This document shows positions 1-64,000 of a DNA stretch of 64,000 bases, piece after piece (within the stretch, counting starts at the first letter, position 1; each line of letters starts with the position of its first letter). The DNA comes from Onthophagus taurus. Lineage: Eukaryota; Arthropoda; Insecta; Coleoptera; Scarabaeidae. The DNA lies in contig NC_091971.1 in the NCBI RefSeq assembly GCF_036711975.1, positions 6,889,501 through 6,953,500 of the forward strand, read 5' to 3'. A program made the position numbers and the translations under genes. The notes beneath the pieces are model-generated. The model did no database searches and was not told the origin of the DNA. It worked only from the letters and a program-made list of their open reading frames with translations.

Positions 1-1
1 A

Positions 2-2533
2 ATGTATTGTCAAAGAACGATTGATTTATTTTATTACACCCACGAAGATGATATCACCAAATTCATTATTTTATTACTGCTTTGTCAAATTATTAGAATG
101 ATTTTATTGGCTATTTATACAAGTGCAGGGGTAAGTATATACTTTTTATGATGAGAAAATATTGATTTCGGAGCACTTTTTATTGAAATTATAATGAATT
201 TAGAGAAACCACTTGCCTTACAACAACTTGTTTGATTGAGGAAAAGTGGATAAAACCTGGTATAAAAACAGCTCCAATTTTATTAAGCATCATTTCTCAT
301 TCAACTTAAGAAATTTTGTACTAAGAATACAATTTTCTTCTTTTGCAGATTGGTGGAAATGTAAACTTATCAAATCATCAAGCTCGAATGAGACAATTTC
401 TAACATTCGCTAAATCGGTTGATTTGGATGAAAATATCACCGAAGAAATGGTAAACCATTACGAATATGTTTGGCGTGAAACTCTGGGTACAAACATAAC
501 GGCTCTTTCAAAAAAGTTTAATTTATATCTTCGTACTCAATTTTTTTCTTTTCTCTACGAAGAAACGCTAAGAAGAACGAATATTTTCTGTAATGCCCCG
601 GACGCGATTGTTCAACATTTTCTCCCAATGCTCGAAGAACAACATTACAAAAAAGGTGCTGAAATCATCCGGTGCAACGACGTTCAAGGTAAAATGTTTA
701 TTGTTCATCGGGGAGCCATAAATATTACAGTGGCGAATACGGAAATTTGTGAGATGGAAATGGGTGGAATTTTTGGTTGTTTCCAAAAAGGTGGTATTAC
801 AAGACAAACGATTAATGTTACTGCAAAAAGTCATACGATAGTTCTTACAGTCGATAGTGTTAAATTTCACGAATTAATGTCCGAATGGGACGATCGAAAT
901 ATTGAGACGTTTTTAAAACAACTTAAAGTAATTCATACTGAATTTATCGAGGTTTCCTCAAAAGTCACCCAACGTTTACTTACCCGGGAAAAATTACAAG
1001 TTTTACCCTTCGAAGATGTAACCATATACGACCCCATCATAGCAACTGTTAGCAAATACATCGAAGAGGATTCAAAATCTTTTCGGATCTTCGTATACAT
1101 CTTAAACGTCCATATAGCATCAATATCCTCTGTAGGATTTTTAGCTTACGCTTTTATAGACGCGGGAAAATCACCTCATTTCACTTTTTATATCGTATTA
1201 TATTTGTTGGATTTATTATTTTTCATCAAAATTTTTTTTGGATTTCATTTACCGTTTGTTGATTTAATAACTGGGTTTAAAGTGTTAAACGCGAAGATAA
1301 TCGCGAAGAGATACGCGAAAAAAAATTTTGTGGTTGACATGGCTTCTTTATTCCCTTTCGAAATTATTTCTTGGAATTTATATCCAAACTGGATTAAAGT
1401 GTTTACTTTAAATAGAACGTTAAGGATATTGTACCTTTATCGTTATTATCAATCGTGCATTAATAAATTAACGGTTAGTGTGCATTTAAGATGGTCATTT
1501 TTGGTTTATTCTACTTTATTCAAATTGCAATTTATGCATAGTATTTGGTGAGAAATGTTTCATTTGGTTGTGAGTTGTTGTAATTGATTTTTTTAGGGTT
1601 GTTGTCGCTTGTCTTAATCCGAGATGTTATGAGACTTCTAATGTTATTGGGAGACCAAATGGGACTGTTATAGCAAGCGATGTTACTTCATCAACGATTT
1701 TGGGATACACTTACATCATAAATTTATTTACTAAGAATGGGTTAAAGGATTCAATTCCAACCTCAACGTTACAACTTCTTATAACGGCAATTATAGCTAT
1801 TTATTCGCATATTATTGTTGCTCATCTCACTAGTAGTTACGCCAACATCACTATCATTGAAAACAATACTATGGATAGATATTATTATAAAATTAATCAC
1901 ATAAAATTGTATTTAAAGGTAAATTTTTTAAATTAAAAAAGTTAGGTTTTATATAAATATTTTTAGGGTAGACAATTATCACCAGCAATTTTTAAAAAGG
2001 TTTGGGAATACTTTTTGGAGCTTTGGAATTTACAACACGGTGAATGGATGCCCTATTTAATAGCTCTAGCTCCCCCGTATTTAAAACAAGACGTAATGTA
2101 CTATTTATACGGCCACCATTTAGAAAATCATTTCTTGTTTGCAAAAACTCATAAAGATTTTCTAAGACAAGTCGCCGCTTTGTTAGAAAGAAGAATTTAT
2201 TTACCAGGAAATGTGATTGTTGAGAAAGGAGATGTTGATCACACAATGTATTTTTTGCATAATGGTGAAGTTGGTGCTTATGATAAACCGGGGATGAATG
2301 AATTAACTTTTATTTTAACAAGAGAAATGGCTTTTGGGGAGGCTCAGGGAATGTATGGGATTCCTTTCCCCGTTTCGTACAAAGCTTTATCTACCACGAC
2401 GATTTTGGCCTTACAAAAACATTCTTGGGAGTATTTATTGGAATGGTTTCCTGCTTCTAATGAGGAAATTATGGCTAAAGCTAACGAATATAAATTAAAA
2501 AGTGGTATTCATTATTACACCAAAAAATTATAA
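2..2533 (+). CDS. Multi-repeat cyclic-nucleotide-gated-type channel, 3' part (CNGK-like)
   Basis: Four exons can be joined in phase: 2-130, 349-1547, 1597-1918 and 1967-2533. The gene runs off the left edge. The visible protein starts with an S6-like helix and C-linker (NHQARMRQFL) and a first cyclic-nucleotide-binding domain. A second complete unit follows: S1-S4 with a short arginine series (RTLRILYLYR), a pore loop, S6, C-linker and a second binding domain ending at the stop. At least two channel units on one chain recalls the single-chain, four-repeat CNGK channels; that assignment is inferred. The filter position reads TKNGLKDS where K-selective relatives have T-x-GYGD, so ordinary K selectivity is doubtful. 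The binding domains are also eroded: the first has FGC for FGE and neither has the usual phosphate-binding Arg-Thr/Ser-Ala. A polyadenylation signal AATAAA lies at 2547. Confidence 0.8.
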
Positions 2534-2546
2534 TTATTATTAATTT

Positions 2547-2552
2547 AATAAA
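2547..2552 (+). promoter_or_regulatory. Polyadenylation signal of the channel gene
   Basis: A canonical AATAAA hexamer stands 14 bases after the channel stop codon, in AT-rich DNA. The position fits 3'-end formation, although AATAAA is common by chance at this base composition. Confidence 0.45.
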
Positions 2553-2584
2553 ATATAAATAGAGTAATTAATTTAAAAAAATAA

Positions 2585-2850
2585 TTAATAATTTACTTCA
2601 AGTAGCGCCATCTATTAGCAACTCCTTAATAAAAATTTAATCCTTTTTAAATTATATTATTAATTACAATTTGTTAGAAATTATCCATATTTCAAGAAAA
2701 AATCAAACAATGATGAAATAAACAACATTTTAATGAAGTTTTATTAAATCTTTATCCTTTACTTAAAAAAAACTTAGACATTGACATTTTTTGATGTTGA
2801 CATTTGACATCAACAATTTTTTATAGGTTATGTGTTTAATTAGAAAACCC
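2585..2850. repeat. Copy A of a diverged ~270-bp dispersed duplication
   Basis: This stretch between the channel and SMYD5 genes resembles 4978-5245 inside an intron of the RRM gene. Both contain ACTTCAAGTAGCGCCATC near the start, a TTGACATTGACA-like run later, and TAGGTTATGTGT followed by AATTAGAAAACC at the end. Divergence is high between these anchors, so the copying is old. No terminal inverted repeats were seen. Confidence 0.65.
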
Positions 2851-2893
2851 AAATGTGATTTATTTTCACTTTCGATTAAGGAATTTGATTGTT

Positions 2894-4045
2894 TTAATCA
2901 GACATATCTTCATCACTTTCTTCAGATGTAACATCAGCTTCGTTAATTTCTTGTAAACATTTTTCACAATTACAAATAAATAAATAATTTTCAGCAAGTT
3001 GTTTATGTCTGGAATGTCTTGAGCGCCCCAAATTGCACTCGTCTAAGTAGCTTATACAAATTTCTTCTCCATCTTGAATATCTTTTAATGCAACTAACGA
3101 TAATTTGCTGTTGTTGTGTAAAAAGCTTGGTTCTGCGTTTGGGATGCAGCTATGATTTGCAGCACTTTGTAAACTATATAAAGCAACTCCTTCATTGTTC
3201 AAAAAGCATCCAACGTTATTCTCCATGTCTACATAGAGTTTATCAATAAAATTATTGAGCTTTTCACGTTCGAAGTCACTTAATGGTAATTCAGAGCATT
3301 TATTAACCCATTCGCTTATAGAACTTGTTCCAACACCTTGTCCATTAGTTCCTAATATTGCTAATAATTTATGAAACCCTTCTATTGTGTCAATTTCTTT
3401 TTGGGAAATAACGTTTTTTAATAAATCATATAACAGATTTATGCTTCCAATAAACTTATCTCCCAAAAATTTATGTGCTAATTCCAATTCTTCATTAACA
3501 CTTTTATTACAAAATTGATTCAATTTTAGAAGAACTTGTTCCCGATTTTCTGATTGTTCAATCATTGCTAAAATTCTTGGTAAAATCATGATTGTACTTT
3601 CTTCTGGGGGATAATGAATTTGTTTCCAAGCATTATTCAAATTAATTAAAGGATGGGTTGTGTTTAAACCAACACATAACATTTTATGGTAATCATTCCA
3701 AGAATTCATTTTACATTCTTCACTACAATACTCAACGTTGCAATTAAAACATAAAACGATTTTACTTTTATCAGTTGTGCAACAATCGGGAAAAGGTAAT
3801 TCTAAATTAGGTTGGCCGGTTAATCTTCTCGCATTCTCTTGAGCCGTTTCTAATGGTTTTAAGCAGTAATCACAGGCTTTATATTTATATTCCGAATTCC
3901 AAGAGAATTGACAACAAACAAAGGGGGTTTCTTCAAAGATAACATCCCCAGATTTAAACGATTTTTTTGCGAATAATCCGCGTCCTTTTGAATTATTAAC
4001 TAAACGGATTTCAACGTTTTCCATATCGTTTTTTATGTTTTCCAC
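2894..4045 (-). CDS. SMYD5: SMYD5 family SET/MYND protein lysine methyltransferase
   Basis: A single-exon gene of 383 residues, close to the 418 of human SMYD5. The split SET domain starts near residue 12 (GRGLFAKKSFKSGD). A MYND-type zinc cluster follows at about 98-125 (CFNCNVEYCSEEC...C). The catalytic half holds the SAM/catalytic signature NHSCIPNAE (about 296-304), then GEEICISYLD and RSRHSRHKQLAENYLF. The C-terminal CNCEKC and an acidic tail (TSEESDEDMSD) match SMYD5 rather than SMYD1-4, which carry a TPR region. Known members methylate histone and ribosomal-protein lysines. Two in-frame Met codons stand at residues 1 and 8, and the first was taken. It is divergent to the RRM gene, with about 400 bp between starts. 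Confidence 0.93.
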   Translation of the reverse strand: MENIKNDMENVEIRLVNNSKGRGLFAKKSFKSGDVIFEETPFVCCQFSWNSEYKYKACDYCLKPLETAQENARRLTGQPNLELPFPDCCTTDKSKIVLCFNCNVEYCSEECKMNSWNDYHKMLCVGLNTTHPLINLNNAWKQIHYPPEESTIMILPRILAMIEQSENREQVLLKLNQFCNKSVNEELELAHKFLGDKFIGSINLLYDLLKNVISQKEIDTIEGFHKLLAILGTNGQGVGTSSISEWVNKCSELPLSDFEREKLNNFIDKLYVDMENNVGCFLNNEGVALYSLQSAANHSCIPNAEPSFLHNNSKLSLVALKDIQDGEEICISYLDECNLGRSRHSRHKQLAENYLFICNCEKCLQEINEADVTSEESDEDMSD

Positions 4046-4441
4046 GTGGTTTGGTTAGGTTTTTATAAAAGGTTATGTTTACAGACAGCTGTCAAGGTGA
4101 CAGTAAATGTCAAAAAGCAATTCAGCCAATAGTAGATATATCGATTAGAAACATAAAATTCCCTATATATTACTATAAATATTTCCTATAGTTTTTTGTG
4201 AGTGTTATCGTTACACATTCGATATCAAGGAATTTAATGTATTGCGTTCGAAAAAGGCATTTATTTATGAGTCGTTGATTAAATAGCACTCAAATTTAAA
4301 TGGTCGTATTTATCAGTAAGTTTAATTTTAAAATGTTAGTGCAAAAAGTTTTTTAGGAAAATAAGTAAACAAGTAATGGTGATTTTCAGACAAAAACAAA
4401 ATTAACTTAACACTTTTAAAGTGAAAAGTAACGATATTATA
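4046..4441. promoter_or_regulatory. Divergent promoter region, SMYD5 / RRM gene
   Basis: These 396 bp separate two genes read outward. The SMYD5 side has CAGCTGTCAAGGTGACAG followed by AATGTCAAAAAG, a cluster of TGTCA/TGACA words that recurs at other gene starts in the window. No convincing TATA box was seen. The promoter role is inferred from position. Confidence 0.6.
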
Positions 4442-6766
4442 ATGAATGAGGAAGAACATTTATTAAACCTACAAAAATCATCACAACAGTGGGCCCGACG
4501 TCAACTATATGGCCATGTTAATCCACCTTTACCACCAAATTCTCCGCCCCACAAACCGCCACCACCTCCACCACCATCTCAAAGAGATTATAACAGCAGT
4601 TATTCAGGATCCAAACAGAATTATCCACCATCAAAATCACAAAGTAGGTGAGTATTACTACCGATTAAGAAATCCTTTTTATTTATTTTGTTTTTGTATA
4701 AATTTAGACTAAAATTATTGTTTTATTTGTTAAGCTGCAATAATAATAATAATAATAGCAGTGGTAGTAAAGCAAAGTAAGTATGTATTTATTAAAATTA
4801 AATTTATACATATTTTTAAGTTGGCATTTTGAAATTTGACACTTATAATTCATTTTGAATATAAAAAATTTGAATATATGTGAATTTGTATATGAAATTT
4901 AAGCGTTTGTATTAAATTGAAGGTATACGTTATTATTTTAGAGAAATGTTATAAATAATGTGATTTAATTTTGCAAAATTCTCATTTTACAAATTATTAT
5001 TACTTCAAGTAGCGCCATCTATTAGCAAAATTGTTTAATTCTTTTGAATTATTGTATTACATATTTGATTGTTACAGTTTCTTAAAAATTTAAAAGGCCG
5101 TATTTCAAGAGGGAATGAAATGATGAAGAAATTAAGAACATTTTTGTAGTTTACTTAAAAAAATTATTTTGACATTGACACTTAATTTTGACACTAACAA
5201 TTTTTTTGTAGGTTATGTGTTAAATTAGAAAACCTTAATTTGGAGTATTTGGAACTTTTTATCAATTTTAATGAGGAAAACCATTAACAGAATTAATAAA
5301 TGGGGGGGAATTTTATTGATATTTTGTATCTGAATATTTATTATGATTATAAAAGCTTATACCTCATCATTTATTACTTTATTATTAACATTAACAAAAA
5401 TAGTAATATATCTTTTTCTATTTTAACCAGATACTCTCAGTACAAACAACAAGGTCAATACAACCAATTACCACCACGTTATTATCCACCCCCTTTACCA
5501 CCTCTTCCAATGCATTCCTATAATCATTATAGCCCTTACACGTTAGATCCTCAATGCAGTTGGAATTACCAACAAAAAAATTATCCCAATAAAAATCGCT
5601 CGGAAAGAGAACGAGAAGAAGACTTGGAAGATAAAAGAAAAAATCGAAAACGAAAAAAACCGCTCTCCCAAAACATGGTTCATCAAAAAAATTACACTCT
5701 TGAAGATGCTATAACCGCTTTAGAAGTGGAAAAGCAGTATAACAAACGATATAAGAATCAATCTTTAATATTGAAGTTTCCCGATCCCGAATTGAACAAA
5801 GAAATCGTTGCCAAATTGCACCCAGCGATTGAAAATGTCCATTTTCAACAAAAATCAACGCCAAGATTTTGTTTTGTTAATTTAAAAGAGGATGTAGATT
5901 TAGATGCGGTAATTAAAGACCTAAATACAACCCCATTTGGTCAAGGTTTTATCACGGCCGAATTAAAAAATGACCAAGAAAGTGAAAAAGAAACGAAACC
6001 GGAAGACATAGACCCATGTTGTTTGTACATAGGTAACATAGCCCATGGTATTCCTAGACAAAAACTCGACGAGCTTTATCCAAGTAATAAACGAGTCGAT
6101 ATGGGGTTTGCACGAAAAATGCGCTTCACAAGATACGCATTTATTTCATTTCACAACGCTAAAGACGCGTTGGAGGCATTTAAAAAGACTCATTACATGG
6201 AATTGGCAGCTAAAAGCCTTATTGTGCGATTTCGACGGTTTCAAAGCACCGTTGGTATGCCGGGCGAGAAAAAACCGCAAAACTCAACGAAACGGAAGCG
6301 AGCCGATTCGGCAACAACCGATGATCTTGAAGTTATCAGCGAAGATTTTAGTAATGTTGATCCGACCAGTTATACATATGTTAAAGAGGAACCTATGTCC
6401 GACTCCGAAGGTGGAGATGATAGCGAACCTGATGATCATGTGAATGGACACTCATCAAATCACGACGACTGGAAAGTTAAAGTTGAAGAACCTAATGCGG
6501 AGATTAAGGAGGAACCTGATATGTCAGGAAGTGGATGTATTTTTGTTTGATTTATTTTGTTAAATGAGTTATTAATTTATGGTTTAATTGCAGATGATAG
6601 TTCTGGGAGCGAAAACGATCATTTACAAGATCATTCATTATTGGTAGGATACAAATTTGTAATAATTTTTGTATTAATACTTTATTTTTTGTAGGATCCG
6701 AGTCAACACTTAAGAGATTTGGCAGCCCAAAGGGAGTTACTTAGAAACATGACTTTTGATTTATAA
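4442..6766 (+). CDS. RRM-domain RNA-binding protein, proline-rich N-terminus
   Basis: Five exons (4442-4647, 4735-4776, 5431-6536, 6594-6643, 6695-6766) join to 491 codons plus stop. The donor at 6536 was chosen over a weaker one at about 6530. The start is the ATG at 4442. The N-terminus is rich in proline (PPHKPPPPPPPS, then PPPLPPLP), followed by a basic RSEREREEDLEDKRKNRKRK nuclear-type stretch. A weak RRM-like fold follows (SLILKFPDPE ... RFCFVNLKED). A clearer RRM comes next, with RNP2-like LYIGNI and RNP1-like TRYAFISF. The C-terminal part is acidic and has three psi-K-x-E words (VKEEP, VKVEE, IKEEP) typical of SUMO acceptor sites. I do not recognise the orthologue. A role in nuclear RNA metabolism is only inferred. 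Confidence 0.85.
4735..4776 (+). other. Possible 42-nt cassette microexon of the RRM gene
   Basis: The segment has a pyrimidine-rich acceptor ending TTAAG and a near-perfect donor (AAA then GTAAGTAT). Its 42 nt keep the phase between exon 1 and the next exon, so inclusion adds 14 residues (a run of Asn, then SSGSKA). Skipping also leaves an open frame. It may therefore be alternatively spliced. Confidence 0.6.
4978..5245. repeat. Copy B of the ~270-bp dispersed duplication
   Basis: Lies in the long intron of the RRM gene and matches 2585-2850 in the same orientation and anchor order. See copy A for the shared words. Confidence 0.65.
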
Positions 6767-7257
6767 GATATTTTACAAAAAATTAATGGGAATGTTTTAG
6801 GTTGTATCTGTATTTGTTAATTTTATTCTGTAATATTAATGTAATTTAATCTAAAGTACATCACGCATGAAAAAATTATATATATATCTTTTTAAGAATT
6901 ACATCCTCCCTCTAGGCACCTTATCAAACTCCTTTTCTAAGTTTATAAAGTCTAAAAAGCTGTTATGTGGCGCCCTCTAAAAACAATTAAAGATATTACC
7001 CGCGTTGAGAAACACTGAGTAAGAAAAAAAAATAGTTTCAAATGTGTTTATTATTTATTATTAATCCAATGGATTAGTTTTTATGTAGCATTTAAATTAA
7101 ATCTATTAGTAAAATATAAAATCGCTTACTTATTTACTGCAATAACGTGAATAACTTTTTTTAAATACTTTTTAAACTACTATCAACAGCAAAATAATAA
7201 AGAAAAGACATCATTATCCTTAAACGTTAATTTATACCTAAATCATATAAATATCAC

Positions 7258-8313
7258 TTATTTTTCTTCCCCATATTGTAATAAACTCAAAGCTTTTTGT
7301 AAATTATCAATAGCTGTTTTAACATCATCATAAGTTAAAGCGGAATTAGCCAATTTACAATATCTTTGCGCCTTCTCCATACTATCAGGACTCAAAGTAA
7401 CTGATCCACTTGTTGGTGGTGGTAACGTTGGTGCAACCGTTGGAAAAACGGGTTGGGGAAAAACAGAATCGCTTGGAACGTCCGGTAATGAAGGAACATT
7501 AGCCCCGGCTACGTCCGAACTTGGAGTAGCAGGAACGCTAGTGCTTGGGGAGTTTGAATCAAACGGACGTGGTCTATCTTCAAACAAAAAACTTGCTGGG
7601 GGTTGAAATCCGTTTGCGTCTGAATCAGGTGGTAAAATCCCTTTCATCCTATCAAGTTCTTCTTTAGAAACAAACCCAGAATATCTTTCATCTTCTGGTG
7701 AAAGGATTACTGTTACATTTCCTGGGGTTGGAACTAAACCTTCTTTAAGACAATTATGAATGTATGCTGCTCTCCATTTAGCATATTTACGCTTTTGCTC
7801 AATATCTTCTGATATCTCCCCAAACTGGTTTAAGGTATCAAAAAGAATTCCTGATGTATAAAACGCCTTAACAACATTTCTGCATCAAAATAAAATCATT
7901 AAACATCAATCATAATCATTAACTTATCACCATACTTATCAAATTTAGAATTTTTATCACATTCATCAGCAAAATTAAACATCTTTAAGGCATGCTCTTC
8001 AATCATAGCCTGCGCGCAAACCTCACTCGTAATTCCTTCCAAATCGTGATGTTGAGACTTTGTTTTTTCCAACCAATCCATTAGAGCTAAAAGAAGCTCT
8101 GTGACTGCTGGAGGTCTTTTTCCAGGTAAAGCATTCATTGCGGATTGGACCGCATACATACGAGCTACAAAAATTAGTTAAACATTTTATTGTGGTGAAA
8201 TAAGAAAATTTACCCCAATAAGTTATAACGATGTTACGTTGTTCGTGATCATCAGCTACCTTTAAGAAATGCGATAAAGATCGCACTTCTGGTGGAACAG
8301 GAGGAAAACCCAT
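7258..8313 (-). CDS. VTA1: VTA1/LIP5, ESCRT-III/Vps4 cofactor
   Basis: Three exons (8214-8313, 7936-8164, 7258-7879) join to 316 residues, near the human 307. The N-terminal tandem MIT region is plain (FLKVADDHEQRNIVITYW, then ALKMFNFADECDKNSKF, then KYAKWRAAYIHNCLKEG). A Pro/Ser-rich linker of about 100 residues follows. The C-terminal VSL domain is AQRYCKLANSALTYDD...ALSLL, the part that contacts Vps4. In known systems VTA1 stimulates the Vps4 ATPase that recycles ESCRT-III at endosomes, in the cytosol. It is convergent to the RRM gene, with about 490 bp between stops that holds nothing recognised. Confidence 0.95.
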
Positions 8314-8726
8314 GATAATTTTATGAAAATAATTCGGATTGACAACCAAAACAAATCTATTTTTAGGGTTAAAGATGTGTCATATTTTGGGGGAAATGTT
8401 AATTTAGTAAATTTAGGTTGGTATTGACGTTTAAAGATTTTAACCTTGTTTTTTTAATTAAAAATGATTTATATTATTTTTGTAAAAACTAAAGGATTCA
8501 TAGTTTTTATTAGCTTATTTATTAAATTGTTATTTATAATAAAGAAAAATTATTCCAAAATTAAAACTATTAATATTGTAGATGGCGCTTTTTTAATAAA
8601 TACGTCAAATGTCATTAAACAAATATTTATTTAAAAGGTTATAAATTCAAATAGCAGTATTAAATTTTTCTCTACTTTTAATGTTTTTTAATTAATTATG
8701 TATGTTTTAACTTGAAAAAATAAGAT

Positions 8727-11369
8727 TTATTCAATTTTACGTCCCTGTCTCGATTTAAAGGTCAAAGTAATTGATCCATCAGGTTTATTAATAAGTAAAG
8801 ATTTTGTGTCAAGATCTGGTCCACTCCAACCAATTTCAAAACATCTTATTAACTGTAATAAATATTAATTAGTACTAATAAAATAAATAAAATCCTTAAA
8901 AAATCCAAATTACTTTCATAATCACAATTAACATATTTTGTTCAGCCAATCTCCGAGCAATACACGATCTTGCACCATGTCCAAAAGGTAACACAAGAAA
9001 TGGATGGATTGGTTTATAAAATTCGTGCTCTTTAATCCACCGTTCGGGAATAAAATCGTTTGGATTTGGGAAATTTGTTTCTAATCGACACGCAATTTGG
9101 TTTTGGGTAATTATTACGGTCTAAAAATTGAAAGGATAATCAACAACAAGAAATTAGATTAAATTTTTATAAAATCACCTCTTTTGGAACATTATATCCC
9201 GAAAGAACGGTATCTTTCTCTAAAATTCGCCCCACACCAACTGAAATCGGTCTTAATCGAAGAGATTCTTTTAAAACTGCTTTTGCGTAATACGCTTGAG
9301 ATAAAATTTCTTTTGTAACCGCGCTAAAGGGGCTTGGGAGTAACTTTAATGATTCTTCGTACAGTTTTTGTTGCGATTGTGGATTTTTTGCTAAATGATA
9401 TAGAATAAATGATGTGGTATATGTGCTCTAAAAAATTAGGTACAAATGGGATTAAAAATTTCTGAAGGAAAAATAGCATTAACACTGGATCCAGAACTAG
9501 AAATAGTCGGGTTTAGCAGTACGTCTCTCAAAACGGCTAAACCCGAATGATTCTAGGTCTTGTGTTAGGTCTAATGATAGTGCTAGTGTAAAAATAGAAC
9601 TAACACTATACCTACAACTAGAATCATTTGGGTTTAGCCACACGTCTCTAAAGACGGCTAAACCCGAATGATTCTAGTTTTAGGTATAGTGTTAGTTGTA
9701 GTTTTGCACTTCCACTGTCACTAGAACTAACATTAGACCTAGAAACATTTGGGTTTAGTCGTACGTCTCTTAAGACGGCTAAACCCGAATGATTGTAGTT
9801 CCTGGTCTAGCGCTGCCTAACACTTAAAACTAGAACTAACGCTAGACCTAGAACTAGAATCATTTGGGTTTAGCCACACGTGTCTAAAGACGGCTAAACC
9901 CGAATGATTCTAGTTCTAGTAATAGTGTTAGTTCTAGTTTTACACTTGCACTGTCACTAGAACTAATATTAGACCTAGAAACATTTGGGTTTAGCTTAGC
10001 GTCTCTTAAGGCGGCTAAACCTGAATGATTTTAGTTCTTGGTCTAGAGCTGCATAACATTTAAAACTGGAACTAACACTAGACCTAGATCTAGTGTTAGT
10101 TCTAGTTTTAATTCAATAAAAATATGCAACATAGTGACATTTTATGCTAATTAGCGCTACCTACCACCTACCAGCCATCTTAAAAAGCAACCTCAATGTG
10201 TTTAACTCTAACTCTAATGTTAATTCTAGTTTTATTTCAACAAAATATGTTTTTACCGTATCAATACCAGCTAATAAAAAGTCACAAGCGAATCCAATCA
10301 CATCTTTAAAATCTAAATTAGGCGAAGATAAATAGCTTTCTAAAAGTGATTTAGTTTGTGGCCCATTTTCTTGAAATAACGATAACTTTATTGATAATAA
10401 ATCAATGGCTACTCTAAAAGAAACATTTAAATATATTCTTGTAAATTAAATGGTTTAATTTATTACTCCTCCATAAAAATTTGGGCTTTCTTAAACTTTT
10501 TATATAAAGGTGTATCGAATTTTTTCCATAATTGAGGTCCATTATCAAGCTTTAGTATGCAACTATTTGATGTATAGGGAGCTTTTATTAGTTTTGATGA
10601 TCTCGAATTTGGGTGTAACTCCTGTTTTGAAAAGCTATCCAAGCGAATATCGAAAGCAGCAACTCCAGTTACTTAAAATTAAATAAATTGATTAAAATTG
10701 TTTTGATTAATGATTGTTATTATAATACGTTCTAAAAATAATCTGGATATTTGGGGGAGATAATCGAAACTTTCTTTTTTTGATAAATCTTTAACAATTA
10801 ACACCCATTCTTGTACCACTTGGTTTGAAATTGGTAAAAAATTTTCTACAGCTTTTGGACTACTTAATCCTTTTTGAAAAATACTTCTAAGTCGTAACCA
10901 ATCAGATCCATTACTAAAATTGTTTATAATTTAATAATAATTAAATTAATTTCATTAAATTACGTTGGTAATAATCCCCCGGTGTTATAAACCATTGGTC
11001 TATCTAATCTATATTTTTTTAGCGCCAAATGACTCCTTCTTTGTGGATATTTTCCTTCATTCCTAAATATTGTTTGAATATCATCCGGATTAAAAAGCCA
11101 TACAAGATTTATCCCAGGAATGATTTGTTCTCGAACGATTTGTCCATATCTTTGATATTTTTCCATTCCATTTCGTTGTAAACGATCAAATTTATATCTG
11201 CCTAAAATAAATCAATTAAATTATATCAATAAGTAATTTATTAATTAATTTTACCTATTACAGGAAAATATTGGTACAAAGTACCCAAAATCGGAATCGA
11301 AAACGGTCCAGGAATTTCCTCAAAGCTTTTAATTCGAGAATTTAAAATCGTCGACAATTTTCGTTTCAT
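8727..11369 (-). CDS. dib: Mitochondrial cytochrome P450, CYP302A1 (disembodied), ecdysteroid C22-hydroxylase
   Basis: Eight exons (11255-11369, 10964-11201, 10729-10913, 10467-10671, 10257-10413, 9179-9427, 8914-9120, 8727-8852) total 1482 nt, exactly 493 residues plus stop, the usual length for this P450. The N-terminus MKRKLSTILNSRIKS is basic and amphipathic, as in mitochondrial import signals. Further on are EIPGP, NTGGLLPTNGSDWLRLR (helix C), the I-helix AGIDTSTYTTSF, ESLRLRP (helix K, ExxR) and the haem loop PFGHGARSCIARR. The Cys-Ile-Ala in that loop, together with LLINKPDGS near the end, is what points to CYP302A1 rather than other mitochondrial P450s. The known role is 22-hydroxylation in ecdysone synthesis in the prothoracic gland. 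Intron 9428-10256 has taken in a hairpin-repeat array. A possible upstream exon near 11457-11520 has no in-frame start. Confidence 0.85.
9480..10135. repeat. Array of about five ~120-bp hairpin units inside a CYP302A1 intron
   Basis: Each unit is an inverted repeat. One arm runs through CTAGAACTAACACTAGAC to ATCATTTGGGTTTAGC. The centre is short and contains ACGTCTC...AAGACGG. The other arm reads back as GGCTAAACCCGAATGATT and TAGTTCTAGG. Centres lie near 9525, 9645, 9770, 9880 and 10000, so the period is about 120 bp. The same unit occurs near 25.7, 44.5, 45.6-46.0, 48.9-49.2 and 51.6 kb. No ORF and no target duplication was identified. Confidence 0.9.
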
Positions 11370-11969
11370 TTTTAGGCGAAAACTAAGAAAAACTAACTGA
11401 AATAACGGTTAAATAATTCATGATGTGATTTTAAATTTAAATTTTTACCTCTTCAGAAGTTAAAACGAAAAGAAATGGTGGAGGGGATAAACTACCTGTA
11501 GAATTAACATCAGGTGATGAGTTTTAATCACTTTTTTTGTAAAAAAAGAACAAGTTAAAGTTAAATCCCAAACTTTAATTAACTAATTAAGCATTATTGG
11601 TGTTGCAAATTTTATTTTAAATTGATTTTATGCACTTTCATTCTAGTTTTTTTTGTATGAACCTGATTTTTGCCACCAACGTACATTTCTATCGCACAAT
11701 GCTTTTTAGGGAATTTTTAATCTGTTCAAGTTTCATGTTGGCAAAAAGAAAATTATTTAAAATTTTCTTGATTTAAAAAAAAAGTGTTAACTGAACTTTA
11801 TTTTGTTATTTAATCAACTCCTCAACCTAGTTATATTATATATATTAATTCTTTCACAGCATTTAGCCCCCAGCGGGCCCTTTATACATCCCCACAATTT
11901 ACAGTTCATTCAGGGGTCAAAAGATCATCACAAGGTTATAATGAACGTTTGGGGCCATGATTGTGGAAG

Positions 11970-13923
11970 TAGTAGGTATTTGCCGATTGACGAACCTCCT
12001 ATTGTAACCCAAGGTCAAGGTCAACCTGCGCGACCGTGACCTTGACCTTGAGGTTCCAAGAGGAGGTTCGTCAATCGGCAAACAGATGTGAAGTTATCTT
12101 GACCTTGAGGTTCTACAAGGGGGTTTATCAATCGGTAAATAGAAATGTAGGTCAACCCCCCATTACTATTTAATAATATATATACAACGTGTAACAACAT
12201 AACTAACAATATAATGTATATTTAGTGACATTAAGACATCAGTATTCCAGATCAACTAATCTTAAGAAGAATTCTGCAATGGAGCCACAAAATGTTGCTA
12301 AAAAGTCGAGAATTACTTCTAATCCGCAAATCATTTCAATGTCAGTGAAATCGATATCTGAGGAACAGCAAAAGTCGAAAACAAACTTCAATGGTTCACA
12401 AAATATATCATTACTTGAGCAACCGGCACTTGAAAAGTTTTTTAAACAGGAGAAGCCAAAAACAAGCTTTAATGGAAGTACTGGAAGCAACGTACAAAAT
12501 GGATCTATAGATTGTCAATGTACCACACAAGCGGTAGTTGAAGGGGACGGTTCATTACAAGATTTAAGACCATTCATAATGACTCAAATCATCAATAATG
12601 ATAATGAAGTGGTTGCAAGAGTTGATAATATTGAAACTATAACGAATATACCGGAAAATAAAACGAATGGGTGTATACAGGATGTGTCAAATGTGTGCCA
12701 ATAACTTCGCCATTTGTAGTTTTAAAGAAAAATGTTTCAAATAAAAGTTGAAATAAAGTTGTGGCGCATTTTCCGCGCTATTTGCTTGTTTATATTGCTT
12801 TTTGTTTCGTTGCTATGGCAACCAACATTGTTATTTTAAATGGGATGCATATGTTTTTTTGCATATTTTGATAGAACATAAATCCCAGTATAAGAAAAAA
12901 AATCGAAAAAAAATTACTATATAAATAAAAAAACTATAAATAAGCAAATTACTATCAAAGTAGGCGCCGAAATAGCGCCGTTGACAGCTTTAAATGTCAA
13001 AAAATTGACAGCTTAAACAAATATGGCGCAATTAAGCGAATGACCAAGAATCCAAATATTAATGCTGTATGGGTACGGTGATAGAAAATGCACTCAAAGT
13101 GAAGTTTGAATAATACAAACATTTGACACACCCTGTATGTCGCAGGCAAATGGTTATTTCAGGTAGATAGCTTTTTCCTAGTCAGGTACTGTCTGCCTAG
13201 GCAAATCGTAGTTCGTTACAGTTTTATCATTATATGTCTAGGCAAATACTATTGGATAAGACAAATAGTATCTGTTTAAGCTTGTTTTAGGCAACTACCA
13301 TTTTATTGATACAACAATGCAATATAGAGTAGGTACCTGTTCACAATAAAATTAAGTAATTCCTATCGTTATCAACCTACTTTTCTTAAATTAAAGTACA
13401 TATTCTGAGCTGGTGTGCATTAGCAAGGAAGTGTTATTATACAGTATAGATAAAATTTTGTTGGACATAGACTTAAACTGTATCGTTAGATTATAGATTT
13501 TAAATGGTTAAAGTTATAATTAATGAGTTTTACTACAACTCATACAATGTATACATGGGCTTATGCATATAAACAATCACGAAAAAGCAACTGGGAAGTA
13601 TTTGGATAGTCTTAGATTTAAGGATAGAATAAAATGTATCGATTGTATCTTAAAACCGTACATAAACATGGAATTTAGAGATAAAGTAAATAACGAAAGG
13701 TTTAAAAGTGTAATAACAAGTACTACTTAAAATAAATATTATTGTACGAGTATTAGAGTATCATCTCTATTTACCGATTTGCGAACTTCCTCTTGAAACC
13801 GCAAAATCAAGGTCAAGATCAATGTCATGTTACATCTATTTGTCGATTTGACCTCAAGGTCACACAGCGTGACCTTGACCTTGGGTTCCAGGAGGAGGTT
13901 CGTCAATCGACAAATACCTACTA
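11970..13923. mobile_element. ~1.95-kb element with ~56-bp terminal inverted repeats
   Basis: The left end (TAGTAGGTATTTGCCG, continuing through GATTGACGAACCTCCT) is matched in reverse at the right end with one change in the first 31 bases. The similarity continues through AACCCAAGGTCAAGGTCA, giving about 56 bp. Further inverted and direct copies of the same module lie inside both ends (12033-12142 and 13768-13860). No transposase was found, so it is probably non-autonomous. No clear target duplication was seen. It carries the ORF at 12279-12704. The superfamily is not identified. Confidence 0.75.
12279..12704 (+). CDS. 141-residue ORF inside the TIR element, with a PIP-box-like motif
   Basis: The ORF starts at ATG 12279, and the frame is also open upstream to 12225. 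An AATAAA lies at 12740. The product has no recognised domain. It has an internal echo (KTNFNGS and KTSFNGS). Between the two copies, residues 48-55 read QPALEKFF, which fits the PCNA-interacting consensus Q-x-x-[LIM]-x-x-F-F and is followed by basic KQEKPK. The composition is ordinary for a protein (no stops, few low-complexity runs), so it may be an exon captured by the element or a gene of the element. An acceptor-like TATTCCAG just upstream raises the possibility that it is a terminal exon. Whether it is expressed is unknown. Confidence 0.4.
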   Translation: MEPQNVAKKSRITSNPQIISMSVKSISEEQQKSKTNFNGSQNISLLEQPALEKFFKQEKPKTSFNGSTGSNVQNGSIDCQCTTQAVVEGDGSLQDLRPFIMTQIINNDNEVVARVDNIETITNIPENKTNGCIQDVSNVCQ

Positions 13924-14072
13924 TTAGTGGATTGTCTTAAGTACGCGAGGTTGGAACAGTCATAAACAACCGTCTCGTCTTTCATTTTCACACCCTTTTC
14001 TACAAAAGGGTGTGTTCGCCAGCTTTATGTAGAACATATACTTAAGTGACCTGTAGTGTCTCTTCCGGTATG

Positions 14073-14217
14073 TATGCATTTATTTCGGCCTGAGCTGTCG
14101 TGCAGTACGACCCTAGCGAAGTGGAAAGGTGCAGCTGGAGATCGTTCGAGAAAATCCCCGCTCTGAAGTTTCCAGCCTTCTTTGATCCATCAGTGTAGAT
14201 CTGTAGATGGTCAGCGT
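14073..14217 (-). mobile_element. Fragment of a LINE RNase H domain
   Basis: The minus strand encodes IYTDGSKKAGNFRAGIFS, then LSTSLGSY and TAQAEINAY. This is the DGS...AGIxS...AE pattern of the RNase H1 domain in I/R1/Jockey-type LINEs. Only this piece remains, between the TIR element and the 3' end of PIGV. Confidence 0.8.
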
Positions 14218-14278
14218 TTTGAAAAAACCCCCAACTTATAAAAAAAACAAATATTTAGTGTTTGTAATATTTTATTTA

Positions 14279-15700
14279 TTATGTCCAAGGTAAAAAATTA
14301 GAAAACATAATTGTACCAGTTACAAAATAGAACATACAATAAAGAAAAATCAAATTTTTTGATCGAATATGATCATAATAAGAAGCGCAAAACCAATATA
14401 TACAAGGTGAAGCAGAAAATATAATTCTCGTTGTTACTTGTACGTGAGTACAAAAGACGCAAAACAGCGTTAACAACAAAACGTGTACAACACAAGCGAA
14501 TTTAAGACTTGGCTTAATCTCCATATCGATTAATTTGATCTGATTTAAATCGCGAAATAATCCTAAATGCATCAAAAACGGGTTGTTTAATTTGAAATAT
14601 TTTAAAGAGTTTCTAATCGTTATGTAAACAACGGGCGTGGCAAGTAAAAAGTTTGGGATCTGATTAAATTGGAAATATTTTAAAAACCCTACATTCCAAT
14701 AATGTTTTTGAACGTAAGCGTAAGCCAAAGGAATGTTATCGTTACACCATGATTGTTGGTGAATTGAGAAAGTTCCCGGTAACACAAAATCATTTTGTTT
14801 TGCAAAATCTTTCAAAAAATCTGGGACATTACTCTCGAAAGTCCTACAATAATTTATAAAATCAAACACTTGTATTAAAGCAAATGGCAAGATCATCGCT
14901 GAAATATAAAACATCAAAAACAGCAATGATATAATCACAAAAATATACTTAGCGAATTTAGTATTTTTAAGTCTAAATAAATTTTGCACAACAAGAAACG
15001 CGTAAGAATAAAGAAAAAAACCTAAGTTTAAAACACCATTTGATCTGGCACAAGCGGAAAGAGAAATATAAAAAATACATTTTAAACTTGACGAATTAAC
15101 ATAGGTGAAACGTATCCTAGAGTACATTCGAACGTATCTCAAACAACATTGTATCGATTTAAAAGTTAAATAAGCGTATAAACATTCTGAATACGGAGCG
15201 GAAAAGAAAATAGATGCCGGGTTAAAGCAAAACACCATAATGGCAGTGTAAACTATTTTGGGGTTCTCGAAAAATGCGGTTATCTCAAACAGTATTAATG
15301 CAGTCTTTACAAAAATAATTGTGTTAAATACAACAGATGTTAACAATAACATAGAGGATAAATTCATAAAGTTATACACATATAATAAACTTATAGAAAT
15401 ATAACGTAGTATTAAAGGATACAATGGGAAAAAAGCTGTGGTGTTCTCGAAAGTATATCCATACTTGGCGATGTGTAAAAAATATTGAGCATCCCATCTT
15501 GCAAATCCTCCAAAAAGGTGGTGAATCACCCTATCGATTGTAGTGAATGTTTCTTCGCTTGGTGATACGAAAACGTTTGCATCATGGTCAGTTATTAATA
15601 AATTTGCCATGTATTGTAAAAGTATTACAAGCACTCTACTTAGTATTGCATATTTTACTATTCTATATTGAATGTTTTTCTTTACTTCGACAGATTTCAT
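14279..15700 (-). CDS. PIGV: PIG-V, GPI mannosyltransferase 2
   Basis: A single-exon gene of 473 residues, similar to human PIG-V (493). In GPI-anchor synthesis PIG-V adds the second mannose in the ER lumen. The signature loop after the first membrane segment is FARWDAQYFLHIAKYGY, with FFPLYPL just after; the RWD aspartate is the expected catalytic region. FNPASIFFSAPYSECLYA and CARSNGVL are further family blocks. Many hydrophobic segments fit a multi-pass ER enzyme. The C-terminus ends in PWT, and there is very little 3' space before the LINE fragment. It is divergent to QNG1 with about 690 bp between starts. Confidence 0.9.
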   Translation of the reverse strand: MKSVEVKKNIQYRIVKYAILSRVLVILLQYMANLLITDHDANVFVSPSEETFTTIDRVIHHLFGGFARWDAQYFLHIAKYGYTFENTTAFFPLYPLILRYISISLLYVYNFMNLSSMLLLTSVVFNTIIFVKTALILFEITAFFENPKIVYTAIMVFCFNPASIFFSAPYSECLYAYLTFKSIQCCLRYVRMYSRIRFTYVNSSSLKCIFYISLSACARSNGVLNLGFFLYSYAFLVVQNLFRLKNTKFAKYIFVIISLLFLMFYISAMILPFALIQVFDFINYCRTFESNVPDFLKDFAKQNDFVLPGTFSIHQQSWCNDNIPLAYAYVQKHYWNVGFLKYFQFNQIPNFLLATPVVYITIRNSLKYFKLNNPFLMHLGLFRDLNQIKLIDMEIKPSLKFACVVHVLLLTLFCVFCTHVQVTTRIIFSASPCIYWFCASYYDHIRSKNLIFLYCMFYFVTGTIMFSNFLPWT

Positions 15701-16391
15701 GGTTTTCTCTACAAGATGATTATTAAATAAATTCTTTTTATACCATGCGGGTATTTACCTTCCTTAAGGTCTTGCATATAAACAATCAATGCGAAAGTGA
15801 GGTTATAATTGCAAACGATAAGTTTTATTTCTGTACTTGAAACTTGGTGATATGATAAATAATCGTTTGTTGTTGCCAAGTTATTTTTGGATGTTTTATG
15901 AGAAAGAAATGGAATATTTTTAACTTGAATAGTTAGAAAATTTAAAATTTTTGTTACATTTTGACATAACGTGGAGATGACACTTCACCTGTCATTTTAA
16001 GTGTCATGTTTTCGTTAATTTTTAAACCAAAAAATTAAGTTATTAATTAAAAATACTCCCAAATTTTATTCTACAAAATAATAATAATGTGCTGAATCAT
16101 TTATACACAAATTTAAATTATTTAAAATTTATATAAGCTTTTTGACTTTGACGTTTTAACCGTCATTATCTATATATTTTTTCTTAATTATTATTATCTT
16201 ATCCTTAAAATAATTTTTAAATAAAATCACCAATAAAAATAAATATCAATTTACTTAAATAAAACAACCTAAACATGTTTAAACTCGTTTTATTTAAAAT
16301 TTTATTTCGCAATACTACATAACCTCAAGATAATCTTAACCTATAAAAACCGACGCCGACATTTACACATGCCAGAGATTAAGTTGCAAAA
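15701..16391. promoter_or_regulatory. Divergent PIGV / QNG1 promoter region
   Basis: The region holds several TGTCA/TGACA words (TTTTGACATAACG, GATGACACTTCACCTGTCA, AGTGTCATG, TTTGACTTTGACG). Most of it (about 15748-16230) is copied again at 17515-17975 downstream of QNG1. No TATA box is evident. Confidence 0.55.
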
Positions 16392-17445
16392 ATGCCGTTA
16401 AATCCGCGAGATTCAGGAAAATTAATATCTTCATTAGCCAAACACGTTAAAATTAATGAACTTGGAGTTCAAAAACTCGGAGATGAGGTTAGTTTTATTT
16501 TAAATTCAACTCAATTTTATTTCTTAATCATAATTTTAGCTATTAAAAAGTATAAATTCGGGTGAATTATCCATTGAAAGCTTCAGTCAAAATGATGTTC
16601 ACCCAAAATACACAAATTGGTGGGCTATCGATTGGTTATTTGTTGTGGATGCCTTAAATTATTGTTTTTGGTCGAAAGAACACGAATCAGGATGGACCGT
16701 GGAAGGAAAAACGGGATATTTCGCTCTCTGCGTTGCTATAAACAGAGCTATGCGAGAGAATGTCGATATTTTAAATGCAAAATATTATTCGGTGATTTCA
16801 AGGGATGATCTTAAAGAAATATTACGAAGTGATAATGAAGTTGATGTTCCTCTTTTGGATGATCGTGTAAAGTGTTTACATGAAGCTGGGTCTGTATTGT
16901 TAGAAAAATTTGATGGTTCGTTTATTAATTGTGTTAAAAAGGCTGAAAATAGCGCGGTGAAGTTGTTGGATATAATAATTAGTAACTTTAAATGTTTCCG
17001 TGATGAAGCTTCTTATAAAGGACATGAAGTTTCTTTATATAAGAGAGCACAAATTTTGATTGGTGACATTTGGGCTTGCCATCGAGGAGAAGGATTGGGT
17101 AAATTTAAAGACATTGAAGAAATAACCATGTTTGCGGATTACAGAGTGCCGCAATCTTTGTTATATTACAACGTTATTGAATATAGTAATGAATTGAACG
17201 ATTTGTTGAAAAAGAATAATTATTTGGAAAATGGAAATGAGATGGAAGTTGAGATACGGGGAGTTTCAATTCATGCTGTTGAGTTATTGAGAGAATATAT
17301 TACTAAAAAACTTGGGAAAGATGATTCCAAGAAAGTTAATTCGATTATAATTGATCACTTTTTGTGGGATTTTAGGCGAAAACATGCGAAAGAAATTTTA
17401 AAAATAGGGTTACCTTTTCATAAAACGTTTTGTATTTATTATTGA
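16392..17445 (+). CDS. QNG1: QNG1, queuosine 5'-phosphate N-glycosylase (DUF2419)
   Basis: Two exons (16392-16487, 16540-17445) give 333 residues, near the human C9orf64/QNG1 length of 341. The family frees queuine from queuosine 5'-phosphate so that it can be reused for tRNA modification. Hallmarks are DWLFVVDALNYCFWS (about 60-74, with the conserved Asp and the N-[YF]-C-F-W block), GKTGYFALCVAINRA, LLDDRVKCLHEAG, FRDEASYKGHEVSLYKRAQI and FADYRVPQSL. The last block, DHFLWDFRR, is also conserved. The start MPLNPRDSG follows directly on a short 5' leader. Its 3' end was copied into the downstream remnant at about 17996-18092. Confidence 0.92.
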
Positions 17446-17514
17446 TTAAAAAATTATTAAACTCAACTTTTTATTTTTTTAATATTGCATTAACTTACTA
17501 TCTATTGTTATTAT

Positions 17515-18095
17515 ACTAAGCGGATATTTACCTTCCTTAACGTGTTGCGTATAAACAATCAATGTGAAAGTGAGGTTATAATTGAAGAGGATAAGTCTTA
17601 TTTCTGTACTTGAAACTTGGTGATATGATAAATAATCGTTTGTTGTTGCCGAGTTATTTTTGGATGTTTTATGAGAAAGAAATGGAATATTTTTAACTTG
17701 AATAGTTTGAAAATTAATAATTTTTGTTACTTTTTGACATAACGTGGGGATGACACTTCACCTGTCATTTTAAGTGTCATGTTTTCATTAATTTTTAAAC
17801 CAAAAAATGAACTTATCAATTAAAAATACTCCCAAATTTTATTCTAAAACATAATAAACATGTGCTGAATCATTTATACACAAATTAAATTATTTAAAAT
17901 TTATATAAGCTTTTTTTGACTTTGACGTTTTAACTGTCATTATCTATGTATTTTTTCTTAATTATAATTAATTTTTTTAATAAAATCATGGATATTAGGC
18001 GAAAACATGCGAAGGAAATTACGTTTTGTATTTATTATTGATTAAAAAATTATTAAACTCAACTTTTTATTTTTTTTATTATTGCATTAACAATC
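17515..18095 (+). pseudogene. Remnant of a tandem second QNG1 locus (promoter plus 3' end)
   Basis: 17515-17975 repeats the PIGV/QNG1 intergenic DNA of about 15748-16230 with scattered changes (for example both read CTTGAAACTTGGTGATATG). Then 17996-18092 repeats the last codons and 3' flank of QNG1 (TTAGGCGAAAACATGCGAA, then TATTTATTATTGATT), with a small internal loss. Nearly the whole coding region of the second copy, about 1.1 kb, is missing. This indicates a tandem duplication of a unit of about 1.75 kb followed by an internal deletion. Confidence 0.85.
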
Positions 18096-18473
18096 ATAAC
18101 ATGGCCCTAAAACTATTTAAGTATATAAAAATACTAAACTGTACAATCCAGTCTATGTAAATTCCTGGAAGATGAAAATCAAATTGATTATATACAACAT
18201 TAGTCACCTATATTGACTTAATTAAATCTTAAATACAATTTGTTGCTGTTTAAAACTATAAGCTAATCTTAAAACGAAAATATAAAAACCTCCTCAACTC
18301 TAAAAGAATTTATAACTCTTCTACAATTAATATGATATACTGATAATCTTAAAATTGATTTTTATTTTAAACCTAAAACTGTTATTGTACTTAGAATAAT
18401 AATAGAAAGAAGTGTTAAGGAAAAGTGAAAGTTAAAAAGTGCCTAAAACATTTTTGTGTTAGTAATAATAAAT

Positions 18474-20119
18474 TTACGCATCCCAAGCGTCATCGTTTGA
18501 GCTCGAATCTGTATCAGACCCGTCAGAATCTATCACCGGTCTTCGACCTTCCAAAGCTCTCTTTAAAGCACCCGCCAAATCCAAACACTCATTATTTGGA
18601 GTCGGTGGTTTAATTTCTCTTTCCTCAACAGGTTTTAATTGAACCCCCTTTTTAATTTCTTTAAATATATCATCTCTATCTCCACCGCCGCTACTCGGTT
18701 TTTGTTCCACCATTTCAACCGGCTACAAAATAAATCACAACAATAAATTTTTATTCAAAAATAGGATATGATACTTACTTTTAATGTTACTTTATTACGA
18801 ATACTTTCCAATAAAGCCGATCTTGGATCATCAGTGGTTGTTAGATTCGATGGTTGTTGTATATCCGAGTTGAAATCACCTGGTGGGGGTAACGGGGGTG
18901 GAGGTGGCGCGATATCGTTTAAAGGAGGAAGTGGAGGTGGTGCTGGTGGGGCGTTTTCTGGTGGAGGAGGAGGAATTGTACCTAAAATATTATTAAAAAA
19001 AGATTAATAAGAAAAAAATAATTCTTTTTATTACCTCCTCTTGGTTGATATTGAGGTCGTGGGGGTGGTTGTCCTGATGATGTTGGGGGAGGAGGAGCAA
19101 TTCGCTAAAATGAAACAAAATAAACTATTATTGTAATAATTATAATTAATTAACTTACAGTGTGAGGAGCTTTGGGTGCTACTCTTGGTGGTACCGGAGG
19201 AACGGGTGTTCCTGGGGTAGATTTAGGAGCTGGATATTCTTTCTTTTCGATTACTTTCTCAACTGCATCTCGACCACCATGTTTTTCAATAAAATCGTAA
19301 ATAAACTCTCTCGTAGCTTCGTCTTTTAAATGCTTTTCCGATACGCCAGCCTATTAAATCATAAATTATAACAATAAATAATTGAAAATAATTAAATTTA
19401 CCTTTTTAAAGAATTGTTGTAATGTTTGATCACTAGTATTTACATCAAAACCTTTATCTTTGTCCCAACCAATATGCGAAACATGTCTAAATTCTTTAGG
19501 AACTCCAATGTCGGCTTTGGTGAGATTACGTTTCCGTTTAGTTTTGTCTTTTCTTTCATTCCCAGTGTTTTTAAAGGCATCATTAGTAAAGATGGGTGCC
19601 GCCGGTTTTAAATCTCTATTATTTCCTTCTCCGGAATTTCGAGCTTCACGACGTTTTTTACTCTGTATTTTCTCTGTTACAACACTTAACATATCGGTAG
19701 CTTCGTTTTCGCAAACAAAATTGAATCCATAAACGCTCTTCTATATCAAAAGATTTAAAAAGATATAAAATTTGTATTAAAAAACTTACCTCTCCTTCAA
19801 AAGCATGTAAATAACTGCACAGTCTTATATATTCCATACCATTATATAATTCTTGTTCCCAAACCATAGTTTTTTGGTATAAATCGTATAAACGAAAAAA
19901 ATAATTTCTCTTTGTGTTATCTCTTACGAAGCATAAAACCCCCGCATTTTTCTTTACCCACCGGTCGTGAGATGGGGGGTGAGTTGTGTAAAGTTGAACT
20001 ACGGCTGTAGCGATAGTTTTACAACGAAGACCTAACATTCGAAAAATTTCATGATTTTCCTCGTGGTTGAGGATTTGTGAACTCTTGTTCTCGATGGATT
20101 TTTTATCTTGGGGCTGCAT
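18474..20119 (-). CDS. WASp: WASp, Arp2/3-activating Wiskott-Aldrich syndrome protein
   Basis: Six exons (19790-20119, 19402-19740, 19159-19350, 19035-19104, 18779-18981, 18474-18722) give 460 residues. Order: WH1/EVH1 (about 20-130, with VVQLYTTHPPSHDRWVKK and KRNYFFRLYDL), a basic patch (KRKRN), and a CRIB/GTPase-binding domain (IGVPKEFRHVSHIGWD, then FFKKAGVSEKHLKDEATREF). Next come a proline region with PPPPP runs, two WH2 motifs (ALLESIRNKVTLK and DIFKEIKKGVQLK), the connector (LAGALKRALEGRR) and the acidic tail ending DDAWDA with the required Trp. Active Cdc42/Rac releases the VCA end to drive branched actin. The gene is intact in every part. It heads a same-strand row of three WASp-derived genes. 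Confidence 0.95.
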
Positions 20120-20560
20120 GTTTAACCGGTCGATGGTGAGTGAGTTAATACGGTTAACCTATGGGTTTATTCCTATCTTATCACAAAGTTTTAAATAGCT
20201 TAAAATGGTATTGCTGCGGAGGAATAACCCGAGGCCAAATTACGAAGTTATTTAGTCATATCTGACAGATAACTGTCAGGTGCAGAAAAAGGATGGGGTA
20301 CGTTCTAAAATACTCATGTTTTATAACATAGGAATTTTTATGGTTTAAGCTATTATGAAATGGTGATAACTTTTTTAGTATTAACTTTTATTGATTCGAT
20401 TAATTTATACAATTAAAATAAAAAATTAAATAAAATAATTATGGAGGTTAAAAAATTTTTTTGTAGAACGTTTTCAATTAACTGTCAAAACAACTATTTA
20501 GTAGTTGATTATTAAAGCGTTTAGTTGATGATTTAAAGTTTATTTAAATAAAATTTCTTG

Positions 20561-21687
20561 TTAATCCCAATTATCGCTATCACTATCGGATGAATCATCG
20601 CATATATTACGATGTCTGTTAATAATAGCGTGTGTTAAAAATTCCTTGTCTTCGTCGACTTTTAATGTCTGACAGAAATTGGAAAAGTTTTTCTCCTCAT
20701 TTCTTATCTGTAACAAAAATAAGATGTAAATAAAAATTAAAGTGAAAATAAAAAAAAGCATTTACTTGTTTATTATCAATTTTTGAATTTAACTGGGCCA
20801 TAAAATTAAATTGCGGTTCTTCCTTAGGTTTGGGTGTGGATATGTTAATTTCTACTTCATCTTCAAAATAATTAAATTGCGATTCTTCTTTAGGTTTGGT
20901 TGTGGATATATTAGTTTCTACTTCATCTTCAAAAGTCACTTTTCTTGGTGAAATAACTTTAGATTCATCACCATTTGATGTTTCATTTTTCCCACTTAAT
21001 TTTAATATTTTCGTATCCAATTCTCTCCAATCACTAAACCCATAATGTTGGACGTGTTTGAATTCCACTGGGTTACTTATGATGAATCTGTGATTTTTTC
21101 GAAAAGATTTTTTTGTAGTGTCTTGCCTTTTTATTTTTTTTATGGTACCCGTTTGTTTTGGGATTTTAATTTTTTTAACGATTTCTTGAACGCTTTGGAA
21201 GAATGAAGAAGCCTCGATTTCATCAGTAAAAGATAAGCCATAAGCGCAGCCCTTAAAAATGACATATACATAGTTATGGTGTATCTATTTTTTTTTAGAA
21301 AGTACCTCTCCGATAAATGTGTGTAAAAACTTAGCACTTAATACGTATGAGAATGCGGGTGGAATTTTATATTCCCATATTAACGTGCAACTATCAAAAC
21401 AATATAATCTAAAGAAATACGTTTTTAGGTTATAATCTTTAATCAGACACACAATTCCTGTATGGTGCTTAATCCATTCATCATGTTTTGGATGTTCCGT
21501 TTGGAATAATTGGACGATTGCGGTGGATTTGGACTATAAACAAATTAATAATTTATATTTACTTTATCTTGATCTTATATTAAATATTTACTTCACACCC
21601 GTATCCGAGTAGCTCGAAAATTTTTAAATTTTCATCTCTACTTAATAACAATGATTCTACGTTTTTGAGTTTCTTTAATTTCTTCAT
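20561..21687 (-). CDS. Divergent WASp paralogue: WH1-CRIB-acidic tail, no proline region
   Basis: Four exons (21592-21687, 21306-21533, 20766-21251, 20561-20707) give 318 residues. WH1 is present but diverged (TAIVQLFQTEHPKHDEW, TYFFRLYCFDS, LSAKFLHTFIGE). A CRIB motif follows, ISNPVEFKHVQHYG, with Tyr for the usual Val. In place of the proline region are two near-copies of EDEVEINISTPKPKEE. Then comes a weak WH2-like NFMAQLNSKI, a connector-like LTHAIINRHRNI and an acidic end DDSSDSDSDNWD that keeps the Arp2/3-binding Trp. The intron after the WH1 IGE matches WASp (EGE) in position and phase. WASp has no intron at the position after GYGCE. The role is inferred: a regulated Arp2/3 ligand without SH3 or profilin docking. 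Confidence 0.85.
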
Positions 21688-21868
21688 TTTGTTGTTGCTA
21701 AATGAATACTGGGTTGATGAATGATATAGTGTAGGATTTTATCTGTATCTTTATTTAAATAAATGATTAAACAATTTGTTTTTATTGCGATAGCAAAATT
21801 TTCCTGTTAATGTTTCAAAATCAACAAAATTAAACACTACATGTTCTCAGTAAGATTTATTAATGTTT

Positions 21869-22396
21869 TCATGGTAGTCCGTCAGGAGGAAGCGGTGCCA
21901 ATCTCTAAGGAAAATGTATTTATATACAATAAGTTATTCCTCCTTTCTTAATTATTAATTACTTACTTTCTTGATTTTAGTAGCTTTTAATGGCATTCGT
22001 GGAGGTATTGGAGGTATTTCAGTTTCATGTATAGCTTTAGGTTCTTCATTTTCAATTATTCTTTCCACAGCATTTCTTGCATCATGATTATTAATAAAAT
22101 TGTTAATAAATTCTCCTACTTTACCACCAAAACTGTCATTTTTGTTTCGACTGATATGTGAAACATGTTTAAAGTCTTTGGGGACACCAATATCAAATTT
22201 GGTAAGTTTTGGATACTTAAATAGATGAATACAAATGAATAATTAAAGAAATTATTAGTTAATAACAAACCTTTTTGGAAGCTACATGATTACTCGTTTT
22301 GTGATCAATTTCAAAATGCGATACATTTCTAAATTCTCTGGGAACCCCAATATCAGCTTTGTTAAAACAGTGTACTTTTTTACCTAGCGATGTCAT
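21869..22396 (-). CDS. Small WASp-derived protein with two CRIB motifs
   Basis: Three exons (22271-22396, 21967-22215, 21869-21904) give 136 residues from the ATG at 22394-22396. The first CRIB-like motif IGVPREFRNVSHFEI has Asn for the first core His. The second, IGVPKDFKHVSHISRN, keeps both His. A shortened GBD tail (GEFINNFINNHDARNAVERI) follows, then IPPIPPRMP, and the protein stops shortly after RLAPLPPDGLP. The junction before RLAP matches the WASp exon border before RIAPPPP, so the gene is a cut-down WASp lacking WH1, WH2 and the acidic tail. It could bind Cdc42/Rac but has no visible output domain. Expression is not shown by the sequence. Confidence 0.75.
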
Positions 22397-23051
22397 TGCA
22401 ATATGCTGAAAACTACAAACTTACTGTTTCGATTTATGTATGAAATTTGTAAAACTGACAATAAAACAACGAATATCTTATCGAATATTTATATATTATG
22501 TGTATTGCTGTTATAAATAAAAGTGAAGTGGAGATTTAAATTGTTGAAATTTTTGGAACTATTAAAAATATTTCGATTAGATAGAATTTATTGTGTTTTT
22601 ATCCATTACATCAAGCGATTGAGGGAATCTCTCATTAACATCTCAGATTTTATGATTAAAGAATTCGTTTGGATCGAGATTTGATGTCGCGACATTGCAG
22701 GTATTTTTGAAAGAGTTCAAATGAAAGTATTGTTTTTATTGCCAAACAGTTTCATTTCCGAGTTCCACACAATTTTTGACTAAAAAAAAAGGTTTTCTGG
22801 TATCATTTGAGTTATTAATGCTTGTGCTATTGGTGTTATTATTATTTGTGGATAAAATGTAGAATAAATAAAGTATATACAAAAATGTGTTTTATTCAGC
22901 AATAAATAACAATTGAGTTAATCACCATAATTAAAAACAAATTGGAGAAAATCTTACTAATTAATAAAAAGTATACATTTATATATAATATTTATGTCTT
23001 TTCATCTTCTTTGAAGTATATAATAAAAATTTTAGCTAACTTTACTTGAAA

Positions 23052-24586
23052 TTAATAAGAAAATGGTAATGGAATATGCGATCTATATGAAGCTAATAAA
23101 AGATCGTTGTATTCTTGTTGTGATCTTCTTTCTAAAAAGGAAAAAGTTCCTCTTTATACATTTAATAAAGAGGTATAAATTTAGTTATTAATTTTCTTAC
23201 CAACTTCATCTTGCAAATTTTTAGCTAAACTCGTATATGTACTAGGAATCGGTTTTGTCTAAAATAACGTTTTAAATTGTACGCAATAAAATAATTGTTG
23301 GTCATATTTTTGTACCTGGTGGTTTCTGTCATCATCTACTTTAGAGTATTGCCTGATAAAATCGAAAATAAACTCTCTAGTTTCTTGGTCATTTAAGTGT
23401 TCTTCTGTTACACCAGCCTAAAATTAAAAAGTAGTTAAGACTAAATTAAAACAAAAATTTTTTATTTACCTTTTTAAAGAAATTTTGAAGTACAACGTCA
23501 TGTATCGGTTTTTCTTTATTATAACTTACATGAGCGTTATGTCTGAAATGTTGTGGATTCTCAATGTCTGTTTTTTTAAATTTACGCGGTGCTGGTATTG
23601 GTTTTTTAAGGTTTCTTAACGGCGGATTAACAGTTACATTTGATGGTTCATCATCCATTATATCTAATATAAAATTTTGTATTTCTTTATCTTTCCTGTC
23701 AATATTTTTTTGGCAAGATTTCTCGATGGCTTCTTCAATATTTAACGAACTATTCAAATCAACATGCGCGAGGTGTTGAAAATTTTCCGGAAGCCCAATA
23801 TCCTCCTTAGTTATCACCTTCTTTTGTGAATTTTCCACTTCATTTTCTTTATTTTTCATTTTAGTATTTTGTAAGATCTCGGCGAGGTTCCGCCTCGAAT
23901 CAATGTTTTGTTGTTTTTCGGACGTACCAGCTTTATCCAAGGCGATTCGCATCGTTTTGTCTTCAGTTTCCATTCTTAATTGATTATTTTCTAATCCGAT
24001 GTGGGCTAAATGTCTAAAGGCTGTTGGTTCTGAAATATCATCTCTACTTAAATTTTCTTTTGGGGCAAAATCAAATTCGGAATTTGACGAATTTCTTCCT
24101 GGAAAATCAGACATTTCTTCGAGTTGTCTGCTCACCTGGTGATAATCAACGTGGGCAATGTGAAGGAAATTTGCTGGGTAACTTATATCTTTTTTCGTTA
24201 ACGATCTTGTTATAGCTATTCTTGGTAATTTTAACGGCTTTAAATTGTTGGAATCGACCCCTGAGAAATAATGTTGGATGTTATCGATTATGTTTTGATC
24301 AACGTTTTGGATCGAAGAAAATTGTCGTTTTTCTTCTAATAAAAACTAAAATTTTATTTTTTATTTCTTATCGAAAGAAAATAAAATAAAAATTTACTTC
24401 TTTAGAATCCTGTCGTGGGATGTGTCGGAATTCTTTTGGTCCGTTATCGCTTAAATCTTTTCGTAACGTTTTTTGGCGTTTGGGTATTGCTGGAGGTTCT
24501 TCCAAAATTGGATATTCTACAAAGAAGTTAAAAAAAATTATGTATTAATACTTAATTGTAATGTTACCTGCTAATAGCTCGTCCAG
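23052..24586 (-). CDS. WASp-derived protein with five CRIB-like motifs in series; 5' end unresolved
   Basis: Exons 24398-24516, 23470-24345, 23316-23417, 23201-23258 and 23052-23131 join in phase. A 19-nt piece at 24568-24586 may precede them, but no in-frame start was found. Motifs in order: a degenerate LSDNGPKEFRHIPR (about 24420-24460), ISYPANFLHIAHVD (24148-24190), ISEPTAFRHLAHIG (23995-24040), IGLPENFQHLAHVD (23758-23803) and IENPQHFRHNAHVS (23529-23570). Four keep the core P-x-x-F-x-H-x-x-H. The last runs into FFKK, an exon border, and AGVTEEHLNDQETREF, exactly as in WASp. The protein ends RSHIPLPFSY with no proline run, WH2 or acidic tail, and no WH1 was found upstream. It looks like a multivalent Rho-GTPase binder; the role is inferred. 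Confidence 0.8.
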
Positions 24587-24659
24587 CTACTATTTTATAA
24601 TACTTAGATATGCTTAAAAATTTCAACATTTTTTTTTATAATTACTCATTAATTAACTA

Positions 24660-25110
24660 TAATTAATTTATTATCAAATCGAAAAGAATTTAATTGAAAT
24701 AATTTAAATATATTCAAATGTGACTAATTTATGTTTAATTATAATTACTATTAGTAACTCTCGGTCTCATTTCAACCAAATAAGTAAGGTTATGTACCTT
24801 CTAATTGAACTGTCAAAATAAAAGTCAAGCAGATCTAACCTCAACTCAATAATGTTTACGTTTTAATGGTATTAAAACTTATTAACAGTGTAATTAATTT
24901 ATTATCAAATCGAAAAGAATTTAATTTAAATAATTTAAAATATATTCAAATGTGAATTTATCTTTAATTAGTTATTCTCTGTGTCTTTCCACCAAATAAG
25001 TAAGGTTATGTATCTTCTAATTGAACTGTCAAAATAAAAGATAAGCAGATCTAACCTCAAACGAACAATTTTTACGTTTGTTAAACCTCATTAACAATGC
25101 AAGTAACATT
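24660..25110. repeat. Tandem duplication (~230 bp x 2) upstream of the five-CRIB gene
   Basis: 24660-24889 and 24890-25110 share TTATCAAATCGAAAAGAA, TAAGTAAGGTTATGT, TTCTAATTGAACTGTCAA and AAGCAGATCTAACCTCAA in the same order. Each copy contains an AACTGTCAAAAT word like those at other gene starts in the window. It probably includes the promoter of the five-CRIB gene, in two copies. Confidence 0.75.
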
Positions 25111-25290
25111 ACAATATAATTAGCAAAATAGAAAAACTGTGTCCAAATATACATGTAATAAACACAATCTTACTGAAAAAAATCTGAGTCTTAAATTATA
25201 ATCGGAGGTAAATCCGTGAGATTGTTATTATGTTCTCTAATCAACAACTGTTTTATCTTTCTTTTGTAGTGAAGAACCCCCTTTTTTATA

Positions 25291-25681
25291 CTCTGTTTTT
25301 AAACCAGTAGGAGTATTTTAAATTTGTCACCAGATTGACCTTGCATGTGATTGGTTGAATGCGAGGAAGGTTCACACACAGGCAATTTTGAATTTGAAGG
25401 TTAGGTAATTGATAATTCGACAGTTTCGTGTCATTATTGTATATTTTGTGTTCTTAAACCCTTTTTTATTATATTTTGAAATAAATACACTCATAACTTC
25501 AATGTTAATTTGTATGTATAGTGTTGACGATAACAAACGAAAATAAATACAATAATAAGTAAATAAATAAATAATAATTATTAATTTAAATTTACCGCCA
25601 AAATATCTAGTGATATTTTCTGGTGATTTTTCCAGTGTAAATCTGACTTTCGCGTTTACTCCTCCTGGTTTAAAAACAGAG
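25291..25681. mobile_element. MITE copy 1, TIR ~27 bp, TA target
   Basis: The left end CTCTGTTTTTAAACCAG is matched in reverse by CTGGTTTAAAAACAGAG at the right end. TA stands on both outer sides (TATA on the right). There is no coding capacity. The interior includes CCAGATTGACCTTGCATG and AGTGATATTTTCTGGTGA. A second copy is at 26338-26707. Confidence 0.85.
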
Positions 25682-25685
25682 TATA

Positions 25686-25780
25686 GTTCTAGTGCAAGTG
25701 TTAGTTCTAGTTTTAATTGTTATTCAGCGCTAAGTTGTATATTTTTAAGTTTCGGGTTTAGCCCTGTGTCTTCAGACGCT
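25686..25780. repeat. Single degraded hairpin-repeat unit
   Basis: Contains TAGTGCAAGTGTTAGTTC and TTTCGGGTTTAGCC, then the beginning of the returning arm. It is the same family as the array at 9480-10135 and sits directly between MITE copy 1 and the 122-bp array. Confidence 0.7.
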
Positions 25781-25782
25781 GA

Positions 25783-26337
25783 ATGTTAGGTAAGGTTAGT
25801 TTTGTTTACAAACATTAATTATACCATGAAGTATTCTTTGGCAATTAGTAATGGCAATTATAGCGTGAAGTTTTCTTTTGTAATGTCAATTATAGCGGGA
25901 AGGAATGTGAGGTAAGGTTAGTTTTGTTTACAAACATTAATTATACCATGAAGTATTCTTTGGCAATTAGTAATGGCAATTATAGCGTGAAGTTTTCTTT
26001 TGTAATGTCAATTATAGCGTAAAGGAATGTGAGGTAAGGTTAGTTTTGTTTACAAACATTAATTATACCATGAAGTTTTCTTTGGCAATTAGTAATGGCA
26101 ATTATAGCGTGAAGTTTTCTTTTATAATGTCAATTATAGCGTGAAGGAATGTGAGGTAAGGTTAGTTTTGTTTACAAACATTAATTATACCATGAAGTTT
26201 TCTTTGGCAATTAGTAATGGCAATTATAGCGTGAAGTTTTCTTTTGTAATGTCAATTATAGCGTGAAGGAATGTTAGGTAAGGTTAGTTTTGTTTACAAA
26301 CATTAATTATACCTTGAAGTTTTCTTTGGCAATTATA
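25783..26337. repeat. Tandem array, 122-bp unit, ~4.5 copies
   Basis: Unit starts recur at 25791, 25913, 26035, 26157 and 26279, always GGTAAGGTTAGTTTTG followed by TTTACAAACATTAATT. Units differ at only a few bases. Each unit also has an internal half-repeat (GGCAATTATAGCGTGAAG and GTCAATTATAGCGTGAAG). The array stops exactly where MITE copy 2 begins. Confidence 0.95.
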
Positions 26338-26707
26338 CTTGTTTTTAAACCAGGAGGAGTATTTTAAATTTGTCACCAGATTGACCTTGCACGTGATTGG
26401 TTGAATGCGAGGAAGGTTCACACACAGGCAATTTTGAATTTGAAGGTTAGGTTATTGACAATTCAACAGTTTCGTGTCATTATTGTAAATTTTTTTTATT
26501 ATATTTTGAAATAAATACACTCATGACTTCAATGTTAACTTGTATGTTTAGTGTTGACGATAACAAACGAAAATAAATACAATAATAAGTAAATAATAAT
26601 AATTATTAATTTAAATTTACCGCCAAAATATCTAGTGATATTTTCTGGTGATTTTTCCTAGTGTAAATCTGACTTTCGCGTTTACTCCTCCGGGTTTAAA
26701 AACAGAG
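26338..26707. mobile_element. MITE copy 2
   Basis: Same element and orientation as 25291-25681, about 20 bp shorter because of a small internal loss. The ends are CTTGTTTTTAAACCAGG and GGGTTTAAAAACAGAG, flanked by TATA on both sides. It lies in the end of the 122-bp array, so it probably inserted into an array unit. Confidence 0.85.
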
Positions 26708-28129
26708 TATAGTAGTATATACATGCTTGAATTTTAGCGTTTTGAAAGGAAAAAAATGTACAATGAGTATTTTTATTCATAATGAATACATTTTAATCAA
26801 TGACCCTTAATTTTTAATTGTATTCTATTTTTATGCATGACAACTATGCTCTCCATCTGATAAGATAATCTTTTTGAATATTGTTAATAAGATAAAACGT
26901 GGGGTCGGTGTAGATCAAATGAGATTACTTCTTTTAAGGAAATAGATATGTTTTGAAAATGTCAGTGCAAAAACGTTTGTAAAAATTAATTTTGATTGAT
27001 TACGAATTTAACATATAGTAGCCCTTTATTCGAATCAATTTTATTTTATTATTAACTATTATTACTGATAAAGCTATAATAAGTCAATTTAAATCGTAAT
27101 TATAAGATTTAGATTGATTTAAGAATTAGATTTAATATCTTACCGTTGCTGTTTGGTATTTCCCTCATTTAGTAATTAAAACTGTTTGATTTTTCAAAGC
27201 ACAAGAATTAAGAATGTACTCGTAGTTGAAATAATTATATATAAATCTTGTTGAAATCGCTTGGAACAATGTCGACTGTCTACTGATTAAAAATGTACAA
27301 TAAATTTGTAATTATTCGTTATCTAATCAGGTGAATCACATTATTTTAAGTATAACGTCAATTTAACGTTAATTTATTGGCAAATTTCCAAAAAATTCTT
27401 TTATTTAATTTAATTAGGTTCTATTCAAGTTGATTTATTTAAATTAATGATTTGTTTCAAAATAATGAAAATAGGTAAATGTTGCCCTGGATTTAGAAAT
27501 AATTATCTTATCAGATCTAGTGAAAGATTTAATGCTTTAGCGTAAATTCCAGAAAAAATATGTACATTTGAGTTGTATTAAAGAATTTATTTACACAAAA
27601 ATAAATCGATCGGTCCTCGAACTAGAGTTTATAACAAAAATAATAAGAACACATCATTTCACCTATTAATACTTATAAATAAGGAATATATTTTATAAAC
27701 AATAATTCTGGGGACCAAAAGAATAAACCAAAAGATTGCATCTTTTCTATAGATAAGGAGAAAAAAGGGCGCTTGCGGCTGAACCGTTGCATGATTAATA
27801 GATAATCGGCTGCAAGCGAACCCTAAATGATTAACAAATAATACAGCGCATTTGCTAAAATGTATAAAGGTGAATGTATGACTGCGCTTAAAAGAATCAA
27901 CCAAAAGATGCAAGAACACAGTTTGATAATAAAGTAAATGGCACCGTTTGTATAATAAAGTTCCCCATAACTTTTGTAAATAATCTTCGTGACTTAACAT
28001 CTATTTTAATGGTATATGGATCGGCAAGACGTTAATAAATTAAAAAAAAAAACTAATCACAATCGAGTTAAATTAAATTAATTTATAAATTAAACGATTT
28101 TCTCTTCATTTTTCGTTTCGTTGTGAATT
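26708..28129. other. Intergenic, nothing recognised
   Basis: AT-rich DNA between the MITE and the cuticular gene. No ORF with domain content, no RNA gene and no clear repeat was seen. GCGCTTGCGGCTGAAC and CGGCTGCAAGCGAACC at about 27770-27825 form a weak imperfect palindrome. Confidence 0.5.
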
Positions 28130-29530
28130 CTAATAAGGTCTCGGATCGTAAGGTGTCGCATGTAATCCCACGTATCTGTTGTTCTTTCGATGTTGAAAAC
28201 CGCCTTCGGGCGAAGCGTTGTAATAAATTACCCTTCGAATACCAAACGGATCGACGTAACCGAAACTTCCACTTTTTTGATTTCCCGGTAACTGTTGTTC
28301 TTCGTGATAAGCCCTCGGTATGTAATATCTATAAATAAAAGTATTAATAAGGAAACATTTTTAATGTGATTGTTATTTTTGTCCGAATTAATTAACGTCT
28401 TAATTGCTGTCGTTTATGTTGCCATAAACGGACTCAAAATTGCTTTTTTATTGTATTTATAACCGACGGCAAATCCTAGACGAAAAATATAATCTTCTAA
28501 TTAAATAAATATTTTTTTTTACCTGAATCCATCGTTAGTGACAGAAACCCCATCGTATTCAGGATATTGCGGATCATAACCATTTCCTATTTTATTATTT
28601 TGACCGTTAAATGTGTGTCCGTGTGTATCAATCGGATAAGTTGGTCCATTATGATTAATATAGGGATTTGAATAATGTTCGTATTGTGGATTAGAACTAT
28701 ATACAATGTTTGGTGCTGGGGTTGTTGAAACTTCTTGATTTAAAGAAGGGGTTGAGCTTAAAATTGGGATTGGAGTTGATGTGTAATGAATGGAATTTTG
28801 ATCGTTATAAATATCGTTTGAAGTAATCGGTGGTGAAATCGTCGTTGAAACTCCAGCCGGAAGTTCGTAAGGATAAGAATTCGGGCGAATATCAACGTTA
28901 GATACGCTATTTGGATAACTTGGAATATAAGAATTTGACGGTCTTTGTGTTGTGCTTGAAGGTGCATTTGAAGTACTTGAATATCCTAATTTGCTTGTTT
29001 CCACCAAAACTCCATTTTCCGCGGGAGCTTTTTTAGCTGCTTTTATAGCTTGTTCAATCGGCGTGTGGAAACCAACTTGAACGTTTTTAGTTCTTAATAT
29101 TCTGTATCCTTCATTATCCGCGATGTAATCTCTTTGTCTTAAAAATCCGTCAGCATCTATCCAAGCGTATGTACCTATAACGGTTCCATCCTCCAATCTC
29201 TTTTCTTTTCTATATTGGCCACTTTGTGTTTGATATCGAAAGTATCTCTCGGGACCTTCATCAGTTTGTATGTGGTATTGCCCTAATGGATCTGTCCATT
29301 CTGCTTTGATACATTCTAAAAGAATCGTCTGCAAAAAAAATTAATAGTATCAATATATTTAATCTTAATTTTGTAGAAGAAAGTTAGTATAATTAGTAAA
29401 AGTTTTTTAAGTCATAAAGAAAAAGAGAGTTTTCTCATTCATATTTAATGAAATAAGTTATATAATGATAGAAAGTGACGAAAAAATCGATTTTTGATTT
29501 CTAATAAGTCTTTTATACCTGACTCAACAT
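28130..29530 (-). CDS. RR-type cuticular protein, 338 residues
   Basis: Three exons (29519-29530, 28523-29328, 28130-28328) make 338 codons plus stop. The first coding exon has only four codons (MLSQ), a layout usual for insect cuticular genes. The signal peptide continues as TILLECIKA, which is a weak one. The chitin-binding RR-like domain is near the N-terminus: YFRYQTQSGQYRKEK, GTVIGTYAWIDADGF, DYIADNEGYRI. A Ser/Thr/Pro/Asn/Tyr-rich middle follows. A second, shorter RR-like half is at the end (GSFGYVDPFGIRRVIYY) with a closing GLHATPYDPRPY. It is likely secreted into the cuticle. It shares the early-RR plus late-RR plan with the gene at 37440-39897. Confidence 0.85.
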
Positions 29531-32500
29531 TGCTAAAAAGATGATTCACATCTTAACAATCTTGTACACAAAACGATATTCGATGTCATACTTGTAAACA
29601 AACTACATAATATATTCTAACATGTTAAACATGACGTAATCGTTTCATTTATTAACGATTTTAATCAAACTTAATTTGTTGATTACATGCCATGATAAGC
29701 TTTTTCTTATAGTATAACCATAATTAATACCTTTGCATTGTTACGACGTTAAATTACCGATTCCACACGGACAATATTGAATGAAATGGCCTTAAACGCT
29801 TATAAATACACACGACAAGCATAGAATTAGTTCAATGTCAAGTGGTGTATATCTGGAATTAATTAACTAGGTAAATGATGCAACAAAATGCATCTTGTAT
29901 TATTTCGACTTAAGTGCAATAGGACAAAATAGATGTTGAAACAAACAATGGATCGTTTCCGGACGGAGAAAGCACCGAGATTCCTAGAACTTTGAAAACA
30001 CGTACAACAATAATAATTGCTCTTTTTCCCCTGAAGTTGTATTTTAAGCTCGCACGCCATTTGGCGATTAAAAATTCTACGCGCGATTAAAACCGTCTAT
30101 GATGTGCTGTCGTCGTCGTCGCATATCATAGCATCATCCTGTTTTAACCTTTCACTTTAAATATGCGCACCTGATGAGAACCGTACCTAGTTTCGGTGAC
30201 CAGCATAAATACCGATTCTGAAGATTCACGTTTAATTGATATTCATTTGGTGTTTTAACACGGTTTCGTTTTGCAAATGTTTTTTTTTAACGTAAACGAG
30301 ATTGAGTGATGACTCACAAATAAGAGTTTTTTACACAGATTATTAATAACACGTGGAAAAGGAACTGAGTTGGTTGGTATAAGTTATTATGTAATCGGTA
30401 ATTGTAGATTTATGATTACAGTCGATCCTGTAACATACTTAGACAACGATAAATGTTATTAAAAGATTTGAAGCTTAATCGTTATAAAAAATGAGAATAC
30501 GTAAAGGTTTAATCTTAATTTATAACAGATGGAACGATTGTCGAGATGGAGAGAGCTTTTTCATTCTTCTGGAGAATCTCTTATGATATGAAATAATAAA
30601 TTCAAAACACACACATACACCGGATGAAGGATACAGGAAAAATGAGATATGTAAGAAACGATTTCGTCTCAAATCTCACCTAGAGGTGCTAGAATTCTAA
30701 AACTGATGATTTTGTGTTGATGTACCAAATTTAGCGCCTCGCCCGTAAGCGACCTCGGCGGATTGAGATTAAATGTTTTCGTATGAGAATATTCTAAGAC
30801 CAAGTATTGAACACCTTGTATCTTAATCATGATATACAAGGAACCAATTACTGATTACCAGTCTCTTAGGTTCGCTTCGTCCTTTTATACTAGGGCGTCG
30901 TGATTTATGACAAATTTGTAATAAATTTTTGGTATTATTGGTTTATTTACAATTTATTTCACTATATTTTTTGATGTGTACTTTTATTAAAAGTAAATAA
31001 AGAATGAATAGTGGATGAGATGAATGGTGATAAGAATTTAGTATTTATTGCGACAACTAGTATCTTAATGAAGTATTGCGATATTTACGAACGGTAACCA
31101 GTATCCGTTGGCCTCAAGTAATCCGCGCAAGAAGTGTGTAGGATGGTAAAAGTGTACTGTAACCAAATAAGGTTACGAACACGCTATAAAATATACACAC
31201 GGATTTAGAGCGAACCCCTTTTATTTAACTTTTGTAAATGTATCTTAAAAAAACATTTATTTTTTATTTCGATTTAATTCACATTATGGTCTAAAAAAAG
31301 AAATTATTGACGTCAATAAAGGTTTGTTATTACACAATTGTTCATTGAAACAATCAAATTCGACAATTAGAGATTTCACAACGTTCTTCGTTATGGTGGT
31401 TATTTGAACAATTTGATTTTGGTACGTGCGACCTCGTCAATTGTTAAACTGTCTTGCCGCGCATCCTAATGCGAATTTTGAACACAAACGTTCCGTTGTA
31501 AATTCGACCGAACAAACAAGAAGCGTTGATGGTGACTGTTGACATTGTTTGTAAATTTCTCTGAACTACTTTTCTAACAAATTCGGCTATTTCAAGACAT
31601 CTTCTTCGACCAATTTATTCCTTAGCATTTAATTGACACAGTTTTCTCGATCATGTGAACTTACAAAAGTGCATTTAACGGAACAATGATGTCCACCTGA
31701 TTCGAATACGTAATAGAAGGCCCCATCATCTCGTCGAAAGACAATAGAGTTCCATTTACCTATTGGAATTGTCGCGTTATATAACATCTTCATTGTTGCT
31801 GAAACCTTAACAACAACTTGGAATTTACGTCGTGTATAAAAAACGATTTTAACTCATTCGTAATTGGATCATTACTTAGAACGCGTGTTTTGAACCGACA
31901 AATCTGACCATTTAACACGGTTAAGAAGACCGTAACGAAGGCGTCTTTACGCCTGATTACCTGTCAAGGAACGTAGATTACGGTATTGTATGGTCAAGTA
32001 CGCGGAATTGGTCTATAATTTAAAATACGATAATTTGTTTGAAGGTTTTGTGTAATAAGATGATTCATTATTTTTTTTTATAAAACAACTTTAATTTTTA
32101 TAGGATTTTTTTTCTTTTAGATTTCACTTTCGTTTTTTTTATAAAAAGAATTCTCTAGAGGCTTTGTTACGGAGACCTGACTCAATACGACATTCTTCAA
32201 TTCGGTTTCTGTAGGTCTTTTAAGGTAGTGTTGTTCCAGATTCGAAACGTTGTAACCGGATTAGTGAAAGTTGCCTACTGTTTGAAATGTTTCTTCCTGC
32301 GGGCTTGGTTTAATTTACAATGCACTAAAAGTTTCTTTCTTTAATGACTAATAAGGTGATAAGTCGATGTAATTATTTTGTTTATGTGGTCAGCTATAAA
32401 AGAAGTGGTGATGATGTGTTAATAAGAATAAATAAATCCTAATTTGCTGCAAAATAGATATTTTCTTTTAATAAACAAAAAGATTTTTTCGTTTTTACTC

Positions 32501-33489
32501 ATAAACGCACTCTTTATGTACCTTGAGAACAATCATCTTTCACAATCTTCTCAAACAATGGTTTTAGTTGTACATACAACAAACAAAACATAAGTTATGG
32601 TAATTTTCTTCGTTATTCTAGTTCATAAGATTTCAACTTTCCCAATCACTACTAAAAGATTTGTTGATTTGGCAATGAACCAATTTCGAAAGAGGTTACT
32701 TAAACCACTTTACTTCACTTCGAATCTCATTAATTTCAAAGAATTATTGGATCATTTTAAAATTAATAAATCACGCGTTAATTGCTGATCGAATTGTGAA
32801 ACAATTCTTCAGGAGTGGTTCTTATTACATCTTAATTACATCCGTATTCAACTTTTACTCTTTACTTTTTGCATTTTTCTTTATCAAACACCATGAGTTA
32901 ATATCTATTTTTGCGACGCAACCTTTACTTTTACTACTTATTATTTATTGTACCAACACATTTCGTTTCATAACAAACCGAATTGTGCATCATTCTTAAA
33001 ATTCTCGTCAAGCTTTTTTCATTTAATCATAGTGTCAAGGTGATTGCAACAATTAAATCGTAGTTAATAAAGAGTTACGGACAAGATTGATTATGTTTAA
33101 GGAAAAAAGAATAAAAATCAAGAAGTAATAAGCTTTCAATTAGAAACTATTTCATTATTATCTATTAAATCGCGTGCTGGCATCTAAATGAGATTGCGGT
33201 GAATGTCTAAACTTCCGTGATTACTGTGTAAATACTGAGTGTTTAAAAGTAAATAAAAAGTGTTGAAGAAATAAGAGAAAATATTAGGCTTCCGCAAAGT
33301 GTACATTTAATAGCCCATATTCTTATAATATATCTGAGCAGGGACTGTAGACACTATAAATATAAAAAAGGATGCTGAACAGAGTAACGGTTGACTAGAA
33401 AAAGACCAGTAATAGAAGGAAAGACTGATTGAGACTGGAACGATAAGGAGTAAAGTAGTAATATCAAAAAGATACTTAACAGTTATAGT
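29531..33489. other. Long intergenic region, nothing coding recognised
   Basis: No ORF with recognisable content. GCTTATAAATACACAC at about 29800 looks like a TATA box on the plus strand, with no gene found to use it. GTCGTCGTCGTCG stands at about 30107. Blocks with a more mixed base composition (30.1, 30.7, 31.1-32.0 and 32.2 kb) could be regulatory DNA for the cuticular genes, which is inference. Confidence 0.4.
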
Positions 33490-33905
33490 ATTAATTTTAG
33501 CGAAAAATGTTTCAAATAATAATTGATAAGAATCAAAAAAGGAACAATTTTGCTTAATAAATTTTTTTTATATCTTGGATAGGTTGCGCTGTGTGCTCTT
33601 ATAAAAAACCTGTTTTTCGTTAATAATTAAACTGTGCACAATTAATAATTAATTTTAACGCAAAATGTTTCAAATAATAATTGATTAGAATCAAAAAAAC
33701 AACAATTTTTCTTAATAAATTTTTTTTATATCTCTGCTAGGTTGCGCTGTGTACTACTATGAAAAACCAGTTTTTCATTAATAATTAAACTGTGCACAAT
33801 TAATTATACATTTTAACGAAAAATGTTTCAAATAATAATTGATTAGAATCAAAAAAGGAACAATTTTTCTTAATAAAATTTTTTAATATCTCGGCTAGGT
33901 GACGG
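33490..33905. repeat. Tandem repeat, ~158-bp unit, ~2.6 copies
   Basis: AAAATGTTTCAAATAATAAT recurs near 33504, 33662 and 33821. Each copy is followed by TTAGAATCAAAAAA (one has TAAGAATC), a TTCTTAATAAATTTTT run and, in the first two, AGGTTGCGCTGTGT and AAACTGTGCACAATTAAT. Copies differ by scattered changes. Confidence 0.85.
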
Positions 33906-36649
33906 TTTTTTAACGGTTTTTTATTAAATCTTTAATAATCTAGTACACATTGAGATATAATGTGTTGTTTCTTGCGAATATTCTTAACAGCGTACCTAGA
34001 CAGACTCCTCTAATAAGACTAACTCTGATTTGTTGCTCATTTATCACTTTCAAAGACCCAAGCTTTCATTAATGTCTTTTCTAAACTCTTGTTAATTTCA
34101 AACAGTATTACTCATTACACATTTCCAAGTGATTTTTGAGTACTACAATTTAGGGGCACTTAAATCGATTCATCAAAATCGTAAGGTTGAATTTTGGCAG
34201 GATTACAATACTTTCTCTTTACAATGTAATGATAACTCTTTTTTTTGTTGTAAGGTCTTAATAACAGTGTTATTCGTTCGAATTTTGCAATTTTCTTCGA
34301 TTTACACCCTGTATTATAGTGAGAGCGATTGAATAACATAATAAGAAAAAAATTAAATACCGGTCATCTGGACCACAACGCCAAAGGAGGGAATTTTGCA
34401 ACAACCGGTGTCCTGTATATGTTCTCTGTATAGTAACTTTCACATTTTAAACGATCCAATAAGTCTTATAAAAAAAATCTTCATGAAACTGGACCACGCC
34501 TGTTTTTGTGGAAGCTGGTTCTTCCTTTTCCTTTTGATTATTAGATAATCAACAAGTTTGTTATTAATTGGGAAATCCAAAACGATTGGAGAAATTGGTA
34601 ATAAAGTGTCATCATCTTCACTAATTTTATCATTTGCTGTACCTCCAAGATTACCTTAATTGATTAAAATTTTAATGAATTTTGCAATGAAATGTAATGA
34701 ATCAATTAAAATGTGCAAAAATATATTAATTTAAATAACATAGAAGAAAAATTAAAAAAACAAACCAGAATGGTAATTGCCATCCAAAATTGTTGTTCCA
34801 TTCCAAATCTGGCGCGATCTTTTCGACGCATTCCGTGCACTGTTGTTCGTACACTGATGATGACCGCGATCGCGACGAAACGCTTTCCTTGAATGAGTTG
34901 CTATCAGGGAGAACCCGCGACAACTAAACACTGGCGTTGTCAGAGCGCCGCTAATAATCATTCTGAAATCTTGGTGGGCGGCGATTCCTTATTTACCATC
35001 TCTTTTTCATTTATGCGTTTAACATTTACATTCTTTATTGTTTAGTTTTAATCATTGAGTCAATCTCTTATTCATTATTGATTTTAGGGGGATTCCAAAC
35101 TACTCAAAATTTTTCTTTTTATTTTTGGTAATCATCAATTTATAAATCATAAATATTAAATAATCGAAAACCTTTTATTTCTAATGAATAACATGAATGG
35201 TTATGGAATAGCATTGTGAATGCCCACATTTCAATTCATACAGCATTCTCCGACTTATAATTCCATTTAAATAGTATATTTTGAATTGAACGTGTACACA
35301 TACTATCAATTTGGGCGGGTGTCGACGCGCACGAAAATGAATTGTATGAATACCACCCAAAGTAACGTAAACTAATGTTTACGAATTCGAATTAGAATTC
35401 AACGGGCGCTGAACGTGTAAATCATTTTAAGGTGCAATGTTATTTATAGTCTTTTTTTTTAAAAGGTGTTTTGAAATAAAAATATTTTATGTTACAATTT
35501 ATACGAGAGACGCCAAGATTTAAAAGAAAGTAGATCGTGTAGGTTGTTTGAACTTGAAACGGCACTTAATAAAAAAATCCGCGAGCTGCCATTTCGGGAT
35601 TACCATAAGAGATTTCACAACCCGTGGATCGCCTACGCTCGTACTTCAAACCAACTTCGCAATAATATCTTTGGTTGTTCTTGGACAAAACGGGAACCGC
35701 GCCCAAAACCAAGGCTACATAAATACTCATGCCCAAATTAAAAATATTACAAAAAATGGTGTACAATACAAGAACTGATTATCTAAACAAAAAATCAACA
35801 AACCATAACTAATTACATAACACGACTTGATGTGGCTATTTTTAAATCAACCAAATTAATTTGGCGTCTTCATATAAGGAGATTTTATTTTGACGAATTA
35901 AAATGATGGGAAAATATCTGACATCTTTCCCACATCTCTCCACTTTAAAAGGAAATGTTAATTGCTGACAAATTGTTTGCTTACTATCTTGACGTAATTG
36001 GTAATTTTGAGAAAAAATGGACTTTTTTAATAAACATCCTTTGACCATGAATTTATTTTATTTATGATTATATTCCAAAGACTTTATTATAGGTTTATTA
36101 AAAATTCAATCTGATTGTTTCCGTTCGATGAATTATTATGGGTGAACAAACTACAAGAAATTAAGACACACGTTTATAAAACTGACCTTGCACCCACCGT
36201 TTATTACATAAAAGGATTCGGGATTAATAGACCTACGCAAATACCTACCAACACACGTAAACATAAAGGATTTAGTTCGGTTTAGTTATCAACAAAAAAT
36301 GCATACAAGAAAAAAAAAGCTTGTGTTGAAATTAAGATAATAATAAGAGGTGAAGTATTAACAATTAAGTCAATACACTTTTTTCTTCAATGTGGGATAA
36401 ATAATTATTTATGGAATGATATAGACGATTCGCTAACAGTAAATGTATCTGTTTATTAAAGTTGTTGAAAATTAATGAAAACATGATGAATCATTTTGTT
36501 AAAAGCAAAATTCCTTTTTGTATTTGCGAGGCCGCTTGCGGCAGAGGAGCCACAATTTGATGACCAGTTTCAAGTTGATATGATCTTAAATTGGTTGAAG
36601 AATCATTCTCAGCCATAAAAAATAGAAATTAATCGATCATAGTTGATTT
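33906..36649. other. Intergenic, nothing firmly recognised
   Basis: There are several short ORFs on both strands without recognisable domains. 34780-34970 is GC-richer than its surroundings (GACCGCGATCGCGACG) and may be regulatory or an untranslated exon. Nothing here supports a gene call. Confidence 0.4.
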
Positions 36650-36975
36650 AATTGATAAAATAATTATTTGAGAGATGATCTTTTTATAAAAAAGAACTAC
36701 TTTATTTTATACTAATTATTATTATTATTTTTTTTCCAATTATTTTGTTATGAACGTTTTATGGTTTAATTATGTTATTTCCTTAAGAAACACAACTTGT
36801 AGTAATGAATAGTAATTGATTTTAGTAATGAATTTTTATTGTAAGATTGTTATTTTTGGATTGGTTGCTTTTGTATTTTAGTTATGCTCTGAGGAAGATC
36901 GAAATATTAGTATAAAATAAAGTAATTCCTTTTTTATAAAAAGATCGTCTCCAGAATAATTATTTTATCAATAAA
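36650..36975. mobile_element. Fold-back/MITE-like element with ~65-bp inverted ends
   Basis: The left arm reads TTGATAAAATAATTATT, then GATCTTTTTATAAAAAAG, then ACTTTATTTTATACTAAT. The right arm is its reverse complement with a few changes. The interior is about 190 bp with no ORF. It is non-autonomous, and the family is unknown. Confidence 0.75.
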
Positions 36976-37439
36976 AAATAATAACCATTCCAAATCCCCT
37001 AATGATTCCTAAACGCATGATGACCACCAACGCCTTGTAAGAATAGTGAATGTCATTAATGCTTCATTTTATTACTACAAACTACTTCACTTTAACATCA
37101 TCATAAAGAACATATTTAAAAAGATGACAATAAAGTTACAATAACACATTTGATGTTTGTGTTGTCTATGTTAAAGGGGTATACAACTTGAAATACTATC
37201 TAATTTGTTTATTTATTTTGTGTCAGTACTAGGTTCATTTCAAACTTTATATATTTATTTAATTATTTTAAATAAGATAAAAATACCAAAAAGAAAACGA
37301 AAACAAATTTGAAATAAATGTATATAGATGTCTTAAATTACCAAAATGCTATTTGGGTTGCATATAAAACTTTTATTATTATAAAATGAACACTATAAAA
37401 CATTAAACTCGTCTATTTAAATCAACAATAACAAAAATA

Positions 37440-39897
37440 TCATTTCAACGGATACCACACAAATTCGAAACTCTGCAAACCAAAACTTTTTTCCGTTTCT
37501 TCCTTCGGGGTTAAAATCGAATCATACCCTAAATTGATTAACCTCACTTTCGGTCGATACCCAAATTCATCAGCAACATAAGTCACAATCCTACTAATTC
37601 CATCACGTCCATTCACAAAATATCCCCCGACTTTAGTACCATTTCTCCACCCCATTTCGTAATGCCCATGGAACCCTATAGTATAATTAAACTTATATAA
37701 CAAATCGGAGATATCCCCAGTAGATATTCCATCAGGAAGCCCGTCTTTCATCCCAGGGTATTTATCCTCAATCGGAATCGGCGGATTATTAGGTACCAAT
37801 ATAGAATTATTTTCTATTTTTATATCATCTACAATACTGTGGGGTTCTGATTGAGGTTGAGTGGTTTGAAGATTTGGCGAAATAGGGTTTTGAGTGTTTT
37901 GATTCATGATTCCGTGAGAAAGGATTTCTGATGGGGTATTTTTTGTTGGAGTTATTTGAATTGAACCACTTTCGGTTGTTAGTCCTAAAATATTTTTATT
38001 GCCTTTGTAACCAGAGTTTTGACCTGGTTGGGTTTGTGTATTAGGATAATTTATATTTTGTGGTACATTTTGATTGTTAGGTTTTTGGAGATTTATTGAT
38101 TGACCATCATTAACTTGAGATATCGGACTTTGACCTTGAGTTATTCCAGAAGGATAATTTTGATTTGTTGTTCCTTGAACTCCTTGGGTATTAAAAGTTT
38201 GTGATGTTTGAACTTGACCTTGACTTAGTCCAACAGAAGAATAATTTTGATTTGTTGCCCCTTGAACTCCTTGGACATTTAGAGTTTGCGATGTTTGAAC
38301 TTGACCTTGATTTATACCAGCGGTAGGATAATTTTGATTTGTTGCTCCTTGAACTCCTTGAGGATTTAGAGTTTGTGGTGTTTGAACTTGACCTTGATTT
38401 ATTCCACCGGGAAGAGAAGTTTGTGGAACATTCTGATTTGATGGTCCTTGAATATTAAATTGTGGGCCATTTACAGCTTGAGGTGTTTGACCTTGTTGGG
38501 TTACTCCACTTGATGGGTGAAATCCTAAAGAACCTTGATTTTGCGATGTTTGCGGTGCATTTTGAACGATAGGTTTTTGACCACTAAATGGCGCTGAACC
38601 TAAACTACCTGTATTTTGGATATTTGGTGCATTTTGATCAATTCCACCTTGAGTTGATGAGAGTAATCCTTGAGTTTGATATATTTGATTACCTTGATTA
38701 GTTCCTCCAGATGGATAATTAAGATTTTGTGGCACATTTTGATTTGGACCAACATTAATACCTCCACTTGGTACATTGACACTTTTTGGTGTAGTCGATG
38801 AACTTTTCGTGACATAACCACACCCAGCACAAGCTGGTTTAATAGTTGCTTGGGTTGTAAACATAATTGGTTGCTTACTACTCTGAATATTTGGATTAAC
38901 AAGTTCTGGACGTTTAGTTACCGCACCTAAATTAGCAATTTGTACATTTTGAACTTGCGTTACTTTAGGAATTGAGGTAGTTGAAGTAAAAACTTCTTTT
39001 TGATTCTTATTAATATTTGCTGGAGATGATGTGCTAAAAGATTCCCCAATCGGAAGCGGCTTTGTGGTGTAAGATCCAGCTTGAGACCCATCAAGAGCTA
39101 AAAAAAAATATTTAGTCATTCCAATAATAATTAATTATTAATTCTTACGCCCGCTAATCCTAACATTTCTCATACTCAAAATTTTGAATCGACCATTTTC
39201 ATCGGTGGCGTACACCGTTACGTGATAAATTCCATCGGCGGTTATAAACCCGAATTCTCCTTGGATGATTCCGTTTGCATCTTAAAAATTTGTTTTAATT
39301 ATTATTTATTAATATATTGATTTAAAAGAGTACCTCTTCTTTCATGGCGATGTTGTTGCCCATCGATGGAAGATCCAAACTCATAGGGTCGATTTTCATC
39401 GTTGACTTTGCTATCTTCTTTGCAAAAGACGACGTATGAGCAAAACAACCATAAACTCTATTACCCACATAAAAATGACAAAAATAAAATAAGTGATATT
39501 ATAATTAATTTAATACGCTGTAAAAAACATTTATTGTTTTCCGTCCTTGCATAATAAATAATAGCTTTCACTTTTACCATTGAGGGTCTTCGTGAGCACC
39601 AAGGATTTTAATCAGTTACTATAAATAAGTACAATAATTCGTCTCGCACTCACGCATCAACTATTAATTATTAAAATATAATTTTCTTTGGGGTTCAAGT
39701 CATTGCTTGAAGTGATATTCTGATATCATCTTATGCATTAAAATGCTGGCTAATAAATTCTTGAATATAAACTCAAATTAGCAATTGAAAAAAGTTATTT
39801 TTGGATTTCAAGGTTTTTTCAAATTGAATTTGATGAATAAAATAATTTTTTTTTAATTAAATTATTTACTTACCAAGAATTTAATTTTTGTAAACAT
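37440..39897 (-). CDS. RR-type cuticular protein with two RR domains and a long Gln/Asn/Pro repeat linker
   Basis: Four exons (39874-39897, 39334-39457, 39149-39280, 37440-39097) make 645 codons plus stop. The signal peptide is strong ([20 protein letters not shown]), split by the first intron after eight codons. The first RR-like domain is [19 protein letters not shown] ... [19 protein letters not shown]. About 400 residues of Gln/Asn/Gly/Pro/Ser-rich sequence follow, including repeated [11 protein letters not shown] and [10 protein letters not shown] units near 38150-38400. A second RR-like domain closes the protein: [32 protein letters not shown]. It is probably a secreted, chitin-binding, extensible cuticle protein. 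The repeat block is likely to vary in length between individuals. Confidence 0.88.
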
Positions 39898-40672
39898 TTT
39901 TCTTGATAAAAATCTAGCAGTAAATCGCCGAATCGTTCGTAGAAGTGCCGACCATAAAAGAGTCACTCAACTTTGAAATTTATTTGCACAAAAGTGTGGT
40001 CATCAAAAGGCAAATACCGGTGATAAGGCCCCAATATTACTTAGCGGTAACGAAGCAAATTTGTTTGTCTTCTCCGTTCCATCCTTACTTTCATCTTTTA
40101 TTACGCACACTCCCACCTACAATTTCAAATCTCAAAGTTCCTTTTCTTTTCTATCCAACCACAAGAAAACCATTAATCTTTAAGAACCATCGAATGGGAA
40201 ATTGGAAGGAGTTTTTTTTCAAGTTCGAAATTTTATTTATTTAATCACTTAACACTTCTTCAATTATAAAAGTGATATAAAAGTTTGGCACAAATTTTTT
40301 TTTTGACTTCTTAAACCAATTTAAAAAAAATCATTTTTAACATTAACCAAGAAAATCATATGATCCAGTTTTGTATTAGGTTTACAGAAAAATAAGGAGT
40401 TAAATTTTATCTCAACTGTTTAAAGGAGACCTTCACCTCATTTAAGATTATCGTTTCCTAATACACATTGTGATTTTCTATGATCTATTGTATTAGGAGA
40501 GTAGGAATTAAATAATTCAATACAACCCGAAATAACACTGCGTAAATAGATATCAGAGAATCAATTAACACAGGACTATGTTAGGTATGGTCGATTTCAA
40601 CAACTTTTAGGAAGTATGTTAAGAAAAGTTAAGTAAAGGATTGAAATGAAAGAAAATTAAATTGGATTTTTT
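39898..40672. other. Intergenic, nothing recognised
   Basis: AT-rich spacer upstream of the cuticular gene and downstream of METTL13. No coding, RNA or repeat feature was seen. Confidence 0.5.
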
Positions 40673-43600
40673 TTATTCAAAACCAATCTTTTCCATAAAA
40701 TATCCAACATTAATCCATTCCCTTCTAGGTAACCCATTACTTTTTATAAACTTATTTAACTCAACACAACAATTTTTATATTTCCTCAAAATATTTTCTG
40801 TTGAAACATCCTCCTTAAAACAAACGATAATTTCATTAAGATCCTCGTCCAACTTATAACAAGTAATCAATTTAAATTTTTTCTTTAAACTCTGAATGAT
40901 CGCCCGTCTTATTTTTTTATCCCTAATAACTGCGTTTAATACAAAAATTCCGGTATCAGTTAACGAAGAGATTACGTTATCTATCGTGGAATCTTCAAGA
41001 AATTGCTTGGGGGGACAACTCATTCCTATTGAACTATCTTTACTGTCCACGTCAAAAAGAATTGCGTCATACTTTTCGTCTAAAATGGAAATGTTTGTTT
41101 TAATTTTTTTTTTTAATAGAAAGTTTTAATTTAAGTACCACTTTTCGAGGAGTTTTCCAAGAAAATTAACCCATCCAATATTTCAACGACGACTTCTTCA
41201 CTTTTTACGAACCCGAACCACTCCGTCGCTATTTTTAGCATATCTTCATCGATATCAATCACTTTAATCCTTGTTTTAGGAAGAAATTTATGTAGAAACG
41301 TACATAATCCACCTCCTCCTAACCCAATTACAGCTAAAGACTCTTTTTTATTACCCAATAATATTGATAGGGTCATATAAAGGTGATGTTTACAACTAAG
41401 ATATAGGGGATCAACAATTTCTTTTGGATTTCCCCTCCTTGGTTTTACTAAAATAAAATTCTCTTATTAACTTAATTCTTTTTTAATATATTTATTTTAC
41501 CGGTTTTTAATCTTGCTTCTGATTGAATAAGTAATTGCGTTTGTAAATAATATAATCTACGATATTTTACTTCATCAATTTTGACATCTTCTATAACATA
41601 ATCCCCGGAAAATTTCGAATTCCCTTCATATCGAATGATTCTTTCCCCAACTTCCGAGTTTATTGACAAAAATGGTATCTAAAATGTTTTTTTTTATTAG
41701 ATGTTTGTTAGACTTTTAATAATTAATCAAGAAAATTATTTAAATTGTAGTAAATCATACTTGCTTTGCATAATCCTAAGTAAGAATTAACAATGTAATC
41801 CATTTCGCGAATTATTTCGAAGCTATATCGCGAAATTGTAAACAAAATAACAAACTGAGCGTCGAACGGATTTTATTATAGAAGTGTAGGAGTGCTGAGG
41901 AAATTTTTGGCAACTAAATCGGTGTCGCCTTCAACTCAACTGAAATTATACCACACACTAATCAGCTCTTGTACAATATGGTAGCTAAGTTTGGACCATG
42001 AGTCAAACTGACATAGATAGAAGAGTATTTATAAGACATATTTCAAAAAGTAGTTTCAAGGATATAAAAAACTAGTTTTATTATACATATATGGGTTTTG
42101 TTAAACAATTTCTGTTGGTGGTTATGTTCAGTTTTATCTTTTTTATTCTTTTTAGAGATTACATAACCAATTTTACCATATAATTCTTTAATTAGAAGTT
42201 TTTTGTGTTAATTCTTTGATCTTAGCTACATAAATTTAGAAAAAAAAATCATATTTACCAAAGCAGGGGGATCCACTGGTGCTAATTTTTTAATGATATC
42301 ATTCAATTCAATTTTAATATCATCTAAACTCCCGTAAGTTTGATTCCTATGCATCGTAATAACCGTTAAACGATTATGATGGGACATTTTTGCGAGTTGT
42401 TTTCTTCCTTCTACGGTTGAAAATAACCATTCGGCTTCTCTAAACGAAAAAGAATTAACTTAGCCCAACAAAATCATAATTTATTACCTTCCTTGAGGGA
42501 CAATAAACGCTGCATATTTAAAATTTTCTCGTTCAAACGGAATATCAATAACGTAGGCGGTGTATCTAGGCGAAGAACTGTTTGTTTCAAAAATTTCGAA
42601 TGATACTACATCGTCGTCTTTTATCGTGGTGTTTTTTAAATGTGAACATAAAAAGGATGATTGTTGAATACTTGAAATTAAATCTTTAACTTTGTCTGGT
42701 TTCTCAGCTTTTGTTCCTTGTGTATTTAGTTCTAAGAAAATATCTGCAATCTATTTAATTATTATTAAATTAATTTAATAATATATTAAAAAACTAGTTT
42801 TGTAAGACACGCTTGAAATGCGTTTAAAGTTTAAAAACGAGTGACGAAGCCACAAGTTTTTTCAATGAATGAGTGCGTTAAGTCTTTTGAAACGTGTTTT
42901 TTATGCTATTTTTTGTAATTCGCGTTTTTATCCTTTTTTTTTAACAAAAATAAAATAAATTTTGACAATATAGGGAAATAGGCATGTAGCAGTTGGTAAC
43001 ACCGTAACACTTGAAAATAGAAATTTGAATTGACAATTAGAAATTCATAAAATGTTATTAAAATCTCATTACAGCACCCATTTGAGTACTGTAATAGCTT
43101 TCATTACCGTCGCGAATTACAAAAAATTAAATTGATTAAATTTACCATGGTTGATTTAGATTGAATTTTACTACAAACAACCATAAAAACTGGAAAAACA
43201 TTTTCGTTATTATCCTCTGCTTTATTTTCAGCTTCGTGACATCTAATTATTTTAAATAACCAAGAACTATTATGAAAGAAATCAATTAATTTGATTAAAA
43301 TATGTTCTTGTAATAAAGAAATGCAAAGATATTTCCCCCCATTTTTTAAAACCCTATTTATTTCCTCTAAGTATTTATCAATTTCAATGATTGTTGATTC
43401 TTTATCATTGGGCATTAAAGCATCTAATGTTCCTTTATCAATAATTGCATCAAAATATTCATTATCAAAGGACATATTTGTTGCGTCCATTTGAATAAAG
43501 TTCATATCAGGCCTTTTTTGTTCATTAGCTTTTTTCATATGCTTTATAACAGTGTGAGATATATCAATATTCGTAATTGTTCTAAAATATTGGTTATTTT

Positions 43601-43904
43601 AAAACGTTTATAACAAAAAAATTAAGATAATTTTACTTATATCCAACATCATACAAATCATTACCAAGCGTTGAATTACCACACCCAACAATTAAAACTT
43701 TATTATTCGGACGAACGTATTTGTGAAGATCTGAACATAATTCGGGGTACTCACCATACCTTTAATACAAAAAAAATTATTAATTTTATTTTGATATTTT
43801 AATTAAACTTACCATTCGAACGCTTTATTTCCTCTTTTTTTAAAGAACGATTCCCAGTATTCTTTTTTAGTGAATTCTTCTTTATTTTTAGGTAATAAAT
43901 TCAT
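40673..43904 (-). CDS. METTL13: METTL13, eEF1A lysine and N-terminal methyltransferase
   Basis: Eight exons (43813-43904, 43637-43759, 43146-43581, 42488-42750, 42259-42439, 41501-41678, 41139-41447, 40673-41079) total 1989 nt, exactly 662 residues plus stop (human 699). The N-terminal 7BS methyltransferase starts [17 protein letters not shown] and has SAM motif [13 protein letters not shown] and [13 protein letters not shown]. The middle holds [20 protein letters not shown] and SGDYVIEDV. The C-terminal spermidine-synthase-like methyltransferase has [24 protein letters not shown] and [11 protein letters not shown]. In known orthologues the first domain methylates eEF1A Lys55 and the second its N-terminus. 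Both SAM loops look intact. The 580-bp intron at 41679-42258 holds nothing recognised. Confidence 0.94.
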
Positions 43905-45554
43905 TTTATAAAGATTAATAGTTAATTCACGTGTATTGTTGTATTTTGAGGTTAGATTTTTTGACAGAAAAACATTGCGAGCTGTCAAAAGGAGGTTGCT
44001 AAGTTATTTAAATTTGAAATTCTCCCTTTGATTCTTAGATGGCGCAACAAATCATCTCATAAGATGTCAATTAAACATGCAATTAAATTCAGATTTTTTT
44101 ATGTTTTTATCTTTTATTTCCGTTTTAAACTTGTTTTAGTTTTATGGTCTAAAAGCAATACAGCTTTTGCAATTATTCTAATCTTTTTTATAGTTTTTGC
44201 TGTCATCGTCCATGCTTCAAACCCGTATGGGAGGACTGATGGCACTCAGGTGTTCCAAATCTTGTGCTTATGCTATTTAATCTAATAGATTATATGCCTT
44301 TGCTATAATTAACTTTAGTTTAACCCAAATGTAATCAACACATTATCGGGTTAATCCAGAAATCGGTTTAATCCAACACATCTAATAGTAACTTATTCCT
44401 CCTTAACACAATATTGTTAAAACACATTGTAGCACCGCGAATTTGTCTTTTTCTCTCGAAATTTAGGAGACTTAGATTTCATCTAATTAACTCTCAATAT
44501 GATGATCAGTTTTAGGTTGATACAATATTAGATCTAGTGTTAGTTCTTGTTTTAGTTATTATTCAGCGTCAGGTGATGGATGAGTTAACATACAAAGAAT
44601 ATCAAAGTATGTTAATTAATTATGTGTGTAGGGTTCAACATTGCTGTCGATAAGATGGCATAAACTGGTTCATTACATCAAACGATTCACCATGACAATC
44701 AATTAGTAAAATTGTTAATGGCGATTGTTGCGGATAAAGTTAATTTCGACCTCATTGCCATAAAAATGAATATATTTCATCAGATTATCAATTTTTTTTA
44801 ATTCTGCAATCCAATCGCGGAGTCCACACGGCAGATGCTCAAGGTGCCAAGCAATTACTGCAAAAGTAACGAAGTCCGAACGCTAGCGCGCGTGCAGTTC
44901 CGCCATTCTCGTCGTCTCTCCAACGATAATTGCCCACCAATACCACTATTATAAATCAATTTTATAATTCGCTCCCTGTCGAAAGTTTGCACACTAAACG
45001 ACATCGAACGTAAATCAGTCTAAAGGAATTTTTCTAACCTTAAGGTAGTATCAGTTCCAAACTTCAAAGCTACTTAGAAATTTTATTTTTTTTTAATTAT
45101 TTATTTAATATTGTTTTCCTTTCCAACTATTTAATAATAAATATATTTTAGGATAAATTTTTGAAGAATAGGGTTGGTATGTTGTGTTCAATAATATAAA
45201 GAGAAGATATTTTATAAAAAAAATATTATTTTAATATTGATCTCTTATTTTCTATACTACTTAGTAATAAACAGTTTATGAATTATTAACGATTACTGTT
45301 AAATCCAATGAATATTATAGGTACGACTATTTTTTTACGTTGACAAGAGCACAAACAAAATAATCATTATCCTTAATATCCTTTCTAACATTAAATATCG
45401 TTTAAACCAAGTAGATAATAGAAAATCAATCTAATTTCTCAGGAATATCTATGAAAAACAATCATTTCTTTAAACATACCTCTAACCTTTCAATACACGC
45501 GTACGCAAGTTTCCCGTGCATCTGAAGCCGCACAGCTAAACACGAAATTTTGTA
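43905..45554. other. Intergenic, METTL13 promoter side and one hairpin-repeat scrap
   Basis: TTTTTGACAGAAAAAC and GAGCTGTCAAAAGG near 43960-43990 are the TGTCA words also seen at other starts. A small ORF at 44028-44285 is hydrophobic and unrecognised. 44515-44575 carries a fragment of the hairpin-repeat family (GATCTAGTGTTAGTTC, then TTATTCAGCG). 44880-44940 is GC-richer, with no gene seen. Confidence 0.5.
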
Positions 45555-45955
45555 AGTCTAGTATTAGTTCTAGTTTTAGTTGTTATTCAGTACTGGGTTG
45601 TATATTCTTATCAAACTAAAACTAGAAGTCGAATGATTCTAGGTTTAGGTCTAGAGTTAGTTCTAGTGATAGTATTAGTTTTAGTTGTTGTTCAATGTTA
45701 GGTTGTTGTATATTTTTGTTGAAGTAAAACTAGAACTATCTCTAGAACCAACACAAAACCTAGAACTAATCATTTGGGTTTAGCCGTCTTAAAGACGTGT
45801 GGCTAAATCCGAATGTTTCTAGTTCTATATCTTGTGTTAGTACCAGTGATAGTACTAGTGCAAAATTAGAACTAACACTAGACCGAGAACTAGAATTATT
45901 CGGGTTTAGCCGTCTTGAGAGATGAGCGACTAAATCCGAATGTTTCTAGTTTTAG
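45555..45955. repeat. Hairpin-repeat array, about two full units plus flanking parts
   Basis: Same family as 9480-10135. Hairpin centres are near 45790 (GGGTTTAGCCGTCTT...GTGGCTAAATCCGAATG) and 45920. Leading parts at 45555-45740 contain GTCTAGTATTAGTTCTAG and TTATTCAGTACTGGGTTG. Confidence 0.85.
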
Positions 45956-48884
45956 AAATATTAATTCTCAAAATATATAAATAAATGTTTATTAAATGAC
46001 TTAAGATCAAATCTACGTTGATATATTTTTGTTTTGTAAGGAACCAATTAGTTAGACGATGGATATAGCTTTTTGATGAATTGCCTTTGCATAAATAATA
46101 GAAAATGTTTTCCCTCTCACACAAAAGCTCTTTTATCCAACTAGAGATCGTGAATCGCGATACCCTGACAATATCATAATTGGGCATTAATATTGCGCCC
46201 ATTAGGGTCAATTTAATATCGAAAAAGAATATTTCGTACTTACTTAGGTCATTAATAACACAGCATTTGAAAGGAGGAGGTGCTTTATTCGATTAGACAT
46301 CGTAACGGAATTAAATATTCTTCGAAGGTTTAATTCCTTTAGGAAAATGAACGAGGTAAGCTTTTATTATTTTATCAATTGATAGGGAAAATAAAAATAA
46401 AAATGAAAATGAAGTGGTCACGCTTCGGGGAATATGTGAAAACGAACTGATTAATTGTTTCGATTCACTACGAATATTATAGTAGCCGAGTGTTATTACT
46501 TACGTGTGAATAATTTATAGCAATAGTAATTACATACCGGTTTTAACGAACTTCATCTCATTGTCGTTTTTTTATTTTTTTTCATTTTCTGTTTTAGGTC
46601 ATTATGGCGGGGTTATTTTTTTGTCTTTCGTTTTAATAGAGGGTGAATCGTAAAAGGGTTCAAGTTAAGTTTATTACTCTAGATCTTAATGAATGACAGA
46701 TATAAATTATACAAGTTACCGTATCACCTACCAGGTGACCAATAAGACGTTAAGCAGCAATTTATGAAACGAATCCTATCTTTGGACACTCCCGGTTTAT
46801 ACGGCAATAAAATAAACAGTTTAAAATTTTATTTCAATGTTTTTACCCCATTTGATTTTATAATAATCTTAGTTAACCCCTTAACTTCATATTTTTACTT
46901 TATATTGTTTTCTGTGTATATCATAAAACGAGGTATAACGCATAACCCTTTATTACATATTTTACAATAACACCAGGTTTTTTTCCTCTTCCTTTTTTCT
47001 TGGTTGATGAAATAAATTCAGGGCAATGGCGCTTAGTCAGTTTCAAAGGTCCTAGTTGTTTTGGTCTTCCATGAGGTTTCCCAAACGACTCTTGCTCTAT
47101 CACTGGAAGTAAAAACATTTGGGTTTCTAATACATATTTTTTCTTCAAACATCTCTTACTTCAGAATATATTTTGATAAACCCTCCAGAATGAGTTTTTG
47201 GCAAAGACCATCCACGGCAACTTTGACTGGTACTTTGAAGAAAAAATGTAATTATTTAAATAGGTCATTTTTAATTACTTTATTGATTGTTATGGCAAAA
47301 CTTATTATTCGATTAAAATTACAAAATCGATCAAAATATATCTACGTCCATAAAATTGGATCAGAGTATCGGGAAAAAAAAAGGTAATAAAATGAATAAT
47401 ATATCTCTTTTCGCCTGAAGTGGATTAAAAATACCGGAGCAGAACACATCCCGTTTCTGATTTTTATTGCATAATTTGCATAAGTCACACATATTAGGCC
47501 TTCGAGGCCACTTAACTTTATCATATAAGGCGACTCTTCCCTCAATTACAACGCGTTCATTGGACAGTTATTAATTACGGAGTTGTGTACGTTAACGTCG
47601 GTTACCTTGTTTTATTATATTGGATATTACCGAAAAGCATCGTTGCATATAAATCGATATTGACGCCCTTCGAAGACGACAGCGAGGGACGTCGTCGTTC
47701 CGAATATAAAAAATAATAAAATATGACGTGCGAAATGGCTCATTATAATAATTGCGATCGTACGCGTATAGTTAATTGGGTTGCAGCGATTTATTATAAA
47801 GCGTTTCCTTCGTGGCTTCCGGCGGATTTTCTTTAAATTAAATTAAGGGGCTCGCGGTGCCTTGTTAAGCCTTCATCTTTGTGAGCTTCGGCGACCGTTA
47901 AGAAAAAATAAGGGACATTCTTCTGGCGCATAATGATCCCCGTTATTCGGATGCGACGACAGCTCGAATTATTACCCTGTCGATCAGTCAATATACCTTA
48001 ACGTCCAGTCTCTTTCAAACCAACTTTAACTACCAAAAAAAATTGTAAAAGAAGAAGAATTCTTACATATTTTGTATATTTGTGAATCACATCTTAGATA
48101 TGAATGACTAACACTAACGATTTATTTATTTATTCACTCAATTCAAATTGCGACATCAATTCAGTTCTCTTATTGAGTGAATTATTAATAATGCGAATCG
48201 CTTTGTCCGACCTATGCACTTCCGGACGAGCCAGACCAAGAAAATTATGTGTAGGAGATGGAGAGGTAGATATGGACCTGTAAATCTTCGTAAACATTAA
48301 TTAACTGCGCATGCAAATGGGATTCGGGGCAGCTCGCGGACGGGCCGCAATTAATTTTCCCTAAACGAGTGATAATGAGCCCGCTATAAATCACATCTGC
48401 CCGCGGTTTTGTCGTCCGCCCCTTTCCTCTCGCGACCTTCACCAACGTCCAAACGATTCGACCACGGGTTCGTTTCGTTCGTATTTATGTATACGCGATG
48501 GCGTGGGCAGCGCCAGTTTTGCACCTCGGAAACTCATACGACCGATAATTGGACTAAGCGTTTTGAATTATGGGATGGTTTTTTGAAAAAACAACCAAAG
48601 TTGTCGACACTTCCTATGACGACGCCGACGATGCAATTTTCAAGAGAAATTCTATTTTGAAATATCTATTATCATTATGTTAAAGAGACAATCTTAGTAG
48701 GCAGATGTTTTTACTCCAACATTATTTCATTGTCAGTTATACTGAATGCAGTAACCATAGTTGCGAAACTACTATGCTACTTGTACTGTCTCACATAAAA
48801 TGCAATATAACTTAATAGTACAGGTATTGGGTAGTTTTGCTTGGAAAAGGTGACGTACTTATGATAACGTTGAGTTAAGTGGGC
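45956..48884. other. Intergenic with a GC-richer block at about 47.6-48.6 kb
   Basis: Apart from the piggyBac-like scrap, nothing coding was recognised. 47640-48660 is clearly richer in GC and CpG than its AT-rich surroundings (CGACAGCGAGGGACGTCG, GCTCGCGGACGGGCC). ORFs there have no domain content. It may be conserved regulatory DNA or a 5' exon. Confidence 0.4.
46930..47150 (-). mobile_element. Fragment resembling a piggyBac transposase C-terminus
   Basis: The minus strand encodes GRPKQLGPLKLTKRHCPEF followed by basic KKKGRGKKP. This resembles the GRP...RLT-x-RHFP region before the terminal Cys-rich finger of piggyBac-like proteins. The finger itself is not preserved. The resemblance is short, so this is tentative. 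Confidence 0.5.
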
Positions 48885-49175
48885 TAAACCCGAATGTTAG
48901 TTCTAATAACAGCTCTAGTGTAAAACTAGAACTAACACTAGACCTAGAACTAGAATCATTCGGGTTTAGCCGTCTTGGGAGACGTAGGGCTGAACCCGAA
49001 TGATTCTAGTTCTAGGTATAGTGTTAGTTCTAGATTTATACTAGCACTGTTACTAGAACTAACACTATACCTAGAACTAGAATCATTCGGGTTTAGTCGT
49101 CTTTATAGACGCATGGCTAAACCTGAATGTTTCTAGTTCTAGGTCTAGTGTTAGTTCTAGTTTTAGTGCAATAAA
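48885..49175. repeat. Hairpin-repeat array, two full units plus one half unit
   Basis: Centres are near 48980 (GGGTTTAGCCGTCTTGGG) and 49105 (GGGTTTAGTCGTCTTTAT), and arms reach about 50 bp (ACTAGAACTAACACTAGACC and its reverse). The downstream tail, GCAATAAAAGTATGCAAC to TTATGCTAAC, is also found after the array at 10 kb, so the family has a defined right flank. Confidence 0.9.
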
Positions 49176-49424
49176 AGTATGCAACATAGTGATATCTTAT
49201 GCTAACTAGGGCTGCCGGATATCCGTTCCATCACTAGTCATGGAACGGATATCCGGCAACTATCCGGCTTTGGCCGGATATTAAAAACCTATGCAGTTGT
49301 GGCAACCTAGGCCACTGCAGATAATAATCAAGTTCAACCGAAATAGGACTTTTTGCATTGAATAGAATTTTATTTATATCAGGTTTGTCATTAGCAACCG
49401 CATTGTAACAATCCCAATACGATA

Positions 49425-50956
49425 TACCGATTGGTAACTTTAATTTTAGGAGATACACCCAACATGGACGTACGTATAAGTATACTTGTGTGTGTGCATA
49501 TGCGCGCGGAGTATGTTTGTGGGAGGGGAATCGCAAGAGTAGTGGATCGGAGAGCAGTCAGTCGTTTGACATCGTTCAATGATAAGAAATATTATAAAAA
49601 TAATAACTAATATAATAAATGAAATTCAAATAAGACAAAGCAAATTCTTAATTCTAAAAATAAAAACAATTCGTAAGTAACTGAAATAAACTTTGTAAAA
49701 CAACAAATAAAACAAAAAACTATAAAAATAAAATATTTTTTATATTAGGTGTTCAAATAAACCACCATTCTGTGCTAAACAATAGCCCAATCTATCGTAA
49801 AAAGTTTGCCTTACATTCGCTAGTATATCGGGACTAATATCCTGTATACAATTGCGAATTCCTGTTTGTAAGTCATCCAGATTGGTTGTCCTTTCTTCAT
49901 CAAAACCATAAATTTTCGATTTTAAATATCCCCATAGAAAAAAATCATTGGGGGCTAAATCTGGTGATCTAGGCGGCCAAGTTAACGTTCCGCAAATAGA
50001 TATTACACGATTTGGAAATTGTGCGTTAAGATACTCTTTAACTTGCCGGTGGGAATCTAATTGTTGAAGCGATGGGATTACGTCATTTTGCAAAATGTTT
50101 AAATACTTATGACCATTTAAATTTCCTTCTATGAAAAAAGGACCGATAATATGGTCACCTACTAAGCCAGCCCAAACATTTAATTTTTGGGGATATTGTG
50201 TACGAGCCGCATAAACTTTGTGTTCATTGTCACGACTCCAATATCGAGCAACGCTGGGATTATGCCGACCATGCAAAGGAAATGTAGATTCATCGGTAAA
50301 TAAAATGTTTTTTATAAAATCAACATTTCCGTTGGCCATTTCCATCATAGTAAAGCAAAATTCCGCCCTTGTAATATTATCGTTCTCACAGAGTTCCTGA
50401 CTTTTTTGTACCTTGTACGACCTGTACCCGTGTTTCTTTAATGTTTTTAGGACGGCAACATGGCTGATAGCAAACGTCTCCGCAACTTGTCTGCTTGACT
50501 GATTTTTATTGCGTTCAACATCAGCACATATCATCGTATCACGTAACTCATCTCTTTTACCCCTTCGTAATTTGTGTTTCTGTGGAGACACACATCCATG
50601 TCGCTCAAAGTTTTTAATAATATTTGAAATTGTTCCGCGATTAGGAATTGATCTGTTTTCATAGGCCACAGGAATCAAATTAATTATTTGGGCTACAGAA
50701 TTGCCACCATAAAACCATTTTATAATCTGTACCTTTTCCGCTACAGTAAACAACATCTTAGTTTTTTTTTGCTAAGGTTAACTGCAAAGCGATGCGACCA
50801 ACTTCGCCTCTCAACAATCTATGAACGATTCAATTTGTGCATTACCCCTACGCTTGTTTATCCCCCACTTAACGACACCGAATATACACACACACGTATA
50901 CTTATACGTACGTCCGTGTTGGGTGTATCTCCTAAAATTAAAGTTACCAATCGGTA
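49425..50956 (-). mobile_element. Tc1/mariner-superfamily element, ~1.53 kb, TA target
   Basis: Terminal inverted repeats of about 70 bp start TACCGATTGGTAACTTTA and continue through GGAGATACACCCAAC to a TGTGTGTG run. Both copies are nearly identical. TA target duplications stand at 49423-49424 and 50957-50958. One long transposase ORF lies on the minus strand. The near-identity of the ends and the open frame suggest a recent insertion. Confidence 0.95.
49740..50756 (-). CDS. Tc1/mariner-superfamily transposase, lacking the second catalytic Asp region
   Basis: 338 residues. The N-terminal helix-turn-helix (AEKVQIIKWFYGGNSVAQI) is of the DUF4817 type, and a second HTH follows (SSRQVAETFAISHVAVLKTL). 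The first catalytic Asp is in ILFTDESTF. The third is in WPPRSPDLAPNDFFLWG. Where relatives have W-F-Q-Q-D-G-A-P-P-H with the second Asp, this protein runs from NDVIPSLQQLD directly to SHRQVKEYL. About 15 residues seem to be missing in frame, so the enzyme is probably dead despite its open frame. Confidence 0.88.
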   Translation of the reverse strand: MLFTVAEKVQIIKWFYGGNSVAQIINLIPVAYENRSIPNRGTISNIIKNFERHGCVSPQKHKLRRGKRDELRDTMICADVERNKNQSSRQVAETFAISHVAVLKTLKKHGYRSYKVQKSQELCENDNITRAEFCFTMMEMANGNVDFIKNILFTDESTFPLHGRHNPSVARYWSRDNEHKVYAARTQYPQKLNVWAGLVGDHIIGPFFIEGNLNGHKYLNILQNDVIPSLQQLDSHRQVKEYLNAQFPNRVISICGTLTWPPRSPDLAPNDFFLWGYLKSKIYGFDEERTTNLDDLQTGIRNCIQDISPDILANVRQTFYDRLGYCLAQNGGLFEHLI

Positions 50957-51549
50957 TAAAATCTGTTGTTGCAGTTTCGTGTAGTTTTCTTCTCTTCGTT
51001 TGTAATTCATCATCACATTCATTACTAATAGAACTGTCGCTGTTATCACTTTCGATTATTAATTAAAGTGTCCTCTTTTTAATGCAACAAACCATTTTGA
51101 AAAATCACTTTTAGTTAATTTTTTCGAATTTTGCAAGTTTCACCGATTAAGTTTTAAAAATTCGTATAAAATCCATTTCTTGGAATATGAGTATGAAAAT
51201 TTCCCAAAGTATTAATAAAAGTGTCCTCTTTCCAATGAACCAAAACTTTCAACTTTCCACGAACTTTCAAAATGAAGGAAAGGATCCTTGTGGAAATATC
51301 GCCAATTATTAATTAAAGTATCCTCTTTTTAGAGTTGCTTCGTTAGTTAAATCAGCATCAAAAAAGTTCATTTTGTATCTTGAATCCAAATAAGTTGACA
51401 TATCTTATTTGCTTTCTTATTAATTTCATTTTTATTCACATATCGCAATAATGTGGCAAGGGTATCACTTCAGAAATGCACCAGAAATTGTAACCATAAT
51501 GGCCGGATAGATATGCCGGATAACCGGTTATTCGGCTTTTCGCAAAATC

Positions 51550-51625
51550 ACTATAACTATAACTAGAACTGTTTCTAGTTCTAGGTGTAGTGTTAGTCTA
51601 GTTTTATTTGTTATTCAGTGCTAGA
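51550..51625. repeat. Hairpin-repeat family scrap
   Basis: Contains ATAACTAGAACTGTTTCT, AGGTGTAGTGTTAGTC and TTATTCAGTGCTAGATAG, words of the arrays at 45.6 and 48.9 kb. It lies just outside the hAT remnant. Confidence 0.7.
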
Positions 51626-53669
51626 TAGTTGTACATTTTGATTGAGCTATAACGGACACTGCGTTCCCCGTATTGATCCGTTATATCGACGTTTTACTAT
51701 AATGTCAAATTACATTGACATGTTGCATTTTATGTGGAACAAAGTAAGTAGGTACGCCCTATGGTTTTTATATATATGTAATACAATTTGTTATAGATAA
51801 ACATTTTTATTATGAATTTTATATAAATTTTTAGTATTACCTTTCATTATTTTTTTTGTAAATAAATTGCCCTTAAAACCGGGTGGGCCAGTCGTTCTAT
51901 CCGCTGGCAAATCCAGCTGAGAGTTCTGCGGATACCGTTAGGTCTGTGTGTGTGCGCCATCGCCAGGTTGAACAACCCTCGTAACTGTCTCGCGCACGTT
52001 CTCTTTTCGGCATATTTTTTTGGTTGCTGTCGAACTTCCATAATATAAATTCAGCGGAGCTGCCGCCGGTATCCGCCTTATTATGTTATTACGTGCTCTC
52101 CTAAATCGACCTTACGGTACCATCCGAATCAGTTCCTACTTTTTGCAGATGCCCTTTGAGATTAATACGGTTCTTTCCTAAGGAAGGGTTGAGTAATCCA
52201 GCACGTGCCAAATGACTCCGTCCGTCCCTTTTTTTCCCTTCGACGTTTCCACTATCTTGAGGTGGAATTAAATTAAAAAGAACCGTAAGCCGGGTGCAGA
52301 TGATTTGTGCGCGACCTTGTTGCTTTGGACCGCCGCCGTTCGATTCATTTTATGATTAATAAATGTGCCGTTGAATGCTCTTCGACGGCGCGTCCATTCG
52401 ATGGACGTGTAATTTCGACTTTAATAGCGCGCATTCGGTAAATGATTTCTTGTAGTAATTATGTTGTAGTCGATTGCGGATCGTGTGTCCAACCTTATAT
52501 AGGACACTCGATGGCGGTCTTGTATGCGAAATTGAGATATTACAAGCGGAAATTAACATTGTCAGTAATAGATGCGAAATTAATTTTGAGTTTAACATTG
52601 TTTAAAATCAATAATAAGAAATTATAAAAGAAAATTAATAAATGAATTCATTTTAATTCATTGTCAATGATTATTCTCAGGTAGGTAATCAGAAAGGTTT
52701 TTAATCAGAAACCTGAATGTGTTGGACAATTATCACAGGGGCAGGTGCTTCTCTATGAGGATTCCATTAATTAACGAACGCATTTTATCGTAAAAGACTA
52801 ATTTATACGAGGCGGGAATTTATTGCGTACATTTATCTTGAGAACATTTCGTGCCGTGACATAAAAATAAGTTTCGTCCGCCCCGAATTACGAAGTTAAC
52901 GGTGATCTGATTCATGTATCTATGTAAATCTCGGGCGATAATACAATTTTAATCTCTCCTCTTTCGCGTCATCAGTTGCCTTTATCACCTGCCGTTCTCT
53001 CGACGTTGATCGTTAGGACCGAATTTTCCGCGTATAATACATTCGAGACGTTTAAGATAATCAAAAGTGTAATGCCAACCTGGAAATTATGGCTAATTTA
53101 TGCGCGATAATTGTAACACCTGTAGTATCGGTTACGCTTTACAATCTCTCAGAAAAGATTTATATACTCAATTTATATAGCGAACAAAAAAGATTTCCCT
53201 CCGCGCACGAAAGTCCACGGAGTTAATAATGATTTACTTTTAATTATTAAATTGATGAATATTTATTTCGTAATCATATTAAAATGATGGTGATGAGCTA
53301 TGTTAATTGAAGCTATTAATATTTTTATTTACTAATTACATTGATTTAAGTTAATTAATTCTAAGAAAAATTATGCAATTTCGTAAATTAAGTAATTAAG
53401 CTTTGGCTACTACTACTTAAAGAGTTGTTTTTATGGGCAAATAAAAAGAGCCACAATTAATGTTCATGTATATTTCTTGAAATTGATTCGGTACGGCGTT
53501 TCCATGACAATTATAATTACGGTTTATGTAATGTATGTGATTCGAGACATAACGCGTTGATATCATAACAAAATCAATGTCGTGACAATTAGAATAAAAT
53601 TGTATTTTGATCTCTTTGCATAATCATCACTTAAATATCGTCAACCGAGAAGAACCCGGCTTCATTCAA

Positions 53670-53755
53670 TGTTTTGGACAAGACCATTTTGGACACACTT
53701 CACCCTAGCCAACATGCTTACCAGAAAGCAAAATCAAGAATTACTGCTCTCCATG
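53670..53755 (+). mobile_element. LINE reverse-transcriptase fragment
   Basis: The plus strand encodes VLDKTILDTLHPSQHAYQKA followed by KSRITALH. This matches the QHAYxKGRSTETALH block of CR1/Jockey-type LINE reverse transcriptases. The flanks do not continue it in frame. Confidence 0.75.
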
Positions 53756-56700
53756 TATTTAATTCTATTTATTTTATTGTTTTATTCATTCTTAATTTCC
53801 CCATTACATGAGCTCTACTCAGCATACAGAGAGGCTGATGTTGAATCCATTATAAAGATCTGTAGCCTGGGCTGGATGGAACATGTCCGGAAAGTAAAAG
53901 AACTTTTCAAAACTTTTCTGTGACACCATAAAAGATCCGATACACAACACTGTAGAATTCGGGGTTTCTTCTAACTTTACCCTGGCATTGAACGCACTCA
54001 AAAAAAGCAAATCACTGAATACATAGCGGACGATTTCCTTTCCCAATATCAACGAGGAAGGAGGATTAATCGTTTCAACTTAACGAAACAAAAAAAGGCA
54101 CACCTAATCGATCTAATTAAGCATATTAGATTAAACAGATCTAATTGGATCTTCTTAAGCACACGGTTTGAGAAATCAAAGGAATGATTCTCGTGACAGC
54201 TGATTTTAAAATGAAAGCTTCCGAATAGGATACATGGATTCAGGATCTTCAAATTAAACTTTTTCACTTCATCATTACTAGGAAGATTAAGAACTGGAAT
54301 GTTGGGTTCTAACCTCGTTTCTTTGTTTGGTCTCCAAGGAATTTCGTCACAATTCAATGAGAATGTTTAGTTTGGAGAAGTAGTTTTCCATAATTCTATA
54401 TCTTGCTATTGGGAACTACTTTTGGATCAGCTTCTAATTTATTTAAGAGGCAATAAATAGATAGAATGACAATGAAGATCAAAAATACTTAAAAATTGTC
54501 CAATAATTACATCAATTACTTCCCCCATTTTAATTTTAATTATCTTTATTTCGCATCCGTCGATTTTATTCGGTGGAAAGGTAATTAATAACGACCTTTC
54601 AGGTGGCGCGATCCTTTTCGCGAGTGTTCGAGCCCAAAAAAGCAGATAATGACAGTAATAAGGCGCAATTGTGCCCGTCTCAATCTTGGCACGTCGGACG
54701 GGGTATATAAAGTAATTCTTCTTCTCATTACTCCCCACCTCCTTTGGGCATGTCAATACGTTACGGTCACCTGAGCCCGTGATAATTTATTCTCCCCTTC
54801 GCGACCGTGCCCATAACGGGCAATAGTAATATCGCATTTTCGACTTTCAGCCGGTCTTATCCCACTTTATTCGTACGAGATCCATTGTCCTCAACACTTT
54901 TACACCCGTTTCCAGCGAACGAACCCAATTATATAGAGATCTTTCCATATCCATTCGTTACAATGTATCGGATAATCATAATGAATTTAATTTTTTTATT
55001 TTGTGAAATTTATTTGGAGAAAATCAAAAATTGAACGATATTTTTATTTATCGTGTTAAATCTAAATTTATGGTAACAAGCTTCAACACGTTTTCTGCGG
55101 GCATACCATGCATGAGATAGGTTACCCTTAGAATGTGGAATCTAATGTGGCAAACAATATAACGTGTTAATAGTTCTTAATGTGCCCGCACGCATTACAG
55201 ATTATTGTCTTTATAAAAAACTATTTAACTTTTTTTTATTAGGATTAATATTATTTTTCGATTCATATCTAAATCGTGCAACTTAATTGCATATCTCGAG
55301 TTAAAATAACCAAAAATTGAAGTAAATTGTTGAGATTAATCAGTTCACGCTACTGTGAACCAAACGAATACACGCCCGAGATTATTACGTTGGCGAAATA
55401 TTGGCGGTTTTTCTTGCGATTTAATCGATTGAAAGCCGCCTCTTCCCGAGATCTCGCCGAGTTGGTATTATGTTTTAGACACTGGATCCCGTCGAGGCGG
55501 TCGGGCAATAAATTTGTTGGAATTATCGAAATTATACGTCACTCGAAAAATAAATAATCGTCGATTCGAGAGTATAGGTGGGTCAGCCTTAGGGCCGAAC
55601 AAAAACCCTGGCTCGCGGTTTAATAAATTTAATGTGCATAATTGCGCCTTAAAGAGACGATGACGGCGCGTCCTTTCCTTCCTTTTTTTCGTTTTCTTCC
55701 GTTTCTTTCACCCCATTTACTTTGCCCGACACGTTCGCGATCCTTCGTCGTCGTCGGCGGCGGTTAAATCCGCAAGAGTAGGTAGAGGTACCACTTGCAT
55801 CTGCGTTTTCGCCATGTGCATCCAGCCGCTATAATTCTCCGGACGCACAAGGCACGTTGCTTCCTGCATTTTTTCACTGCCGTGTAAATCAGAGGGGTTT
55901 GAAAGATTTAATTAAGATACGGGCATCGTGAAGGGTTCGTATTATTATCTTAATAGGCATAATCCATATCTCGGCAGCTATATGAAGAAGATTGAAAGAT
56001 AGATTTGCGTACAACATCCGCAGTATTCAACACGATTCTCTTTTACTTAGGCACTTACTTATACAATGTTGTTAGTGACCATGAACTCTTCTTATCATAA
56101 AATAAAAAATGAATATAAACGATATTCAAGAATTAATTCTTAATTCCATTAAGTCATCGTTGTGTAATGACACTGAAGACATCGCATAGGTTGCGATTTA
56201 CACAGGAGAAATTTTGTGAGTCAAAATTCAACAACATTAATTCCAACATCCACCTTTCCTTTCGATCATTAACCACCCAGATAGTAACTCTATAATACCT
56301 ACTATTACTAATTCCTTCGATTACATCCAAATCGTCTTCGGTTTGTCATTCTGTGAGGTTATTAAACTTGAATGGTATAGAAGGAACGTGCGGGCACACC
56401 CAAGTGAGAGAAGAAGAAGCTGTGGCGTTGTTGAAAAGGAGGAAGAAGAAGAAAAGGATTTGGTGGATGATAGGGGGAGGACGAAGTAAAGAAGGGCCAG
56501 GAAGAGGGGCAGACAGGTGGTGGCAGCCGGTGGCTGCGGAGGAAGAAGATGAGATCGTTGATTTTTCTTCTCTTTCTAGGCGGGCGGCCAGTTGCCGGGC
56601 ACGCGTCGTTGTCGTCGTCGTCTGCCTTCTGCGCCAATTCCGGCCGCCACCATGCGATCTTTTCTTCACCCTTTCGCATGTGCCGCTATGTGCGCCCAAC

Positions 56701-59009
56701 ACCTGTGATTTACGAACCGATTCGCGTACACAACGTTCTGTTTCTTATTCTTCGACCCCATTGTCTCTTAAACCCCGCATACACCGTTATCTTTCGGATC
56801 TCTCTTCCTGGAGAATGAACCCTTCCGTTGAATACAAAACAACATCCAGCGTTGCATTCATTTATAATCATCGATTCGACGAAATAAACAACCGTAACGT
56901 GACCTAATAATCTAGAAAAAAATTCAATCCCAACCATGATACAGCGAAACAGAACTTTTAGAAGAAAAAAAATCTTCTCTTTGACTATCTAATTACGAAA
57001 AGAAGGTGTAAATACGAAAGGCCCAACCTGATTTTTGAGAGTAGGCGGCCCTTTTGAGCGTTCGGCACTCGACAAAAGGACATCACTTCTCACCGGTTCG
57101 TAGTGTTAATTGAGACAGGAGTGTGGGCGAAGAGGAACCAAACCGATGCGTGCGCAGTTCTAAAGTAAATTCGCTCCATTGTTATGTCATCTCGAGATCT
57201 GTTTGCCTAATGCCCCAGGCGGTTCTTTCTGGGCGGTCTCCATTCATTACAATAATATTAAAGTTAAAGTAAATTTCGTGCACATAAAATTCCTTTAACA
57301 ACAAAGTTAAACGTCGTATTATCCTTATTTGGTTGTATTCAAGCAAGAAATTAATTCGTTAATTTATCCCTGTCAACCTGGTGTACAAGTATTAACCGTA
57401 TTAACGGCACTTATCGTTTGGGCAAAAATATCGGTTTGACTTGTTCCGGTGTCACACTTACGCCCGAACGATTTTTATTACTTTTTATCACCTGCTTTTG
57501 CGCGACGGTCATTACGCGACTCGTGCAGGAAATATTCAAGAAATATTCGGAACTGCGCAAGCGGCTTGAAATAATCGGAATGAGATGAAGCATGCGCTAA
57601 TATCCGAGACCGAGAAAACGTTCCCGCTGTTAATTTATGCGCGATAAACACCTGTAGAGACCGCCTTAACAGTCGTTTAGTGAGATTTAGCGCCGAGGAT
57701 CGCGGCCAAACGTCCGGTAATTGCTAGATAAGTATAATCCACGCGTGCTGTTTCTAATTAGTAGGAGCTCGACGCTAACTAAATTACGAATTCACCTGCG
57801 AGAGTTACTTCTCGAGAATTATTTACTCCTTCCCATTCGTTCACCAGTTTGTGGCAGTTTATAGCCTCCCCGTGAAGCTGAAGCGCCGCTGAAAAGGTGT
57901 CTAACAAGAGGGAATGGGAATGACTTAAACATGAGAGAACTAAAACGGATTGGGGAGACGGATGAGGGACCATTAGTACGCAAGGTGTGTAATTTGTGCG
58001 TGTAATTATAGATGAAATACAGTGGAAAACATCATTATCTACTTCTATTTCGTTTTTTAATATTTAAAAAATTACTTTGATTTGTGTGCTTTCTTTTAAT
58101 TAGCAATTAGGAAAGTTTTTATGTACCCAGATTGAACCAGTTATCGTCAATTATAATTAACGTCATCTTCGATTGTTAATAAATTGAAAAGATGAATTCA
58201 ACGAGCTTCCGTAATTGTCTTAAAGCGGCGAAGTCATTCGTCCATCTCGTGTCAATCTGTCCGAAGGAAATATCTTTCTGTCCTGCACAAAGATCTCCGA
58301 TTCCACCCTCGAGGTTGAAATGCTGCTCGAAGCAGCTGATGGCGAATTGAACGTTTCTCCTTTGAGTCGGGCCAAACTCGCCGGTACAAACGGACAGAAG
58401 AAGCGTTCTTTCTCGTTAACTTCCCGGAACATGATACGAAATACCATTCGACAAACCCAGTTGCATGGTAATTTGGGCAGGTCGGCGGGCAGCCAGAGAG
58501 CCGCTTAATTTTACGTCTTCATGGCCCGATAATGGAATTCGAACTGGTATGAGCGCTTCCGTCACATGCTCATTAACGGCGGAGGACGCGATTCCGCCTT
58601 CGGCGAGGATTTGCATAATTTATGCGATCCGCGGTCGCGCAACCAACTCGACGGCGCGGCGGTCTCTCCGAATGTCCCTCAGTCTACCGTGGAGAAAGGC
58701 CATAAACGCATAAAGACGTTCGCTGGACAATGGTAAATGGTACTTGTTAAACTCCACCATGGTTTATGTGAGGACGACGAAACGGCTGTGTAACGTCTTG
58801 TTTACTTCGATGGATGGTATTGTTGAAAATACGTGATGACCAAAAATTATTTTTTATAAAAAAAATATTTACCTAATAATTGCAAGCATATTTTAATTGG
58901 TAATGTTGTATCTACATTCATATATTGTTCCTTGTGGGAAGATTTGTTTACATTATTTATCATAAAATTACAACCCTACGCACCCCTAATACAATCTTGT
59001 GGTTCTCTA

Positions 59010-59780
59010 CAGGTTACGTTGCATTACTCTCTCCGATGACATCTGAACAGAAACTGGTATGCTACAAATGAGGTCATAGACATCAGATACTTCATCCTAC
59101 TGGAGAAGAATCGATTGCGGAAGTCTGTGCTGAATTCTGGAGATAAGAGCGAATACAACCGCTTGGCTCGACAAGTTAAGCTATACCTTGAATAATTAAG
59201 ATGGAACGACGTCATAATACCATAAAGATACTGACAGGATGAAAGCTCACAATTTGATAATGGACGAGATACCAATTATACCACAATGGGTATAATCAAA
59301 GTTGTCTGCTATGAGGATGAACGTATTAGAAAACGAAGACGATTTGCAGCGACTTTTGCTAATTCTATGTAAAAGCTAAAGCCTTCAACATGGAAGTATC
59401 CACCACACAAATCAAAAAGCTCGTTGTGTCTAAAGAGCCAGTGAGGTACAAACTTTCTTTGGAAAGTGAAGTAATAGAGCAAATCGTGTAACTTGACTAT
59501 CTAGGCGTACAAAACACCTCACATCAAAATAGAATAAAGGAAGTAACAGATCAAGCAAGTTTAGCCAGCCCACACAGAAACAGATATAACACATGAATCT
59601 ATATGAGGAAGACAAAATCAGCTGGGGAACCGAAGAGAGATTAGCACAAATCGCGCGAGGTAAAAAGACCTCCAAAGATATGGATAGGATCATGTACATC
59701 AATATCTCCAAAAAAATGATGAGTTGGAAATTACAGTCTAAAGCCTTCAATATGTGGAAGAAGAAGCAAAATTAAGACAC
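59010..59780 (+). mobile_element. Degenerate LINE remnant
   Basis: Several short frames on the plus strand look like successive LINE pieces: NEVIDIRYFILLEKNRLRKS with SEYNRLARQVKLYLE (59060-59190), then VLENEDDLQRLLLIL (about 59315-59360), then VSTTQIKKLVVSKEPVRYKL with EQIV and LDYLGVQNTS (59395-59520). The last two resemble the segment after the YxDD box in Jockey/I-type elements. Stops and frame changes are frequent, so the copy is old. Confidence 0.65.
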
Positions 59781-62700
59781 TTGGTGTTCAAACAAGCTTT
59801 GAATGATGCAGAATTAATGCTCTGCCGACATTTTAACTGTTAATTGATACCATGTAAGGATTAAAATTGAACTTTTTGAATATCCTGTTGAAAAAAAAAA
59901 TCAATAATTTGTTAAAATTGGCATACATATTCGATGAAGATAGGGCACGTGCAACAGGCGGTATTATGTATAGCACGAGACCGAAGTCATCAATCGGACC
60001 GGGCGCAGTAACTCCTCCTGGAGTACGGGACCGCGACACCTGTACCTGTATGAATGCCGAAAGAGTCGACCGGCAGGTGCAAATACTTACCACGGCCCGT
60101 TTACAATCAAAGCGGACACGCGGGCGAACCGAGAAGATTCCTTCTCGAGGTCTCTTCTCATTTCGTTCCTGCACAGTTTCTTTTTCTTTAAATTTTATTT
60201 TCCTTTTTGCGTGGTCCCAAATTTTAATTAGCACCTATTCGTTTTAATCTGCACTTCCGCCAGGCGTTCAAGGCCTAAAAGGTAGCACAAGAATTCGAGG
60301 TATGCTAAATATTGGTGGTCGTATCGAAATTTGTAAATTATACACGCCGGTGTTGTTTTTAAGTGTGATTCATTTTTATAAATTAAAATTGATTCGAAAT
60401 ACCACATAAATTTAAGCTACAACAAGTATTAACTTTCTTAGTCCTATTTAATTTAATTTAATAGATTTATAAATGATAAAATGTATTTATGTAGTATCCA
60501 TGTTGGTCAACAACTTCCCAACTCCATATAGAGTTATTTAATCGGCGTCATTGATGAAGTACATAAATTTATAATGAAAAATTCAAGACCATCCGCATTT
60601 GGTAAAAAAATTACTCTCAATCAGTCGAGGTTACAAGAAAACGTCGTGCGTGATTTATCACGGTTGTTGAAGTTTGCGATGCGTGTGTCACAAATGAAAC
60701 GACAAATTCCGATCGATGATAAGTCGCTGGTAGGTTTGCGGATGGAAATTATCGGATTATGAAGAAATAAAGAAAAAAAAGTGGAAGAGACTTGAAGTTC
60801 TTCTTGGCTTGGAACAACTTAAAGCCGATGAGGTCCGTGGAAAAATCGGGAACACGTCCGGCTGCAAAAACTTCATAGCCGATTCCGTACCGGTTCGCCA
60901 ATAACTTTATTTTATACCGAACACCGAACGGATATATATGAGATATGACATAGATACGGTCCGAGAAGCCGTAAACGGCTGCAGGAAAAAAGACTTCGAA
61001 AAACGGCCTGGACCACACGTCGCGGAACACTCCGGGGACCGCGTCGAGCCGCGGCGGTTCGCTCAAAAAAGTGGTTCAGGCCAAACACCGCTAACGGATA
61101 CAGTCGCGGAATATATATTGACCGTAATCTCGCGTATATTTCACTGAAAAATAGGATATTACGTCTTCCCGATGCGCTTTTAATTACGATTTCGTACTGA
61201 TATCCACGACGGCGACTGATTTGATCCCAAAAGCGATTTGACTCTATCGTCGTCGGTATTCCTTATTCTCTTTCAAAGCTTATCGCGGCAAATCCTTTAA
61301 GTTACTCCGATTATGGTCATTATGGTCAAGTTCATGTATTTCAAATTAATGCATTATCCGATAAGCAAAAGTTTATTCGAAAAAACTAATTGTAAAAACA
61401 CCTGTCTTTAAAATTATTTAGAACCCAATCAATGTTATCTTTAAAATTAGTTTATTTTGGAGTTTAGAGAAAGTCACCATATGATAGAAACTTTTTTTTT
61501 AGAAAACGGTACTGAGAAAGATCCGTAAAGGGTTGATTTTACGGCATAAAAAGTCCAACCCCCGTTAATTCCTTTGGAAACAAAAAAATCTTGGGGCCTC
61601 GAAAACCGTTTAATGAAACGGTTTCCTGTGGTGACCCCCACGATTATCTCGAGCGTGTGCGTACGGTTATTTTATTTTTTTTTCGGTCGTTCTTTGATCC
61701 CAGCACGTTCTCTCTTCTTCCTCCCGGTGATTATTAATCGTTGAAACGATGTCCGCGGCAGATGTTCCGGTAGCGGATTCACTTTCCAATATCATCCCCC
61801 TTTTTTTAAAGAAGATCGAAAGTTTCTAGTTCAGGTTAGAAGTTGTTTGGCATAGGGGAAAGTTGATTGTAGGTAAAAAGGAAGATTCAGAATTGGTTGT
61901 TTTAACATTTTAAGAATTTTCATTCATCAAAATGTTCTGTACGAAACTAGAGGCTATTGAAGACAAAGTCTATAATAGTCGCCTCTATAAACCTTAAGTC
62001 TCCCTCATGACCATCCCTATTTTGATCTTTCTGAATCCAATTTCTAGCCATTCCGCTTCTAGTCTTCCGCTTATCCTCGTTTTACACTTATTAGTGTGTG
62101 GTCTCCATTCGATCAATATTTTTTGTCCACCTATCATCCTTCATTCTGGTGACAATTCCATTTCAGTATGTTTATTTGATAGATAATATCTTTCAGTCTT
62201 TTGCGGATGCCGTCATTAAAGTCAGCGTTTTGCTTCATGACTCACATCATTTTTGAAGGCATGTTTCGGCTTTTCACAACTCAAGACTGATCCTTCTGTG
62301 TAAATCACAAGTCCCTGGTGACTCATAACTAGGCTTGTTCTGGTCTTGGTTTTGATAAAGTTCCTTTTTATAATCTGACGCAAAAACATCAATTCCTCGA
62401 ACATATCTTTTGCCTCACTTAGATTTTCAGCTGTTAAGGTGATCATCTGCAAGACGGAGTTAGCAAAGTAATGTTTTGCTTAGTCAACCTATTTATTATT
62501 ACACCTATTTGCTTACTTTATATCATTTGTGTAACATTGCAATTTTATTTTCTTGTACACTTCTTTGGATTTTATGTATATTTGAATCTTTAAAAATATG
62601 AATAAACCTTGAGATTTTTCGATATCCAGACTACGATCAGATCGTAAAATAACGAAAGGAAACACAAGGGTTTTTGAAGCGGGGCACGCGTCATGTGGGT

Positions 62701-64000
62701 TCCGTGAGCGTTCAGGTAGGACGAAACCTGGGTATAAAATCTAAAAAGGGAGGGATGGGCGTGTGTCGACCCGGAGGAGCACCCGCAACACATAAGGGAA
62801 GAAAAAACATGTGCTCTATTACGCGAGGTTTCGTCGGTTTCGTTTGCCTCTTTCCAATCCATCCATCCAATTCGTTTATTTTCGCCTTTCCATCGGTTGT
62901 TGGGTCGATTCGTGCGCGTCTGTTGTGTTGTTGAAGTACAGAGAGAGGATTTCACTTTATTTATTTGCTTAGGGGGGGTTCGTTGAAGCAACAGATTGTA
63001 ACGATCTGGTTCGCGCGTGCATAACGAGAGACCGCCGACGCCGACACATGTAATTTCGTCGCACATGACACTCCAACGGAATATTTACCACTACGTTTTT
63101 TTTTAACTAAAATCCCTATACGTATTTCTTCTTTCAAATACATAAGAATCTGTGAGCCCCCACAAACACGGGGCGACGAAGACGCGACGGCAGCTGGCCG
63201 CCCCGGTCTCGGTCGTTTTCATTAATTTTAGGGGCTAAGGTATCTGCGTATTCCCATTAAAGACAGTCCTCGGAGGCGAAGTAAAAAATAATGGGTACAT
63301 AAAGTAATGGGCGCTTATTAGCGGCGACGAAAACGACAACGTCGACTTCCCAGTTTTGCGTTTATATCTTTTTAACGATATCTTTTGACTTCCCAAAAAA
63401 CCAAATTATCCCATTGCGATTTTGTTAAACCTTCAATAAGGAAAGAAATAAGAATTTATGAGAACCTCTTTGATTTTACGATCAATTCGATATTAATATT
63501 TTAATATCATCATAAAATTATTCTTTTTTTTTGCGAAATTCAATTATTACACATTTATGTTTACTTTAATGTAATTACGTGATCAAGATTTTTTTCCTTT
63601 CATACATATTAATTTTATCCAATTAATGAGGAATTTGAAATTTAATAGTTAATTTATTTCGATAATTTGTTTCTTATAGAGTCAGATAAAAACTTAAGAG
63701 GTTCCTCTTCCGATTAAATTATGTAACGTTAATTGCGACCATAATAAAATAAGTCTGCGACAAATTAGGCCCATTGTTCGGTGAACTTAAAAAATAACGG
63801 CGGCTATTACGTCTTCGCGCAGCAGAAAATTACCGCAACGTTTAAAGATATTGCACAATTAAGCGCAGTTTATACGAGCGCATAAGAGAGGCACTCAGCA
63901 ATAAATACACGGTCGCAACAATAAATACAGAACAACAAGAGACGACGAATCACGCGGCAACTTCGTACTTTTATAGTGTAATTGCGACTATGTTATTATG

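Follow-up and report, generated by a model that had tools for sequence, protein, structure and literature searches.

In WASp, a GTPase sensor and an actin nucleator ordinarily sit on a single gated chain. In the window analysed here (the whole 64-kb stretch of DNA, 64,000 nucleotides), a complete WASp gene and three WASp-derived genes form a cluster on the minus strand, all in one orientation.

Gene models and descent from WASp

The gene models (G1 to G4) were drawn manually on the basis of open frames and splice sites, and the features are as follows.

18474..20119, minus strand: G1, the complete WASp gene; 6 exons (20119-19790, 19740-19402, 19350-19159, 19104-19035, 18981-18779, 18722-18474), 460 aa; open frames, splice sites, Pfam.
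20561..21687, minus strand: G2; 4 exons (21687-21592, 21533-21306, 21251-20766, 20707-20561), 318 aa; open frames, splice sites, Pfam, structure-chain search, shuffles.
20804..20934, minus strand: in-frame tandem duplication of 66 bp within exon 3 of G2, the two copies matching at 92%.
21869..22396, minus strand: G3; 3 exons (22396-22271, 22215-21967, 21904-21869), 136 aa; open frames, splice sites, shuffles, weak Pfam PBD.
23052..24586 (5' limit doubtful), minus strand: G4; 6 exons (24586-24568, doubtful; 24516-24398, 24345-23470, 23417-23316, 23258-23201, 23131-23052), 417 aa; open frames, splice sites, Pfam, shuffles.
23316..23417, minus strand: G4 exon coding AGVTEEHLNDQETREFIFDFI, a homologue of the WAID exon of WASp at 19350-19159 (0/4000 shuffles as good).

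The 15 introns of the models span 49-69 nt, and all of them begin with GT and end with AG; since they were picked for being GT-AG, the 15/15 is a matter of consistency and not an independent test. G1 has the domain order WH1, basic-CRIB, WAID, polyproline, two WH2, C and an acidic tail ending in DAWDA. When Pfam matches up to an E-value of 1 were considered, it was matched by WH1 (5.9e-30), PBD (1.9e-10) and WH2 (in two stretches). The features given for the WASP family, namely WH1, basic region, CRIB, WAID, polyproline and VCA (PMC3298513), are all present in G1, with WH1, PBD and two WH2 found by Pfam and the WAID, polyproline and acidic tail by reading.

An earlier note on this DNA described a complete WASp and three same-orientation genes made of WASp segments, arisen by local duplication with exon loss and gain. 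In substance this is upheld by the gene models, Pfam and BLASTP (E-values to G1 of 8.7e-34 for G2, 3.4e-20 for G3 and 6.6e-17 for G4), except that the three genes were placed downstream of WASp, which is the wrong side; they sit upstream (5') of it on the minus strand. The shared exon borders that were listed in support of descent (EGE/IGE, FFKK before AGV, and the border before RIAP/RLAP) are real and all in phase 0. A possible fourth border is located within the first WH2, after TLK and before P in G1 and after NKQ and before I in G2, both in phase 0. Together with the coding analysis below, these comparisons demonstrate that WASp was copied locally and that the copies dropped and multiplied segments, giving four genes whose frames are open and constrained.

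Misassembly would yield near-identical copies, whereas the copies here are only 32-53% identical in amino acids over aligned segments, and the nearest nucleotide stretch between them (G4 exon 23316-23417 against the WASp WAID exon) is 65 nt at 82%, ungapped. With no sign seen in its favour, an assembly artefact is considered extremely improbable. Another explanation is that there are fewer than four genes, the exons of G4, G3 or G2 being alternative parts of one WASp transcription unit. The tight same-strand packing (gaps of 441, 181 and 655 bp for G1/G2, G2/G3 and G3/G4) and the missing start codon of G4 are in line with this. However, G1, G2 and G3 each have their own ATG, and each of the four genes has its own stop codon with an AATAAA within 156 nt (a signal frequent anyway in sequence this AT-rich), and we give a single transcription unit little chance.

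When all four proteins were compared with the 64-kb window using tblastn, no fifth WASp-related gene was found. The best matches outside the cluster were proline-rich stretches at 4.5-7.6 kb (E 0.001 to 0.12) and the remaining ones had E-values of 0.17 or worse. In prokaryote and virus contig collections, a 176-aa WASp segment, used as the only query, found no relative. Cuticle-protein genes are also present in the window and suggest an arthropod, probably an insect, as its source.

Coding constraint and CRIB motifs

For each of the four genes, the coding log-odds peaks in the modelled frame. Exon by exon, this is true of 12/13 in G2-G4, and only the doubtful first exon of G4, 19 nt long, departs from it. 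Where it could be measured, the pairwise dN/dS to WASp is close to 0.3 (G1-G3, dS 1.15 and dN 0.32; G1-G4 over the aligned segment, dS 1.20 and dN 0.39), although this ratio takes in the WASp branch, so that the copies by themselves are under less constraint than it implies. In the case of G1-G2, synonymous sites are saturated and thus no dN/dS is given. Neutral decay was simulated without indels (2000 runs per gene, scored for staying stop-free). At 0.1 substitutions per site, frames stayed open in 0/2000 runs for G2, 0/2000 for G4 and 233/2000 for G3; at 0.3 substitutions per site, the numbers were 0/2000, 0/2000 and 7/2000, respectively. These analyses support G2-G4 as coding genes and not chance open frames.

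CRIB counts of 1, 1, 2 and 5 for G1 to G4 had been claimed in the earlier note. The counts stand if two damaged copies are included; otherwise they do not, as the five hot-spot residues (I238, P241, F244, H246 and H249) are all kept in 7/9 CRIBs, with 4/5 in the first CRIB of G3 (G3a) and 3/5 in the first of G4 (G4a). The copies were picked by motif, a selection that favours intact residues. In human WASP, alanine changes at the five hot spots lower Cdc42 affinity by about 77- to more than 2000-fold (PMC6166713, Table 2). When eight of the nine copies were compared pairwise (G4a left out), hot-spot codons differed in amino acid in 7/140 comparisons, with 72 synonymous changes, and the other positions in 226/280. 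The core CRIB pattern occurs eight times in the six frames of the window, seven times in the cluster and once at 49868 on the plus strand, and 40 random 64-kb sequences from a first-order Markov model contained it 0.175 times on average. V250, G251 and W252 are frequently altered in the CRIBs of G3 and G4, and the single-site affinity of these is therefore predicted to be, probably, below that of WASp.

These results also bear on the view that the copies are pseudogenes, i.e. segmental WASp copies drifting without function, with frames open by chance. The doubtful 5' end of G4, the two damaged CRIBs and the shortness of G3, whose frame outlasted 233/2000 runs of the milder simulation, agree with such drift. 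However, the divergence is large (dS >1 for G3 and the G4 segment), open frames were rare or absent at 0.3 substitutions per site, and the hot-spot residues are preserved despite synonymous change. We consider pseudogenes improbable.

Domain make-up of the three copies

G2 consists of a WH1, a basic stretch, a single CRIB (ISNPVEFKHVQHYG), a degenerate WH2-like stretch and a probable CA tail ending in DNWD. Its WH1 was matched by Pfam (8.2e-25) and by the human WAS chain 9s9x (E 2.7e-28), and also by chains of WIP-N-WASP fusions (2ifs_A, 2.6e-17; 1mke_A, 6.1e-17). The CRIB has 5/5 hot-spot residues, yet no Pfam PBD match up to E 1. A WAID was not detected in G2 (3100/4000 shuffles score equally well) and the protein is without any polyproline region. 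Compared with the last exon of WASp, the last exon of G2 was equalled by 17/5000 shuffles. Taken by parts, the WH2-like stretch is marginal (554/20000 shuffles) and the C region alone is no better than shuffles (8406/20000); Pfam gave no WH2 match up to E 1, and by phmmer the last exon matches no WASP chain. The tail is probably CA. With a WH1, a CRIB and this probable CA, and without WAID or polyproline, G2 would resemble an ungated WASp and not a GTPase trap.

G3 carries two CRIBs, the second half of a WAID and a PPIPPR motif. CRIB b keeps 5/5 hot-spot residues and CRIB a 4/5, with N in place of H246. The Pfam PBD match (E 0.0083) is under the gathering score. The WAID half following CRIB b was equalled by 0/4000 shuffles, and no WAID was found between a and b (774/4000 as good).

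G4 contains CRIBs a (damaged), b, c, d and e, with WAID-like sequence following c, d and e, and was matched by Pfam PBD at 4.6e-17 in four stretches. The WAID was sought in nine segments of G2-G4 and was not found in five. In G4, remnants were detected between c and d (4/4000 shuffles as good), between d and e (6/4000) and after e (0/4000), and not before a (286/4000), between a and b (725/4000) or between b and c (2595/4000). With these remnants after c, d and e, G4 is more aptly regarded as an array made in part of whole GTPase-binding units. The start codon of G4 was not found, as 24520-28500 contained no convincing ATG exon (seven candidates with a donor score >3). The acceptor of the proposed first exon scores 3.7 versus 5.9-12.8 for the 15 others, which trained the score. 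If translation began at the earliest Met in frame, which lies in exon 3, three CRIBs would be left, and the CRIB number of G4 is thus three to five.

No WH1 or WH2 was found in G3 and G4 by Pfam (up to E 1), and tblastn places WH1 in the 64-kb window only in G1 and G2. As modelled, with the 5' end of G4 doubtful, G3 and G4 are without WH1, long polyproline and VCA according to Pfam, tblastn and reading of the proteins. The claim of the earlier note that the family was remodelled from actin nucleation to GTPase capture would fit G3 and G4, where CRIBs are multiplied and WH1 and VCA absent, but not G2, where WH1, one CRIB and the probable CA are kept and the WAID is gone.

Proposed mechanism and known relatives

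Our preferred reading, held tentatively, is that WASp was duplicated locally and that its copies then diverged, one into a WH1-CRIB-CA protein without the gate and the other two into multivalent binders of Cdc42/Rac-GTP that do not nucleate actin, so that WASp functions would be shared out among the copies. G4, and less so G3, would be non-nucleating GTPase-binding proteins in which the several CRIB units of a chain give avidity for GTP-loaded Cdc42 or Rac; active GTPase would thereby be held and concentrated on the membrane, or kept from WASp. The WAID pieces beside the CRIBs may in addition contact the C region of WASp in trans. G2 would dock on WIP via WH1 and on Arp2/3 via CA. It would be poor at actin delivery because its WH2 is degenerate and the polyproline region absent. 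A role as activator would be less likely for it than one as brake or tether. If this is true, the cluster is a WASp chain dismantled in place, with the sensor kept and multiplied and the nucleator dropped, and G2 is the copy without the gate, the tail probably kept. A more specific proposal, possible but doubtful, is that G4 is a natural multivalent Cdc42/Rac-GTP trap made of tandem WASp GTPase-binding units (CRIB plus autoinhibitory remnant), which, together with the ungated G2 and the two-CRIB G3, would determine where and at what threshold WASp is activated.

Alternatively, G3 and G4 could be pure antagonists, i.e. soluble sponges that cut free Cdc42/Rac-GTP and block WASp, as comparators for which small CRIB-only proteins (SPECs) and a GBD fragment acting in trans can be named. 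The combination of CRIBs and WAID pieces, with no WH1 or WH2 match, would suit such sponges. However, section 12 of PMC12048676 describes an engineered tandem WASP CRIB that, when reconstituted, enriched Cdc42 on membranes without depletion, which a single CRIB failed to do, and we regard pure antagonists as unlikely. Against our preferred reading, extra CRIBs per chain were only partly useful in the cell sensors described in PMC10234108, where direct tandem WASp CRIBs were pre-localised at the membrane.

It is also conceivable that the copies are actin polymerases of the WHAMY type, driving filament elongation without Arp2/3. WHAMY reportedly carries two CRIBs that bind Rac1 (Brinkmann 2016), a likeness to the cluster. 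As a second likeness, Drosophila WHAMY is described as a wasp-derived duplicate incapable of activating Arp2/3 (PMC8834112, PMC5095904), although PMC3298513 places invertebrate WHAMY instead in the WHAMM family. In WHAMY there is a proline-rich region, and the protein can nucleate filaments independently of Arp2/3 (PMC5095904), whereas G2, G3 and G4 have no WH2 match and no long polyproline tract, and this explanation appears highly improbable for them.

The statement in the earlier note that no such cluster had been described overlooked precedents, namely Drosophila whamy (PMC8834112) and the short WASPs of fish and basidiomycetes (Kollmar 2012, PMC3298513 section 6). As given in that section, fish S-WASP is without the basic, central and acidic parts, and the basidiomycete proteins are without polyproline and VCA. 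Both are WASP duplicates with domain loss, like the copies here, but they are grouped by WH1 and CRIB/WAID, whereas G3 and G4 have no WH1 and multiplied CRIBs, and G2 probably keeps CA and has no WAID. Judged by title and abstract start among the matches listed, with subscription journals mostly outside, no paper was found on an insect WASp cluster or on a protein in which nature has joined three or more CRIBs. In the literature searched there was no description of such a four-gene Rho-effector cluster. If the reading is right, wasp duplication, with whamy in flies and short WASPs elsewhere, would seem to be a path taken repeatedly towards new Rho effectors.

G3 presumably resembles SPEC in size and in the absence of catalytic parts. 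SPEC (CDC42SE) is listed among the non-kinase CRIB effectors in PMC8847673; G3 and G4 differ from it in that they derive from WASp, have several CRIBs and retain WAID pieces. The engineered 2xwCRIB and Cdc42 location sensors (PMC12048676, PMC10234108) likewise have several WASP CRIBs per chain, but these are man-made dimers of one CRIB, whereas G4 would be a natural array of diverged units. Such a natural array would allow the Cdc42 concentration seen with the engineered tandem CRIB (PMC12048676) to be tested in an animal.

Layout and descent of the cluster

WASp has been locally duplicated here, with segments lost and multiplied and with frames that, by sequence criteria, are open and constrained. 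The earlier note placed the three extra genes downstream of WASp; the cluster lies on the minus strand and all three are upstream, the 5'-to-3' order being G4, G3, G2 and WASp (G1).

20119-18474, minus: G1, complete WASp gene, six exons, 460 residues
21687-20561, minus: G2, WASp-derived, 318 residues
22396-21869, minus: G3, WASp-derived, 136 residues
24586(?)-23052, minus: G4, WASp-derived, 417 residues

Open frames and splice sites were read by eye to draw the gene models, which scripts then checked. Each of the 15 modelled introns is GT-AG and measures 49-69 nt; intron G+C is 16 %, against 19-29 % at coding third positions. In G1, Pfam recognised WH1, CRIB/PBD and two WH2 stretches, and the autoinhibitory sequence (WAID), polyproline region and acidic tail were recognised by reading the sequence. 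The proposed first exon of G4 has a poor acceptor (score 3.7, versus 5.9-12.8 for the 15 others), and a search of the G4 5' region gave no convincing ATG exon.

BLASTP matched G1 to G2 (8.7e-34), G3 (3.4e-20) and G4 (6.6e-17). The common exon borders claimed previously (EGE/IGE, FFKK|AGV and RIAP/RLAP) are present, all in phase 0, and a candidate fourth lies inside the first WH2. No further WASp-derived segments were found elsewhere in the window by tblastn, the best matches outside the cluster (E 0.001 to 0.12) being proline-rich stretches at 4.5-7.6 kb.

Coding log-odds per codon were highest for the modelled frame in all four genes. G2-G4 have 13 exons, 12 of which behave likewise; the one that departs is exon 1 of G4, which is doubtful and only 19 nt long. 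For G1-G3 (91 codons) dN was 0.32 and dS 1.15, and for G1-G4 (67 codons) 0.39 and 1.20; as these ratios take in the WASp branch, the constraint they indicate for the copies is no more than moderate. Synonymous sites were saturated for G1-G2. When neutral evolution at 0.1 substitutions per site was simulated (2000 runs per gene, no indels modelled), neither G2 nor G4 stayed stop-free in any run. Owing to its shortness, G3 was still open in 233/2000 runs at 0.1 and 7/2000 at 0.3.

CRIB motifs and autoinhibitory remnants

Across all six frames, the 64-kb window holds eight matches to the core pattern of CRIB, the motif that binds GTP-loaded Cdc42/Rac. Seven of them are in the cluster (minus strand), and the chance mean is 0.175 (40 first-order Markov sequences of the same length). 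The earlier counts of 1, 1, 2 and 5 CRIBs in G1 to G4 stand only as an upper bound, since Pfam found PBD in four stretches of G4, one sub-threshold stretch of G3 and none of G2, and the G4 start is in doubt; read from its first in-frame Met (exon 3), G4 keeps three.

I238, P241, F244, H246 and H249 (human WASP numbering) are all kept in seven of the nine CRIBs. N replaces H246 in the first G3 CRIB (a), and L replaces I238 and R replaces H249 in the first of G4 (a). Alanine at these five positions is reported to lower the affinity of human WASP about 77- to >2000-fold (PMC6166713). The weaker contacts V250, G251 and W252 are frequently altered in G3 and G4. Codons were compared among eight of the nine copies, themselves recognised by the motif (G4 a was left out for its insertion). 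At the five key positions amino acids changed in 7/140 pairwise comparisons, all tracing to one residue of G3 a, and synonymous change occurred in 72; the remaining CRIB positions were altered in 226/280. Synonymous change at unchanged key residues indicates long-standing conservation and not just recent copying, with the caveat that the motif itself served to recognise the copies.

Nine segments were aligned to the WASp autoinhibitory and proline segment (4000 shuffles each). WAID-like sequence follows G4 CRIBs c (4/4000 shuffles scoring as well), d (6/4000) and e (0/4000) and G3 CRIB b (0/4000). None was detected in G4 before a (286/4000), between a and b (725/4000) or b and c (2595/4000), between the G3 CRIBs (774/4000) or in G2 (3100/4000). 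G3 keeps a PxxPxR motif at the position equivalent to that of WASp. The WAID-like sequence suggests that G4 is, at least in part, made of repeated whole GTPase-binding units; CRIB multiplication as first described holds, but not as CRIB motifs alone.

Possible roles and known parallels

G2 ends in LTHAIINRHRNI...DSDSDNWD, a probable C-acidic tail. Only 17/5000 shuffles align to the last exon of WASp as well as the last exon of G2 does; the C region alone (8406/20000) and a WH2-like stretch (554/20000) are weak. phmmer matched no WASP chain with this exon, and Pfam found no WH2 in G2. Since G2 has this probable tail but lacks a polyproline region and any detected WAID, it is a candidate ungated WASp and not a GTPase trap, so the turn to GTPase capture proposed for the family would not include it. 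Its WH1 matches chains of WIP-N-WASP fusions, which makes WIP a possible docking partner for G2; Arp2/3 would be another if the tail is real, with no gating in either case. Because the WH2 is degenerate, a brake or tether is the more likely role.

G4 and G3 would be multivalent binders of GTP-loaded Cdc42 or Rac. In a reported reconstitution, tandem WASP CRIB enriched Cdc42 on membranes and single CRIB did not; full-length N-WASP also did so, via a lipid-binding stretch (PMC12048676). In cell sensors, extra CRIBs per chain are described as only partly helpful, and direct tandem WASp CRIBs were pre-localised at the plasma membrane (PMC10234108). A natural CRIB array may either concentrate GTPase for WASp or withhold it; the sequence fits both.

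We rate the cluster as a variation on already known WASP duplication and domain loss. WHAMY, according to Brinkmann in 2016, reportedly has two Rac-binding CRIBs. This Drosophila protein is described as arising from a wasp duplication and as unable to activate Arp2/3 (PMC8834112, PMC5095904); sources disagree, Kollmar placing invertebrate WHAMY under WHAMM (PMC3298513). Kollmar 2012 also reports numerous species-specific WASP duplications and short WASPs without CA or VCA (PMC3298513). Among the literature matches listed, with subscription journals mostly uncovered, none dealt, by its title and the opening of its abstract, with a naturally occurring protein that carries over two CRIBs.

Neighbourhood of the cluster

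14279-17445: PIG-V mannosyltransferase (minus) and queuosine salvage protein (plus), then WASp; synteny neighbours
15709-15984 and 17479-17757, minus: two similar frames (91 and 92 aa) flanking the queuosine salvage gene
25781-26335: 122-bp tandem repeat, 4.5 copies, within the 25294-26713 element
28519-29340 and 37440-39134, minus: two Chitin_bind_4 (insect cuticle protein) frames
49740-50771: open Tc1/mariner-like transposase frame, 343 aa, Pfam DUF4817

The two cuticle-protein frames mark the source as an arthropod and probably an insect. The frames flanking the salvage gene are seemingly a duplicated repeat. Just upstream of G4 (24650-25080) are two neighbouring noncoding copies spaced 216-231 bp apart, with 90 % likeness over 94 nt and 98 % over 49 nt. 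The ~1.4-kb element at 25294-26713, 0.7 kb 5' of G4, is bounded by a pair of direct repeats that are about 400 bp each and 95-100 % alike in pieces; it is possibly a non-autonomous mobile element. The transposase frame has a Tc3 helix-turn-helix match below the cut-off, and the cuticle frame at 37440-39134 contains a long Q/N/G-rich stretch.
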